From contig CAJATL010000285.1 of the NCBI GenBank assembly GCA_903944895.1, positions 1 through 51,223 of the forward strand: DNA of 51,223 nt, given 5' to 3'. This DNA comes from an uncultured Bacteroidota bacterium (GTDB taxonomy: Bacteria; Bacteroidota; Bacteroidia; Bacteroidales; 4484-276). Below are positions 1 to 51,223 of this stretch, piece by piece (position 1 is the stretch's first letter; the number at the start of each line of letters is the position of its first letter). The notes below the pieces were generated by a model that did not search any database, had not been told where the DNA came from, and saw only the letters and a list, made by a program, of their open reading frames with translations. The position numbers were made by a program, and so were the translations under genes.

Positions 1-1
1 G

Positions 2-1186
2 CTGGTTCAGGTCGAACAAAAAATGGAGATTCTTTCGATGACGGGATTTATCGGAAAACCTGAATTTGCGAAGAAAACCCGGGGTGAGCAGTATTTTTTT
101 GTTAACCAGCGTTTTATGAAGCATCCATATCTTAACCACGCTGTTGATAGTGCTTTTGATGAGTTGATGCCCGAAAAATCGTTTCCTGCCTATTTCATTT
201 TTATCGAAATCGATCCGAAAGAAATCGACATTAACATTCATCCAACCAAAACAGAAATTAAATTTCAGGATGAGAAAACAGTTTATTCGGTTTTACGATC
301 TGCTGTTAAGCAGGCACTTGGGAAATTCAGCATTACGCCTTCAATAAATTTTGAGGTTGAGCCAACTTTTGATTTCAGGATACCACCAAAAAATCAACCT
401 ATCTTTCAGCCACAAATCAAAGTTAATCCTGATTACAACCCTTTTGAAAGGAATCAGGGCCAGCAAACCGACAGAAACCGGAGCAACCTCGAAAACTGGG
501 AAAAGCTGTTCCCCGAAAAAAATTTAAAACCCACTCAAAATCAATTTATCGAAAGGGAACCTGAAAGAATTTATTCTCAAACCGAGGCTGCTTTTGGTGA
601 AAACCTGGGAATCGAAAACACCTTTTTTCAACTGCACCGCCGGTTTATTCTTTCCCAGATAAAATCAGGGTTAATGATCATTGATCAGCAAAAAGCCCAT
701 GAACGGATTCTTTACGAGCGCTATATTGAGTTGATGGGAGCTGGTAACTCGCTGTCGCAGCAGGAATTATTTCCAATAAAACTGAGCCTCTCCCCTGCTG
801 ATGCAAGTTTACTCAATGAAATTCGTGAAGAGCTTAATCTGCTTGGCTTTAGCATTAAAAACGACGAAAAAAAATCATTCCAGTTTGTCATCGACGGAAC
901 GCCGGCAGGATTGAAACAAGCCAGCATCGACGATCTGATCGGAGGTATCCTTGAAACCTTTAAAACCAACCTGAATACCTACGATCTGGATAAAAGCGTT
1001 AATTTAGCCCGCTCGATGGCAAAAAATCTGGCTATAAAATCAGGTAAAGTACTTCAGCCCATCGAAATGCGTACGATCATTGATGAGCTTTTTGCATGTA
1101 AAATTCCTGAAGTTTCACTTGATGGAGAATCGATAGTTAACATTATTACTATCAGTGAATTATGGGACAGATTTAGCAGAAAATAA
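2..1186 (+). CDS. mutL: DNA mismatch repair protein MutL, C-terminal part (gene starts before window)
   Basis: The reading frame is open from the first base, so the gene begins upstream and only the end of the N-terminal ATPase/transducer region plus the full C-terminal dimerisation domain are present. The visible start reads like the MutL transducer domain (KxRGEQYFFVNxRFMKHPY, then DIDINIHPTKTEIKF, the usual NVHPxKxEVRF signature). A low-complexity linker at roughly 400-600 bp precedes the C-terminal domain. The endonuclease motif DQHA(x)2E(x)4E appears as DQQKAHERILYE (about 680-715), and the region where the CPHGRP metal motif is expected reads PEVSLDGES. MutL couples MutS mismatch recognition to strand removal. 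Family assignment is secure; nuclease activity is uncertain because of those substitutions. Confidence 0.95.
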   Translation: MVQVEQKMEILSMTGFIGKPEFAKKTRGEQYFFVNQRFMKHPYLNHAVDSAFDELMPEKSFPAYFIFIEIDPKEIDINIHPTKTEIKFQDEKTVYSVLRSAVKQALGKFSITPSINFEVEPTFDFRIPPKNQPIFQPQIKVNPDYNPFERNQGQQTDRNRSNLENWEKLFPEKNLKPTQNQFIEREPERIYSQTEAAFGENLGIENTFFQLHRRFILSQIKSGLMIIDQQKAHERILYERYIELMGAGNSLSQQELFPIKLSLSPADASLLNEIREELNLLGFSIKNDEKKSFQFVIDGTPAGLKQASIDDLIGGILETFKTNLNTYDLDKSVNLARSMAKNLAIKSGKVLQPIEMRTIIDELFACKIPEVSLDGESIVNIITISELWDRFSRK

Positions 1187-1234
1187 TCAATTTTTAATTC
1201 CTGAAAAGTAATTAACAAAACCAAATTTTAAATA

Positions 1235-2086
1235 ATGAGTTACGAACAATACCGACCACAAAGTTTTTCATTTTTGCCTCCGGTAGTAAAGAACCTGCTG
1301 ATTATAAACGGATTATTTTTCCTTGCAACCATTGCTTTGGAAAATGCTTTTCATTTTAAGCTTGCCGATTATTTAGGTCTTCATTATTTTCAATCCCAAA
1401 AGTTCAGCCCGTATCAGTTTATTACGTACATGTTTATGCATGCCGACTTATCGCATATCGTGTTCAATATGTTTGCATTATGGATGTTCGGCTACATTCT
1501 TGAAAATGTTTGGGGAGGAAAAAGATTTCTCATTTATTATCTTGTAACTGGAATTGGGGCAGCCTTTTTTCATTATGCAATCCTCTATTTTGAGATTAAT
1601 CCTGATGTTCTGCTCATGAACAGCATCATTGCAGATCCTTCCGCAGTTAACATCAACGCATTTTTAACGCAACATACTTTCCAGCTAAATACTTACTCGG
1701 GCCCGATTTTTTTCCAATTCCAGGAGTTTCAAAAAAATCTTGCGCTACTTAATTCAAACCCTTCAAACATCATTGCCATCGAAGGAATCAAAGGATTTAT
1801 TATCGATTATCAGCAATATTATCTTAACCTCCCAAATGTAATTGGTGCTTCAGGTGCTGTTTTTGGAATTTTGCTTGCCTTTGGAATGTTATTTCCTAAC
1901 ACGCTGCTATACATTTATTTTCTGTTCCCAATAAAGGCCAAATGGTTTGTGCTTTTTTACGGCCTTGTCGAACTTTATCTGGGCTTTACAAATTCCGACA
2001 GCAACGTTGCCCATTTTGCGCATCTTGGTGGTATGTTTTTTGGCTTTTTTATGATAAAATACTGGAAAACCAAAGGAATCAACTAA
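1235..2086 (+). CDS. Rhomboid family intramembrane serine protease (first of two)
   Basis: A polytopic membrane protein of 283 residues. The catalytic serine lies in GASG (Ser206) and the partner histidine in AHLGG (His263), the two residues of the rhomboid dyad. The HxxxN-type element HADLSHIVFN, typical of TM2, is present near residue 70. Rhomboids cleave transmembrane segments of other membrane proteins within the bilayer; the substrate here is unknown. There is a longer than usual stretch between the second and third membrane segments (about residues 120-195). It follows mutL by 48 bp and precedes a second rhomboid gene by 4 bp, so the pair is almost certainly co-transcribed. Confidence 0.92.
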   Translation: MSYEQYRPQSFSFLPPVVKNLLIINGLFFLATIALENAFHFKLADYLGLHYFQSQKFSPYQFITYMFMHADLSHIVFNMFALWMFGYILENVWGGKRFLIYYLVTGIGAAFFHYAILYFEINPDVLLMNSIIADPSAVNINAFLTQHTFQLNTYSGPIFFQFQEFQKNLALLNSNPSNIIAIEGIKGFIIDYQQYYLNLPNVIGASGAVFGILLAFGMLFPNTLLYIYFLFPIKAKWFVLFYGLVELYLGFTNSDSNVAHFAHLGGMFFGFFMIKYWKTKGIN

Positions 2087-2090
2087 AATT

Positions 2091-3023
2091 ATGTATTACC
2101 AACAGAACCCTCTCGACGACGCCAGGCAGTTTTTTAGCCGCAAATCGGTTCTTAACAAACTGATTGTTATCAATCTGGCAGTTTTTGTTATCGTCAATAT
2201 TATCAGTTTATTTTTGTGGCTTTTTAAGATCGGTACAAATGTGGAAGGCCAGGCTGGTACCTCAATCATCATCAACTTTTTAGCTGTCCCGGCAGATTTG
2301 GAATCCTTGCTATTGCGTCCCTGGACCATTTTTACCTATATGATTCTGCAGGAAAATTTCCTTCACCTGTTTTTCAACATGATGGTTTTGTATTTTGGAG
2401 GAAGGATTTTCCTTGAATATCTTGATGAACGCAAATTACTGAATACTTACATTTTAGGTGGTTTGGTAGGGGCGGGATTTTATATTGCAGCTTTTAATAT
2501 TTTTCCGGTTTTCAGCGATGACCTTCAATATTCGGTTGCTTTAGGCTCGTCGGCCTCTGTTTTGGCCATTTTGATTGCAGCCGCTACTTATGTTCCGGAA
2601 TATTCGGTGGTTTTGTTGTTTTTTGGAAGGGTAAAATTAAAATATCTTGCTTTAGTAATCATCCTGATCGATTTGTTAAGTATTTCGAAAGGCAATGCCG
2701 GCGGGCATATCGCCCATTTAGGCGGAGCTTTCTGGGGTTACCTTTTTATTTCACAGATGAAACATGGCAGAAATCTGGCTTTAAATTTCAGATGGCTAAA
2801 GTTTCGTAAAAAATTCAAAGTTTACAACAGCTCAAAAAACAAGACAAAAAGTGATCCATTGGCTGCTAAAGGCCGCCCGATGTCCGACGAAGACTATAAC
2901 GCGATGAAAAACCAGCACCAGCAAAAGATTGATAAAATTCTGGAGAAAATTTCAAAATCCGGCTACAGCAGTCTTTCGAAGGAGGAGAAAGAATTACTCT
3001 TTAGTTCGAGTAATAAAAAATAG
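2091..3023 (+). CDS. Rhomboid family intramembrane serine protease (second of two)
   Basis: A 310-residue rhomboid paralogue whose start lies 4 bp after the stop of the preceding rhomboid. The active-site serine motif is GSSAS (Ser154, where GxSG is usual) and the histidine motif is GGHIAHLGG (His206/His209); an FFNMMVLYFGG element resembles the HxxxN region. Six membrane segments are followed by a charged cytosolic tail of about 90 residues rich in Lys and Ser, ending in an SSLSKEEKELL helix of the kind seen at the end of many Bacteroidetes rhomboids. The dyad is intact, so it is probably active; the Gly to Ala change beside the serine could alter the oxyanion region. Confidence 0.9.
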   Translation: MYYQQNPLDDARQFFSRKSVLNKLIVINLAVFVIVNIISLFLWLFKIGTNVEGQAGTSIIINFLAVPADLESLLLRPWTIFTYMILQENFLHLFFNMMVLYFGGRIFLEYLDERKLLNTYILGGLVGAGFYIAAFNIFPVFSDDLQYSVALGSSASVLAILIAAATYVPEYSVVLLFFGRVKLKYLALVIILIDLLSISKGNAGGHIAHLGGAFWGYLFISQMKHGRNLALNFRWLKFRKKFKVYNSSKNKTKSDPLAAKGRPMSDEDYNAMKNQHQQKIDKILEKISKSGYSSLSKEEKELLFSSSNKK

Positions 3024-3034
3024 TTTCAGCTAAC

Positions 3035-4153
3035 ATGGCAAAAAAGAAGAAAAACGCGAAAACCTCTGGCCTGCAAAAACTATTATTCTATGTAAACCTG
3101 ATATTAGCTGTTGCGGTTTTACTTGCTTTTATTTCGCCCTATATTAATCCTCTAACCACTTCGTTACCAGCAATTTTTGGATTGTTGTTTCCAGCATTCT
3201 ATATTCTGAACTTTTTATTTTTGATGTATTGGTTGTTAAGTTGGAAGAAATATCTTATCATTCCGTTGATAGCTATGATTTTAGGCTATGGAATGTTCCT
3301 CAAAAATGTGAGGTTCACCAAAGTAAAGCCAGTAGGAAATTATTCTGAAGCACTGAAAATCGTTTCGTACAATGTCAGACTTTTCGATCAATACAAAGCA
3401 AAAGGAAACGATACCTATTTTACAAGAAATGCAATTTTTAGTTTTATTAAAAGTGAACAAGCTGATATCGTGTGTTTTCAGGAGTTTTTTCATGGTAACG
3501 AAAAATACTTTCCAACCATTGGCCCTTTCATCGAATCGCAGGCTGCGAAAAATTATCATGTCGATTACACCAAAATCGTTGGTGACTCACGTCACTATGG
3601 AATTGCCACATTCTCCACCTACCCCATCGTCAACCGGGGCGCAATTCGATTTGAGAATTCCAGGAATAATTCAGGGATTTTTACTGATGTGGTTTACAAA
3701 AATGACACCATAAGGATTTTTAATTTTCATCTTGAATCGGTAAAATTTTCAAATGCTGATTACCGGTTTGTTTCTGAATTTATTGATCCTGAAGCTCAAA
3801 ATCAAACCAATTCAAAAATCATTTTCTGGAAATTGAGAAATGCTTTTGTAAAACGTGCCGAACAGGCTAAAATCGTTGCTGACTATATCAAAGAATCTCC
3901 TCATCCAGTGATCGTTTGCGGTGACTTTAACGACACTCCATCTTCTTTTGTTTATCATACAATTTCCAATAATCTGAAGGATGCTTTCATCGAAACCGGC
4001 TCTGGAATTGGTTCGACCTATGCCGGAGATATTCCGTTTTTACGTATCGATTACATGCTTCACAGCCCGCAACTCGATCCTTTCAAGTACCAGAAACACG
4101 CATGTAACTATTCCGACCATTACCCGGTTTCGTGTTATTTTAAAATTAAATAA
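3035..4153 (+). CDS. Membrane-anchored endonuclease/exonuclease/phosphatase (EEP) family protein
   Basis: 372 residues. A lysine-rich start is followed by two to three N-terminal membrane segments (about residues 15-100), then an EEP (DNase I-like) domain. Family signatures visible are SYNVRLFD, DIVCFQEF (metal-binding Glu), CGDFNDTPSS (Asp/Asn pair) and the terminal SDHYPV (Asp361, His362). EEP enzymes hydrolyse phosphodiesters in nucleic acids, sphingomyelin or inositol phosphates; the sequence does not decide the substrate, although the membrane anchor suggests the domain faces the periplasm. It follows the rhomboid gene by 11 bp and probably belongs to the same transcript. Confidence 0.9.
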   Translation: MAKKKKNAKTSGLQKLLFYVNLILAVAVLLAFISPYINPLTTSLPAIFGLLFPAFYILNFLFLMYWLLSWKKYLIIPLIAMILGYGMFLKNVRFTKVKPVGNYSEALKIVSYNVRLFDQYKAKGNDTYFTRNAIFSFIKSEQADIVCFQEFFHGNEKYFPTIGPFIESQAAKNYHVDYTKIVGDSRHYGIATFSTYPIVNRGAIRFENSRNNSGIFTDVVYKNDTIRIFNFHLESVKFSNADYRFVSEFIDPEAQNQTNSKIIFWKLRNAFVKRAEQAKIVADYIKESPHPVIVCGDFNDTPSSFVYHTISNNLKDAFIETGSGIGSTYAGDIPFLRIDYMLHSPQLDPFKYQKHACNYSDHYPVSCYFKIK

Positions 4154-4211
4154 TTACTGGATTTTGAAGTAAAAAGCTACTATTTTTGCTTTTTTAGAAA
4201 ATCATCTATCA

Positions 4212-6233
4212 TTGAAATTTAATTTAACATCAGAATACAAGCCCACAGGCGACCAACCCGAAGCAATCAGACAACTTGTTGAAGGTTTAAATCGTGAAGA
4301 CCCTGCACAGGTGCTACTTGGGGTAACCGGCTCGGGTAAAACCTTTACAATTGCCAATGTTATCAGTCAGGTTGACAGACCTGCTTTAATTCTTAGCCAC
4401 AACAAAACACTTGCAGCCCAGCTTTATGGTGAATTTAAATTGTTTTTCCCTGAAAATGCTGTCGAGTATTTCGTGTCCTATTATGATTATTACCAGCCGG
4501 AGGCTTTTCTTCCTGCATCGAACACATACATCGAAAAAGATTTATCGATAAATGATGAAATTGAAAAACTCCGGTTGAGCACAACCTCATCACTGCTATC
4601 GGGGCGTCGCGATGTAATTGTGGTTTCATCGGTTTCATGCATTTATGGAATGGGTAATCCGGACGATTTCAGCAGTAATGTCATCGTTTTAAGAGTCGGA
4701 CAGATAATTTCGAGAAATAAATTACTTTACGATTTGGTTGGGAGTTTGTACTCCCGCAATGAGATCGAATTTAGCAGGGGTAATTTCAGGGTTAAGGGCG
4801 ATACCATTGATGTTTTTCCGGCTTACGCAGATTTTTCGTACCGCATCAATATGTGGGGCGATGAAATTGAAGAACTGTTTTCTTTTGACCCAGTTAGTGG
4901 CAAAACCACCGCTGAATTTGAAGAAATGACCATTTATCCGGCAAATATTTTCGTTACCTCCAAAGAGAAAATGAAATCTTCGGTCATCGAAATCCAGAAT
5001 GACCTTTTCAAACAAACCGATTATTTTAGAAATATTGGAAGGCACAGCGAGTCAAAACGCCTTGAAGACCGCGTGACTTATGATATCGAAATGATGAAAG
5101 AACTCGGCTATTGTTCCGGTATCGAAAATTATTCGCGCTATTTTGACGGACGCAAGCCAGGCACCAGGCCATTTTGCCTCCTCGATTACTTCCCCGACGA
5201 TTTTCTTCTGGTTATCGACGAAAGTCATGTTACGATTCCTCAAATCAGGGCAATGTACGGAGGTGACCGTTCGCGCAAACAAACGTTGGTCGAATATGGT
5301 TTTCGGTTACCTTCAGCTATGGATAACCGCCCTCTAAAGTTTGATGAGTTTGAAGCAATAACCGGACAGACGATTTATGTGAGCGCAACCCCCGCAGAAT
5401 ACGAATTACAACGTTGTGAAGGCATTATTGTTGAGCAACTTATCAGGCCGACAGGGCTTCTTGACCCGATTATTGAGGTAAGGCCAAGCCTGAACCAGAT
5501 TGATGATCTGCTCGATGAAATCGATCGCGTGATTAAACAAAATGAACGGGTTCTGGTAACAACACTTACAAAGCGAATGGCCGAAGAACTCACTAAATAT
5601 CTCACTAAAGTTCAGATTAAAACCCGCTACATCCACTCCGACGTTGACACCATCGAACGTGTCGAAATTATGAGAGATTTGCGACTTGGAACTTTTGATG
5701 TTTTGGTTGGTGTAAATCTTTTGCGCGAAGGCCTCGATTTACCGGAAGTTTCGCTGGTGGCAATTTTAGATGCTGATAAAGAAGGTTTTTTGCGTTCAGA
5801 ACGATCGCTCACCCAAACCGCAGGACGTGCCGCAAGAAATATTAATGCACGCGTTATCTTTTACGCCGATGTCATGACCAATTCGATGCAAAAAACTATT
5901 GATGAAACCCTCAGAAGACGGGAAAAACAACTCAAATACAACATCGAAAACAATATTACGCCCCGGCAAATGATTAAATCGATTGATTCGATTTTAGGTC
6001 AGACTTCCGTAGCCAGGGGAAAATCGGACCATCGTAAAACTTACATCGAAAATACCAGCATCGATGTTGCAGCAGACCCTGTTGTAGCCTACATGAACAA
6101 AGATCAAATTGCAAAATCAATACAAAAAACGCGAAAAAAAATGGAAGATGCTGTTAAAGAACTTGATTTTATCTCGGCTGCAAATTTCAGAGACGAACTT
6201 TTTGGGCTCGAAAAGTTGTTACACAATAAATAA
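4212..6233 (+). CDS. uvrB: UvrABC system protein B (excinuclease subunit)
   Basis: 673 residues, the usual length of UvrB. The Walker A motif GVTGSGKT (residues 37-44), the beta-hairpin element YYDYYQPEAFLP, the DESH box, helicase motif VGVNLLREGLDLPEV and the TAGRAARN motif are all present, and a C-terminal UVR motif (about residues 635-670, AANFRDELF) binds UvrC. UvrB receives damaged DNA from UvrA, verifies the lesion and recruits UvrC for incision. The start is taken at a TTG codon (TTGAAATTTAAT) because it aligns with the conserved MKFxLxSxYKPTGDQPxAI start of the family and no in-frame ATG lies nearby. It stands alone, with about 330 bp of non-coding DNA downstream. Confidence 0.97.
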   Translation: MKFNLTSEYKPTGDQPEAIRQLVEGLNREDPAQVLLGVTGSGKTFTIANVISQVDRPALILSHNKTLAAQLYGEFKLFFPENAVEYFVSYYDYYQPEAFLPASNTYIEKDLSINDEIEKLRLSTTSSLLSGRRDVIVVSSVSCIYGMGNPDDFSSNVIVLRVGQIISRNKLLYDLVGSLYSRNEIEFSRGNFRVKGDTIDVFPAYADFSYRINMWGDEIEELFSFDPVSGKTTAEFEEMTIYPANIFVTSKEKMKSSVIEIQNDLFKQTDYFRNIGRHSESKRLEDRVTYDIEMMKELGYCSGIENYSRYFDGRKPGTRPFCLLDYFPDDFLLVIDESHVTIPQIRAMYGGDRSRKQTLVEYGFRLPSAMDNRPLKFDEFEAITGQTIYVSATPAEYELQRCEGIIVEQLIRPTGLLDPIIEVRPSLNQIDDLLDEIDRVIKQNERVLVTTLTKRMAEELTKYLTKVQIKTRYIHSDVDTIERVEIMRDLRLGTFDVLVGVNLLREGLDLPEVSLVAILDADKEGFLRSERSLTQTAGRAARNINARVIFYADVMTNSMQKTIDETLRRREKQLKYNIENNITPRQMIKSIDSILGQTSVARGKSDHRKTYIENTSIDVAADPVVAYMNKDQIAKSIQKTRKKMEDAVKELDFISAANFRDELFGLEKLLHNK

Positions 6234-6562
6234 CTAATTTACAGTGCATTATCACACTTTCGAACAATAGAAAATTCTAAACTAAACTGACAAATAATAA
6301 ATGGCGAAACAATCTTTACTTCACATGTTAAAATATTGATATATTTGTGGAGTGCGTTTTAACTTGACACGCTATTTAGAGAAATGAAAATGCTGAAATT
6401 CAAAATGAAAAGTGATTTGCAATTCCCGGAAATTTAAAATTGGAATATTAAATTTAAAATATTGATTTATAATTACTTATGGTAATTGGCATAATTAATG
6501 AAAACCTAATCAGGTCATTTACTTTGAGAATCATAAGTACGAAGTAAAAATTAGTTGGAATC
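6234..6562 (+). promoter_or_regulatory. Non-coding spacer with candidate promoter of the exopolysaccharide locus
   Basis: 329 bp without a credible gene between uvrB and the receiver gene. It is very AT-rich. TATATTTG at 6340-6347 matches the Bacteroidetes -7 element TAnnTTTG, but I see no good -33 TTTG at the right distance, so the promoter call is tentative. The long leader that would result (about 210 nt) shows no riboswitch I recognise. Confidence 0.35.
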
Positions 6563-7078
6563 ATGAAAAAGATACTTGCAATTGATGATGAAAAGGCAAT
6601 CCGGCTAATACTGGAAACTTCGTTAAAAAAAAAGTACAACGTAACAACCAAAAATGACGGTGAAGAAGGATACAATTGGATGGTCAAGGAAAAGATAATT
6701 CCCGACCTCATCATTTGCGATATTCAAATGCCAAATTTAGATGGTTATGAATTTTTAAAAAGAGTAAGGAACAGTGGTTTTTTTGGTGACATCCCGATTA
6801 TCATGCTTTCAGGTGAAGAACAAAGCAAGGAACGTGTTAAGTGTTACCAGTTAAAAGCTCAGGATTATCTTACAAAACCATTTAATCCGGTTGAACTGAT
6901 TGAATTGATCGAAAAAAACCTGGACTCAAAAATCAGGGTAAGAAATTACGGGTTGAATAGTGGCGATAAATATTATTACTACAGAATGGGGGCGCTCGAC
7001 TTCATGACAGAAACTACCGACGCGAGCGAGATAGAAACGAGATTAAAGGAGAAGTTTTTAAGCCGGGAAGATTTTTAA
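6563..7078 (+). CDS. Single-domain response regulator (REC) with short C-terminal extension
   Basis: 171 residues. Residues 1-118 form a canonical receiver domain: acidic pair Asp8/Asp9, phosphoacceptor Asp53 in ICDIQMP, Ser83 and Lys105 in DYLTKPFN. The remaining 50 or so residues have no recognisable DNA-binding output. It is therefore likely to act through protein contact, as the signalling input of the polysaccharide locus whose first gene it is. No histidine kinase lies next to it. The next gene starts 23 bp downstream and carries a degenerate receiver, so the two may heterodimerise (inference). Confidence 0.88.
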   Translation: MKKILAIDDEKAIRLILETSLKKKYNVTTKNDGEEGYNWMVKEKIIPDLIICDIQMPNLDGYEFLKRVRNSGFFGDIPIIMLSGEEQSKERVKCYQLKAQDYLTKPFNPVELIELIEKNLDSKIRVRNYGLNSGDKYYYYRMGALDFMTETTDASEIETRLKEKFLSREDF

Positions 7079-7101
7079 AAGAATTTTTCAAAAATCAGGA
7101 G

Positions 7102-8271
7102 ATGAAAAATAAAAGTGCTAAAATATCCATTTTGTACATTGGCAGTGCCCCTGATACACTAAAATCGCTAAGCGAAGCTGATTATTTTTCGATTACCCAA
7201 AAAGAAAACAGCCTTGACGCGTTTAACCATGTCAGAAAACACCATGATATTGAAGCCATCATTTCTGAGGTACATCTTCCGGGAGCAAATGGATTTGATA
7301 CTTTTAAATTATTCACCAAGCACGAAATTTGTAAACAAAAGCCATTCATCCTGTTTGCTCAGGAATATGAGTCTGAATTACCCTTTAAAGCGCTATCAGA
7401 AGGTTTGGATGACTATTACCTGACCCCAGTTGACAACAACAGAATCAGGGAACGTTTGCAATTCTTATTTAAAAATAAGACAGATTCAAATGTTCCATTT
7501 ATTGAAACTGATCCGGTAATCCCTTATCATACGCCATTTTTAAAACGGATATTCGATATCGTAGTAGCATTTATTGCGTTAGTGTTATTATCTCCATTAA
7601 TGCTATTAGTCATTATTGCTATCAAAATTGAATCGAAAGGGCCATTTTATTACATTTCACCAAGGGCAGGTGCAAATTTTAAGGTTTTTGGGTTTATTAA
7701 ATTCCGATCGATGTACTGCGGATCAGATTCAAGCAAAAAGCTCAAAGAACTCAGTCATCTTAATCAATATGTTGCAAAGGATTATGAGACAGTATGTTCA
7801 GAATGTGAGAAACTTCCACACAGCGAATTTTGTTCACCGATTCTGTACATTAAAGGTGAGAGAATATGTGAAAATCTTTACATCAAGCAAAAAAATACTG
7901 AACAGGCATTTATGAAATTGGAAAATGACCCACGCATTACAAAAGTCGGGAAATTTATCAGGAATACCAGTATTGATGAATTGCCTCAGTTGTTTAATAT
8001 CCTAAAGGGTGATATGTCAATTGTAGGTAACAGGCCGTTGCCAGTAAATGAAGCAGAGAAACTTACAGTCGATTTCAGGGCAAAACGATTTGAGACAGCA
8101 GCCGGGCTAACCGGGTTATGGCAAGTTGAACAACGCGGAAAAAATGGTCCAATGTCGGAAGAAGAAAGATTTAGGCGTGATAACGAATACGCCAAAAATA
8201 ATTCGTTTTTAGGCGATCTCAAATTGATTCTCAGAACGTTCAAAATTATCATTCAGCGTGCAAATGTTTAA
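7102..8271 (+). CDS. Initiating sugar-phosphate transferase fused to an N-terminal pseudo-receiver domain
   Basis: 389 residues. Residues 5-125 fold-match a receiver domain but the phosphoacceptor position is Glu56 (ISEVHLP) and the conserved Lys is Thr108 (YYLTP), so it cannot be phosphorylated in the usual way. One membrane helix (about 148-175) leads into a bacterial sugar transferase domain (PF02397 type): KFRSMY, DPRITKVGKFIR, TSIDELPQLFNILKGDMSIVGN and GLTGLWQV. Such enzymes transfer a sugar phosphate from a nucleotide sugar to undecaprenyl phosphate, starting the repeat unit. Between KFRSMY and DPRIT there is an insertion of about 70 residues with Cys232, Cys235, Cys244 and Cys256. Sugar specificity cannot be told. 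Confidence 0.9.
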   Translation: MKNKSAKISILYIGSAPDTLKSLSEADYFSITQKENSLDAFNHVRKHHDIEAIISEVHLPGANGFDTFKLFTKHEICKQKPFILFAQEYESELPFKALSEGLDDYYLTPVDNNRIRERLQFLFKNKTDSNVPFIETDPVIPYHTPFLKRIFDIVVAFIALVLLSPLMLLVIIAIKIESKGPFYYISPRAGANFKVFGFIKFRSMYCGSDSSKKLKELSHLNQYVAKDYETVCSECEKLPHSEFCSPILYIKGERICENLYIKQKNTEQAFMKLENDPRITKVGKFIRNTSIDELPQLFNILKGDMSIVGNRPLPVNEAEKLTVDFRAKRFETAAGLTGLWQVEQRGKNGPMSEEERFRRDNEYAKNNSFLGDLKLILRTFKIIIQRANV

Positions 8272-8290
8272 ATCAAATTTAAATTTAAGG

Positions 8291-9085
8291 ATGTCCTTTT
8301 TGAAGATTAAGAATTTAATAAGATTCTCCTTGTTTACGTTTTTAATCATTTTGCCAGGGTTTATTAATGCCCAAACTGAAGTTGAAGAACCTGCCGTCAA
8401 CAAACCAACAAAATTTGACCCATTGGTGGATAATATTTTAGATAAACTACCACCTCTTCAAATCCTGATTGATTCAGCAGTAAGACATGCTCCTTGGGTT
8501 AGAATTTCTGATGTTGAAATTAGCATGATGCGATACAATATTAAAAATGCAAAAATAGAATGGACAAGGAATCTCGGTTTCATGGGTGAGTTACTTACAG
8601 GAAATTTATACCAGTTTTCAAACAACCAAACTTCCGGATCAACACCTAATGAGTTTATAACCAACAGATATGAATATGCTTATCATGTTGGTCTATACTA
8701 CAGAATGCCTATCAACGCTATAATAGGTCAAAAGAACAATGTAAATATTGCAAAAAGAGAATTGGAGAAAAATATCCTACTCAAAGAGGAAAGATCAATG
8801 GCCATAAGAAAGGAGGTAATTTTAGTTTATCAGGATCTGCTGATGAGACAAGAGTTGCTTAAAATCAAAAATGAATCTCAATTGACTACACGCATGCAAG
8901 TACAAATGGCTGAAATTGAATTTAAAAATGGCACCATTAAAATAGCTGAGCTTGCAAGACTTGTTGATATTAATGCAATTAACAGTTATTCATACAAAGA
9001 GGAAACTTTTTTGTTTTATCGGCAGTATTTAATACTTGAAGAGTTGGTAGGAATGAAATTTAATTTAATCAGTGAAATCGAATAG
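8291..9085 (+). CDS. Short TolC-family-like outer-membrane protein of the polysaccharide locus
   Basis: 264 residues from the ATG at 8291; the frame is also open from GTG 8258 and ATG 8264, which would overlap the previous gene. I chose 8291 because it gives a standard signal peptide (basic start, hydrophobic core, cleavage near FINA-Q). The mature part is mostly helical with heptad-like spacing and the phrase AEIEFKNGTIKIAELARLVD resembles the helices of TolC-type outer-membrane factors, but the length is about half of a usual TolC repeat pair. It lies 2 bp before the chain-length determinant gene. I infer a periplasmic or outer-membrane role in export; a TolC assignment is likely but not certain. 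Confidence 0.6.
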   Translation: MSFLKIKNLIRFSLFTFLIILPGFINAQTEVEEPAVNKPTKFDPLVDNILDKLPPLQILIDSAVRHAPWVRISDVEISMMRYNIKNAKIEWTRNLGFMGELLTGNLYQFSNNQTSGSTPNEFITNRYEYAYHVGLYYRMPINAIIGQKNNVNIAKRELEKNILLKEERSMAIRKEVILVYQDLLMRQELLKIKNESQLTTRMQVQMAEIEFKNGTIKIAELARLVDINAINSYSYKEETFLFYRQYLILEELVGMKFNLISEIE

Positions 9086-9087
9086 AA

Positions 9088-11448
9088 ATGGATATCAATC
9101 AATTAATTAAAATTTTCCTTAAACATGCATGGCTATTAATCACCATTCCTGTTTTATTGGCGTTAATTGTAGTTTACCTCACAAAAAATCAATCCTATAC
9201 TTACGAATCAAAAACAAGAATCTATACTGGAATTGCATCAGGATATCGTTTGGATCAGGACAAACGCATTGATATGTTTTCAACCAATAATTCATTTGAT
9301 AACCTGATTAATGTTATCAAATCAAGGGAGACACTTAGTGAATTAGGTATCCGGCTTATTGCCCAGGCCATGTTACTTGAAAACTATAATCCGATGTTTA
9401 TTTCAAAAGATAATTTTATTGAAATTCGCAAAATCGTACCATCATACCTAAAAGAGTTGGTTGTCAGACCAATTATTCCGGATGACTCACTTTCGTACCA
9501 TTTAGCCTTTGAACAAACTGTTGCAAATTTCATAAAATTTAAAAACGATAGCGATACAAATTTTCTTTATAATATTTTGAATTACAACCACAAACATTAC
9601 AGTATCAAAGCACTATCTTCACTAAAGGTTCAAAGAGTTCAAATGAGTGATCTTGTGGAGATTTCTTATGAATCAGACGATCCTGGAATTAGTCTGCAAA
9701 CTTTAACAATTCTCACCAAAGTATTTATTAAAAATTTTAAACTTCTGCGAGAAAATCAATCAGATGCAATCGTAAAGTACTTTGAAGCTCAGGTGATATT
9801 ATCTCAGCAAAAAGTAAGGATTGCTGAGGATAAATTGCTTGAATTTAATACCGGAAACCAGATTATTAATTATTATGAGCAAAGTAAATTTATAGCCGAA
9901 AAAAAAGAAGACATCGAAGAGTTTATTCAAAACGAACGAATGAAATATGCCGGGGCTGAAGAAGCTTTAAAAAAACTTGAAAACAAACTTCAAATTCAAG
10001 GTCAGATTCAAACAGTTAGTGACGGTATTGTTAGCAAAAGAAACCGATTGCTTGAAATAACAGAGAAAATTACCATAAACGAATTATATGGAGAACGTGA
10101 CACTATCAGTAAAAATCAAATTGCTCAACTAAAAAATGAAGCAAAGCGACTTGAAAAAGAGATGAATGAAGAGATCTCTAATCTTTACCGCTATAACAAC
10201 ACGATTGATGGAATGCCTCTTAGTCAATTATTAAATGAATGGCTCAAAAATTTGGTGATTTTTGCAGAAGCAAAGGCAGGATTACAGGTTTTAGATTCAA
10301 GAAAAAAAGATTTCCAAAAAAACTATGAAATTTTTGCTCCTCTAGGAGCTACATTAAAGCGGATCGAAAGAGAAATTGCTGTAAATGAGCAGGAATATTT
10401 ATCTCTCTTGCATAGTCTAAATATGGCAAAGCTTCAGCAACAAAATGAAGCATTAGCAACAAATATCAAACCCATCGATCCTCCCTATTTCCCGCTTAGC
10501 CCAAAACCATCAAAAAGAAAACTTCTGGTTTTTGCAGCCGGTTTAATGGGTTTTCTTATTATTGCATTTACCATATTGCTAAGTGAGTATTTTGATAATA
10601 CTGTAAAAACATGCGAACGTGCCGAAAAATTGACAGGGGTTAAATTTGCAGTTCCGATGCTAAAAATTTCGGGGAAATATAATTCATACAATCTATCCTT
10701 CATCAGTAACCGCCTGGTTGAACTCCTGGCACAAGAGATAAAACATAAACTATCATCTGGTCCACGTGACGAAGATTTGTTTTCATCGGCAAAAGTTATT
10801 ACAGTATTCAGCACTTTAGAACTTGAAGGGAAGACATTTATTATAAATAAGTTGGTGAATAAATTTCGTGGCATGGGTGAAAAAATTCTCTACCTCAATT
10901 ACACTTTCCATCCAACTAACGATTTGGTTAAGGAAAAAGTAATGGATACTACGCAGTCAAATCTTGATAAACCAAAAAGTTTTCTCAAAAAAATCTTTTC
11001 TCAAATTACAAGTTTTTCGCTGCTTATCGATGAAGAGATTTCGAAAAATGCTGATGACCTCACTTATCAAATAGATGAAACCTTTATGGAGAAGCAAGAT
11101 GTCCTGGAACTAGTCCATACAAATGCATTAAGTTCACTTGATATTTACAAATATGTTTTCATCGAAATACCATCCATTTTATATTATCCGTTCCCGAACG
11201 ATTTGATTAAGAAATCTGATCTGTCAATTCTCCTTTTAAGAGCTAACAGAGAATGGAAAAGTGCAGATTCAGGTTCATTAAAAATGTTGAGCGATACCCT
11301 TGCTAGCCCACCTTTGGGAATACTCAATGGCGTTGAAATTGAAGAAATTGAAACAGTATTGGGAACTTTACCTAAAAAGCGTAGTTTATTTAGAAGAATT
11401 GTTAAAAACCTGATTAACTTCCAATTCTACACCAAACAGTCCATTTAA
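9088..11448 (+). CDS. Wzz/GumC-type polysaccharide co-polymerase with degenerate C-terminal BY-kinase domain
   Basis: 786 residues. An N-terminal membrane helix (about 13-31), a Wzz domain, a long periplasmic coiled coil (about 220-460), a PxxP-rich stretch (PPYFPLSPKPSK) and a second membrane helix (about 479-499) are the layout of GumC/Wzc co-polymerases, which set chain length. The cytosolic part (about 530-760) resembles a bacterial tyrosine kinase: a P-loop remnant with GKT at 581-583, but the usual PGEGK start reads LELEGK, and I see no clear Walker A' or B aspartates. There is no C-terminal tyrosine cluster. It probably regulates length without acting as a normal autophosphorylating kinase (inference). 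Confidence 0.88.
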   Translation: MDINQLIKIFLKHAWLLITIPVLLALIVVYLTKNQSYTYESKTRIYTGIASGYRLDQDKRIDMFSTNNSFDNLINVIKSRETLSELGIRLIAQAMLLENYNPMFISKDNFIEIRKIVPSYLKELVVRPIIPDDSLSYHLAFEQTVANFIKFKNDSDTNFLYNILNYNHKHYSIKALSSLKVQRVQMSDLVEISYESDDPGISLQTLTILTKVFIKNFKLLRENQSDAIVKYFEAQVILSQQKVRIAEDKLLEFNTGNQIINYYEQSKFIAEKKEDIEEFIQNERMKYAGAEEALKKLENKLQIQGQIQTVSDGIVSKRNRLLEITEKITINELYGERDTISKNQIAQLKNEAKRLEKEMNEEISNLYRYNNTIDGMPLSQLLNEWLKNLVIFAEAKAGLQVLDSRKKDFQKNYEIFAPLGATLKRIEREIAVNEQEYLSLLHSLNMAKLQQQNEALATNIKPIDPPYFPLSPKPSKRKLLVFAAGLMGFLIIAFTILLSEYFDNTVKTCERAEKLTGVKFAVPMLKISGKYNSYNLSFISNRLVELLAQEIKHKLSSGPRDEDLFSSAKVITVFSTLELEGKTFIINKLVNKFRGMGEKILYLNYTFHPTNDLVKEKVMDTTQSNLDKPKSFLKKIFSQITSFSLLIDEEISKNADDLTYQIDETFMEKQDVLELVHTNALSSLDIYKYVFIEIPSILYYPFPNDLIKKSDLSILLLRANREWKSADSGSLKMLSDTLASPPLGILNGVEIEEIETVLGTLPKKRSLFRRIVKNLINFQFYTKQSI

Positions 11449-11461
11449 AGTATCATCAGAA

Positions 11462-12796
11462 GTGATAAAAAATGTATTTCAAAATAAAAATATCTTATCG
11501 CTGCTAACCAATATCAGTATTTCTTCTTTTGGTTTATTAGGTTTTCTATTACTTGCACGATCACTCGACAAAGAAAATTTCGGAGCATGGATTCTTTTTA
11601 CAACAGCCTCAAGTTTAATAGAAATGATGCGATTTGGACTAACCAGGGTTGCACTCATCAGGTTTTTATCTGGCGCTGAAACTGAACAACGCGATAACAT
11701 CATTGGCTCGAACTGGCTCATTAGTTTTGTCGTGACTGCTATTTTGGCTGGTTTGATCATATTAACTTATTTGGCATTCTCATCACACATTGATCAATCC
11801 GGATATCAGTACTTTTTTGTTTGGTATCCTTTACTTTTGTTTTTCAATCTTCCTTTTAATAATGCACTGGCCATTTTTGAAGCCGATCAAAAATTTCGTT
11901 CAATTTTGATTTTAAGACTCAGTACTGGAATAACTTTTACAATATTTTTAATTTTCAATCTATTCATTTTGAAGGTTGATCTTACCTTAATCATTGTTGC
12001 TCATTTGATTGTACATCTGTTGGCATCCAGTTATTGTGTTTTAGGAAAATTGGATGGCATACAGTTGATCTTTAAATCATCCAGACAAACTGTTTTAATG
12101 TTTTTGAATTTTGGCAAATTCACGTTTGGAACATTGATAGGATCAAGTATGTTAAAAAGTGCTGATGTAATGATAATTGGATTAAGTCCTTTGGGTGCTT
12201 CTGCTGTTGCAATTTACAGCATCCCGTTAAAATTAATTGAGTTGATGCAAATTCCACTTAGAAGTTTTGCGAGTACTGCCTATCCTAAAATATCCCGTGC
12301 AAGTATAAAAGGAGCTCATGATGAGGTTATTAAACTATTTTATACCTACAGTGGTGTTACAACATTATTATTTATTCCTTTGAGTATTTTTTGTTTCATG
12401 TTCTCAAAAACATTTGTTTTATTTTTAGGTGGAGAACAATACCTGGATTCAATTGTACCAATTATTATCTTTAAAATTTTTGCAATTTATGGGGTTTTGT
12501 TACCATTGGATAGATTTAATGGGATCGTACTTGATGCTATTGATAAACCAAAAATAAATTTTTATAAAGTCCTGGCAATGACTGTCACCAATGTTTTAGG
12601 CGATATTATTGCAGTTTTTGTTTTTAAATCGATAATAATGGTGGCATTAGTAACAATATTTTTTACAATTGGTGGACAGTTTTTAGGATGGTATTTTCTT
12701 TCGAGGTATTTACCGATTAGTATATTTGCTTTGGTTGCTGAATCAAAAGTATTTTGTATTGGGTGGATCAGGAAAAATCTCCAAAAGTCATTGTAA
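11462..12796 (+). CDS. Wzx-like oligosaccharide flippase (MATE/MOP superfamily)
   Basis: 444 residues, strongly hydrophobic with about 12 to 14 membrane segments. The start (LTNISISSFGLLGFLLLARSL) and the segment LGASAVAIYSIPLKLIELMQ are typical of the polysaccharide biosynthesis/MATE flippase family that moves undecaprenyl-linked repeat units across the inner membrane. The start codon is GTG (GTGATAAAA), 14 bp after the Wzz gene. Its position between chain-length control and the polymerase/ligase gene agrees with a Wzx role. The lipid-linked substrate is unknown. Confidence 0.88.
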   Translation: MIKNVFQNKNILSLLTNISISSFGLLGFLLLARSLDKENFGAWILFTTASSLIEMMRFGLTRVALIRFLSGAETEQRDNIIGSNWLISFVVTAILAGLIILTYLAFSSHIDQSGYQYFFVWYPLLLFFNLPFNNALAIFEADQKFRSILILRLSTGITFTIFLIFNLFILKVDLTLIIVAHLIVHLLASSYCVLGKLDGIQLIFKSSRQTVLMFLNFGKFTFGTLIGSSMLKSADVMIIGLSPLGASAVAIYSIPLKLIELMQIPLRSFASTAYPKISRASIKGAHDEVIKLFYTYSGVTTLLFIPLSIFCFMFSKTFVLFLGGEQYLDSIVPIIIFKIFAIYGVLLPLDRFNGIVLDAIDKPKINFYKVLAMTVTNVLGDIIAVFVFKSIIMVALVTIFFTIGGQFLGWYFLSRYLPISIFALVAESKVFCIGWIRKNLQKSL

Positions 12797-12815
12797 TTTC
12801 AAAAAGGAATTTGAA

Positions 12816-14318
12816 ATGAAAAATCCAATTCAGGAAAATACAGGATCAGAAGCATTTTTAAAACCTTCCGTGATAATCCTGCTGATTTTGGTAGTTGCTG
12901 CGTTTGGAATAATTGTAGTGAAAGTAGGCCCACTAATTGGTTTAGCAATAATTTTAATCCCCGGATTATTCTTTTTTTTGAATCGTTTGTTCAATAATCC
13001 ACAATTTGGGGTTTACATGGTATTCCTCGCTGGCTTTACTGTTAATGGTATTACCAGGTATCTTGGAGATTATCCATTCGGATTATCGATTGATATTATT
13101 TTGATTTTAACATACATTGCAATTTTTTTTAAGGAATTTAATCGTAAAATGGATTGGAGCCCCGCGACAAATGATTTGACATTAGTTGCATTAATATGGT
13201 TTACCTATGCTTTATTGCAGTTGCTGAATCCAGAGGCCGTGAGCAAAACTGCATGGTTTTATGCAATGCGTGGTGAGTCGCTCTATATGCTTTTGACAGT
13301 GCCATTGGTAATGATGTTGATGAACAAATACCGTAATCTTAATACTTTTCTTTACCTATGGGCAATTATCTCGATTATAGCAACAATAAAAGGGGTAATT
13401 CAATTAAAGATTGGTCTTGATCCCTGGGAACAAAAATGGATAAATGCTGGAGCATATACTACCCATATTCTTTTTGGAAAGCTTAGGGTTTTCTCTTTTT
13501 ATAGTGATGCGGGTCAATTTGGTGCTGCTCAGGCTCATGCAGGTCTTGTTGGAACTATATTATTTTTACATACAAAATTATTTAAGGAAAGGTTATTATT
13601 TGGAATTATGGCAATTGCCGGTTTTTATGGTATGTTTATTTCAGGAACGAGGGGCTCAATTGCAGTAATTTTTGCCGGATTTTTTATTTATCTTGTCTTA
13701 ACAAGAAATTTAAGAATGATTACAATTGGCACACTGGTGGGAATATCATTTTTTGTTTTTTTTAAGTTTACTACAATAGGAAATGATGTTTATGCGATAA
13801 ACCGAATGAGAACTGCTTTCAACCCGGAAGATCCTTCGCTTCTGTTGCGACTGGAAAATCAAAAAAAACTCAGGATTTATCTTACTGATAAACCTTTTGG
13901 AGGTGGTATCGGTTCATCTGCATATTGGGGTAAAAGATTTTCTCCAAATAGTTATCTTTCAACCATTGCCACCGATAGCTGGTATGTTGTGATTTGGGCT
14001 GAACAAGGTATCGTCGGATTAGCCCTGCATCTTATCATTTTATTTTATATTATCGGGAGAGGTGCATTCTTAAGCATGTTTCGTGTTCGGGATCCTGTGC
14101 TGCAAGGAAAATTATTCGCCTTAAATTCAGGAATTCTTGGAATAATGGCTGCTTCCTATGGAAATGCGGTTTTGGGACAAATGCCTACCGCGCTAATGAT
14201 CTATTCATCGATGGCGTTTTTGTTTTTAGCAAAACGAATTGACAACGAAATTAAAGAAAGTGAAACTGAATTAAAAAGATTAGATAATGAAATTGGAAAT
14301 CAAACCAATTTAAAATGA
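12816..14318 (+). CDS. O-antigen ligase/polymerase family membrane protein (Wzy/WaaL-like)
   Basis: 500 residues from the ATG at 12816. The frame is open from 12726, overlapping the flippase by 71 bp, but the internal ATG follows an AAAAAGGAAT ribosome-site-like stretch and leaves 19 bp between the genes. About ten to twelve membrane helices surround a large periplasmic loop; FISGTRGSIAVIFAGF and the later GGGIGSSAYWGK region with PNSYLSTIATDSWYV are characteristic of the Wzy_C/O-antigen ligase family (PF04932). Such proteins join repeat units to one another or to a lipid carrier. Whether this one is polymerase or ligase cannot be told; as the only one in the locus, polymerase is more likely. 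Confidence 0.85.
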   Translation: MKNPIQENTGSEAFLKPSVIILLILVVAAFGIIVVKVGPLIGLAIILIPGLFFFLNRLFNNPQFGVYMVFLAGFTVNGITRYLGDYPFGLSIDIILILTYIAIFFKEFNRKMDWSPATNDLTLVALIWFTYALLQLLNPEAVSKTAWFYAMRGESLYMLLTVPLVMMLMNKYRNLNTFLYLWAIISIIATIKGVIQLKIGLDPWEQKWINAGAYTTHILFGKLRVFSFYSDAGQFGAAQAHAGLVGTILFLHTKLFKERLLFGIMAIAGFYGMFISGTRGSIAVIFAGFFIYLVLTRNLRMITIGTLVGISFFVFFKFTTIGNDVYAINRMRTAFNPEDPSLLLRLENQKKLRIYLTDKPFGGGIGSSAYWGKRFSPNSYLSTIATDSWYVVIWAEQGIVGLALHLIILFYIIGRGAFLSMFRVRDPVLQGKLFALNSGILGIMAASYGNAVLGQMPTALMIYSSMAFLFLAKRIDNEIKESETELKRLDNEIGNQTNLK

Positions 14319-14399
14319 TCAGTGCATTATTTCTGATACTATTAATGGTTGATTTTGTTTGAGTATCATCTTCACTTTCGATACAGAGAATTTTAACTT

Positions 14400-15158
14400 A
14401 TGATAAACTATAGTGATTACAAAAATCCGGAAGATTTAAAAAGACTGAGATTTATTGTCGAGGAAATCTCTGGAAAAAATCCAAAAGGTTGTATTATTTT
14501 AGACATTGGGTGTGGAACTGGCAATGTTTCCCATCAGCTTGGTATGTCCGGGTATCAAATAACAGGTATCGATTCAGATCAGGAATCAATTGATTACGCT
14601 CAATCAAGGATCAATAATTCTAACGTCACTTTTATCAAAGAAGACGTTTACCAATTTCCAGTTAAGGAGAATTATTTTGACGCTATCATTTGTTCTGAAT
14701 TTATTGAACACTTACCTGATCCAAATTCAGTAGTAATGAAAATATTTAAAATGCTTAAAGATGATGGAATTTTAATAGTTACTGTACCAAATGGAATTGG
14801 TCCCCGGGAAATTTTTGTAACCCGGCCTGTCATCTGGGTGCGGGATCATGGAGGATATTTATGGAAAATTCTACTCAAATTTAAAGCATTTCTCGGCTAT
14901 AAAGGCACCACGATTTTATCAAAATCTGAAAACCTTGATCATCTTCAGTTTTTCACGATTAAACAACTGAAACGAATGTCGGAAAACAACGGATTTAAAA
15001 TAGTAAAATTGAAAAACTCCAACTTTATTGCCGGTGTCTTCCCGCTCTCATTATTTTATCGGAGTTCCCGAAAATTGCAGACTTTTGATTGCTGGATAGC
15101 TGATAAATTACCTCATACTTTATCTTCAGGGTATTACTCAGTTTGGGTTAAAAAATAA
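14400..15158 (+). CDS. Class I SAM-dependent methyltransferase
   Basis: 252 residues. The SAM-binding motif I is LDIGCGTGNVS (Gly37-Gly41), motif II region ITGIDSDQESIDYA, and post-motif element FDAIICSEFIEHLPDP; then a HLQFFTIKQLKRM stretch like the C-terminal part of UbiE/Methyltransf_11-type enzymes. It probably methylates a sugar or lipid-linked intermediate of the polysaccharide, given its location, but the substrate is not evident. It lies 81 bp after the ligase gene and 4 bp before cysQ. Confidence 0.85.
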   Translation: MINYSDYKNPEDLKRLRFIVEEISGKNPKGCIILDIGCGTGNVSHQLGMSGYQITGIDSDQESIDYAQSRINNSNVTFIKEDVYQFPVKENYFDAIICSEFIEHLPDPNSVVMKIFKMLKDDGILIVTVPNGIGPREIFVTRPVIWVRDHGGYLWKILLKFKAFLGYKGTTILSKSENLDHLQFFTIKQLKRMSENNGFKIVKLKNSNFIAGVFPLSLFYRSSRKLQTFDCWIADKLPHTLSSGYYSVWVKK

Positions 15159-15162
15159 AAAT

Positions 15163-15996
15163 ATGAAACAATCTTTTGATTTTCCTGATATCGACAAATT
15201 GCTCTGGAGTGCACTTAATGCCTCCATTAATGCTGGTGAAGCTATCATGGCAGTTTATGATACAACCTACTCAGTTGAGTTTAAAAATGATAACAGCCCT
15301 CTGACTTTAGCCGATAAAAACGCCCATGACATTATTGATGAAAGCTTAAGATTTCACAAAATTCCTTTGTTAAGCGAAGAAGGTGAAAAAATTCCTTTCA
15401 TCACCCGAAAAAGTTGGAGATTATTATGGATTGTTGACCCTTTGGATGGAACAAAAGAATTTGTTAAGCACAACGACGAATTTACAGTGAATGTGGCATT
15501 AATTTATGAGAATCAGCCTATATTAGGTGTTGTTTATTGCCCACCAAACAAAACGCTGTACTTTGCAAACAGCAAAATCAACGGGGCTTTTAAAACTGTT
15601 TTAATTGAAGGTCTCCCAACAAATCTCTCTGAACTTATTGCTATTTCCGAAAAATTGCCCTTAACAGGAGCTTCTTCCACCTTTACTGTTGTTGCCAGCC
15701 GGACACACCTGAATGAAGAAACTGCAGGTTTTATCGCAGATCTTAAAAAAAATCATGACCAAATCCTGCAAATTTCCAAGGGAAGTTCACTAAAATTCTG
15801 TCTGGTTGCTGAAGGCCTTGCAGATATTTATCCCCGATTTGCTCCAACCTGTGAATGGGACACGGCAGCAGCACAGGCAATTGTCCATTTTGCAGGTGGT
15901 GAAGTTGTTGATGCAAACACAAATCTACCTCTTACTTATAACAAAGAAAATTTACTAAATCCATCTTTTATTGTGAGGTCAAAAAAATCACGATGA
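15163..15996 (+). CDS. cysQ: 3'(2'),5'-bisphosphate nucleotidase CysQ
   Basis: 277 residues, an inositol-monophosphatase superfamily member. Metal-binding residues are visible: Glu72/Glu73 in LLSEEGE, Asp92, Asp95 and Thr97 in DPLDGTKEF, and the C-terminal CEWDTAAAQAI motif that is specific to the CysQ branch. It removes the 3' phosphate from PAP, the by-product of PAPS-dependent sulfation or sulfate reduction. It starts 4 bp after the methyltransferase and overlaps the next glycosyltransferase start by 4 bp, so it is translated with the polysaccharide genes. This position would fit sulfated glycan synthesis, but no sulfotransferase is visible here. Confidence 0.92.
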   Translation: MKQSFDFPDIDKLLWSALNASINAGEAIMAVYDTTYSVEFKNDNSPLTLADKNAHDIIDESLRFHKIPLLSEEGEKIPFITRKSWRLLWIVDPLDGTKEFVKHNDEFTVNVALIYENQPILGVVYCPPNKTLYFANSKINGAFKTVLIEGLPTNLSELIAISEKLPLTGASSTFTVVASRTHLNEETAGFIADLKKNHDQILQISKGSSLKFCLVAEGLADIYPRFAPTCEWDTAAAQAIVHFAGGEVVDANTNLPLTYNKENLLNPSFIVRSKKSR

Positions 15997-16931
15997 ATAC
16001 CAATAATGAGAAATATCCGCTTGTTTCGATTATTTCGGTGAACTTCAACAATACCGAGGTTACTTCTGATTTGCTAAAATCTTTAAGACTGATTAGCTAT
16101 CAAAACATCGAAATTATTATTGTGGATAATGCATCATCACAAGGGAAGGTTGATTTACTCAAGATACATTTTCCAGAAATAGTATTACTGAAAAGTATTA
16201 AAAACCTGGGTTTTGCCGGAGGAAACAATCTTGGGATAACCCAATCCAAAGGAAAATATATTTTACTTTTAAATAATGATATTGAGGTAAAACCTGACTT
16301 CCTGGAACCTTTGGTTGCCAAACTTGAATCCGATGAAAGTATTGGAGCAGTTAGCCCGAAGATTAAATTTTTCTATTCGCCCGAAACTATTCAGTTTGCA
16401 GGACAGTCTCCGATGAATAATTACACCATGCGCAGTTATGGATACGGATACAAGGCTGTTGATCAAGGTCAGTTTAATAAAGATTCAACCACCCATTTTT
16501 TACATGGTGCAGCAATGATGATTCCTAGATCGGTTATCCAAAAAGTAGGTTTAATGCCTGACTGTTATTTCCTGTTTTATGAAGAGCTTGACTGGTGTGA
16601 AAGCATTAAGCGTGCAGGGTTTCAATTATGGTATGTTCATAATTCGACGGTACTTCACAAAGAATCGATGTCGGTTGGTAAAATGAGCAAAACCAAAACA
16701 TATTACATGAACAGATCCCGGCTTATTTATTTAAGAAGAAATGAAAGCGGGCTAAAATTCCTGGTTGCTCTTTTCTATCTGATATTTGTTTCTGTTCCTA
16801 AGAATTTGTTCACTTTGTTATTTAGAGGTAAGTTTGGTCATTTTCAGGCTTACACACTCGCAATAATCTGGAATTTAACACATCCTTTTTCAAAAGAGAT
16901 TCATACTAATCCAAAGCTTAATTATTCTTAG
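15993..16931 (+). CDS. Glycosyltransferase family 2 (rhamnosyltransferase-like)
   Basis: 312 residues. GT-A fold signatures: VSIISVNFNNTEVT at the N-terminus, IIIVDNASSQ, NLGFAGGNNLGI, and the nucleotide-sugar/metal motif LLLNNDIEVKPDFL, followed by FLFYEELDWCESIKRAGF near residue 200. These match the WcaA/RfbN-like GT2 group that often transfers rhamnose or related sugars. A hydrophobic stretch near residues 250-275 may contact the membrane. It overlaps cysQ by 4 bp. Donor and acceptor sugars are unknown. Confidence 0.9.
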   Translation: MNTNNEKYPLVSIISVNFNNTEVTSDLLKSLRLISYQNIEIIIVDNASSQGKVDLLKIHFPEIVLLKSIKNLGFAGGNNLGITQSKGKYILLLNNDIEVKPDFLEPLVAKLESDESIGAVSPKIKFFYSPETIQFAGQSPMNNYTMRSYGYGYKAVDQGQFNKDSTTHFLHGAAMMIPRSVIQKVGLMPDCYFLFYEELDWCESIKRAGFQLWYVHNSTVLHKESMSVGKMSKTKTYYMNRSRLIYLRRNESGLKFLVALFYLIFVSVPKNLFTLLFRGKFGHFQAYTLAIIWNLTHPFSKEIHTNPKLNYS

Positions 16932-16944
16932 AAAAAACTACAAT

Positions 16945-18156
16945 ATGAACTTCGATTATATCTATCTAATAAATTTATTACAACTACTTGTACTTTTGAT
17001 GCTCGGACTGTCAACTCTTTACATATTTATTTTTTCATTGGCCGGCCTCTTTTACAACCAAATTCCTTATCCGGAAGTAACCAAAAAACGTAAAATTGCG
17101 GTTCTGATTCCCGGTTACAAAGAAGATAATGTGATTATTGAGGTTGCAAAGGATGCGTTATTGCAAGATTACCCCCGTCAATATTATGATGTGGTGATTA
17201 TTGCTGACTCCTTCCAGCCAGAAACCCTGAAAATCCTCAAGAAGTTGCCTGTCGTTGTAATTGAAGTGTCATTCCAAAAAAGTACAAAAGCCAAAGCACT
17301 CAATCAGGCACTTGAATTTCTGGGAAATAATTACGAAATAGCGGTTATTTTGGATGCCGACAACTTAATGGCAAAAAATTTCCTGACCAAAGTCAATTCG
17401 GCTTTCGAAAGTGAATTTCTGGCTATTCAGGGACATCGTAAAGCAAAAAACATGAATACTTCGCTGGCCATTCTTGATGCTGCGAGTGAAGAAATAAACA
17501 ATCACATTTTCAGAAAAGGTCACCGCGTACTTGGTTTTTCTTCTGCCATTATTGGTTCAGGCATGGCTTTTAATTACAGCTATTTTAAAAAACTGATGTC
17601 CGAAATAAAGGCTATTGGCGGATTTGATAAAGAAATTGAACTAAAAATGATGAAGGCTGGTAATAAAATCGAATACCTCGATGACGCATTCATTTACGAT
17701 GAAAAGGTTCAAAAAGCAGAAGTTTTTCTCATCCAGCGCAGACGATGGTTGTCGGCACAATTTCATTATTTCAGACAGGATTTTTTTGATTCGTTAAAAT
17801 GCTTGATTTTAAACGGAAATATTGATTATTTCGATAAAGCAATACAGTTTATTCAACCACCCCGAATCATGTTGATCAGTCTGCTTCCTGTATTTGGCGG
17901 AATATTTGTTTTCCTCAACTACTCTTTAGGCATCAACCAGTTGTACTCAATTTTCTGGATCGTTGTTAATGCGCTGTGCGCATTAACTTTTCTGTTTTCG
18001 ATACCCACCGAATTTTACAATTTAAAAACCTTGGGTGCTCTAAAAAGCTTACCCAAAGGAATAATACTGATGTTTGGATCCCTATCAAAAATTAAAGGTG
18101 CTAATAAAGAATTTCTTCACACAAAACATGATGGAAATAACGCTGATTCAGTTTAA
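16945..18156 (+). CDS. Membrane-bound glycosyltransferase family 2 (processive-type architecture)
   Basis: 403 residues. One N-terminal membrane helix (about 8-32), a GT2 catalytic domain (IAVLIPGYKEDNVI, VVIIADSFQPE, VILDADNLMAKNFL, then the QRRRWLSAQFHYF motif, a QxxRW element) and about three C-terminal membrane helices. This is the layout of cellulose-synthase/hyaluronan-synthase-like GT2 enzymes, which can be processive; the QxxRW motif binds the growing chain in that group. Here it may add a single residue or a side chain to the repeat unit. It is 13 bp downstream of the previous glycosyltransferase. Confidence 0.87.
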   Translation: MNFDYIYLINLLQLLVLLMLGLSTLYIFIFSLAGLFYNQIPYPEVTKKRKIAVLIPGYKEDNVIIEVAKDALLQDYPRQYYDVVIIADSFQPETLKILKKLPVVVIEVSFQKSTKAKALNQALEFLGNNYEIAVILDADNLMAKNFLTKVNSAFESEFLAIQGHRKAKNMNTSLAILDAASEEINNHIFRKGHRVLGFSSAIIGSGMAFNYSYFKKLMSEIKAIGGFDKEIELKMMKAGNKIEYLDDAFIYDEKVQKAEVFLIQRRRWLSAQFHYFRQDFFDSLKCLILNGNIDYFDKAIQFIQPPRIMLISLLPVFGGIFVFLNYSLGINQLYSIFWIVVNALCALTFLFSIPTEFYNLKTLGALKSLPKGIILMFGSLSKIKGANKEFLHTKHDGNNADSV

Positions 18157-18190
18157 AAACAGAGTTTTACACTTCTAAAACTTCAAAATA

Positions 18191-19339
18191 ATGAAAATAG
18201 GAATTGAAGGTCAAAGACTATTTCGACAAAAAAAGCATGGGATGGACATGGTTGCATTGGAGTTAATTCGGAATCTCCAGGCAATTGATAGTGTGAATGA
18301 TTATGTGCTTTTTATCAAACCAGATGTTGATGACAAAGTAATTAACGAAACCGAAAATTTTAAAATTGTTAAACTTAGAGGTGGTTTTTATCCTTTTTGG
18401 GAACAAATTGCCCTGCCAAAAGCTGCTAAGAAAGCTGGCTGCGACCTGCTTCATTGTACCAGTAATACTGCCCCGGTATTCTCCACGATTCCATTGGTAG
18501 TAACACTGCACGATATAATTTACATGGAAACGGGTTTTTTAAAAATCTTACAAGGAAGCGGAACATTGTACCAAAAATTTGGAAATGTTTACCGAAAATT
18601 AGTTGTTCCGCGGATTCTTAAAAAATGCAGGAAAATAATAACCGTATCACATTTTGAGAAAAACCGCATCGCTCAGTTTTTTGGAATCTCAAACAGCACA
18701 CAATTAACCGCCGTTTACAATGGTGTAAGTGAGCATTTTAAACCAATAACCGACGAGCAGGAATTATCCAGGGTTCAAAAAAAATATGGATTACCTGAGC
18801 ATTATTTCTTTTTCCTAGGAAATACCGATCCCAAAAAGAACACCAAAGGTACACTTAAAGCTTTTTCGGATTTCCTGAAAATGACAGAAAGTAATTTTTA
18901 TCTGGTCATGCTCGACTATGATAAAAATGAACTTGAAAAGCTCCTTCAGGAGATTGGAGATCCTGGCTTAATTAACAGAATTGTTCTAACCGGTTATGTT
19001 GTAAACACCGATTTACCAGCAATTTACTACCGAAGCAAGGTATTTTTGTATCCCTCTTTACGCGAAAGTTTCGGCATTCCAATTCTTGAAGCCATGGCCT
19101 GTGGAACTCCTGTAATTACCTCAAACACCTCATCGATGCCGGAAGTTGCCGGTAATGCAGCCCTCCTGATCGACCCATCTAAACCAGAAGAAATTACTGC
19201 CGCAATGATTCGCCTTATCAACCATGAAGCACTTTCAAACGAACTTAAAATCAAGGGACTTGCTCAGGCTGCATTATTTTCCTGGAAAAATATGGCACAA
19301 CAAGTCCTGCAAATTTATCTTGAAATTCAGATCAATTAG
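18191..19339 (+). CDS. Glycosyltransferase family 4 (GT-B fold)
   Basis: 382 residues. An N-terminal region with VVTLHDIIYMETG and ITVSHFEKNRIAQ, a hinge, and the C-terminal nucleotide-sugar site: FFLGNTDPKKNTKG, VVLTGYVVNTDLP-type segment and ESFGIPILEAMACGTPVITS with the paired glutamates of the EX7E motif, followed by MPEVAGNAALLIDP. This is typical of GT4 retaining enzymes such as mannosyltransferases. It transfers a sugar on the cytosolic side of the membrane during repeat-unit assembly; specificity is not deducible. Confidence 0.92.
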   Translation: MKIGIEGQRLFRQKKHGMDMVALELIRNLQAIDSVNDYVLFIKPDVDDKVINETENFKIVKLRGGFYPFWEQIALPKAAKKAGCDLLHCTSNTAPVFSTIPLVVTLHDIIYMETGFLKILQGSGTLYQKFGNVYRKLVVPRILKKCRKIITVSHFEKNRIAQFFGISNSTQLTAVYNGVSEHFKPITDEQELSRVQKKYGLPEHYFFFLGNTDPKKNTKGTLKAFSDFLKMTESNFYLVMLDYDKNELEKLLQEIGDPGLINRIVLTGYVVNTDLPAIYYRSKVFLYPSLRESFGIPILEAMACGTPVITSNTSSMPEVAGNAALLIDPSKPEEITAAMIRLINHEALSNELKIKGLAQAALFSWKNMAQQVLQIYLEIQIN

Positions 19340-19392
19340 CTAATTATGAAAATGCTTAATTACTTTAGCACACTAATTTAATGTTGTAATAA

Positions 19393-20583
19393 ATGAATAA
19401 GGTTTTTTTTCCAAATTTGAATGGGATCAGGTTCCTCGCTGCTTTTGCTGTTTTTCTGCATCATTTTGAGCAATATCGCTACATTTTTGGATTAGATCAC
19501 TTTTTTCATATTCCATTTTTCGACGGCATTGGTAAACTTGCAGTTGTTTGTTTTTTCGTATTAAGCGGTTTTCTGATAACTTATCTCCTGATGGAAGAAA
19601 AACAAGTAAAATCCACGATCAATCTTAAGAAGTTTTACATACGGCGTATTCTCAGAATATGGCCGGTGTATTTTTTACTTGTTATTGTTGGTTTTCTGGT
19701 ACTTCCACGCTTCAGTGTTTTTCATGTGCCCGATTGGTCTGAACACCTCAGTGGAAATTTTTATATCAAGTTTTTATTTTACCTGCTGATACTTCCCAAC
19801 CTGATTGCCAGTTTCACCTACCCTATTCCAAATGTTACGCAATCATGGTCGCTTGGCACCGAAGACCAGTTTTATCTTGCCTGGCCATTTATCATCAAAA
19901 AGAGTCATAAACTCCTGAGTTGGTTTGTTGGAATAATTGTAGTTTATCTCATAATTAAACTTTCGATCGCCTTACTGGAAAGTTCATTCCCTACAGAGAG
20001 AGGTAAGTTTTTCTGGAGTTCGATACAAAGATTCTGGAATTTCTTTGCCGTCGATTGCATGGCTCTCGGCGGGATTGGAGCATACCTTGCTCACAAAAAA
20101 CCTATTGAATGGTTCATGTTCATTTTTTCGAAACCTTTCCAGATAGCTTTGTATAGTTTGACAATTTTTCTGCTACTCATCGATTTTAAGATTCCGGTTT
20201 TCAAATATGAAATGTACGCCATACTTTTCATTCTCATTATTTTAAATGCTGCCTGGAACCCGAAAACTTTAATCAATTTCGAGTTTGAACCTTTCAAGTA
20301 CATGGGGAAAATCAGCTATGGCTTCTACATGTACCATCCTCCTATGATTGTCTTTATCATCAATATTTTCATGCCATTAGGCTGGACAAACTATTTTGTA
20401 CTATTTGCCTCCAGCTTATCACTTGCTGTCTTGTTTTCTGCATTTTCATTCGAATTTTATGAAAAAGGATTCCTGATTTCTAAAAACAAGTTTACTGTTG
20501 TCGAATCCGGGATTCATGAAAATAAAAATAAGACCTTATTTTTTAAATTAAAGAATCTGATCACAAAAAATAGGATTCATTAA
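19393..20583 (+). CDS. Membrane acyltransferase, family 3 (OafA/YrhL-like)
   Basis: 396 residues with about ten membrane helices. The N-terminal NLNGIRFLAAFAVFLHHF carries the characteristic Arg and HH pair; SGFLITYLLMEE, FYIRRILRIWPVYFLL and a SLGTEDQFYLAWPF motif are those of acyltransferase family 3 (PF01757). These enzymes place acetyl or other acyl groups on extracellular polysaccharides. It is the seventh of the sugar-modifying genes in the locus, 53 bp after the GT4 gene, and is followed by a 206-bp AT-rich gap. Confidence 0.9.
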   Translation: MNKVFFPNLNGIRFLAAFAVFLHHFEQYRYIFGLDHFFHIPFFDGIGKLAVVCFFVLSGFLITYLLMEEKQVKSTINLKKFYIRRILRIWPVYFLLVIVGFLVLPRFSVFHVPDWSEHLSGNFYIKFLFYLLILPNLIASFTYPIPNVTQSWSLGTEDQFYLAWPFIIKKSHKLLSWFVGIIVVYLIIKLSIALLESSFPTERGKFFWSSIQRFWNFFAVDCMALGGIGAYLAHKKPIEWFMFIFSKPFQIALYSLTIFLLLIDFKIPVFKYEMYAILFILIILNAAWNPKTLINFEFEPFKYMGKISYGFYMYHPPMIVFIINIFMPLGWTNYFVLFASSLSLAVLFSAFSFEFYEKGFLISKNKFTVVESGIHENKNKTLFFKLKNLITKNRIH

Positions 20584-20739
20584 ATCTGTGGTTATTACAA
20601 CATCATAAAAAACTTTAAAAGTTTATTAACAAGAAAATTTTTTTTGAAAGCTATCAAAATGAGAAAATATTTGTATCTGATTGCATAACTTCAAGTTTAA
20701 AAAAAGATAATAAACTCTTAAATTCTTAATTAAGATAAT

Positions 20740-20747
20740 TAACTTTG
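20740..20747 (+). promoter_or_regulatory. Candidate internal promoter, -7 element TAACTTTG
   Basis: In the 206-bp gap between the acyltransferase and the next glycosyltransferase, TAACTTTG fits the Bacteroidetes TAnnTTTG element, 43 bp before the ATG at 20790. No convincing -33 TTTG is visible. The rest of the gap is AT-rich with nothing recognisable. Confidence 0.35.
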
Positions 20748-20789
20748 TAGGTATTAATAAGGAATTTTTATTTAATATTTACTAATCAA

Positions 20790-21986
20790 ATGATTAAAGA
20801 TCAGAATATAGTTTGTCTTGGCAATACAACTTGGTTTGGAGACTATCAAAAATCAACTGTACAATTGCTATCAAGGATAGGTCAAAATAACAAAATCCTT
20901 TATGTAGATTATGCTTTTACTTTTAAGGACCTGATTTTAGGAATACTCGGCAAAAATAATGCCCCTGTTAAAAGGATTTTAGGACTACAAAAGAGGTGGG
21001 AAGTGATCGAACAAAGCGAAGCTGGAAAAGTAGTTAAGCTGACCCTCCCTCCTGTAATACCTTATAATCATTTCAAAAATAACTTTCTATTTAGGCAAAT
21101 TTTAAAGTTAAACAGTCGAATCATTGCCTGGTCAATAAAAAGAGCAATGAATCAACTTCAGATGGATAAAGTCATTTCAATAACTTCATTTATGCCTTTT
21201 TATGGTTTATTTCTAAAAGGTAAATTAAACGAAAAGTTGAATGTTTATTATTGTTATGATCCTATTGATGGAAAAAGAAACGGGCCAAGGGGGCTAGTTT
21301 ATGAGACAGAGTTTATTAAGGACATTGATGCAGTGATTGTAACTTCTGACTATCTTGCTGAACAAAAGAAACTTGCGAATCCTAATATCTTTGTTGTAAA
21401 AAATGGTGTTGATTATAAAATGTTTCGGGATGCCGTGGCAGGAAAGAAAAAATCAGAAAATCCCAAAATTGTTTGCTACACAGGAAGTATTGATCAGCGT
21501 TTTGAAACTGAAATGGTGGAATTTTGCATAAAGAATTCTCCAGAGTACCAGTTCATTTTCGTGGGACCTGTCAGGAATAAATCGGCATTGGAGAAAATCA
21601 GCACCTACCCAAATGTTCAGATTAAACCTCCTGTTCCAATCGAAGATATCCCTATGATAATGTTTAACAGTCATGTGGGAATTATCCCTTACACGAGAAC
21701 CCATTTGAATAAAAATGTTTATCCATTGAAAATTAATGAATACCTGGCGGTTGGAACACCGATTGTAATGACTGATTTCGCAAAACTCCCCGAATTTGAC
21801 AATCTTGTTTCGGTGGCAGTAAATCAGGTAACGTTTCTTGAAAAAATCAAACATGAAATTGAGAGCGACACTTCTGAAAAGCAACTGGAACGAATCAGGT
21901 TTGCTTCAAATAACTCATGGGATAACCGTGCAGAATGCTTTTCGAATGTTTTAGAAAGTTTATTAGTTAAGAAAAATTTAAAATGA
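20790..21986 (+). CDS. Glycosyltransferase (GT-B fold, TuaH/GT1-like)
   Basis: 398 residues. It starts with IVCLGNTTWFGDYQKST, has VYYCYDPIDG and the C-terminal donor-binding region IPYTRTHLNKNVYPLKINEYLAVGTPIV with LPEFDNLV, the pattern of the TuaH-like branch of GT-B glycosyltransferases found in capsule loci. No signal peptide or membrane helix is obvious. It is separated from its neighbours by more than 200 bp on both sides and its codons are more AT-rich than those of the upstream genes, so it may form its own transcription unit or be a later addition to the locus. Confidence 0.85.
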   Translation: MIKDQNIVCLGNTTWFGDYQKSTVQLLSRIGQNNKILYVDYAFTFKDLILGILGKNNAPVKRILGLQKRWEVIEQSEAGKVVKLTLPPVIPYNHFKNNFLFRQILKLNSRIIAWSIKRAMNQLQMDKVISITSFMPFYGLFLKGKLNEKLNVYYCYDPIDGKRNGPRGLVYETEFIKDIDAVIVTSDYLAEQKKLANPNIFVVKNGVDYKMFRDAVAGKKKSENPKIVCYTGSIDQRFETEMVEFCIKNSPEYQFIFVGPVRNKSALEKISTYPNVQIKPPVPIEDIPMIMFNSHVGIIPYTRTHLNKNVYPLKINEYLAVGTPIVMTDFAKLPEFDNLVSVAVNQVTFLEKIKHEIESDTSEKQLERIRFASNNSWDNRAECFSNVLESLLVKKNLK

Positions 21987-22259
21987 TTAAGAACAATAAT
22001 GCCGTGGATACAAACAGAGTTGTTTATTTCAACAAAAAATAATTTTGTTCTTAAAAGATGGAGCGGATTTTTGGTGTCAATTGGGATAAGTTGAGTTGTA
22101 CCTAATTATTTGAATTATCTCACTAATTTCAAGAAAACTTAACCAAATCTAAATTTCTTTGTTTTTTTTGAGTTATGATTAGAAAACAATTGGATTCATT
22201 AACTTTCTGGAAAAGAATAAAATAAGCATTTAAGTTAGAAAAACTAAATTTTGAATATC

Positions 22260-22868
22260 ATGTTAGAAAGTAAACCTAAACTAAAGAAAATCCTTCACTA
22301 TTTAATGGTTCATCCCTACGCAACCCGCCCTCGGTTTTGGGTAAGATTATTTATTTATCCTTTTATTATTAAAAGAGGAAAAGGTTCCATAATTAGGAGA
22401 AAAGCAAGATTAGACCTTTTCCCCACCAAGAAATTTTCTATTGGATATCGAACAATCATTGAAGATTATGCAATTATTAATAATGGAATGGGAGATATTA
22501 TTATCGGAGATAGATGTGCGATAACCTCAAGAGTTAAGCTTGTAGGGCCAGTCACTCTTGGTAACCTGGTAACTATTGGAAGTGGCGCGCAAATCACGGG
22601 CTTAACGCACAATTTTGAAGATGTAACTCGTCCAATTAAAGAACAAGGTGTAACTCCAAATTGTACAATTGTTGAAAATGATGTATGGATCGGTGGTAAT
22701 TCCGTTATTATTCAAGGTCTTAGAATTGGAACCCACAGCATTATTGCCTCTGGTAGCGTTGTGACAAAGAATATCCCTCCTTTTTCGGTAGTTGCAGGAA
22801 ATCCTGCAAAAGTTATTAAGCAATACAACCCACAAACAAATCAATGGGAAAAAGTTAAGCATTCATAA
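22260..22868 (+). CDS. Hexapeptide-repeat (left-handed beta-helix) O-acyltransferase
   Basis: 202 residues from the ATG at 22260 (the frame is also open from TTG 22251, three codons earlier). Successive hexapeptide turns (IIIGDRCAITSRVKLVG, VTLGNLVTIGSGAQITG, then CTIVENDVWIGGNSVIIQG and THSIIASGSVVTK) and the terminal PFSVVAGNPAKVIKQY are typical of WcaF/NodL/LpxA-fold acetyltransferases; the catalytic His lies in GLTHNFED. It probably acetylates the exopolysaccharide using acetyl-CoA. It is the last gene of the locus and converges on the NadR-like kinase gene 44 bp away. Confidence 0.9.
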   Translation: MLESKPKLKKILHYLMVHPYATRPRFWVRLFIYPFIIKRGKGSIIRRKARLDLFPTKKFSIGYRTIIEDYAIINNGMGDIIIGDRCAITSRVKLVGPVTLGNLVTIGSGAQITGLTHNFEDVTRPIKEQGVTPNCTIVENDVWIGGNSVIIQGLRIGTHSIIASGSVVTKNIPPFSVVAGNPAKVIKQYNPQTNQWEKVKHS

Positions 22869-22911
22869 ATGGATTCACCAGTTAATTCACTTTTAGCAGT
22901 ATTCATTAAAT

Positions 22912-23436
22912 TCACAAAATGGCTTTCAAAAAAGATAGTGCATTTTCTAACCGTTCCTCTCCTACTCCACTAATTATCCGGTAATTAAAACCGAGTTTAT
23001 CGAGTTCATTTTTGTAACGATCAAATAGAAATTTGCGCTGATGTGGGTTTTCACGTAATGGATCAAATTCCCACGGTAGATCAATATCCATCAGGAGATA
23101 AAGGTCGAAATCCTGTTTCTTCAGGTTTTCGATAATCCAGGGGTGACAAGTTCCATACTTTACATCGCACCAGATTTTGGTCATTAAAAGTTCGGTATCC
23201 GAAAAGCAAATTTTATTAGCCTTGGGCATGATTGCTTCAGCAGACTGTACCTGTCCCCTGGCGATTGCGAGTATGTCGTCGTAATTGTATGGCTTGTCAA
23301 TTTTGGACAAATAAATTCTGGCAAACTCGGGTATCCAGACGGTTTTGTAATGATCGGCCAATTGTCTGGCCAAAAGCGATTTACCCGTTGACTCCGGCCC
23401 GGTGATGGTGATTTTAATAATTTTGGGTTTGCTCAT
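22912..23436 (-). CDS. NadR-like nucleoside kinase (AAA_28 P-loop ATPase)
   Basis: 174 residues. The P-loop GPESTGKS (residues 13-20), the WIPEFARIYL element and the LLMDIDLPWEFDPLRE region match the C-terminal ribosylnicotinamide kinase domain of NadR. The adenylyltransferase domain of full NadR is absent. It overlaps the PnuC-family transporter gene upstream by 23 bp, so uptake and phosphorylation (metabolic trapping) are coupled. The natural substrate is probably nicotinamide riboside, but the thiamine-binding-like protein at the head of the operon leaves open thiamine or a related vitamin. Confidence 0.85.
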   Translation of the reverse strand: MSKPKIIKITITGPESTGKSLLARQLADHYKTVWIPEFARIYLSKIDKPYNYDDILAIARGQVQSAEAIMPKANKICFSDTELLMTKIWCDVKYGTCHPWIIENLKKQDFDLYLLMDIDLPWEFDPLRENPHQRKFLFDRYKNELDKLGFNYRIISGVGEERLENALSFLKAIL

Positions 23437-24034
23437 TGATCTTTTTTCTCCATTCCAGATAGCCTAAAACTGCGAGGATCAGGAAAACGGTGTATTGAAA
23501 ACTTGTAAGAACGAGGCCTTTGTAAAAAAACATAGGGATTGTAATCATGTCACCCACAATCCAGTAAACCCAGTTTTCGATTTTTTTTAGTGCCATTAGC
23601 CACATTCCAACAATAAAAATTGCTGTTGTAACCGCGTCAATATTGGGAACTGTGCTGTCTGTAAAATTGATCAGCAAATATCTTAAAATGAAATAAAAGA
23701 CAAATACAGCAATAATGCCCAGAAGTTGCATCCTCCAATTGCACCAGGTGATGGGAATGTAGTGGTTGGTGTTGTCTTTTCGTGTCCATTTGTACCACCC
23801 AAAAACGCTCATCAGAAAATAAAAGAAGTTTATTCCCATGTCGGCGTACAAACCGGCAAAAAAACAGATGTACACATAAATTAAAACCGACACAACCCCG
23901 GTTGGATAAACCAAAAGGTTTTCTTTTTTGGCATACCAGACACTCAGCAATCCAAAAACAACAGCAACGGCTTCAATCCATGAACTTGCAACAAGGTTCT
24001 GGTAAAATAAATTAAAAAAATCGTTTGGGTTCAT
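23414..24034 (-). CDS. pnuC: PnuC-family vitamin transporter (nicotinamide riboside or thiamine)
   Basis: 206 residues with about seven membrane helices. The segments WYAKKENLLVYPTGVVSVLIYVYICF, where the tryptophan-rich start and YADMGINFFYFLMSVFGWYKW follow, and the late NWVYWIVGDMITIPMFFYKG are the hallmarks of the PnuC (SWEET-like) family, which moves vitamin precursors by facilitated diffusion. PnuC (nicotinamide riboside) and PnuT (thiamine) differ subtly and cannot be separated by eye. It lies 5 bp after the thiamine-binding-like gene and overlaps the NadR-like kinase gene by 23 bp. Confidence 0.88.
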   Translation of the reverse strand: MNPNDFFNLFYQNLVASSWIEAVAVVFGLLSVWYAKKENLLVYPTGVVSVLIYVYICFFAGLYADMGINFFYFLMSVFGWYKWTRKDNTNHYIPITWCNWRMQLLGIIAVFVFYFILRYLLINFTDSTVPNIDAVTTAIFIVGMWLMALKKIENWVYWIVGDMITIPMFFYKGLVLTSFQYTVFLILAVLGYLEWRKKINEQTQNY

Positions 24035-24039
24035 CCCGG

Positions 24040-24309
24040 TTACCTCAGATCGGCATTGATGATTTTGAGCACAAAAACAGAATGTGGCAGATCGAACGAT
24101 TTGTTGATTTCGGCTGTCAGAGCAAGCATCACATCATGGTATTCTCCAAAAATTTGTGTACTAATTGTATTTGTGCGAACATTCAGGATTTCATAGCTTT
24201 TCATCCGTCCGATGAAATCTTTGATTGGAATTTTATACTCCTCGTTAAGCGGATAATAGCTTATTTCGACAGAAATAAAACGTGAAGGTTTTTTGTCAGA
24301 TAGTTCCAT
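24040..24309 (-). CDS. Small YkoF/MTH1187-like (thiamine-binding family) protein
   Basis: 89 residues. The pattern ISVEISYYPLNEEY, then a helix, TNTISTQIFGEYHDVMLAL, and a final beta strand SVFVLKIINADLR resembles the ferredoxin-like MTH1187/YkoF fold, whose members bind thiamine or its precursors. The similarity is one of pattern and length rather than a strict motif. It is the first gene of a three-gene operon with the PnuC-family transporter and NadR-like kinase. A Bacteroidetes-type -7 element lies 26 bp upstream. No TPP riboswitch is visible in the leader. Confidence 0.55.
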   Translation of the reverse strand: MELSDKKPSRFISVEISYYPLNEEYKIPIKDFIGRMKSYEILNVRTNTISTQIFGEYHDVMLALTAEINKSFDLPHSVFVLKIINADLR

Positions 24310-24334
24310 AAAAGTTAAAATGTTTAGTTGCGCG

Positions 24335-24342
24335 CAAATTTA
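24335..24342 (-). promoter_or_regulatory. Candidate promoter of the vitamin uptake operon, -7 element TAAATTTG
   Basis: On the minus strand TAAATTTG matches TAnnTTTG and lies 26 bp before the start codon at 24309, giving a leader of about 20 nt. There is no clear -33 box at the right distance. It is divergent from the tRNA-Arg promoter at 24407. Confidence 0.45.
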
Positions 24343-24406
24343 TGGAAATAGTGAGGACTTTTTATGATGATTTCAAGATTTATGAAGGTAAAAACAAAAA
24401 AACACC

Positions 24407-24414
24407 TATTTTTG
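24407..24414 (+). promoter_or_regulatory. Promoter of tRNA-Arg, -7 element TATTTTTG
   Basis: TATTTTTG fits TAnnTTTG exactly and ends 12 bp before the first base of the tRNA, so transcription would start about 6 bp before the mature 5' end. The -33 region is not clear. Confidence 0.5.
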
Positions 24415-24426
24415 CACTCGATAACA

Positions 24427-24500
24427 GGTCCAGTAGCTCAGTTGGATAGAGCAGCAGCCTTCTAAGCTGCGGGTCATGGGTTCGAGCCCCGTCTGGATCA
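24427..24500 (+). tRNA. tRNA-Arg (anticodon TCT)
   Basis: A 74-nt cloverleaf: acceptor stem GGTCCAG/CTGGATC with one G-U pair, D-arm AGCTCAGTTGGATAGAGC, anticodon arm GCAGC-CTTCTAA-GCTGC with anticodon TCT (reads AGA/AGG), T-arm TTCGAGCC, discriminator A. CCA is not encoded. The 3' part from the anticodon stem onward (24457-24501) is repeated at 32614-32658: this is the attachment site of the island that follows. The gene stays intact because the island brings an identical 3' end. Confidence 0.97.
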
Positions 24501-24501
24501 C
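24457..24501 (+). repeat. attL core: 45-bp direct repeat overlapping tRNA-Arg 3' half
   Basis: Starts with GCCTTCTAAGCTGCGGG in the anticodon stem and ends one base after the tRNA (GGATCAC). It is identical to 32614-32658; the flanking bases differ on both sides (A/G before, G/A after). Confidence 0.95.
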
Positions 24502-24526
24502 GGGTTGCAGCGGTTCTTAAAATTTC

Positions 24527-24548
24527 GTTCAAACACCGTTCAAACAAA
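24527..24548 (+). repeat. Left arm-type repeat pair GTTCAAAC-n3-GTTCAAAC-AAA
   Basis: Two GTTCAAAC octamers separated by ACC, followed by AAA, 25 bp inside the left core. The same arrangement occurs near the right end (32469-32490) with spacer ATT. Spaced direct repeats flanking the cores fit integrase arm-binding sites; this is inference. Confidence 0.6.
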
Positions 24549-24583
24549 AAAAAGGCACCTACATTTTTGCAGGTGCTTTTTTC
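24548..24583 (+). terminator. Island-borne terminator downstream of tRNA-Arg
   Basis: Stem GCACCT (24555-24560) / AGGTGC (24571-24576) flanked by an A run before and TTTTTT after, so it works in either direction. It lies 55 bp after the tRNA and replaces the chromosomal terminator now stranded at 32671-32699. Confidence 0.7.
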
Positions 24584-24746
24584 TTTTCAGTGCATTGTGA
24601 TTTTTATCCTACCAATGGCAATTCTGTAAAATTTCTGCTTTTTACTTAAAACCATGATCGAAACGGCTGCTTTGCTTATCTGGTAATGATTACAGCGAAT
24701 TGTTAATATTTTTTAACGCTTACCTGGTAACGATGTTTTACAGGAT

Positions 24747-24779
24747 AAAAAAAAACCGGCCTACATTCCTGCAGACCGG
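24747..24779 (-). terminator. Rho-independent terminator of the island's minus-strand genes
   Basis: On the minus strand a 10-bp stem (two G-U pairs) at 24756-24765/24770-24779 closes a GGAA tetraloop (GNRA type) and is followed by nine T residues (24747-24755 as A on the plus strand). It sits 30 bp after the stop of the last island gene. The remaining bases from 24501 to 24808 hold only the repeats and terminators listed. Confidence 0.8.
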
Positions 24780-24808
24780 CCAACAATTCAAACAAATAAA
24801 AAACCGGC

Positions 24809-25420
24809 CTACTTTGCAAAAATTTTGTAACTGTGAATGTTTAATTTGAAGGTATCGCGATTGTCAGGTTTTTCTAAAAAGGCATTTAAATTCATCGCCC
24901 AATTATTATAGGGGATCACCTGAACATCAAACAACATTTGCAACCCTTCCTTAACGCGGTTCATCGCTGCGAACACTGTCTTCTCTTTGTCAGTGATGGC
25001 AAGGATAGTATTTTTCTTTATGAAGGCCTCCATTAACTTAGGATCGGACACAACGCGCCCTTTTTTTACTTCGCCAATGTTAACCAGGTACCCAACATAA
25101 TACTTCGCATCTTTGCAGGCTGCGATAAATTCGCCGCGTTCCTTTAAATTAAGCATCTCGAGTAATTTCTCAGGTTGGATTTTAAAGCCTCCAAATGTAG
25201 GTTGTTCACTGTTGGCAATGTACTCAGTCACTTTTGTAAGTAGGAAGGCTTCCGGCTGTGAAATTGCGCTTAATAGGTCTTCTTTGTTGGTGATTTCGCC
25301 AATACCCAAATCAGCGAATTGTTTGAGCACATCCTCGTACAAAGGAATACTTTGTAAAAATGTTTTGTTGGTTTCTGCGATTAAATCGTCATTTCTGAAA
25401 ACTAAATTCTGTTCGTTCAT
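24809..25420 (-). CDS. Island protein of unknown function (203 aa)
   Basis: A soluble, mixed helical protein of 203 residues that I do not recognise. There are no cysteine clusters, membrane segments or nucleotide-binding motifs. A weakly regular N-terminal part (residues 1-60) is followed by repeated Lys/Glu-rich helices. It is the last gene of the minus-strand cargo, 35 bp after its upstream neighbour and just before the strong terminator at 24747. By position it would be expressed with the DUF5681-like and proline-rich proteins; a packaging or interference role is possible but nothing in the sequence demonstrates it. Confidence 0.7.
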   Translation of the reverse strand: MNEQNLVFRNDDLIAETNKTFLQSIPLYEDVLKQFADLGIGEITNKEDLLSAISQPEAFLLTKVTEYIANSEQPTFGGFKIQPEKLLEMLNLKERGEFIAACKDAKYYVGYLVNIGEVKKGRVVSDPKLMEAFIKKNTILAITDKEKTVFAAMNRVKEGLQMLFDVQVIPYNNWAMNLNAFLEKPDNRDTFKLNIHSYKIFAK

Positions 25421-25455
25421 AATGTGTAAAATATTTAATGATTAAAAAATGAATT

Positions 25456-25908
25456 TTAAATGTGAGTGCGACGGTATCCCGCGCGGGGGTTTGGTATCGT
25501 TCGGGGCTGTATTGGTATTGCTGCCGGTTCCATCGGTGCAGGTGCTCCCATCGGTTGCGCTGAATTCTGCTGAATCGGTGCAGGCAACCAGCTTTTAATC
25601 TTTTCGGCTGTTTGTTGGCTTGTTGGCTGTGGTTCCTGTTTCTTTTCGCTTTGTTTGTCCAGATAGTCACCGAGCTTTTTAACCTGTTTTACAGTTTCTT
25701 TTGATGTTACCTGAATAAGAATATCATTTTTGCCTGTGGGCTTTTTTACTTCCCCCCTGTCATCAGTAACCCAAATGACGGTGTCAACGCTTCGCCTGTA
25801 ATCCGTCGGGGGTTGCTCGCCAACTTCTAAGATATAACACCGACTTTCGGACAAATCAGCTCCGGATAAATATTGCCTAATTAAGGCTATTTTAGCTTGT
25901 TTATTCAT
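25456..25908 (-). CDS. Island protein of unknown function with Pro/Gln-rich tail (150 aa)
   Basis: 150 residues. The N-terminal half (about 1-75) has alternating strands and helices (CYILEVGEQPPTDYRR, DTVIWVTDDRGEVKK). The C-terminal half is low-complexity, rich in Pro, Gln and Ala (PAPIQQNSAQPMGAPAPMEP) and ends in a basic RAGYRRTHI. I do not recognise the family. It starts 4 bp after the stop of the DUF5681-like gene, so the two are translationally linked. The disordered tail suggests a scaffold or partner-binding role (inference). Confidence 0.7.
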   Translation of the reverse strand: MNKQAKIALIRQYLSGADLSESRCYILEVGEQPPTDYRRSVDTVIWVTDDRGEVKKPTGKNDILIQVTSKETVKQVKKLGDYLDKQSEKKQEPQPTSQQTAEKIKSWLPAPIQQNSAQPMGAPAPMEPAAIPIQPRTIPNPRAGYRRTHI

Positions 25909-25912
25909 TGCT

Positions 25913-26230
25913 TTAAAGGTTTACGTCATCAGGATAAATTGTTATTCCAACGGGTTGCCCGGGGTCGTTTTTCAACCTTTCGAGCAAAGCATCCAACGCG
26001 GCATCATTCAAACTTTCGAGCGTAATCGGGGCCGGGATTATCATTTTTGCAACCCTTTCGATAAATTGTAAACGGTCTTTTGGTTCAAGCTTATCAAAAT
26101 CGGCCTGCATTGTTTCTAAGTTGGTTTCTAAGAATTGTTGAAACACGTTTCTAAGTTGTTCGGTTGAGCGGTTAATTTTTCCCGGTTTACGCCCTGCCGG
26201 GTTTCCTGATTGTCCTTTTTGATATTTCAT
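25913..26230 (-). CDS. DUF5681-like small island protein
   Basis: 105 residues. The N-terminal YQKGQSGNPAGRKPGKIN is the signature of the DUF5681 family, short proteins that often lie beside phage terminase genes. The remainder is helical (EQLRNVFQQFLETNLETMQADFD, then LLERLKNDPG). In this island no large terminase follows. If the family link to terminase small subunits holds, the protein could direct packaging of island DNA into helper-phage particles, as small terminases do in phage-inducible islands; this is an inference from the family's usual context. Confidence 0.72.
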   Translation of the reverse strand: MKYQKGQSGNPAGRKPGKINRSTEQLRNVFQQFLETNLETMQADFDKLEPKDRLQFIERVAKMIIPAPITLESLNDAALDALLERLKNDPGQPVGITIYPDDVNL

Positions 26231-26303
26231 AATTTTTCTGTTTTGTTTCTGCAGTTTGCAGGATTTTTACTATTAATTTTCAAATTTGTATCATGTCCAA
26301 CTT

Positions 26304-27218
26304 TTACAAATACTGTTTTAATGATTTTAGTTTGTCGCGGTCGGATCCTTCCCTATCAACTATATTTTGGTAAGCATCAAAATCAATGCTTTTAAGTATT
26401 GCATTTTCGAGTAATGAATTTAAAATTTCAGGTTTGAGCGCGTCAACTTCCCAACTTTGAGCGCCGTTTTTATCAATAAAATCCTTTGACCTGGTATCTG
26501 TTATTTTGGCCATATTTGGCGGTGGGTTGTATTGTCTAATTTGATCCATCGTTAACGCAATTGCCTCAACTGAAAAATTAAAATCAGTAAATTCAATACC
26601 AGGGCAATTATAGGTAACATCACCAAAAATAAAATCGTTCGTTCTATCGGTAATATCCCGGATCATGTCCAACCCGCTGGGATCGTAATCACCCAGGTAA
26701 ATTATTTTTATAGATTGCCCGTTTTCCTGGGCGCTTTTAAATCTTTGAAAACTGTCATACATTGCCGAAACACTGGAATAACCCCTGTTAACCATGATAG
26801 GTATGTGATATTTTCGGGTGATCCTACCCAATACCCCGCTCAAAGCATCCTTTTCTACCCAAACTTCAATGTACATTTTTTGCCCTGCCTGCCGTGGTAA
26901 TTGATATTGATTAATTGCGGCGCTTAATATTTCGCCTGGGCTGCTAAATGAAGCGGGTTGCGACGGTTTTCGAAGTCTGTCTTCTATTGCATCCCAATCA
27001 ACAAAGCCTGCCATCCGGCCTTCAGTTAATAAATGGCTGATTTTTTTATATTCTTTTTGGTGGTTTGGGATCACATCCCGGCTTACCAACTGATAATAAA
27101 GTTGGCGAAGCGTTAACACGTAACCTTCTTTTTGATACTCTTCAATGATCGTATTTATAATTTCAAGCCTTTTTTTGTTCGTTTTGCTTAAGCTGATTTC
27201 TCTAAATTTGATTTTCAT
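26304..27218 (-). CDS. Spo11/topoisomerase VI A-like protein (winged helix with YY motif plus TOPRIM domain)
   Basis: 304 residues. Residues about 10-75 form a helical region with LTLRQLYYQLVSRD, which matches the catalytic-tyrosine region (kReiyY) of Spo11/Topo VI A. A TOPRIM-like core follows: IEVWVEKDALSGVL (conserved Glu), a middle strand MVNRGYSSVSAMYDSF, and YLGDYDPSGLDM, the DxD motif in the form typical of Topo VI A. The protein lacks the longer N-terminal parts of Topo VI A and there is no Topo VI B-like GHKL ATPase in the window. Single A-like proteins of this sort have been noted in mobile elements. A DNA-cleaving or nicking role in replication or integration is likely but unproven. 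Confidence 0.8.
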   Translation of the reverse strand: MKIKFREISLSKTNKKRLEIINTIIEEYQKEGYVLTLRQLYYQLVSRDVIPNHQKEYKKISHLLTEGRMAGFVDWDAIEDRLRKPSQPASFSSPGEILSAAINQYQLPRQAGQKMYIEVWVEKDALSGVLGRITRKYHIPIMVNRGYSSVSAMYDSFQRFKSAQENGQSIKIIYLGDYDPSGLDMIRDITDRTNDFIFGDVTYNCPGIEFTDFNFSVEAIALTMDQIRQYNPPPNMAKITDTRSKDFIDKNGAQSWEVDALKPEILNSLLENAILKSIDFDAYQNIVDREGSDRDKLKSLKQYL

Positions 27219-27549
27219 TTCGCTTTTGTTTGAACGTTGTTTTATTACTTTCTAAAAATACCGTTTAATAAATTGATATTCAATGTTTTATAGCTGTATT
27301 GGCTTACGCTTTACAAGCTGCGGGTCGTTAATTTTGGCCTTTTTACTTGTTACAAATGTTACACGGTGTGACACGCAAAGCAATTGATATTCAGCTTTGT
27401 AACAAATGTTACACAAAAAAGCCAAAAAACTTATTAAGCCGTCAGTCACATTTTTTACCCTTGCATTTATCATGATTTCTATTTACTTTTTTTTAAAAAA
27501 ACATTGTAACATTGTAACATTCGTTATTTGGTGCGGGTTGTAGCTGTTT
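27219..27549. repeat. Island spacer with clustered GTAAC/GTTAC repeats (candidate replication origin)
   Basis: 331 bp with no credible gene between the TOPRIM gene and the helicase gene. It holds a GTTAC-AAAT-GTTAC direct repeat (about 27349-27362), a near-palindrome GTTACACGGTGTGAC (27358-27372), the inverted repeat GTAAC-AAAT-GTTAC (27399-27412) and a tandem ATTGTAAC pair (27503-27518). A perfect palindrome GTTACACGGTGTAAC follows at 27556-27570, inside the 3' end of the helicase gene. A 61-codon frame at 27288-27473 runs through the repeats and is probably chance. Confidence 0.5.
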
Positions 27550-29145
27550 TCAAAAGTTACACGGTGTAACATTTTCATTTTGTTTCGTTTCTGTGAATAA
27601 TTCGCGGGTGAATTGAAACGGGCGCCCGGTCTTTGCCAATTCATCAGCAAAAGGTTTGTATCTGATTACTTTTTCCGCGGGCATCAGCTTAAATTCATTT
27701 TTTAACACCGTGCCAATGTAGGCGGCTCCAATGTTGTGTTCAAACTGAAAATATTTATCTTTCAAATCCTTTGCGGTGCAAAAACAACTTTCTAAACTGG
27801 TACCGTCATTTTCAAAAAAGTAAGTCAAACGGATCATGATTTCTTTTGCTAAGGTGCTAAGGCTGTCAGATTTTACCGCTAAAAGTTGATCGGTTTGGAT
27901 TTCATCAGGTAAAAACATCATTCTACTTTTTATCTGAAGCGGTTCCTGGTCATTAAGAAACTTCAAAAAAGCCGGTATTTCATTTATCAGCAATTTTTCA
28001 AAGTCTGGTATATCCTGGGCGGGTTTGTTAACTTTCCGGATCCAGTACCTTACCTCCTCTTCATCAATCCGGATCAAAGCATTTTCTTTATTGCTGCAAA
28101 GGATAATTTTGCCGTAAAAGTCAACTGAATAGGGCGCAACATACTTGTTATTGACTGTCAATCTTTTTGCCGTTGAAATGTTTTTCAATCTTTCGGCGGC
28201 GGCGCTTCGTTCTATCAGTGTTTCATCAATGGCAATTATGTTTTTATTGGCATAAATCCCGTTGAAACTACTTTCTAAATCACTGCTTTGGATTACCGTC
28301 ATATTATCGCTAAAAATAGCCTGCAACCAATTTAAGTATGTAGTCTTACCAGTTTCGCGGGTTGCGCTTACCAGGGCTAAAATTGGTAGGCTTTGCGTTG
28401 GCTTTTGATACAAGCATTGCATGTATTTCACACCCTGGTCAAATTGTTCGCCAAAAATGTGTTTTATCATTTGCTTTGAATATTCACAATTGCCGGCGGC
28501 GGGTTCGTGGGGAAATTTAGAATAAAGGTTGAAGCAATTTTTTACAATTGGATCATAGTTTTTATTATCAGGTACCATTGCAAAGCTGTCATATTTTGGG
28601 ATTGTCTGCAAAAAACTTGTACCATAATCCAGGGTAATTTCCGCGCGCTTCCAGGGCATTAAAACACGTTTCTTTTTGATAAATCTATCAGAAACATATC
28701 CTACTTTGAAGTAATCACACCCGCAACGGATATAAGAAAATTCGCTTGTTTTGGGATCCGTCGAAGTTGGCACCTGGGTAATGTTCGAAGTATAATTTGG
28801 TCGCGAAACGTGCGCTTTAAATTCCTTTGTCCCGTGTTCGCCGATGCGCTGATAAGCTGATCGAACGGCCTTCTTTATTTCCGTTGCTGTGAAGTCACGT
28901 TCCTGGTATTGCATCAGAAAATTTAAAGCATCATTTTCGTTAACTGCGAAACGATTACAATCACTTGCAACGGTGTGAACAAAGTTGTTTCGGTTGCCGT
29001 TGGTCGGGGTTTCCTTAATCCCTTTCATGATGTAAGAAAACACATCGTTACCGTTGGTATAATTTAGCGGCAGCGCTTCCATTGTTTGTACTTCCATCAT
29101 TTGCGCCTGCTGGGTTGCTGTTGTTAATTCTGCGATACTTGCCAT
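27550..29145 (-). CDS. Primase-helicase: SF3/P4-type helicase of the island
   Basis: 531 residues from the ATG at 29145; the frame is open to 29175, but the shorter form reduces the overlap with the primase gene to 22 bp. The N-terminal 130 residues resemble a primase C-terminal domain (NNFVHTVASDCNRF). An ATPase domain follows at about residues 250-380: Walker A ATRETGKTT, Walker B NIIAIDE, then KIILCSNKENALI with a conserved Asn (sensor/motif C) and a basic REVRYW-like element. This is the arrangement of D5/P4-like replicative helicases in plasmids and phages. It probably unwinds the island origin together with the adjacent primase. Confidence 0.85.
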   Translation of the reverse strand: MASIAELTTATQQAQMMEVQTMEALPLNYTNGNDVFSYIMKGIKETPTNGNRNNFVHTVASDCNRFAVNENDALNFLMQYQERDFTATEIKKAVRSAYQRIGEHGTKEFKAHVSRPNYTSNITQVPTSTDPKTSEFSYIRCGCDYFKVGYVSDRFIKKKRVLMPWKRAEITLDYGTSFLQTIPKYDSFAMVPDNKNYDPIVKNCFNLYSKFPHEPAAGNCEYSKQMIKHIFGEQFDQGVKYMQCLYQKPTQSLPILALVSATRETGKTTYLNWLQAIFSDNMTVIQSSDLESSFNGIYANKNIIAIDETLIERSAAAERLKNISTAKRLTVNNKYVAPYSVDFYGKIILCSNKENALIRIDEEEVRYWIRKVNKPAQDIPDFEKLLINEIPAFLKFLNDQEPLQIKSRMMFLPDEIQTDQLLAVKSDSLSTLAKEIMIRLTYFFENDGTSLESCFCTAKDLKDKYFQFEHNIGAAYIGTVLKNEFKLMPAEKVIRYKPFADELAKTGRPFQFTRELFTETKQNENVTPCNF

Positions 29146-29897
29146 AATTCTAAATACTGAGGTTTGATATAACAATTGGGATCATGACAGATAAAACAGG
29201 TACGGGCAACGTCCTTAGTTTTCTCATCAATATTTTTCACAAAATCATGATAGTTACTTTTCAGATAACCGAGTACAGCCATATAAAAGCGGTCGTATGG
29301 TGCATGATCGTCGTTATGAAGTATCATTTTCAATCCATCGCCTGAAGGTGAAACAAACATCATTTGGACATCAAGTTTCATATCAGCTATCAATAAATTT
29401 CTGAATATTTCAACCTGTGGCACATGATCGAAGTCAAAAACGGCGTAACCAGATAAGTTTTTAAGGCTGTCAGATTTCCGAGCGGCGAAAGTCCCGGCAA
29501 AGGTCACATGATCGAAGCGGGTTTTCTTAAATTCTGCCTTTTGTGCGCCCGCTTCCATTGCCCTGAACTGTTCAGTAACTTTTAAATAATAAGTTCCTGT
29601 AATCGCTGTAAATAGCTGTACAAGCGTTATTTCATTTCGTGGTCTTGTATTGGTTACCGGTGCTTTAAAGTAGCTGAATTTTGGATAATTTACGGTAAAA
29701 TTTCCTTTATAGATATTCCACAATTCCGGGATAGTTTTATTAAACTTCCTGCAAATTTCCGCATCTGTGAAGTTGCAAAAATTATCATTTATCCATTTTT
29801 GAATAGATAAGCCGGTTTCAAAAGAAAGTATCGTATCTTTGCATTGTGCGCCGTCAAACGCTGCCTGGGTTCCCTCCTGGGCTTTTTTTATGTCCAT
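29124..29897 (-). CDS. VirE N-terminal/BT4734-family primase domain protein
   Basis: 257 residues. The central part reads FDHVTFAGTFAARKSD, then YAVFDFDHVP (acidic pair expected for archaeo-eukaryotic primase catalysis), MFVSPSGDGLKMIL and later ARTCFICHDPNCYIKP, the signature of the BT4734/VirE-N family, known from Bacteroidetes mobile elements. The N-terminal 90 residues include an HTH-like DAEICRKFNKTIPELW. It overlaps the helicase gene by 22 bp, and the pair is probably a split primase-helicase. It would synthesise primers for island replication. Confidence 0.85.
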   Translation of the reverse strand: MDIKKAQEGTQAAFDGAQCKDTILSFETGLSIQKWINDNFCNFTDAEICRKFNKTIPELWNIYKGNFTVNYPKFSYFKAPVTNTRPRNEITLVQLFTAITGTYYLKVTEQFRAMEAGAQKAEFKKTRFDHVTFAGTFAARKSDSLKNLSGYAVFDFDHVPQVEIFRNLLIADMKLDVQMMFVSPSGDGLKMILHNDDHAPYDRFYMAVLGYLKSNYHDFVKNIDEKTKDVARTCFICHDPNCYIKPQYLELWQVSQN

Positions 29898-30079
29898 ATA
29901 GTTACCAGGTTTTTGTTTTTGGGCTGAAATATTGCTTTTAAGTGCTGCCTATGGATAACAGTCACATTATTAATTTTTGTACTGGCTATTTTTTTAGCTT
30001 TTACCAGGCGGTAAATTGTGCCGTAATCAGTACCAAATTCAATTGCACCTTGTCCAATAGAAACGAAACTGTTATCCAT
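29888..30079 (-). CDS. Small helix-turn-helix DNA-binding protein (excisionase-like)
   Basis: 63 residues. The sequence GAIEFGTDYGTIYRLVKAKKIASTKI followed by VTVIHRQHLKAIF has the spacing of a MerR/excisionase-type winged HTH (recognition helix around Tyr and Arg, then a short wing). Its stop region overlaps the primase start by 10 bp and its own start abuts the next small HTH gene, so the two HTH proteins and primase form one transcript. Likely roles are excision directionality or control of replication genes. Confidence 0.65.
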   Translation of the reverse strand: MDNSFVSIGQGAIEFGTDYGTIYRLVKAKKIASTKINNVTVIHRQHLKAIFQPKNKNLVTIWT

Positions 30080-30408
30080 TACGCTACCTTTACCCTTTCT
30101 TTCAGTGCTTCCATTGCCTGAATTTTTCGGTCTGATAGGCTTTTATGTTCGTACTTTTGAAGGTAGGCCATAACATCACTTCTTTTAAAAAGTAATCGTT
30201 TGCCGTGCTTTATGTAGCCAATTTTGGGCGCTTTTCTGTAAACGGTCGTTACAGGTGATTTGATAATTTCAGCAACTTCCAGGGCTTCCAGTAATGATTC
30301 ATCTGGTTTTTTGGGCGGTGCGCTCTGGGTGCTTTGCATCAGCGATAATATTCGCTCAATGTTGATAAGTCTTTGGTCTAAGACTTCAAAAGGATTCATA
30401 TTCATCAT
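30079..30408 (-). CDS. Helix-turn-helix domain protein (HTH_17/excisionase family)
   Basis: 109 residues. The N-terminal 30 residues are a helical segment (EVLDQRLINIERILSLM); the core LLEALEVAEIIKSPVTTVYRK, then IGYIKHGKRLLFKRSDVMAYLQKY is a standard HTH_17 domain (helix-turn-helix followed by the beta wing and a DVxxYL helix). These domains serve as excisionases or regulators in Bacteroidetes integrative elements. Its stop overlaps the start of the 63-residue HTH gene by one base (ATGA-like coupling). Confidence 0.8.
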   Translation of the reverse strand: MMNMNPFEVLDQRLINIERILSLMQSTQSAPPKKPDESLLEALEVAEIIKSPVTTVYRKAPKIGYIKHGKRLLFKRSDVMAYLQKYEHKSLSDRKIQAMEALKERVKVA

Positions 30409-30465
30409 TGTTTTACATTTTTAAGTGAAACATGATGCAATATTAATGCAGTGCTAAAGCGTAAG

Positions 30466-30486
30466 CATAGGTATTAACTGCCTATG
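30466..30486. promoter_or_regulatory. Operator-like inverted repeat upstream of the HTH genes
   Basis: CATAGG-n9-CCTATG lies 58 bp upstream of the first HTH gene start (30408), in the only gap of the island's gene string apart from the repeat region. A nearby GCA-ATATTAAT-GC palindrome (30437-30449) adds to the impression of a control region. It would suit binding by one of the small HTH proteins. Confidence 0.35.
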
Positions 30487-30507
30487 TTTTAAGGTGTTTT
30501 TACCTGT

Positions 30508-31167
30508 TTAATGAAATAGGGCGTTTTTAATGAATGAAGTTAAATATTCATTATAGTTTGCAAACCCGCCCGGATCATTGTCCCAGGCTTCATAATTCTT
30601 AACATATCCCATATCAGCAAAAATATTGCCTACAAAAAGATACTTACTATTATCGGATCCATCAGGCGCAAATGATAGCGTTAACTCAATTGCTTTTTTT
30701 ACCCTGGCTTTCTTTTCGGATTTCGGGCGGTGCGCTTCCCTGGCATCAGATTTTAAAATGTGTTTTTGATTTTTTTCTAATCCCTGCCGGATCCCTTCTA
30801 TTGTTGCGGGGTCTGTTATGCTAAGAATTTCACCTGAAGCAAGTTTGAATGATATTCTTTTTATCGGGTGCCGTTCATCAATACCATAAACTTGTCTAAA
30901 ATTCTGATAGGCATGATCATAATCCCTTTGATACTTTGGATTTTCCTCGATTTGATAAATTGGGTTTGTATCAAATTCATGTGTTATTCTGCTTAATCGG
31001 GGTCTTTCAGAAATGATTTTGTTAATTGTTTCGCTGTCATCAATTGGCCTGTATTGTCCCTTAATTCTTATCATAAATGCTTCCCATAAAATATTACTAA
31101 TTTTTGTTAGCTGATCCCGTTCGATTGCATACTTTTCTGAAATTTCTTTAAAACTTAATTTTTTCAT
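30508..31167 (-). CDS. Island protein of unknown function (219 aa)
   Basis: 219 residues, charged and soluble. There is a helical N-terminal part (LSFKEISEKYAIERDQL resembling an HTH), a middle stretch HAYQNFRQVYGIDERHPIKRISFKLASG, and a basic segment REAHRPKSEKKARVKK near residue 150, followed by a C-terminal YNEYLTSFIKNALF. I do not recognise the family. It overlaps the integrase gene start-to-stop by 4 bp (its ATG lies at the integrase stop), so it is co-translated with the integrase; accessory or regulatory roles in recombination are conceivable. Confidence 0.7.
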   Translation of the reverse strand: MKKLSFKEISEKYAIERDQLTKISNILWEAFMIRIKGQYRPIDDSETINKIISERPRLSRITHEFDTNPIYQIEENPKYQRDYDHAYQNFRQVYGIDERHPIKRISFKLASGEILSITDPATIEGIRQGLEKNQKHILKSDAREAHRPKSEKKARVKKAIELTLSFAPDGSDNSKYLFVGNIFADMGYVKNYEAWDNDPGGFANYNEYLTSFIKNALFH

Positions 31168-32435
31168 TGTATCGGGGTATTTATTAGGGTTTCCAAATTT
31201 TCGAAGGTGTCCCGGCGCTGTTTTTGCTCAAAGCCTTTTAAATAGTTCATTGTTGTCTGAAGGCTGCTATGTCCTAAAGTTTCCTGCAAAAAACTAACTG
31301 AAATACCGGCGTTTTTTAATATGGTGGCGTAACTGTGGCGGCTTACATAAGTTGATACCCTGGGCAATTTTAAAGCATCTGAAATAGCTTTTAAATGCTT
31401 GTTCATTATCCTGGTATGATTGGCCGCAACCTGTTTAATTTGCAAAGGTGTTTCGGCTCCAACCATGAAAGGCAAAATATAATTATCGCCGCTTTTATCC
31501 TGGGTGCCGTAATTGTCCAAAATTGCCTGTACTGTGTTTGTGATCGGGATTTTAATGATAGTTTGCTTTTTTACCGTTCGTGCCGTTTTCTTTCTTTCGA
31601 AATGGATTTCATTGCCGTTTATATTTTTCCACTTCAATAACATCAGGTCTATTGCTGATATTCCGGCTAAATTAAACATCAAAAGAAACAAGTCCCGACT
31701 TCGTTTCATTGCCGGATAAGTGTTTGGTATTTCGTAATTTCTGATTAAAGAAACTTGCTCGGCTGTTAACGCTGTTTTGGTGCCGGATCCATCAATAATA
31801 CGAAACTTACCATCTATTGCACCATCAGTATTTTTTTTGAAAGGGTAAATTTTGGGATCTATTATCTTTTCACGAATTGCCCAATTAAAAACGCTGCGAA
31901 TTGTCCTTAAATAAATACTTGCGGTGCTTTGGGTAATGTTTTGTTTCATATTAGCTTGTAAGCCTTCCAAATACTTTGGTGTAATGGCTTTGAAGGTGAT
32001 TTTATTGCTATCATATTTAATCAAAAAATTCATAGTATTTCGATAAATTGAAGCGTTACCAATTCGCCCGGCCTTGTTCATTTCTTTTATGATCGTTTCA
32101 AAGCATGTGATAATATTATCAGTATCGCCACGGCCTAAAATTGATTTCAGTTTGTTGTGTGAATAATCGCCGTTTTCAATAATATCCCTGATAGTGTTTT
32201 TAATGGCTGTAAACTGATCGCCTATTGCTGTGCGCTGTTTAGTTAGTTCAGTTTCGCGGGTTGTTGGTAAGCGTTTAAATTCATCAGGTGTAAAATAATA
32301 GCCTGGTGAAATGTAGGTAGCTTCCCTTTTATGGGTGATCCTAAATCTTACCGGGTGTTTCGTTTCGTCCTTTGTTCGCCTGGTATCATAAATGATCATT
32401 CCAGTTACCCCACCTTCAATAAAACTTTTTTCCAT
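31164..32435 (-). CDS. int: Tyrosine recombinase (integrase) of the island
   Basis: 423 residues. Arm-binding and core-binding (SAM-like, about 95-200) domains precede the catalytic domain (about 220-415). The C-terminal motif SRHSYATILKNAG carries the second conserved Arg and His, LGHSSLQTTMNYL carries the last His and the nucleophile Tyr. The first Arg box reads AGISAIDLMLLKW, where the usual Arg is absent, as is known for the IntDOT-type integrases of Bacteroidetes. The gene lies 178 bp from the right core repeat; with the attachment repeats it accounts for insertion into tRNA-Arg. It starts behind a good promoter at 32487-32516. Confidence 0.93.
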   Translation of the reverse strand: MEKSFIEGGVTGMIIYDTRRTKDETKHPVRFRITHKREATYISPGYYFTPDEFKRLPTTRETELTKQRTAIGDQFTAIKNTIRDIIENGDYSHNKLKSILGRGDTDNIITCFETIIKEMNKAGRIGNASIYRNTMNFLIKYDSNKITFKAITPKYLEGLQANMKQNITQSTASIYLRTIRSVFNWAIREKIIDPKIYPFKKNTDGAIDGKFRIIDGSGTKTALTAEQVSLIRNYEIPNTYPAMKRSRDLFLLMFNLAGISAIDLMLLKWKNINGNEIHFERKKTARTVKKQTIIKIPITNTVQAILDNYGTQDKSGDNYILPFMVGAETPLQIKQVAANHTRIMNKHLKAISDALKLPRVSTYVSRHSYATILKNAGISVSFLQETLGHSSLQTTMNYLKGFEQKQRRDTFENLETLINTPIQ

Positions 32436-32468
32436 TGCCTGTATTTATTAGGTTTTTACTAAAAATCC

Positions 32469-32490
32469 GTTCAAACATTGTTCAAACAAA
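32469..32490 (+). repeat. Right arm-type repeat pair GTTCAAAC-n3-GTTCAAAC-AAA
   Basis: Same octamers, spacing and downstream AAA as the pair at 24527-24548, in the same orientation, 123 bp inside the right core. It overlaps the -7 element of the integrase promoter, which would let the integrase regulate its own gene. Confidence 0.6.
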
Positions 32491-32516
32491 AGTAATAAAT
32501 AATAGCATATAACAAA
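32487..32516 (-). promoter_or_regulatory. Promoter of the integrase gene (TTTG-n18-TACTTTTG)
   Basis: On the minus strand TTTG (32513-32516), 18 bp, then TACTTTTG (32487-32494): a near-consensus Bacteroidetes promoter (TTTG-n19-TAnnTTTG). Transcription would start about 45 bp before the integrase ATG. Confidence 0.65.
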
Positions 32517-32613
32517 CAATAACGGTAAATATTATTTTTATTAATTGTACTGATAATTAATATTTTATGTAATTTTGCTAAATAACGAAAGGTAATAAAT
32601 AGTAAAAGTTTAG

Positions 32614-32658
32614 GCCTTCTAAGCTGCGGGTCATGGGTTCGAGCCCCGTCTGGATCAC
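32614..32658 (+). repeat. attR core: displaced 3' fragment of tRNA-Arg
   Basis: 45 bp identical to 24457-24501, without the 5' half of a tRNA in front of it, so this is not a second tRNA gene. It marks the right boundary of the island. Confidence 0.95.
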
Positions 32659-32670
32659 AAACAAAATCAA

Positions 32671-32699
32671 AGGGTTACAAAACATTGTAACCCTTTTTT
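32671..32699 (+). terminator. Original terminator of tRNA-Arg, now separated from its gene
   Basis: Perfect 10-bp stem AGGGTTACAA/TTGTAACCCT with loop AACA and a T run, 12 bp after the attR core. Before insertion it would have followed the tRNA directly. The rest of the 32659-32844 stretch is AT-rich without a recognisable feature. Confidence 0.75.
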
Positions 32700-32844
32700 A
32701 TTCCGTTGTAACCACTTTTGTTAACACTTTTCTGACTTTAAATTTTAAGTTTAGCAATTTCTTATTGTTTCTATTTTTTAATAGAGCATTTGAACCTTTT
32801 AAAGCGTTCTGCGTTTAAAAGCAATAAATTTAAAAATTTGCAAA

Positions 32845-33207
32845 ATGAGTTATTTACAAAAAGCTAAGGATTTGTATCAGATGGTTGGCCAGGGCCAATT
32901 GCTTGATGCTTTTGAGAAATACTACCACGAGGATGTAGTTATGATTGAAGCCACTGGAGCGGCCCGTAACGGTAAAGCCGAAAACCGTGAATACGAAAAA
33001 CAATTTCTTGCAAGTGTTAGCCTGATGAATGATGGCGGCGTTACTGCAATTACTTCAAATGAAGAAACCTGTGTAACGATGGTTGAATCGTGGATGGATA
33101 TTTCATTTAAGGATGGAAATCGCATGAAAATGGAAGAAGTTGCTGTTCAAACATGGAAAGACGATCAGATCATAAGGGAGCGTTTTTATTACAACATGGG
33201 CGGATAA
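32845..33207 (+). CDS. SnoaL/NTF2-like domain protein
   Basis: 120 residues, one NTF2-like cone: helical start (LQKAKDLYQMVGQGQLLDAFEKYYHEDVVM), then beta strands with GKAENREYEKQFLASV, ESWMDISFKDGNRMKMEEVAVQTWKDDQIIRERFYY. Proteins of this fold act as small isomerases, hydrolases or ligand-binding proteins; the pocket residues do not allow a function to be named. It stands alone between the island and the converging rnf operon. Confidence 0.82.
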   Translation: MSYLQKAKDLYQMVGQGQLLDAFEKYYHEDVVMIEATGAARNGKAENREYEKQFLASVSLMNDGGVTAITSNEETCVTMVESWMDISFKDGNRMKMEEVAVQTWKDDQIIRERFYYNMGG

Positions 33208-33232
33208 CCTGCAATTATCACTGGCCTAAAGG

Positions 33233-33272
33233 AAAAAATGCTCGGACAAATGATTGCCTGAGCATTTTTTTT
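33233..33272. terminator. Bidirectional terminator between the SnoaL-like gene and rnfA
   Basis: An A-rich run, ATGCTC-n18-GAGCAT stem (with inner GG/CC pairs) and TTTTTTTT. It serves both converging genes. Confidence 0.75.
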
Positions 33273-33286
33273 GTCCTATAAAACCG

Positions 33287-33862
33287 TTACTTCACCAAGT
33301 TTGCAAATCCCATAAACGCCAGCGACAGCAAACCTGCGGTAATCAACGAAATCGGGAACCCTTTCATTCCTTTTGGAATACCTGTCAATTCGAGTTGTTC
33401 GCGGATACCGGCCATCAGAATCATTGCAAGTGTAAAACCAGCAGCAATTGCAGAAGCATAAACAACGCTGGTAACTAAATCGTAATTTTTTTGAACGGCC
33501 AGAATTGCAATCCCCAAAACGGCGCAATTGGTTGTAATCAATGGAAGATAAATGCCTAAAGCCTGATAAAGTGAAGGTGCTGATTTTTTAAGGATTATCT
33601 CGACAACCTGCACCAAAAATGCAATAATCAGGATAAAGGTGATGGTTTGCATGAACTCGATATGAAGCGGGTTCAGGATATAAACCTGGATAAGGTAAGT
33701 AACCAGATTGGCAAGCGCCATAACAAAAATAACAGCGCCTCCCATACCCAACGAAGTCTGAACCTTGTTTGAAACACCAAGGAACGGGCAAATCCCTAAA
33801 AATTGCGCAAGGACAACATTATTAACAACCAGCGCAAGTATGACGATTTTAATTAAATCCAT
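33287..33862 (-). CDS. rnfA: Rnf complex subunit A (RnfA/RsxA)
   Basis: 191 residues with six membrane helices. NNVVLAQFLGICPFLGVS near the start and TTNCAVLGIAILAVQ in the middle carry the paired Cys of the RnfA/RnfE and NqrE/NqrD families, which coordinate an intramembrane iron-sulfur centre between the two subunits. RnfA is the last gene of the rnfBCDGEA operon, 47 bp after rnfE. The complex moves electrons between reduced ferredoxin and NAD, coupled to Na+ or H+ transport across the inner membrane. Confidence 0.95.
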   Translation of the reverse strand: MDLIKIVILALVVNNVVLAQFLGICPFLGVSNKVQTSLGMGGAVIFVMALANLVTYLIQVYILNPLHIEFMQTITFILIIAFLVQVVEIILKKSAPSLYQALGIYLPLITTNCAVLGIAILAVQKNYDLVTSVVYASAIAAGFTLAMILMAGIREQLELTGIPKGMKGFPISLITAGLLSLAFMGFANLVK

Positions 33863-33909
33863 TTTGTCATTTTATTAAGTGATCAATTTGTTTCGTTCAA
33901 AAAGAGTTG

Positions 33910-34506
33910 CTAAATATTATTCCTTTCTTTGATCCTGTTCATGATGGCGATAAGATAACCATAAGTTAAAAAAGCACCTGGAGGAAGAATGAACATCAAA
34001 ATGGTTTTAGCATCCTGAGAAATCAGACGAATATCAAAGATCGACCCATTTCCAAGGATTTCACGAATACTTCCCATCAGCGTTAAAGCAAGGGTAAATC
34101 CAAGCCCCATCCCAACTCCATCAAGAATAGAATTAAACACCGAATTTTTTTGTGCAAAGGCTTCTGCCCTTCCTAAAATGATGCAGTTTACAACGATGAG
34201 TGGGATAAAAATGCCAAGCGTCTTGTAAAGTCCGGGTGTATAGGCTTTCATCACGAGGTCAACAATCGTAACGAAAGTGGCGATAACAACTATAAAAGCG
34301 GCAATCCTGACTTTATCAGGAATTACATTTTTCAGGAGGGCAATAAACATATTTGAAAAAACCAAAACAAAGGTTGTTGCAAGCCCCATCCCGATACCAT
34401 TCATTGCGGCAGTTGTTACAGCAAGCGTTGGGCAGGTTCCCAAAACCAGAACAAATGTTGGATTTTCTTTAAACAAACCCTTTGTTAAATGTGTCATATT
34501 ACTCAT
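33910..34506 (-). CDS. rnfE: Rnf complex subunit E (RnfE/RsxE)
   Basis: 198 residues with six membrane helices, homologous in layout to RnfA with inverted topology. KENPTFVLVLGTCPTLAVT and IPLIVVNCIILGRAEAFAQ contain the conserved Cys pair. The start overlaps the rnfG stop by 4 bp. It forms the membrane core together with RnfA and RnfD. Confidence 0.95.
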   Translation of the reverse strand: MSNMTHLTKGLFKENPTFVLVLGTCPTLAVTTAAMNGIGMGLATTFVLVFSNMFIALLKNVIPDKVRIAAFIVVIATFVTIVDLVMKAYTPGLYKTLGIFIPLIVVNCIILGRAEAFAQKNSVFNSILDGVGMGLGFTLALTLMGSIREILGNGSIFDIRLISQDAKTILMFILPPGAFLTYGYLIAIMNRIKERNNI

Positions 34507-35132
34507 TTCTGGCCTCCTTTCGATAAATTTGTGGTATCTGAAACCAAAGAATCTGAATCTGGAGATTCATCATTTTTGGCCAGATTTTGTAAAAAACCAT
34601 GATAGGCTTTTTGAACTGCATCACAATAAGCCCTTGAACTGATAGTAGCGGCAGTAATCGCATCAACCTGGCCACCATCCTTTTTAACTTTTAAGGTAAA
34701 GATGGCAGGATTCTTATCTAAAAACTGATTTCTAAATTTAGGCTCTTTCATTTTGGTTCCAAGTCCGGGTGTTTCCTTTTGATCCAAAACTGAAATGTTA
34801 TTGATCGACCCGTCAGGCTTAAAACCTACCATTAAAGTAAATTTTCCGCTAAATCCTTTATCAGTAAAGGTTTTAACGGCATAACCTGCGGGTTGTCCCT
34901 GAATGGTGGCAACATAATAATCGAGACCGTCGATTGATTTTAATTCTGCTGTTGGATCATTGTCAAAAGTGGGCAAAACCTCCTTAATAGCCTGAACTTC
35001 TGCTTGCTTATTTGCAATTTCGATAGGGCCTTTGGTTAATGAATAAACAAAACCAAGTGCTCCCGACATCCCTGCCGAAATAATAAGCAGGGACAAAAGC
35101 ATATTTTTAAATGATGAATCTAACTTAGCCAT
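34503..35132 (-). CDS. rnfG: Rnf complex subunit G (RnfG), covalent FMN protein
   Basis: 209 residues: an N-terminal membrane helix (about 10-30) and a periplasmic FMN-binding domain. The flavinylation motif is ITAATISS, with Thr163 as the likely FMN attachment residue (SGAT-like motif), preceded by QKETPGLGTKM, a family signature. The C-terminal tail is acidic and serine-rich. It overlaps rnfD by 8 bp and rnfE by 4 bp. Attachment of FMN needs an ApbE flavin transferase, which is not in this window. Confidence 0.94.
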   Translation of the reverse strand: MAKLDSSFKNMLLSLLIISAGMSGALGFVYSLTKGPIEIANKQAEVQAIKEVLPTFDNDPTAELKSIDGLDYYVATIQGQPAGYAVKTFTDKGFSGKFTLMVGFKPDGSINNISVLDQKETPGLGTKMKEPKFRNQFLDKNPAIFTLKVKKDGGQVDAITAATISSRAYCDAVQKAYHGFLQNLAKNDESPDSDSLVSDTTNLSKGGQK

Positions 35133-36126
35133 TTTTAACTACCTCCCCAAAACGTTTAGGTTTAAACCCTCTGTTAATAAGTGGAACAGTGGCGTTCATA
35201 ATCAGAATTGCAAATGAAACACCCTCCGGATAAGCCCCGAAAACCCTGATGAGAACCGTTAAAATTCCACATCCAAAACCAAATACCAACATCCCGTTTA
35301 TGGTCATCGGTGAGGTTGTCATATCTGTTGCCATAAAAATTGCACCCAGCATTAAGCCGCCGGCCAGGAGGTGAAACAAAGGATCGATATATAAATCAGG
35401 GTTTATCAGATGCAATATTCCTGCAAAGGCAAAAACCGAAAGAAGGTAAGAAACAGGAATTGGCCAGGTGATTATTTTTTTATACAACATGAAAAAACCA
35501 CCAATTATCAGTGCCAAAGCAGAAACCTCACCCAACGAGCCGCCGATATTTCCCAAAAACATCTGTGTGTAATCCGGCAATTTCGACATCAGTTCAGGTA
35601 CGGTTTCCTGGTTTAACAACCCTTCTTTGAGCACACCCAACGAGGTAGGCCCGGTGATGGCATCAGTTAAAACCAGCCTGTTAGCAATGGGGAGCGGCCA
35701 CAAAGTCATATCCACAGGAAAGGAAATAAGCAGAAAAACCCGTCCGATCAATGCCGGGTTAAAAGGATTTTTCCCTAATCCACCATACGACATCTTCGCA
35801 ACTCCAATAGCCACAAGGCATCCGATAAAAAGTTGCCAGATTGGAAGATTGCTGGGTACATTAAAAGCCAGCAAAATCCCGGTAATCACTGCTGAACCAT
35901 CGCTTATGGTGGTTTGTTCTTTTAAAATCTGTGTCTGAATGAGGTACTCAAGCAAAACACAAAAAATTACTGCAGCGAGCGTTATCACCACCGCGCCCAG
36001 CCCGAAATACCAGAACGAAACCAGCATAGCCGGAATCAGTGCGATAACGACCCCCCACATGATTTTGCTAACCGAAGTCCGGTCATACACATGCGGCGAA
36101 CCTGAAACTGTTAATAGATCCATCAA
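35125..36126 (-). CDS. rnfD: Rnf complex subunit D (RnfD), membrane flavoprotein
   Basis: 333 residues with about nine membrane helices. SYGGLGKNPFNPALIGRVFL is typical of the RnfD/NqrB family, and AITGPTSLG occupies the place of the FMN-linking threonine motif (SGAT in NqrB; here TGPT, so the Thr is retained but its neighbours differ). It lies 108 bp after rnfC and overlaps rnfG by 8 bp. Confidence 0.94.
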   Translation of the reverse strand: MMDLLTVSGSPHVYDRTSVSKIMWGVVIALIPAMLVSFWYFGLGAVVITLAAVIFCVLLEYLIQTQILKEQTTISDGSAVITGILLAFNVPSNLPIWQLFIGCLVAIGVAKMSYGGLGKNPFNPALIGRVFLLISFPVDMTLWPLPIANRLVLTDAITGPTSLGVLKEGLLNQETVPELMSKLPDYTQMFLGNIGGSLGEVSALALIIGGFFMLYKKIITWPIPVSYLLSVFAFAGILHLINPDLYIDPLFHLLAGGLMLGAIFMATDMTTSPMTINGMLVFGFGCGILTVLIRVFGAYPEGVSFAILIMNATVPLINRGFKPKRFGEVVKNG

Positions 36127-36234
36127 ATGAGTTTTTAAGTTTCTTTTGTATCTAAATATTTTAATTTCAATTATTTATACTGATAATACTGCCGATGTTT
36201 TGTTAAAATCTGACAGTTAGATCAGATTAGGTGT

Positions 36235-37566
36235 TTACTGTTTTTTTCGGTTTCTAACTAAAAACGAAACTTTGCTTTTTCCCAACCTGATATAGTCGAG
36301 TAGCGGCCTGCCGGCGGGGCATGTGTAATGGCAGGAACCACATTCCATGCAATCTAAGATGCGCTGGCTTTCGGCCTGTTCGTAGTTTTCGATAAATGTT
36401 AGCTTTTCGAGAAGGTATGGTTCCAGCCCCATCGGACAAACAGAAATACATTTTGCACAACGGATGCAGTTGCTTATTTTTTCCCTTGCTGATTCCTCTT
36501 TTAGCATCAGCAAAATACCTGAAGTACCTTTTAATACTGGTACTTCGGGTGATGTTAGTGCTTTGCCCATCATGGGGCCGCCACTAATAACTTTTCCAAG
36601 GTTTTCGTGGATGCCACCAGCTTTTTCGATGAGTTCGGATATTGGTGTTCCGATTCTTACCATAAAATTGGATGGTTTCTTTGCTGCTTTTCCGGTAACG
36701 GTAACCACGCGTTCAATCAACGGTTTCCGCTTTTGGACGGCTTCATAAACAGCAAAGGCAGTTCCCACATTATTAACTACACAGCCGGTTTCGATGGGTA
36801 ATTTTCCTGAGGGTACTTCACGGCCAGTCAATGCTTTGATGAGTTGTTTTTCGCCACCCTGCGGATATTTTACTTTTAAAGCATGAACTGAAATTCCTTT
36901 GAAACCTTCGGAAAGTATAGATAAATGAGCAATAGCGTCGGGTTTATTATTTTCGATGCCAATCATGGCTTTCGAAACACCGAGGGCTTTCATTAATATG
37001 GCTGTTCCAATCAGAATTTGTTCACCCTTTTCGAGCATCAGCCGATGGTCGGAAGTAAGGTAAGGCTCACATTCGACACCGTTGATGATGAGCAATTCAG
37101 CATTTTTACCTTCAGGGATCATCATTTTAATATGGGTGGGAAAGGTGGCTCCGCCCAATCCCACAACACCCAGTTCGTTGATGCGTTTAATAATTTCTTC
37201 CCGCGAAAGCGTAATTTCTCTTTCAATTTTATCTGATGGTTCAATCCCGTCTTCCCAAATATCTTCGGTGGTATCGATAATAATAGCTGGCCGTTTATAG
37301 CCGGATTGGTCTATCACATCTTCAATTTTGAAAACTTTGCCTGTAACCGGCGAATGAATGTTTGCTGAGATGAAACCTGAACTTTTGGCAATAAGCTGGC
37401 CGGTTTTAACATCGTCGCCTCTTTTTACAAGGATCGTTGCCGGGATTCCAAGATGCTGGGAAGTTAATACATAAGCCCGCTTCGGAATAGGTAATATTTC
37501 GATGGCTGCATCAGCCGAAAACTTGTTTTCTGGTGGGTGAACTCCACCGGCTTTAAATGTTTTCAA
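36235..37566 (-). CDS. rnfC: Rnf complex subunit C (RnfC), NADH-binding iron-sulfur protein
   Basis: 443 residues. The N-terminal FKAGGVHPPENK is the standard RnfC opening; an NADH/FMN domain follows (GLGGATFPTHIK, NGVECEPYLTSDHRLM), then a SLBB-like part and, in the last 90 residues, two 4Fe-4S ferredoxin motifs CIRCAKCISVCP and CMECGSCHYTCP. RnfC is the NAD-reactive subunit on the cytosolic face. It is 37 bp after rnfB. It is near the usual length of the short RnfC form, without the long repeat tail of the Gammaproteobacteria. Confidence 0.96.
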   Translation of the reverse strand: MKTFKAGGVHPPENKFSADAAIEILPIPKRAYVLTSQHLGIPATILVKRGDDVKTGQLIAKSSGFISANIHSPVTGKVFKIEDVIDQSGYKRPAIIIDTTEDIWEDGIEPSDKIEREITLSREEIIKRINELGVVGLGGATFPTHIKMMIPEGKNAELLIINGVECEPYLTSDHRLMLEKGEQILIGTAILMKALGVSKAMIGIENNKPDAIAHLSILSEGFKGISVHALKVKYPQGGEKQLIKALTGREVPSGKLPIETGCVVNNVGTAFAVYEAVQKRKPLIERVVTVTGKAAKKPSNFMVRIGTPISELIEKAGGIHENLGKVISGGPMMGKALTSPEVPVLKGTSGILLMLKEESAREKISNCIRCAKCISVCPMGLEPYLLEKLTFIENYEQAESQRILDCMECGSCHYTCPAGRPLLDYIRLGKSKVSFLVRNRKKQ

Positions 37567-37603
37567 TATTCTGTTCTCCTATTGAAATCGTGTTGTAAAT
37601 ATT

Positions 37604-38491
37604 TCATGATACAGATGATTCTGCTGATGGGGATTGCACTTGTTCTTCTACCCCGTCAGGTTTAACCTTACGTGGTGGGAAGTTAAGTTCATGAATTGCA
37701 TTGGTGGGACATTCGTCAACGCATTTGCGGCAAAGTTTGCATTTCTCAAAGTCGATATAAGCCAGGTTGTTTTTTAGTTCGATGGCATCGTAGGCACAGG
37801 CTTTTACGCACTTTCCGCAACCGATGCAGGCCACTTCGCAGTTCTTTTTGGCGGGTGCTCCTTTCTCTTCATTAACGCAGCAGACATAAATCCTGCGATC
37901 CTTTTTTCCTTTAAATCTCAACTCAAAAATATGACGTGGACAAGCTTTTACACAAGCACCGCAAGCAATACATTTGTCGGTTACAACTGTTGGAAGGCCT
38001 GTTTTCGGATCCATGTAAAGTGCGCCAAATTTGCACGAAACCACGCAGTCCCCAAGTCCGAGGCATCCAAAAGGGCAGCCGCTTTCGCCAGAATACAAAT
38101 TATGCGCAAAGGCGCAGGTTGCAGGACCGTCGTATTTAATTTTTGCAGGTGCATTTTCACGTGAGCCATTGCAGCGAAGTACTGCAATCATTGGATCCTT
38201 TTCGTCAGCCTGCAGCCCGAGTATTTGTGCTACCTGAGCCATCACATCGTTGCCACCTACCGGGCAATTCAGGCTATCCATACTGCCGTTTTTCACGATT
38301 TTCTCGGCAAAGGCCCGGCAACCTGCGTATCCACAACCCCCACAATTGGCTTTAGGCAAACTGTCTTCAACTTCATCGATGCGTGGATCTTCGATAACTT
38401 TGAATTTTTGGGCTACAAAATACAGGATAATTGCCGACATCGCGCCAATGGCACTCAGCGCAATTACTGCAAAAAGAATTGAATTATTCAC
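37604..38491 (-). CDS. rnfB: Rnf complex subunit B (RnfB), multi-cluster ferredoxin
   Basis: 295 residues. One N-terminal membrane helix (about 3-27), then the RnfB-type cluster with Cys50, Cys53, Cys58 and Cys76 (NCGGCGYAGC), followed by several 4Fe-4S motifs: CPFGCLGLGDCVVSC, CIACGACVKACP, CEVACIGCGKCVKAC and CKLCRKCVDECP. It accepts electrons from ferredoxin and is the first gene of the operon. The C-terminal tail (about 275-295) is low complexity. A -7-type promoter element lies at 38615. Confidence 0.96.
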   Translation of the reverse strand: MNNSILFAVIALSAIGAMSAIILYFVAQKFKVIEDPRIDEVEDSLPKANCGGCGYAGCRAFAEKIVKNGSMDSLNCPVGGNDVMAQVAQILGLQADEKDPMIAVLRCNGSRENAPAKIKYDGPATCAFAHNLYSGESGCPFGCLGLGDCVVSCKFGALYMDPKTGLPTVVTDKCIACGACVKACPRHIFELRFKGKKDRRIYVCCVNEEKGAPAKKNCEVACIGCGKCVKACAYDAIELKNNLAYIDFEKCKLCRKCVDECPTNAIHELNFPPRKVKPDGVEEQVQSPSAESSVS

Positions 38492-38614
38492 GGTCGAACT
38501 CCTTTTTTCGTTGTACGAATTAAATCTTCCTTGAACTTACTTCTGTCCGTTCAGATGATTTAGCGATTATTAAAACATTCAAAAACCTTTCCGGACAACC
38601 TTTTTAATGATGGG

Positions 38615-38622
38615 CAAAATTA
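38615..38622 (-). promoter_or_regulatory. Candidate promoter of the rnf operon, -7 element TAATTTTG
   Basis: On the minus strand TAATTTTG matches TAnnTTTG, 123 bp upstream of the rnfB start. I see no convincing -33 element. The 616-bp spacer 38492-39107 otherwise holds the hairpin at 38878 and the promoter at 39070, and is AT-rich elsewhere. Confidence 0.35.
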
Positions 38623-38877
38623 AAAACAAATGGTGTAATTATTAATATTTAAGAAAGAATTCATCAGTTTATAAAACGCTGAAATTATGATACTTAACAA
38701 AGTACTGTTAATCAATAAACAATAAAACCGTTTGTATGTAATTATAGATTAATGATTTACAATTTTGTTTGGAAACCCTCTAAATTTTGGAGATGTAATA
38801 CATTGAATATAAATGATTTAAATAATCAATATTTAAAATAATCACAAAAAGCCTCAACTTCTTTGTTTTAAAAAGAT

Positions 38878-38914
38878 AACCCTCTTTAGATTTTCAAAAA
38901 ATCTAAAGAGGGTT
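38878..38914. terminator. Long hairpin in the rnf/lipoprotein spacer
   Basis: Perfect 17-bp stem (AACCCTCTTTAGATTTT and its complement) with a CAA loop, followed by TTTT. It lies between two divergent genes, 390 bp from rnfB and 193 bp from the lipoprotein, so a plain gene terminator has no gene to serve; it may end a small transcript. Confidence 0.5.
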
Positions 38915-39069
38915 TTAACGGTCAAAATTTATCTGTAATCCTTAAAATTTATCAGAAAAAAGTTTACTTCGGAGCCTTCTCCAAAACAGTTTAACCTCCA
39001 AAAACAACACTTCAAAGTCCGATTATTACACTTCATTCAGGTTTTCAAAAAATCCATTATCTGCCAGGA

Positions 39070-39077
39070 TACTTTTG
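39070..39077 (+). promoter_or_regulatory. Candidate promoter of the His-rich lipoprotein, -7 element TACTTTTG
   Basis: TACTTTTG fits TAnnTTTG, 31 bp before the ATG at 39108. Confidence 0.45.
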
Positions 39078-39107
39078 GTGTGATTTTTAAACTTAACAAT
39101 ATTAATT

Positions 39108-39911
39108 ATGCGAAAAATCATTTTGTTAATGCTGGCTTTCACGCTGGTAATGAGTTCTTGTAAAAAAGATCAATTGAGCTCAGATGTTCAAAGTGTTACG
39201 GATGCCAATTTAACGGCTACGATCAACGATTACGTCGAAAATTACTTTCCCGACGCAACTATCGAATCTGCGGTAAAAGTAGGCAACAGTGCTGCTGAAG
39301 TAAAAGTTACCTTAAACACGACTGAAGTACTTGCCTTTACTGCAAAAGGTGAATATTTGGGTGACGGAGATGCTTACTTTGATGGCCATGGAAATCAATC
39401 CGGTGATACTTTGGTTGGAAACGGGCATCATGGTGGTGGAAATCATGGAGGTGGTGGCGGACATCACGGCGGCGGCAATGGTGGTGGCCATCATGGCGGC
39501 GGACATGGAAATTCGATTCCTATCGACTCACTTTCAGTGACTATCGTCGATTTTATCACCGTTAATTATCCTTCATTTACAATTAAACACGCCGGGTTGG
39601 ATTCGATATGCCAGTTTGGTGCTGTTACCGAAGTGATGATTAACGATTCGACAGCATCGCTGCGGTTAAAGCTTGCATTTGATAGTTCGGATGCCTTTTT
39701 ATTTATTGCTGAAAGAGCTTTGTTTACTGATGTCCCACAAGCAGTGATTGATGCGATAGCACTAAATTATCCGGCTTACACTTCACGCGACCGTTGCGAA
39801 AAGTTTACGCTTGCCGCCGGTAATATTCAATACAGGATCTATCTTACGGATGGTCAAACCAGGTTATCCGTAATTTTTAACGAGGATGGCACTGTAGTTT
39901 GTGAAGAATAA
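39108..39911 (+). CDS. Lipoprotein with PepSY-like repeats and a His/Gly-rich insert
   Basis: 267 residues. A lipoprotein signal ends in LVMSSC (Cys18). Three related segments follow, each an I-x-x-(F/Y)-hydrophobic-x-x-x-YP-type unit: INDYVENYFPDATIESA (about 39-55), IVDFITVNYPSFTIKHA (about 146-162) and IDAIALNYPAYTSRDR (near 220), resembling the PepSY-like (DUF2874) repeats of Bacteroidetes exported proteins. Between the first two lies a Gly/His stretch (residues 94-133) with nine His, probably metal-binding. Its function is unknown. It is a monocistronic gene with its own promoter and terminator. Confidence 0.8.
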   Translation: MRKIILLMLAFTLVMSSCKKDQLSSDVQSVTDANLTATINDYVENYFPDATIESAVKVGNSAAEVKVTLNTTEVLAFTAKGEYLGDGDAYFDGHGNQSGDTLVGNGHHGGGNHGGGGGHHGGGNGGGHHGGGHGNSIPIDSLSVTIVDFITVNYPSFTIKHAGLDSICQFGAVTEVMINDSTASLRLKLAFDSSDAFLFIAERALFTDVPQAVIDAIALNYPAYTSRDRCEKFTLAAGNIQYRIYLTDGQTRLSVIFNEDGTVVCEE

Positions 39912-39935
39912 TTTTAGGCAATAAAACAAGAAAAC

Positions 39936-39973
39936 AAAAGACTTCAAAAGCATAAAAGCTTTTGAAGTCTTTT
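39936..39973. terminator. Terminator after the His-rich lipoprotein gene
   Basis: Perfect 16-bp stem (AAAAGACTTCAAAAGC and complement) with ATAAAA loop; the stem itself ends in TTTT. It starts 25 bp after the stop codon. Confidence 0.8.
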
Positions 39974-40040
39974 AAAAATCAAAATTATAAACAAAAAAAT
40001 GTACCAGTTTTTTAAACATCAAATTCAAAAATTAAGTATT

Positions 40041-41204
40041 ATGAAAAGACTCTTTATTCTTTTAGCAATTTGTATTTTGCCATTCCTTTATCTGGAAGCA
40101 CAAAAATGGACACCAACTTATTCGAACATTGATTATGTTGGAAACGGCAACACCAAACAGATGCTCGATTTGTACATCCCGGAAGGGGTAACAAGTGCCA
40201 CACCACTGGTCATCCACATTCATGGCGGGGCATTTATGATGGGCGGCAAAGGTGTTTCGGAGCAACCATCGTTTGTAAATCTTTACAACAACGGCTATAT
40301 CTGTGCCGACATTAATTACCGTTTGAGCGGCGATTCGATCTGGCCTGCACAAATCTTCGATTGTAAAGCTGCAGTCAGGTTTTTAAAGGCTCATGCCGAC
40401 CAGTATTTTATTGATACCTGCCGCATTGGCCTTATTGGCGAATCGGCTGGCGGACATCTGGTTTCGATGGTGGGAACTTCGTGGAATTTTCCCGAATTAG
40501 AAGGCCTGCACTTAGGCAGCACCAACGTAACAAGCCGTGTACAAGCAGTTGTTGATTTGTTTGGCCCTACCAATTTTTTAATCATGGATGGTCACGAAGG
40601 AATTGGTTGTTCATCGGCAAACCATAATGCAGCAAATTCTCCTGAATCAATTTTGCTCGGATGCGCTTTGCCAACCTGCCCGGAACGCGTTGCAAGTGCC
40701 GATCCAATGGCAAAAATTGATTTGAGCGATCCATACTTTTTTATTACCTGCGGTGATCATGACTGCAACGTTGCTCCATATTCCAGTTTTGTTTTCGATA
40801 GTTTGCTTACCGCCAAAGGATTACCACATACTTACGAACTAATTGCCAACCAGGCACACGGAGGTTCTTTCTGGCATTCGACCGCTCAGGATGAAAAATA
40901 CCTTGCTTTTTTTAACCAAAGCCTTGCCGATGGCTGCTCAACTGCAGTGATCGAAAATGAAACTCAAGTCAATTTTAACCTGCTGGTTTATCCAAACCCG
41001 GTTAAAGAATCGCTCACCATTTTACTTTCCGAAAAATCAGATTTCGAAGTAACAATCATGGATTCGCTGGGAAGAACCATCATTAGCATCAGCAATGTTT
41101 CAGGGACTTTAACAGTGCCATGCTCCGATTTTAGCAAAGGACTCTATGTGGTGAAAGCAACTGATCCGGTGACTACCTATTTTACAAAGTTTATCAAAGA
41201 ATAA
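40041..41204 (+). CDS. Secreted alpha/beta-hydrolase (esterase) with T9SS C-terminal sorting domain
   Basis: 387 residues from the ATG at 40041 (the frame opens at 39999, but 40041 gives a clean signal peptide MKRLFILLAICILPFLYLEA). The hydrolase part has the oxyanion motif HIHGGAFMMGG, nucleophile elbow GESAGGH (Ser), an Asp in the region TCGDHD and the catalytic His in AHGGSFW: the carboxylesterase/BD-FAE type. The last 80 residues (LVYPNPVKESLTILL, then DSLGRTI and the KGLYVVKA ending) form a type A sorting domain, so the enzyme crosses the outer membrane by type IX secretion. Likely an ester or acetyl-glycan hydrolase; substrate unknown. Confidence 0.9.
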   Translation: MKRLFILLAICILPFLYLEAQKWTPTYSNIDYVGNGNTKQMLDLYIPEGVTSATPLVIHIHGGAFMMGGKGVSEQPSFVNLYNNGYICADINYRLSGDSIWPAQIFDCKAAVRFLKAHADQYFIDTCRIGLIGESAGGHLVSMVGTSWNFPELEGLHLGSTNVTSRVQAVVDLFGPTNFLIMDGHEGIGCSSANHNAANSPESILLGCALPTCPERVASADPMAKIDLSDPYFFITCGDHDCNVAPYSSFVFDSLLTAKGLPHTYELIANQAHGGSFWHSTAQDEKYLAFFNQSLADGCSTAVIENETQVNFNLLVYPNPVKESLTILLSEKSDFEVTIMDSLGRTIISISNVSGTLTVPCSDFSKGLYVVKATDPVTTYFTKFIKE

Positions 41205-41231
41205 TATTTATTGCTGTCAATCCTTAACTAT

Positions 41232-41282
41232 TCCTGAAATAGCAATCACACTGCAAACCTTTTGTGATACGCTATTTCAGGA
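41232..41282 (+). terminator. Terminator after the esterase gene
   Basis: TCCTGAAATAGC/GCTATTTCAGGA 12-bp stem, with a further ATCACA/TGTGAT inner pairing, followed by TTTCTTTT, 28 bp past the stop. Confidence 0.7.
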
Positions 41283-41393
41283 TTTCTTTTGGATATTATT
41301 CACCATAGCAGCCTTTGTTATTACATTTGCCTTTCAAAAATTCGGACTAATCCAATTTCATTATGAGTACTAACTTATCCAGGAATCTATGAA

Positions 41394-42398
41394 ATGAAAA
41401 AATACACATTAAGTTTTAAATATCTCTGGCTTTACGCCATTATCGCCGGGTTTTTGCTGTCGTTAACCCCGTTTTCCCTTGCCATTTCGCACAATGAATC
41501 CGGCGAGATCGGATTTCATCTGATTGATACAACCATTTTTCTGGTTTTGAATATTGCCATGTTTTTTGTGAGTTTATGGCTCAACCTCCGTTTGGTTGAG
41601 AAGCCACTGATTAAAAAAATACTAATCAATCTGTTGGCTTACATCGCTTTATGCTCGCTGGCCATTTTAATACACCAACCGGTTTGGATGAAGATGCATA
41701 AACTGCCGCTGATATTTTTTATCCGTGATGAATTTATCCGGAATCTGATTGTTTTTTCGATCAGTTACATTGTTGCCCATGCCATGGATACCTTCCGGCA
41801 AAACCAGCTTATGAAAGATATCATCATCGAAATCCAGCAGAAAAACCTCGCCGGACAGTTGGAAACACTCAAACAACAAATAAATCCACATTTCTTTTTC
41901 AATTCGATGAATACGTTGAGCGGCCTGGCCAAAGAAGACCCAAATAAAACTGTCGAATTTATCGATAAACTCTCGCTCATTTTCCGTTATGTGCTGGATA
42001 TTCAGGAGAAAAACCTGGTTCCTTTATCTGAAGAACTCCGGTTTGCAAGGGCCTACATTTTCCTGCTGGAAGTTAGATTTGCTGAGAAGCTGGTTATCGA
42101 AATAAACCTGGATGAAAATGAAACAGCATTGGTTCCTTCACTGTGTTCGCAGTTGTTGCTCGAAAATATTATCAAACACAACAGCATGTCCAATCAAAAT
42201 CCTGTAAAAATCGAATTTTATAGGGAGCCTGGATATTTTGTGGTAAAAAATACTTTATCGCTTAAAAAAGATACCGCCGGTGCAGGCATCGGGTTAAAAA
42301 ATCTTGATGCACGAAGCCGTCTGCTTATCGGAAAACAAATCGAAATCAACGCATCGGCTGACTATTTTACAGTGAAAATACCCGTAAAATCCAACTAA
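41394..42398 (+). CDS. LytS-type sensor histidine kinase
   Basis: 334 residues. Four membrane helices make up residues 1-135; a coiled coil leads to the His_kinase domain (PF06580) with the phosphorylated His166 in QQINPHFFFNS. The ATP domain has LPxxxLQ-like VPSLCSQLLLENIIKHN and the G-box AGIGLKNLDARS. No periplasmic sensor domain is present, so the membrane helices themselves probably sense. It is 1 bp away from the LytTR regulator gene and forms a pair with it. Confidence 0.94.
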   Translation: MKKYTLSFKYLWLYAIIAGFLLSLTPFSLAISHNESGEIGFHLIDTTIFLVLNIAMFFVSLWLNLRLVEKPLIKKILINLLAYIALCSLAILIHQPVWMKMHKLPLIFFIRDEFIRNLIVFSISYIVAHAMDTFRQNQLMKDIIIEIQQKNLAGQLETLKQQINPHFFFNSMNTLSGLAKEDPNKTVEFIDKLSLIFRYVLDIQEKNLVPLSEELRFARAYIFLLEVRFAEKLVIEINLDENETALVPSLCSQLLLENIIKHNSMSNQNPVKIEFYREPGYFVVKNTLSLKKDTAGAGIGLKNLDARSRLLIGKQIEINASADYFTVKIPVKSN

Positions 42399-42399
42399 A

Positions 42400-43176
42400 A
42401 TGAGAGTTGTATTAATCGAAGATGAAGCCATTGCCCTGCGTAAGTTAAAAAATCTTTTGCGCGCAGTAAACAGCCAGATCGAAATTGTTGCCGAATTGGA
42501 ATCGGTTTCGGATGCCTGTGCCTGGTTCAAAAATAATTCTTCAACTGCAATTGATATTATCTTTTCTGATATTCAGCTTTCGGATGGTTTATCTTTTGAA
42601 ATCTTTGAACAAACGGCCATGAGCCTGCCGATAATTTTTACCACAGCTTACGACGAATATGCCATCCGCGCCTTTAAACTCAACGGCATTGATTATTTGC
42701 TTAAACCCATCCAGGAGCACGAAATCCGAAATGCTTTAACAAAATATCAGAATACCAAACAACTGTATAATCAGCAGCAATTGAGCGAAGTACAGCAGCT
42801 GATGCGAAGTTTTCAACCCCGGCAGACTCTGCAAAAGCAAGCATTTCTCGTTTATCATAAAGACAAAATTGTGCCGTTGCCCTGCGATGATGTGGCTTGT
42901 TTTTACACCCAAAACCAACTGGTTTACGCTTTACTTTATACCGGACAAAAGTTCACGATCCAGGAAACACTCGAAGATGTTGAGAAGCGGCTTAACCCCG
43001 AAGAATTTTTCCGGGCAAACCGCCAGTTTATTATTGCAAGGAAAGCGCTGGTTGAAGCAGAGATTTATTTTAATAACCGACTGACCGTAAAACTAAATCC
43101 TCCCCCACCCGATCTCATCATCATCAGCCGTGAAAAAGTTGCCCAGTTTCGCCAATGGCTGCAGGGGATTTTTTAA
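42400..43176 (+). CDS. LytTR-family response regulator
   Basis: 258 residues. A receiver domain (residues 1-120) with Glu7/Asp8, phosphoacceptor Asp57 (IIFSDIQL) and Lys in DYLLKPI, followed by a linker rich in Gln and a LytTR DNA-binding domain (about 150-256, with FYTQNQLVYALLYTG and EFFRANRQFIIARKAL). It acts with the preceding kinase; its targets are probably nearby or among secreted proteins, but no direct-repeat LytTR site is apparent in this window. Confidence 0.94.
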   Translation: MRVVLIEDEAIALRKLKNLLRAVNSQIEIVAELESVSDACAWFKNNSSTAIDIIFSDIQLSDGLSFEIFEQTAMSLPIIFTTAYDEYAIRAFKLNGIDYLLKPIQEHEIRNALTKYQNTKQLYNQQQLSEVQQLMRSFQPRQTLQKQAFLVYHKDKIVPLPCDDVACFYTQNQLVYALLYTGQKFTIQETLEDVEKRLNPEEFFRANRQFIIARKALVEAEIYFNNRLTVKLNPPPPDLIIISREKVAQFRQWLQGIF

Positions 43177-43639
43177 TTCTACCTTCCAAAATAAAAGGAA
43201 ACCACATTAGGCACCCCGATAACTATCGGGGTTCACAATAGAAAAAATGCTTTCAACACAATTTTAGTTTTCCAAATCCACAGCTAAGCGGCATTTGTAA
43301 TTTCGCTTGGAACTTCAGAATTTCTGACCCAATTATTGTTTTTAAGTGACTTACAAAAACTATCCTACAAATTGATTCGTTGTAAAATAAGGTAATAAGG
43401 TTTTAAAACTCGTGGTAACTTTCTTTTCTACTAAGGTTAAAAACGTTATTTTCATGCTCTTAACCTTAGTACAAGAGTTACTAAAGTCTATAACCTTATT
43501 ACCTTTTTAGCAAATTTTGTATGCGAGACACTTTAGCCTGCGAGGGGTCAGGAAGTCTGGATATAATTGAATTTTAAATTCATTTAAAAAAAATTGAAGG
43601 ATAGGGCGGCATTACAAATGCCGCCCAGTGTTTGGATTT
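43177..43639. repeat. Repeat-rich spacer: short palindrome and ~117-bp imperfect inverted repeat
   Basis: 463 bp without a gene. CCCCGATAACTATCGGGG (43214-43231) is a perfect 8-bp palindrome like the short intergenic palindromes common in Bacteroidetes. From 43389 to 43505 the two arms of an inverted repeat pair: a perfect 14-bp outer part (AAGGTAATAAGGTT/AACCTTATTACCTT), an imperfect middle, and a perfect inner CTAAGGTTAA/TTAACCTTAG around a 20-bp centre. A terminator follows at 43583-43626. Confidence 0.7.
43583..43626 (-). terminator. Terminator of the five-gene unknown operon
   Basis: A perfect 10-bp GC-rich stem GGGCGGCATT/AATGCCGCCC with a 3-nt loop, 14 bp past the last stop codon on the minus strand, followed after 12 bp by eight T residues. 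The separation of stem and T run makes it slightly unusual. Confidence 0.6.
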
Positions 43640-44197
43640 CTATTCATCAAACATATCACCCTCGGCAATGAAATGATAATTGCCCTCTCCCACTTTTGCC
43701 TTTAAAATGCTTAAAATTCTTTTCCCATCATCAAACGGTCCTTGAATGTAAAACGGCTTTCCTTCCCAGCCAAATTCAATGTCGTCAATTCCATCATCAA
43801 CCAAATCCGGATTGAGCAGATATTGGGCAAGCGCAAAATCTTTGCAGGGCTGGAAGCCATTGTCGGCAGCATAATCCAGGGCTCCGTAAATCATGTTGTG
43901 AAAATACACGGGCGAAACCTCTTCTAATCTTCCATAAGAACTAAATTTTTCAATCATGTTGTCAATTTCATACTTAGGGAAATTGCAGTTGACAATGGTC
44001 TCTTTTATACCAAGACAACCTCTGTCGACCATAAAATTGGCAAAACTGAAATATCCGCTGGGTTGTTTTCTTATGATCAGGCAAATGGTCAATCCATGAT
44101 TTTCATAATAAAGATCCGCAATCAGGCATTTTTCGATGGGTAATTTGCGGCCATTTTGCTGAAGATACTTTTCGGATGAAAATTTTTGTTGTTGCAT
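43640..44197 (-). CDS. Unknown protein, short paralogue of the 47-kb protein (185 aa)
   Basis: 185 residues. It matches the N-terminal 190 residues of the protein at 47024-48397 along its whole length: LPI..C, D..CLG.K.T (DRGCLGIKET here), HN(M)IYGALDYAADNGFQP, and DDIEFGWEGKPFYIQGP. I cannot name the family. The conserved Cys-Leu-Gly-x-Lys-(Asp/Glu) and the (E)GKPxYI strand suggest a folded single domain. It is the last gene of a five-gene operon, 24 bp after a small Cys protein. Confidence 0.8.
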   Translation of the reverse strand: MQQQKFSSEKYLQQNGRKLPIEKCLIADLYYENHGLTICLIIRKQPSGYFSFANFMVDRGCLGIKETIVNCNFPKYEIDNMIEKFSSYGRLEEVSPVYFHNMIYGALDYAADNGFQPCKDFALAQYLLNPDLVDDGIDDIEFGWEGKPFYIQGPFDDGKRILSILKAKVGEGNYHFIAEGDMFDE

Positions 44198-44221
44198 AAT
44201 TTTATTTTTCCTTGTTTTAAC

Positions 44222-44425
44222 TCATTTCTTTTTAAAAGCCCCACATTTAAAATCATCTTCACTTTTTTGATCGAAACGATTCATCAGGCAAAGCAGATTT
44301 TCCTCAGGATCGGTGTCGTCATTGCTTTTACACAAGACGCAAAGGCCGGGAACAGGCACCGATAACGGGTCAATTTTATTGCCGTCATCATCATAAAATC
44401 CATTGATATCAAAGATGTCGTCCAT
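44222..44425 (-). CDS. Small four-cysteine protein of the unknown operon (67 aa)
   Basis: 67 residues, acidic at the start. Cys29-x2-Cys32, Cys46 (ENLLCLMNRFDQ) and Cys61 (FKCGAF) form a plausible single zinc or iron-sulfur site; the Asn-Arg-x-Asp-Gln element between them looks conserved rather than random. It lies 35 bp after the coiled-coil gene and 24 bp before the short paralogue. It has codon usage like its neighbours, which supports a real gene despite its size. Confidence 0.68.
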   Translation of the reverse strand: MDDIFDINGFYDDDGNKIDPLSVPVPGLCVLCKSNDDTDPEENLLCLMNRFDQKSEDDFKCGAFKKK

Positions 44426-44460
44426 AATGGTAAATTATAGATTAGAAAATCAAAAAAACA

Positions 44461-45546
44461 TTAATCCTTCTCCTGATTATCGCGGGTTTTATCGATAATC
44501 TGCAGTTTACGGGCACTCTCGATGGCTTTGATGGCGATGTCTTTAACAGTGTTTTCGGCGGTAATCGATTTGCCAGAAAGTTCCTTGTTGGCAGCTTCGA
44601 GGTCTTTAATTTTCGATTGAAGCGTGGTGATGGTTTGTTCGCGAAGCTTTAGCTCGCCCTCGGTTTGTTTGGCTGTAAGCTGTTTTTCGAAACTAAACTG
44701 CATGGTAAGTTTTTCGGTAATTGATTTTTCGGTGGAAGCAATTGCTTTTTCCATTTCTTTGGGGAAACTCATGGCTTTTGCCCTCAACTCGTTCAATTCG
44801 GCTTCGGCTGCGTTAACTTTTGCTTCGCGTTCCGAAATTTCTTTTTCAAAGGCAACTTTCTTTTCGATGAGTTCTTTTTCGAGTTTAGCCTTCTTTTCTT
44901 CGTAGGTGTCGGTTTCCTTTTTACGGACAAGTTTAAGATTGTAAAGATATTCCTCCTCCTCGCGTTTGCGCTGCTTTTCGGTGGAGTCTTTCAGGTCTTT
45001 CTGCTGCTCATTCCATTTTGCCTGATCCAGTTTCCATTGCTCTTTTTGAGCTTTCATCGAAGTTTCAAAACTCTCTTTTTCGGCACTTATCTTTTCATCA
45101 AAACTGCTCCTTTCGGATTTCATCTTTTCCTCAAGCTCCGCTTTTTTGAGCACCATTTCAGCTTCAAACTGTGCCTTTTTTTCCTTTTGAGCCAGGAGCA
45201 TGGCAGCCAGCGAATCGGCGTTGGCCGTTACTTCATAAAGCTCTTCGAGGTTTTTCTTTTCGAGATTGATGGCCAACTGAATCTGCTCCAGCTTTTTGTA
45301 CTCGGCAGTAAGTTGCTCGCTTAATTTATCCAACTCCTTGGCAACACCAAGTTTTAACGAGGCAATGCCGTTTACAATTCCTTCGGTCGAATTTTCGGAA
45401 GCTTTGACCACCACTTCTTTTTTACGGGTTTCTTCCTGAATTTGCTTGGGTTGATCGCTTTTTTGGTCTTTTACTTTGGACAGCAATTCTTCATAAGCTG
45501 CCAGAATTTCGTTTTTTGTGCTTTTAACACTGAATTCTTTTTCCAT
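44461..45546 (-). CDS. Long coiled-coil protein of the unknown operon (361 aa)
   Basis: 361 residues, nearly all heptad-repeat helix from about 60 to 340, very rich in Glu, Lys and Ala (KAELEEKMKSERSSFDEKIS, EKEISEREAKVNAAEAELNE). No enzyme motif, membrane helix or signal peptide is present. The first 20 residues (NEILAAYEELLSKV) and last 30 (KAIESARKLQIID) are less repetitive and could be interaction ends. It starts 11 bp after the stop of the helical protein gene. It probably forms a rod or scaffold; similarity to SMC-like proteins is only compositional. Confidence 0.82.
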   Translation of the reverse strand: MEKEFSVKSTKNEILAAYEELLSKVKDQKSDQPKQIQEETRKKEVVVKASENSTEGIVNGIASLKLGVAKELDKLSEQLTAEYKKLEQIQLAINLEKKNLEELYEVTANADSLAAMLLAQKEKKAQFEAEMVLKKAELEEKMKSERSSFDEKISAEKESFETSMKAQKEQWKLDQAKWNEQQKDLKDSTEKQRKREEEEYLYNLKLVRKKETDTYEEKKAKLEKELIEKKVAFEKEISEREAKVNAAEAELNELRAKAMSFPKEMEKAIASTEKSITEKLTMQFSFEKQLTAKQTEGELKLREQTITTLQSKIKDLEAANKELSGKSITAENTVKDIAIKAIESARKLQIIDKTRDNQEKD

Positions 45547-45557
45547 TGTTGTAATTA

Positions 45558-46979
45558 TTAGATGAGTTTTTGGTTTCTTAATTCTTCTTTTAATGCCGAA
45601 CGCCTGTAAAATTGTTTAACGAGGTCGGCTGCAAACTGTTTTACAGCGCTATTTCCCGGTGTGTTGTTGTCGATAATATGAAGTAACGCTGCAACACTTG
45701 AGTAGAGTCCCCTACCCTGATTATTTTCCAATTCTGACAGGATAATTTTTCCGGCAATTTGCAAACATTCGACAGGATACCTGGCGGCAATTGGTTTAAT
45801 AATTTTATCGAGGCTATGTATCCCGTTTTTCCATTTGCGGGCTACTTCGACGATTGTTTCGTATAATCCATCTTCTTCAAGCATCGAAATATAAAAACCA
45901 ATGTCGAACCTTTCGGAAAAGCCCTGGCGAAATTCTGCAAGTTCATTTTCATTCAGAATCTTTTTGAGTCTGCGGTAAAGATGAATATCTTGTTCATTAG
46001 CTATCTTTTCTTTCAAAACTAACTTTGAAAATTCAACATCATACGCATCATCAATCCTATCGAGCAGGAAGTTGCTCAAATGATGCGAAAACGCACGGTA
46101 AGCATTTTTTGCAACCCTGTAAAATGATGGTTTATCGGTTTGGTGATAATGTTCAAGTAAGTCCAAAGCAACCAATACATCCAATTCGCTTAACTGTTCA
46201 GCAAGTTTTGTCCAGTCGGAACCTCCTTTGCTGCTGTTTTTCATGATAAATACCGAAGTTGTTGGGAAAATTTCTTTAACTACCTTGTCTTCTGCAATAA
46301 GTTCGTAAAGAACATTACTTTTTTCGGGACACTTTTTTAATGCTGATAGAAGCATACCATCATGTACCGTCGAATGAAAACCTAGAGCCTCACCCTTCGT
46401 AAATGTACCGAAAATCAAAAGGCTGGCAAGTTCGATTAGATCGGGACGGAAAATGGTAGTTTCAATAGTCTTTACCAGTTCCTCTGATATTTCTTTAAAA
46501 GTATTAAGAAAAAATTCGTTGGGATCGCCCAGGTTATCATACGGGTCTTCAACTTCAGCCTCACGGCAGGCAATAACCAAACCCGTTAGGCCGGCAAAAA
46601 ATTTGACAAGGTCGCATGTATTAATTAAATTTATCAGATCGCTCTTAAATACATCAAATAAATCATTAACCTCTTGTTCGGCAAGTTGTTGAGCCGCTTC
46701 ATATTCCGGGATGTAGCCATTGTGGGGTGGTTCCCACTTTTCCCAGTTGGGTTCTTCAAGATCAACTTCATGTAATTCGGAGGAATAATGAACGGCATAT
46801 TCGCGGATTTTTTCTTCAAATTCGGCCTGAGAAACTTTGGGAGCAGTTTCTTTGTTGGCAAAATACTCGACAAATTGTTCGTTTAGGCTGGTTGAATTTT
46901 CGAGCGCTTTGCTCAGGAAGTCCAACTTTTCGGTGTCTGACAATTGATTTAACAATCTGCTTGTTTTTGATAGGTGCAT
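45558..46979 (-). CDS. Helical protein of unknown function (473 aa)
   Basis: 473 residues, predicted almost wholly helical. The last 150 residues (RYPVECLQIAGKIILSEL, YSSVAALLHIIDN, then LVKQFYRRSALKEEL) resemble the TPR-like helical tail that follows SWIM zinc-finger domains in other bacteria, but no SWIM motif is present here. The N-terminal part contains a conserved-looking EEPNWEKWEPPHNGYIPEYEA stretch near residue 80. There is no signal peptide. It is 44 bp after the large paralogue gene. I would call it a scaffold or adaptor; that is inference. Confidence 0.78.
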   Translation of the reverse strand: MHLSKTSRLLNQLSDTEKLDFLSKALENSTSLNEQFVEYFANKETAPKVSQAEFEEKIREYAVHYSSELHEVDLEEPNWEKWEPPHNGYIPEYEAAQQLAEQEVNDLFDVFKSDLINLINTCDLVKFFAGLTGLVIACREAEVEDPYDNLGDPNEFFLNTFKEISEELVKTIETTIFRPDLIELASLLIFGTFTKGEALGFHSTVHDGMLLSALKKCPEKSNVLYELIAEDKVVKEIFPTTSVFIMKNSSKGGSDWTKLAEQLSELDVLVALDLLEHYHQTDKPSFYRVAKNAYRAFSHHLSNFLLDRIDDAYDVEFSKLVLKEKIANEQDIHLYRRLKKILNENELAEFRQGFSERFDIGFYISMLEEDGLYETIVEVARKWKNGIHSLDKIIKPIAARYPVECLQIAGKIILSELENNQGRGLYSSVAALLHIIDNNTPGNSAVKQFAADLVKQFYRRSALKEELRNQKLI

Positions 46980-47023
46980 TGTTATGAAAGTTAAAATGAT
47001 TATTTCTTATTCGCCGGTTCGCT

Positions 47024-48397
47024 TTACAAATTTAAATATTCAGCAACCGAATCCATTTTTTTGGACATGATACCTATGATTAATATTAATTTATGCTTTT
47101 CAGGAATATCTTCCATTTCCTCAATGATGTGATGAAATGCATCCAGTTGGGAAGGGTCGTTTTGATGTTGTATTAAAGTCAGCAAAAAAATCATGTAATT
47201 AAAAATCTCCAACAGGTGAATGTTTGTCCTTTCCGGGTAAAAATAGTTGAAGCTATAAAAATCGTCCTGAATAATCAAATCCTCGTCATTAGAATTGAGT
47301 TTATGGTCAAGATACAAGAGCTTTATCAGCGGGAATTCGGGAAACATCTGATAATATTGCGTGAGCTTTTCGGCAAATAGTACAGGTTCTTTTCTAATAA
47401 GCAGCATCAATTCAAGATAATAAACCGAGGCAATGTTGCCGGCCTTATCCTTGAAACCTTCCCATAATTTACGGGCTTTTTTTGGCTTCTCTTCAGTCAG
47501 GTTGAATATTTCATAATAAATTTCTTCAAAACTATTTGCTAAAAGGACTTCTTCTGGTTCCAGGCCAAACAATTCGGGTGGCAAAGGCCCGTCATCAAAT
47601 TCAATATTTAAAAATTCGGCAAAAACATCATAATACTCATCAAACCGACCGGGGTCGGTAAGCTCTTCAAAAATAAAATTAGCAGCCTCACCAACTTGCC
47701 TCATTTCGTTTGTATTTAAGCTATTTAAACGTGGGTACAACTTTGAGAAAACTTTTTTGTTATCTTCTAATTCCTGAGCTAAGTTATCATCATCAATCTC
47801 ATCATAATCATCTTCAGTAAAATCATCTACTTCCGTGAAAAAGGAAAAATTATCAGTTCCGGCAGTTTTTTCGAGCTGGCTGATAATCTCATTGGCCTGA
47901 AAATCACTTTCATAGGGACTACGTATGTACAAAGGTTTTCCATTCTCCCCACATTCAATATCTATCAGTTCGATGTCGTCGGTATCCTCCTCGAGCACAA
48001 ACCGGGTAATTGAAGTAAATTTACTGTGGGGTTTAAACCCGTATTCTTCAGCAAATTCGATGCTGGCGTAAACGATGTTATGAGCAAGGGCATAATCAAT
48101 CTTTTCTCTTCCAAAATCTTCATACATTTCAATTTTTGCCGATTCGTAATCAATATCCAGATTATTAAAGACATAATACGTGTCTTTAACTCCGAGGCAC
48201 ATCAGATCAATATAGTAATAACCGGCAGTAATATTGCCGTTTGAGTGCTTTCGTGCAACAGTTACTAATGCCGATTTAGTCTCTTCCCAGTTGGCATTTA
48301 TGACGCATTCATAAATTGGCAAGCTGCGTGCCTTTGTCCTGATATAATTTTCGGGAGACAGCATTGGAATGACTTTGCCTTTGTTTTTCTTAGTCAT
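47024..48397 (-). CDS. Unknown protein with CLGVKD domain, first gene of the five-gene operon (457 aa)
   Basis: 457 residues from the ATG at 48397; the frame is open from 48445, but the inner ATG begins a typical basic MTKKNKGKVIPML start. Residues 1-190 form a domain shared with the protein at 43640-44197 (LPIYECVIN, DLMCLGVKDTYYV, HNIVYASIEFAEEYGFKP, GENGKPLYIRSP). An acidic linker (FTEDDYDEIDDDN) leads to a helical second half (about 220-457) with TPR-like helices (LYYLELMLLIRKEPVLFAEKL). I do not recognise the family. It heads the operon 47024-43640; no promoter of the usual kind is visible upstream. Confidence 0.8.
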   Translation of the reverse strand: MTKKNKGKVIPMLSPENYIRTKARSLPIYECVINANWEETKSALVTVARKHSNGNITAGYYYIDLMCLGVKDTYYVFNNLDIDYESAKIEMYEDFGREKIDYALAHNIVYASIEFAEEYGFKPHSKFTSITRFVLEEDTDDIELIDIECGENGKPLYIRSPYESDFQANEIISQLEKTAGTDNFSFFTEVDDFTEDDYDEIDDDNLAQELEDNKKVFSKLYPRLNSLNTNEMRQVGEAANFIFEELTDPGRFDEYYDVFAEFLNIEFDDGPLPPELFGLEPEEVLLANSFEEIYYEIFNLTEEKPKKARKLWEGFKDKAGNIASVYYLELMLLIRKEPVLFAEKLTQYYQMFPEFPLIKLLYLDHKLNSNDEDLIIQDDFYSFNYFYPERTNIHLLEIFNYMIFLLTLIQHQNDPSQLDAFHHIIEEMEDIPEKHKLILIIGIMSKKMDSVAEYLNL

Positions 48398-48445
48398 AAT
48401 CACATTTTTTTGATGCGTTAAAGATAAAAGTTTTCGGAAAAACAC

Positions 48446-48689
48446 GCGGATAATATCTTAAAATTTCGCTTAAAACGACGTTGTCCGCTTAGACGACGCT
48501 GTCAGGTTTCGCGACCTGTCAGCGTGCGCAGCTCCTGACAGCGTCGCCAGACCTGTCAGCGTTTAATACTTTACATTTATCTTTTTTGTCCGTATTCTTG
48601 GGTGAATCTCTCAAGTAAAGTTGTACTTTTACCTTATGGTAAAATTAATTTTACTATATGTTTAAATAAACTTTACTATAAAGTAAATA
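48446..48689. promoter_or_regulatory. Spacer with GTAAA/TTTAC operator-like repeats upstream of the HU gene
   Basis: Beyond the GACGCTGTCAGG repeats (listed separately), the stretch 48613-48703 holds repeated AGTAAA/TTTACT units: AGTAAA near 48615, a perfect 16-bp palindrome GTAAAATTAATTTTAC (48639-48654), TTTACT-n4-AGTAAA (48672-48687) and a further TTTACTATA (48694-48703) between the -33 and -7 elements. No gene is seen here. Confidence 0.5.
48494..48562. repeat. GACGCTGTCAGG palindromic repeats, upstream copy
   Basis: A 13-bp inverted repeat CGACGCTGTCAGG (48494-48506)/CCTGACAGCGTCG (48534-48546) with the same core again as ACCTGTCAGCGT inside (about 48514-48525) and after it (48550-48562). 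The same words recur on the other side of the HU gene at 49205-49271. Confidence 0.75.
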
Positions 48690-48721
48690 TTTGTTTACTA
48701 TATATTAAATAGCTAACTTTG
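48690..48721 (+). promoter_or_regulatory. Promoter of the HU-like gene (TTTG-n20-TAACTTTG)
   Basis: TTTG at 48690-48693 and TAACTTTG at 48714-48721 form a near-consensus Bacteroidetes promoter; the ATG is at 48806, so the leader is about 78 nt. Confidence 0.65.
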
Positions 48722-48805
48722 CAAGTCACAATTATTGGTTTCTCCTTACTAATGGGTTACCAGGTAAAGACAATTGTAGTGCTTTAACAATAAAAACATA
48801 AACTT

Positions 48806-49186
48806 ATGCCAGTACTTTATAAAATTACGTCAGTAAAAGGCGGCCTGAATCCTGAAAAGAAAACAAGGTACATTGCCTTCCCATGCAAACGGCAAAAAGC
48901 CGATGTTAGAATGATTGCCCGGATGATTGCCGAACGCTCGAGCCTGAGCAGCGGCGATGCGTTGTCGGCGCTGAACAGTCTTGCCGAAATAGTACCTAAC
49001 CTGCTTGCCGAGAATTACACGGTCCATTTGCCGCCGTTGGGAATATTTTCGCTTTCGTTTAGCAGTGAATCTTACGAAAACGAAGAAGATGTAAACTTCC
49101 GTAGCGTAAAAAAGGTAAAGATGCAGTTCAGGGCTGACAAGGAAATTACCAGGAAGCTAAAGAATGTGGAGGTGAGGAAGGGGTGA
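48806..49186 (+). CDS. HU-like DNA-binding protein (Bacteroidetes long type)
   Basis: 126 residues, a member of the HU-related family found in Bacteroidetes (HU-like, DNA-binding domain of about 120 residues). The N-terminal VLYKITSVKGGLNPEKKTRYIAF and the helical IARMIAERSSLSSGDALSALNSL, followed by VHLPPLGIFSLSFSS and a basic tail (KKVKMQFRADKEITRKLKNVEV), are characteristic. It probably bends or coats DNA. It lies between two copies of a GC-rich repeat and 117 bp from the end of the CRISPR array. Confidence 0.9.
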   Translation: MPVLYKITSVKGGLNPEKKTRYIAFPCKRQKADVRMIARMIAERSSLSSGDALSALNSLAEIVPNLLAENYTVHLPPLGIFSLSFSSESYENEEDVNFRSVKKVKMQFRADKEITRKLKNVEVRKG

Positions 49187-49204
49187 AAATAGCACGCTTT
49201 TATT

Positions 49205-49271
49205 GACGCTGTCAGGTGCTGCGCTGGCTCTATTAAATGACGCTGCCAGGTGCTGCGCACGCTGACAGGTC
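49205..49271. repeat. GACGCTGTCAGG repeats, downstream copy
   Basis: Two 20-bp direct copies, GACGCTGTCAGGTGCTGCGC (49205-49224) and one with a single change (49239-49258), then ACGCTGACAGGTC (49259-49271). They share the core of the repeats at 48494-48562 and fill the gap between the HU gene and the CRISPR array. Confidence 0.75.
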
Positions 49272-49303
49272 AAAGGATCATACTTCCGTACCAAATTCAT
49301 CAA

Positions 49304-51223
49304 ATTTCAATTCCAGTATGGTGCGATTTGGAGGTCCATCTGATAGGCCAAAACTTCATTCATCCAGTCGTTTCAATTCCAGTATGGTGCGGTTTGGAGG
49401 TAAGTTTAGCAATGTTTTGTGTTACTCCATTTACGTTTCAATTCCAGTATGGTGCGATTTGGAGAGATGAAGAAGTATTCTAAAATCAATCAAGCGCTGT
49501 TTCAATTCCAGTATGGTGCGATTTGGAGGTTTTTTTGTTACCTCTTTCTTTATCGTGTTGGTTGGTTTCAATTCCAGTATGGTGCGATTTGGAGTTTTGC
49601 CGCTGGTTAATTCCTTTCAATGCAGAAATGTTTCAATTCCAGTATGGTGCGATTTGGAGATGGTTAACCACCCTGCACAATCCAAAGTTGAAACTTGTTT
49701 CAATTCCAGTATGGTGCGATTTGGAGAATAAAGACAAGCTCGTTGCTAAATTCGATATTACGAGTTTCAATTCCAGTATGGTGCGATTTGGTGTCATTCA
49801 TTCGTTAAACTTGATCGCTTGGAGCGTTTGTTTCAATTCCAGTATGGTGCGATTTGGAGTTGTTAGCTTGTCCGATTAGCTTTGCCATCGCGTGTTTCAA
49901 TTCCAGTATGGTGCGATTTGGAGAGAAAGCAGATGAAAAGGCTGCAATGACAGAAACACGTTTCAATTCCAGTATGGTGCGATTTGGAGAGTCACATCAC
50001 ATGGCAGCGTTACGCTTCCAGCGTTGTTTCAATTCCAGTATGGTGCGATTTGGAGATTGCTGATTCGTGGTAAAACATAAGCCTGTTTTTTGTTTCAATT
50101 CCAGTATGGTGCGATTTGGAGCAATAGTCAATTTGCCTGCCGCATCAAGTGTGAAGTGTTTCAATTCCAGTATGGTGCGATTTGGAGGATGCGACTGGAT
50201 TGCCTTTGGCATTAAACAATCGGAGTTTCAATTCCAGTATGGTGCGATTTGGAGGCTTAAACCGCTTTATCTGATCAAAGCTATCAACAACGTTTCAATT
50301 CCAGTATGGTGCGATTTGGAGAGGGCGAAAACCTGAGATAAATTCGCCGGTTTTATGTTTCAATTCCAGTATGGTGCGATTTGGAGCAATGATCCGAAAT
50401 TGTAAACCATCCAAATTCATTGTTTCAATTCCAGTATGGTGCGATTTGGAGTTTAAAGCAAATTATGAAAATTCAGCAAATAAATAGGTTTCAATTCCAG
50501 TATGGTGCGATTTGGAGCCCAAATAGTCAATAAGCCACTCACCAAAAAAGAGTGTTTCAATTCCAGTATGGTGCGATTTGGAGGGTTTTTCCTACTAACG
50601 TAAGGGGTGTTGATTTTCTGTTTCAATTCCAGTATGGTGCGATTTGGAGAAGTACTCAAAGATTGCCGAAGCCGTGCCGAATCCGTTTCAATTCCAGTAT
50701 GGTGCGATTTGGAGCGCGCTGCTTTACGCGATAATCGAAGTCGGAGAGTTGTTTCAATTCCAGTATGGTGCGATTTGGAGTTAATTACGATGATGGACTT
50801 GATGCTTCAACTGATGTTTCAATTCCAGTATGGTGCGATTTGGAGGTTCCTTGATCTGTTTGAGCAGGTTCAGGCACATTTGTTTCAATTCCAGTATGGT
50901 GCGATTTGGAGCCTGATGACCGGCTTAACCCAAAGCGCGCCATTATGTTTCAATTCCAGTATGGTGCGATTTGGAGATGCTTCACACATGGATAATCTTG
51001 CTTACTATGCTTGTTTCAATTCCAGTATGGTGCGATTTGGAGATAATAATTTCCTTTCCAAATATCATCTGGTTAATGAGTTTCAATTCCAGTATGGTGC
51101 GATTTGGAGGAAAACATAATGAGGCCCATCCGTCGCGGCAAACTTGTTTCAATTCCAGTATGGTGCGATTTGGAGAAAGCCACAGCCATTTTTTAATAAT
51201 GATACTCTTTGGGTTTCAATTCC
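49304..51223 (-). CRISPR. CRISPR array, trailer end: 29 complete 30-bp repeats, continues past the window
   Basis: On the plus strand each repeat begins GTTTCAATTCC and ends GATTTGGAG (30 bp). The spacers are 34-37 bp, 29 in number; a thirtieth repeat is cut by the window edge (51213-51223). Read on the minus strand the repeat ends in ATTGAAAC, the usual 3' handle of type I-B and type III crRNAs, so transcription is probably leftward. This agrees with decay at the left: repeat 1 starts with A instead of G, repeat 2 has GGTTTGGAG, and repeat 8 ends GTG. The leader is therefore beyond the right edge. No cas gene lies in this window. Type I-B or III is likely; the subtype cannot be fixed. Confidence 0.98.

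Follow-up and report, generated by a model that had tools for sequence, protein, structure and literature searches.

A B-less Topo VI A/Spo11-like Mini-A protein in a tRNA-Arg-integrated element of an uncultured Bacteroidota bacterium

Background

What can a chain resembling the A subunit of DNA topoisomerase VI (Topo VI), or Spo11, do in a mobile element that encodes no B subunit? We addressed this question for a 304-aa protein encoded in a 51,223-nt stretch of DNA from an uncultured Bacteroidota bacterium (the window). The original prediction, made from the sequence alone, had described it as a stand-alone Spo11/Topo VI A-like protein lying in a mobile island beside a primase-helicase and a repeat cluster, and had suggested for it an origin-nicking or resolving role.

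Such proteins are related to the enzyme from which Spo11 arose. The class named Mini-A comes from Takahashi et al. 2020 (NAR Genom Bioinform lqz021), as cited in three reviews (PMC8185306, PMC7614492, PMC11302465). According to the reviews its members are truncated homologues of Topo VI A that viruses and mobile elements carry; one review states that the archaeal members are uncharacterised. In the literature that we surveyed, we found no enzymatic activity reported for any Mini-A.

Results

The gene and its family

The open reading frame fills the entire region given below, the plus-strand reading of which contains 16 stops.

26304-27218, minus strand: Mini-A protein (B-less, Topo VI A/Spo11-like), 304 aa

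The motifs LTLRQLYYQL (residues 35-44), VEKDAL (121-126) and GDYDPSG (176-182), on which the original prediction relied, were all present in the translated protein. It matched PHROG 6247 (phrog_6247, "DNA topoisomerase") over its full length with E 8e-93. No match was obtained with it in the Pfam and NCBIfam profile searches, while individual Mini-A homologues do match Pfam TP6A_N and TOP6A-Spo11_Toprim. The Mini-A of Pseudomonas phage NP1 was 36.6% identical to it over 95% (E 3e-52), and the archaeal plasmid gene LC711082, annotated "Topo Mini-A", matched with E 2e-28; both agree with the suggestion that this is the single-subunit kind found in mobile elements. Phage NP1 provides the Mini-A example drawn in PMC7614492.

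We based the assignment on homology to these named Mini-As and on the descriptions of the class in the reviews. The window protein is a Mini-A, a member of an already described class: it is homologous to named Mini-As, combines a winged-helix Tyr with a TOPRIM Glu/DxD, has no B subunit and is carried by a mobile element. As to the B subunit, the prediction held: PF09239 was not detected in the genome (96% complete) in a profile search in which the archaeal controls were positive, and Pfam models recognised neither a gene of the Topo VI A and B families in the whole genome, again with archaeal controls detected, nor a B subunit or GHKL ATPase among the genes of the element. Topoisomerase VI is an ATP-dependent A2B2 enzyme of A and B subunits, and the window Mini-A is not one.

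Fold and active site

From 116 aligned homologues we obtained a confident AlphaFold (AF2) model, which had a mean pLDDT of 93.6 and was made up of a winged-helix and a TOPRIM domain. For the TOPRIM (C-terminal) half, VIA-align gave Topo VI A as the best match (1d3y, Z 11.5; 9o0g, Z 11.3), followed by MksG (Z 10.7), JetD (10.3) and Spo11 (9.1); Z values differing by less than 1 were considered a tie, hence Topo VI A and MksG are not told apart by rank alone. A separate model of the N-terminal domain was best matched by 1d3y_A (Topo VI A) with a Z of 7.6 and 2.4 A over 69 residues, a value that is modest alone. Precisely, its residues 11-82 lay on residues 72-143 of 1d3y_A, with an offset of 61 at both ends, so Y42 falls on residue 103, which we take to be the catalytic Tyr of that Topo VI A. 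With Foldseek, the only match of the whole model under E 0.001 was MksG, with a low TM, and the N-terminal domain had no significant match. PDB sequence searches with the Mini-A protein or profiles returned nothing relevant, and the link came from fold comparison only. The proposed Spo11/Topo VI A-like fold was borne out, both domains being best matched by Topo VI A with all catalytic motifs in place. A closer resemblance to a non-topoisomerase TOPRIM family did not appear in VIA-align, where MksG and JetD were in or near a tie with Topo VI A, but MksG was the lone significant match of Foldseek.

When profiles of Mini-A and archaeal Topo VI A were aligned, with weak statistics (E 0.006-0.06), Y42, E122, D177 and D179 paired with Y106, E202, D254 and D256 of M. 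mazei; the global mode of hhalign gave no useful alignment. These M. mazei residues are the catalytic Tyr and the TOPRIM acids of Topo VI in a 2026 cryo-EM study, in which the catalytic tyrosine is restrained by the salt bridge R102-E342 (PMC13040014). R38, Y42, E122, D177, D179 and E257 were invariant in all 116 homologues and likewise in 9 further relatives, divergent ones included; the invariance of the first five in the alignment argues that the motifs are not due to chance. The adjacent Y41 position was Y in 110 homologues and F in 6.

R38 sits four residues ahead of Y42, as R102 does ahead of the M. mazei tyrosine, and R38-E257 is probably the counterpart of the cleavage-restraining salt bridge of Topo VI A. 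The structural end points, the invariance of E257 and the local pattern AEQQAF / WEVDAL favour E257 as the counterpart of E342; hhalign instead aligned E342 with E290, which is not invariant.

The host element

The mobile island was confirmed, since its ends are defined by an exact 45-bp direct repeat and it carries an integrase. The whole tRNA-Arg(TCT) gene (24427-24501; ARAGORN, Rfam) contributes its 3' part to the repeat, attL and attR are spaced by 8,157 bp, and the tyrosine integrase lies at the end far from the tRNA. The features are the following:

24457-24501, plus strand: attL, 3' 45 bp of tRNA-Arg(TCT) (ARAGORN and Rfam tRNA), exact 45-bp direct repeat with attR
24809-25420, minus strand: p203, 203 aa, third cassette gene; 40% identical to L014:15496-16104; no family match
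25456-25908, minus strand: p150, 150 aa, second cassette gene; 81% identical to L014:15011-15457
25913-26230, minus strand: DUF5681 protein, 105 aa, first cassette gene; PF18932 E 8.8e-7, over cut-off; 73% identical to the sister copy
27347-27413, no strand: two TTGTWACAAATGTTACA repeats upstream of Mini-A, two 17-mers 50 bp apart
27550-29175, minus strand: helicase, 541 aa (PriCT_1-like and DUF5906); PF19263 E 1.5e-17; phage primase families
29124-29897, minus strand: PrimPol-type primase, 257 aa (BT4734-like N-terminal); PF08800 E 3.9e-19; PrimPol_Db E 5.9e-20, below its cut-off
29888-30079, minus strand: small HTH protein, 63 aa, excisionase-like by profile matches; 43% identical to L014:11898-12095 in the sister element
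30079-30408, minus strand: HTH_17/excisionase-like protein, 109 aa; PF12728 E 1.5e-6; TIGR01764
30508-31167, minus strand: p219, 219 aa; no significant family
31164-32435, minus strand: tyrosine integrase, 423 aa; PF13102 E 8e-18; PF00589 E 4.8e-13; phrog_1 E 1.1e-35
32614-32658, plus strand: attR, 45-bp copy of the tRNA-Arg 3' end, exact direct repeat with attL

All genes are on the minus strand, in the order integrase, p219, the two HTH proteins, primase, helicase, Mini-A, DUF5681, p150 and p203; the primase-helicase is thus next to Mini-A as predicted, the DUF5906 helicase being the nearer of the two to Mini-A. No capsid, terminase, relaxase or conjugation protein was significantly matched in the element with Pfam, NCBIfam or PHROG, and no RecET- or RecA-like gene was recognised in its 8.2 kb. 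Like phage satellites, the element is integrated and has replication genes and no recognisable virion genes of its own; no TerS, redirecting or capsid-size gene was recognised in it, and DUF5681, p150, p203 and p219 have no functional assignment. When the joined flanks were used to search relatives, intact tRNA-Arg genes came up, but the flanking DNA there had diverged too far for an empty site to be recognised. What is new here is the setting, that is a Mini-A in a complete, well-delimited element integrated at tRNA-Arg, while the named Mini-As are carried by phages or plasmids; that of phage NP1 is likewise a single-chain truncated Topo VI A homologue of about 300 aa with Tyr and TOPRIM motifs.

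The predicted repeat cluster exists and is small, consisting of the two TTGTWACAAATGTTACA copies and a degenerate third one within the 331-bp gap from helicase to Mini-A. These repeats could be an operator or iterons. Just outside attR, at 32669-32696, we also observed a terminator-like hairpin with a 12-bp stem (GGGTTACAAAACATTGTAACCC), and the sister element has a similar hairpin next to its repeat on the tRNA side.

A second element in the same genome

The only other Mini-A of the genome (34% identical) is on contig 175, in a second element (L014:9855-16341). Its boundaries are two copies of a 114-bp repeat, 88% identical and 6,373 bp apart, within which lies the 3' part of tRNA-Gly(CCC). 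This sister element encodes its own integrase (28% identical to that of the window), a VRR-NUC protein two genes upstream of Mini-A, a DUF6965 protein, Mini-A and then the same cassette of DUF5681, p150 and p203 (73%, 81% and 40% identical to the window proteins). The two elements have 74% nucleotide similarity from the last Mini-A codons (window 26326) through p150. In contrast, the two Mini-As share only 31-34% identity and are placed apart in the tree, in which the position of the sister protein is unsure (long branch). The simplest reading of these comparisons would be that modules were exchanged upstream of the cassette, which was conserved, while its neighbouring slot kept a Mini-A. The TTGTWACAAATGTTACA repeats are absent from the sister element and hence are not a general Mini-A target.

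The sister Mini-A (L014:13579-14646) is extended at its N terminus by a Cys-rich stretch that contains two CxxC pairs (CNNC, CKNC) and may be a zinc ribbon. The att-flanking DNA of the two elements (window 32481-32700 and L014:9879-10096) is 67% identical, and GTTCAAAC-type motifs, probably integrase arm sites, are repeated in that of the window.

Distribution and neighbourhoods

Relatives of Mini-A were found by tblastn in 76 phage and 55 plasmid records, in at least 591 viral contigs and at 261 loci of a species-level genome collection, and they include prophage loci. Close to the host they are rare: 394 further Bacteroidia genomes contained none, nor did 11 further members of its taxonomic family. 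The window protein groups in the tree with viral-contig proteins that are up to 68% identical, which suggests that it probably came from phages; its helicase neighbour had no relatives in viral contigs. One of the plasmids, of 15 kb, from Paenibacillus durus (NZ_CP009289), carries a Mini-A and a Zot-domain gene as in filamentous phages, and is perhaps an inovirus-like replicon.

Among 161 Mini-A neighbourhoods, considered without a background control, we counted an SNF2-type helicase in 18, VRR-NUC in 15, PolA in 12, a DUF2800 nuclease in 7 and SSB in 6. Neighbours were identified by profile scan where scanned and otherwise by eye, and each replication-type family occurred in only 5-19 of the 161 loci. 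These neighbourhoods fit early replication or recombination modules.

Discussion

In Topo VI, the catalytic tyrosine acts on the partner subunit. We propose, with a probability of about 0.5, that the window Mini-A is a B-less type IIB topoisomerase-like enzyme that performs double-strand cleavage and resealing in the replication or recombination of its element, restrained by the presumed clasp. Two copies would pair, and Tyr42 on the winged helix of one together with the TOPRIM metal site of the other (E122, D177, D179) would attack both strands of a bent duplex. The two attacks would fall about 2 bp apart and leave each 5' end on a tyrosine, and the broken ends would then be resealed; the invariant active site makes the cleavage chemistry likely. 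Until DNA or the partner frees it, the tyrosine would be held back by R38 and E257, a clasp that would replace some of the control exerted in Topo VI by the B subunit. The element may use such cleavage and resealing with its own primase-helicase, the DNA being relieved or separated in replication or recombination. The helicase and primase that flank the window Mini-A support this role, as do the SNF2 helicase, VRR-NUC, PolA and SSB-type genes near other Mini-As. With Topo VI the protein shares the Tyr winged helix, the TOPRIM domain and aligned active-site residues, but it has about 60 residues fewer, only weak profile similarity and no B subunit. In fact, since it lacks a GHKL ATPase, it would not be expected to pass strands in a directed way, and "topoisomerase" may therefore be a misnomer for it.

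Breaks of the same kind could also be processed instead of resealed, as with Spo11, and would then start recombination-dependent replication or aid recombination of the element. Spo11 too is a stand-alone A-type chain and shares these motifs and this fold, the lack of a B subunit and of a strand-passage ATPase suits such a role, VRR-NUC and helicase genes occur near other Mini-As, and a VRR-NUC gene lies near the sister Mini-A. However, Spo11 is eukaryotic, distant in sequence and works with B-like partners, which its cleavage in vivo needs, and the element has no recognised recombinase of the RecET or RecA type; we regard this role as possible and rather doubtful. We consider it improbable that Mini-A is a weapon, namely a nuclease against competing phages or plasmids comparable to Gabija and to the TOPRIM nucleases MksG and JetD (Wadjet). 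These two are close structural matches, weak JetD/DUF2399 profile matches were obtained and a three-gene uncharacterised cassette lies alongside, but MksG and JetD act with an SMC complex, and Pfam and PADLOC recognised no SMC-type JetA/B/C (MksF/E/B) gene in the element. To our knowledge, they are moreover hydrolytic nucleases without the Tyr motif, which is invariant here. PADLOC detected no defence system; its JetD model reached E 0.04 over 25 residues only, which does not place the window protein in the JetD family, and a JetD family search gave no match anywhere, controls included, and is therefore uninformative. Finally, the relatives are mostly phage genes, many of them by replication genes.

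The suggestion of origin nicking was not supported, and an origin protein that nicks or cuts the repeats by its own gene to start replication seems very improbable to us. In its favour, repeats lie in the helicase/Mini-A gap, but these could equally be an operator and are missing from the sister element, in which another gene precedes Mini-A. Both strands are cleaved by type IIB enzymes such as Topo VI, Mini-As adjoin many unrelated replication systems, and the element carries its own primase-helicase. A resolving role is possible.

For the proposed B-less cleaving and resealing enzyme, the invariant residues of the presumed clasp suggest, in a form open to testing, how such a chain would avoid random DNA breakage. 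The element is also compact and has defined ends, and its genome provides a comparison of its own, since two very different Mini-As there precede one shared cassette of three genes. A wider reading, which we think unlikely as a whole, is that tRNA-integrated elements of 6-8 kb would form a family with Mini-A as a core part that can be exchanged. This self-restrained, B-less enzyme would break both DNA strands as Spo11 does and cooperate with the conserved cassette of DUF5681, p150 and p203 in a dedicated step of replication, resolution or transfer. No other copy of p150 was found in the 395 Bacteroidia genomes sampled, phage records and viral contigs. DUF5681, when sought in phages, gave only a weak match in one Bacteroides phage, with no terminase beside it that would recall a small-terminase function; a DUF5681 protein has been detected with two peptides by virion mass spectrometry (PMC8954984).
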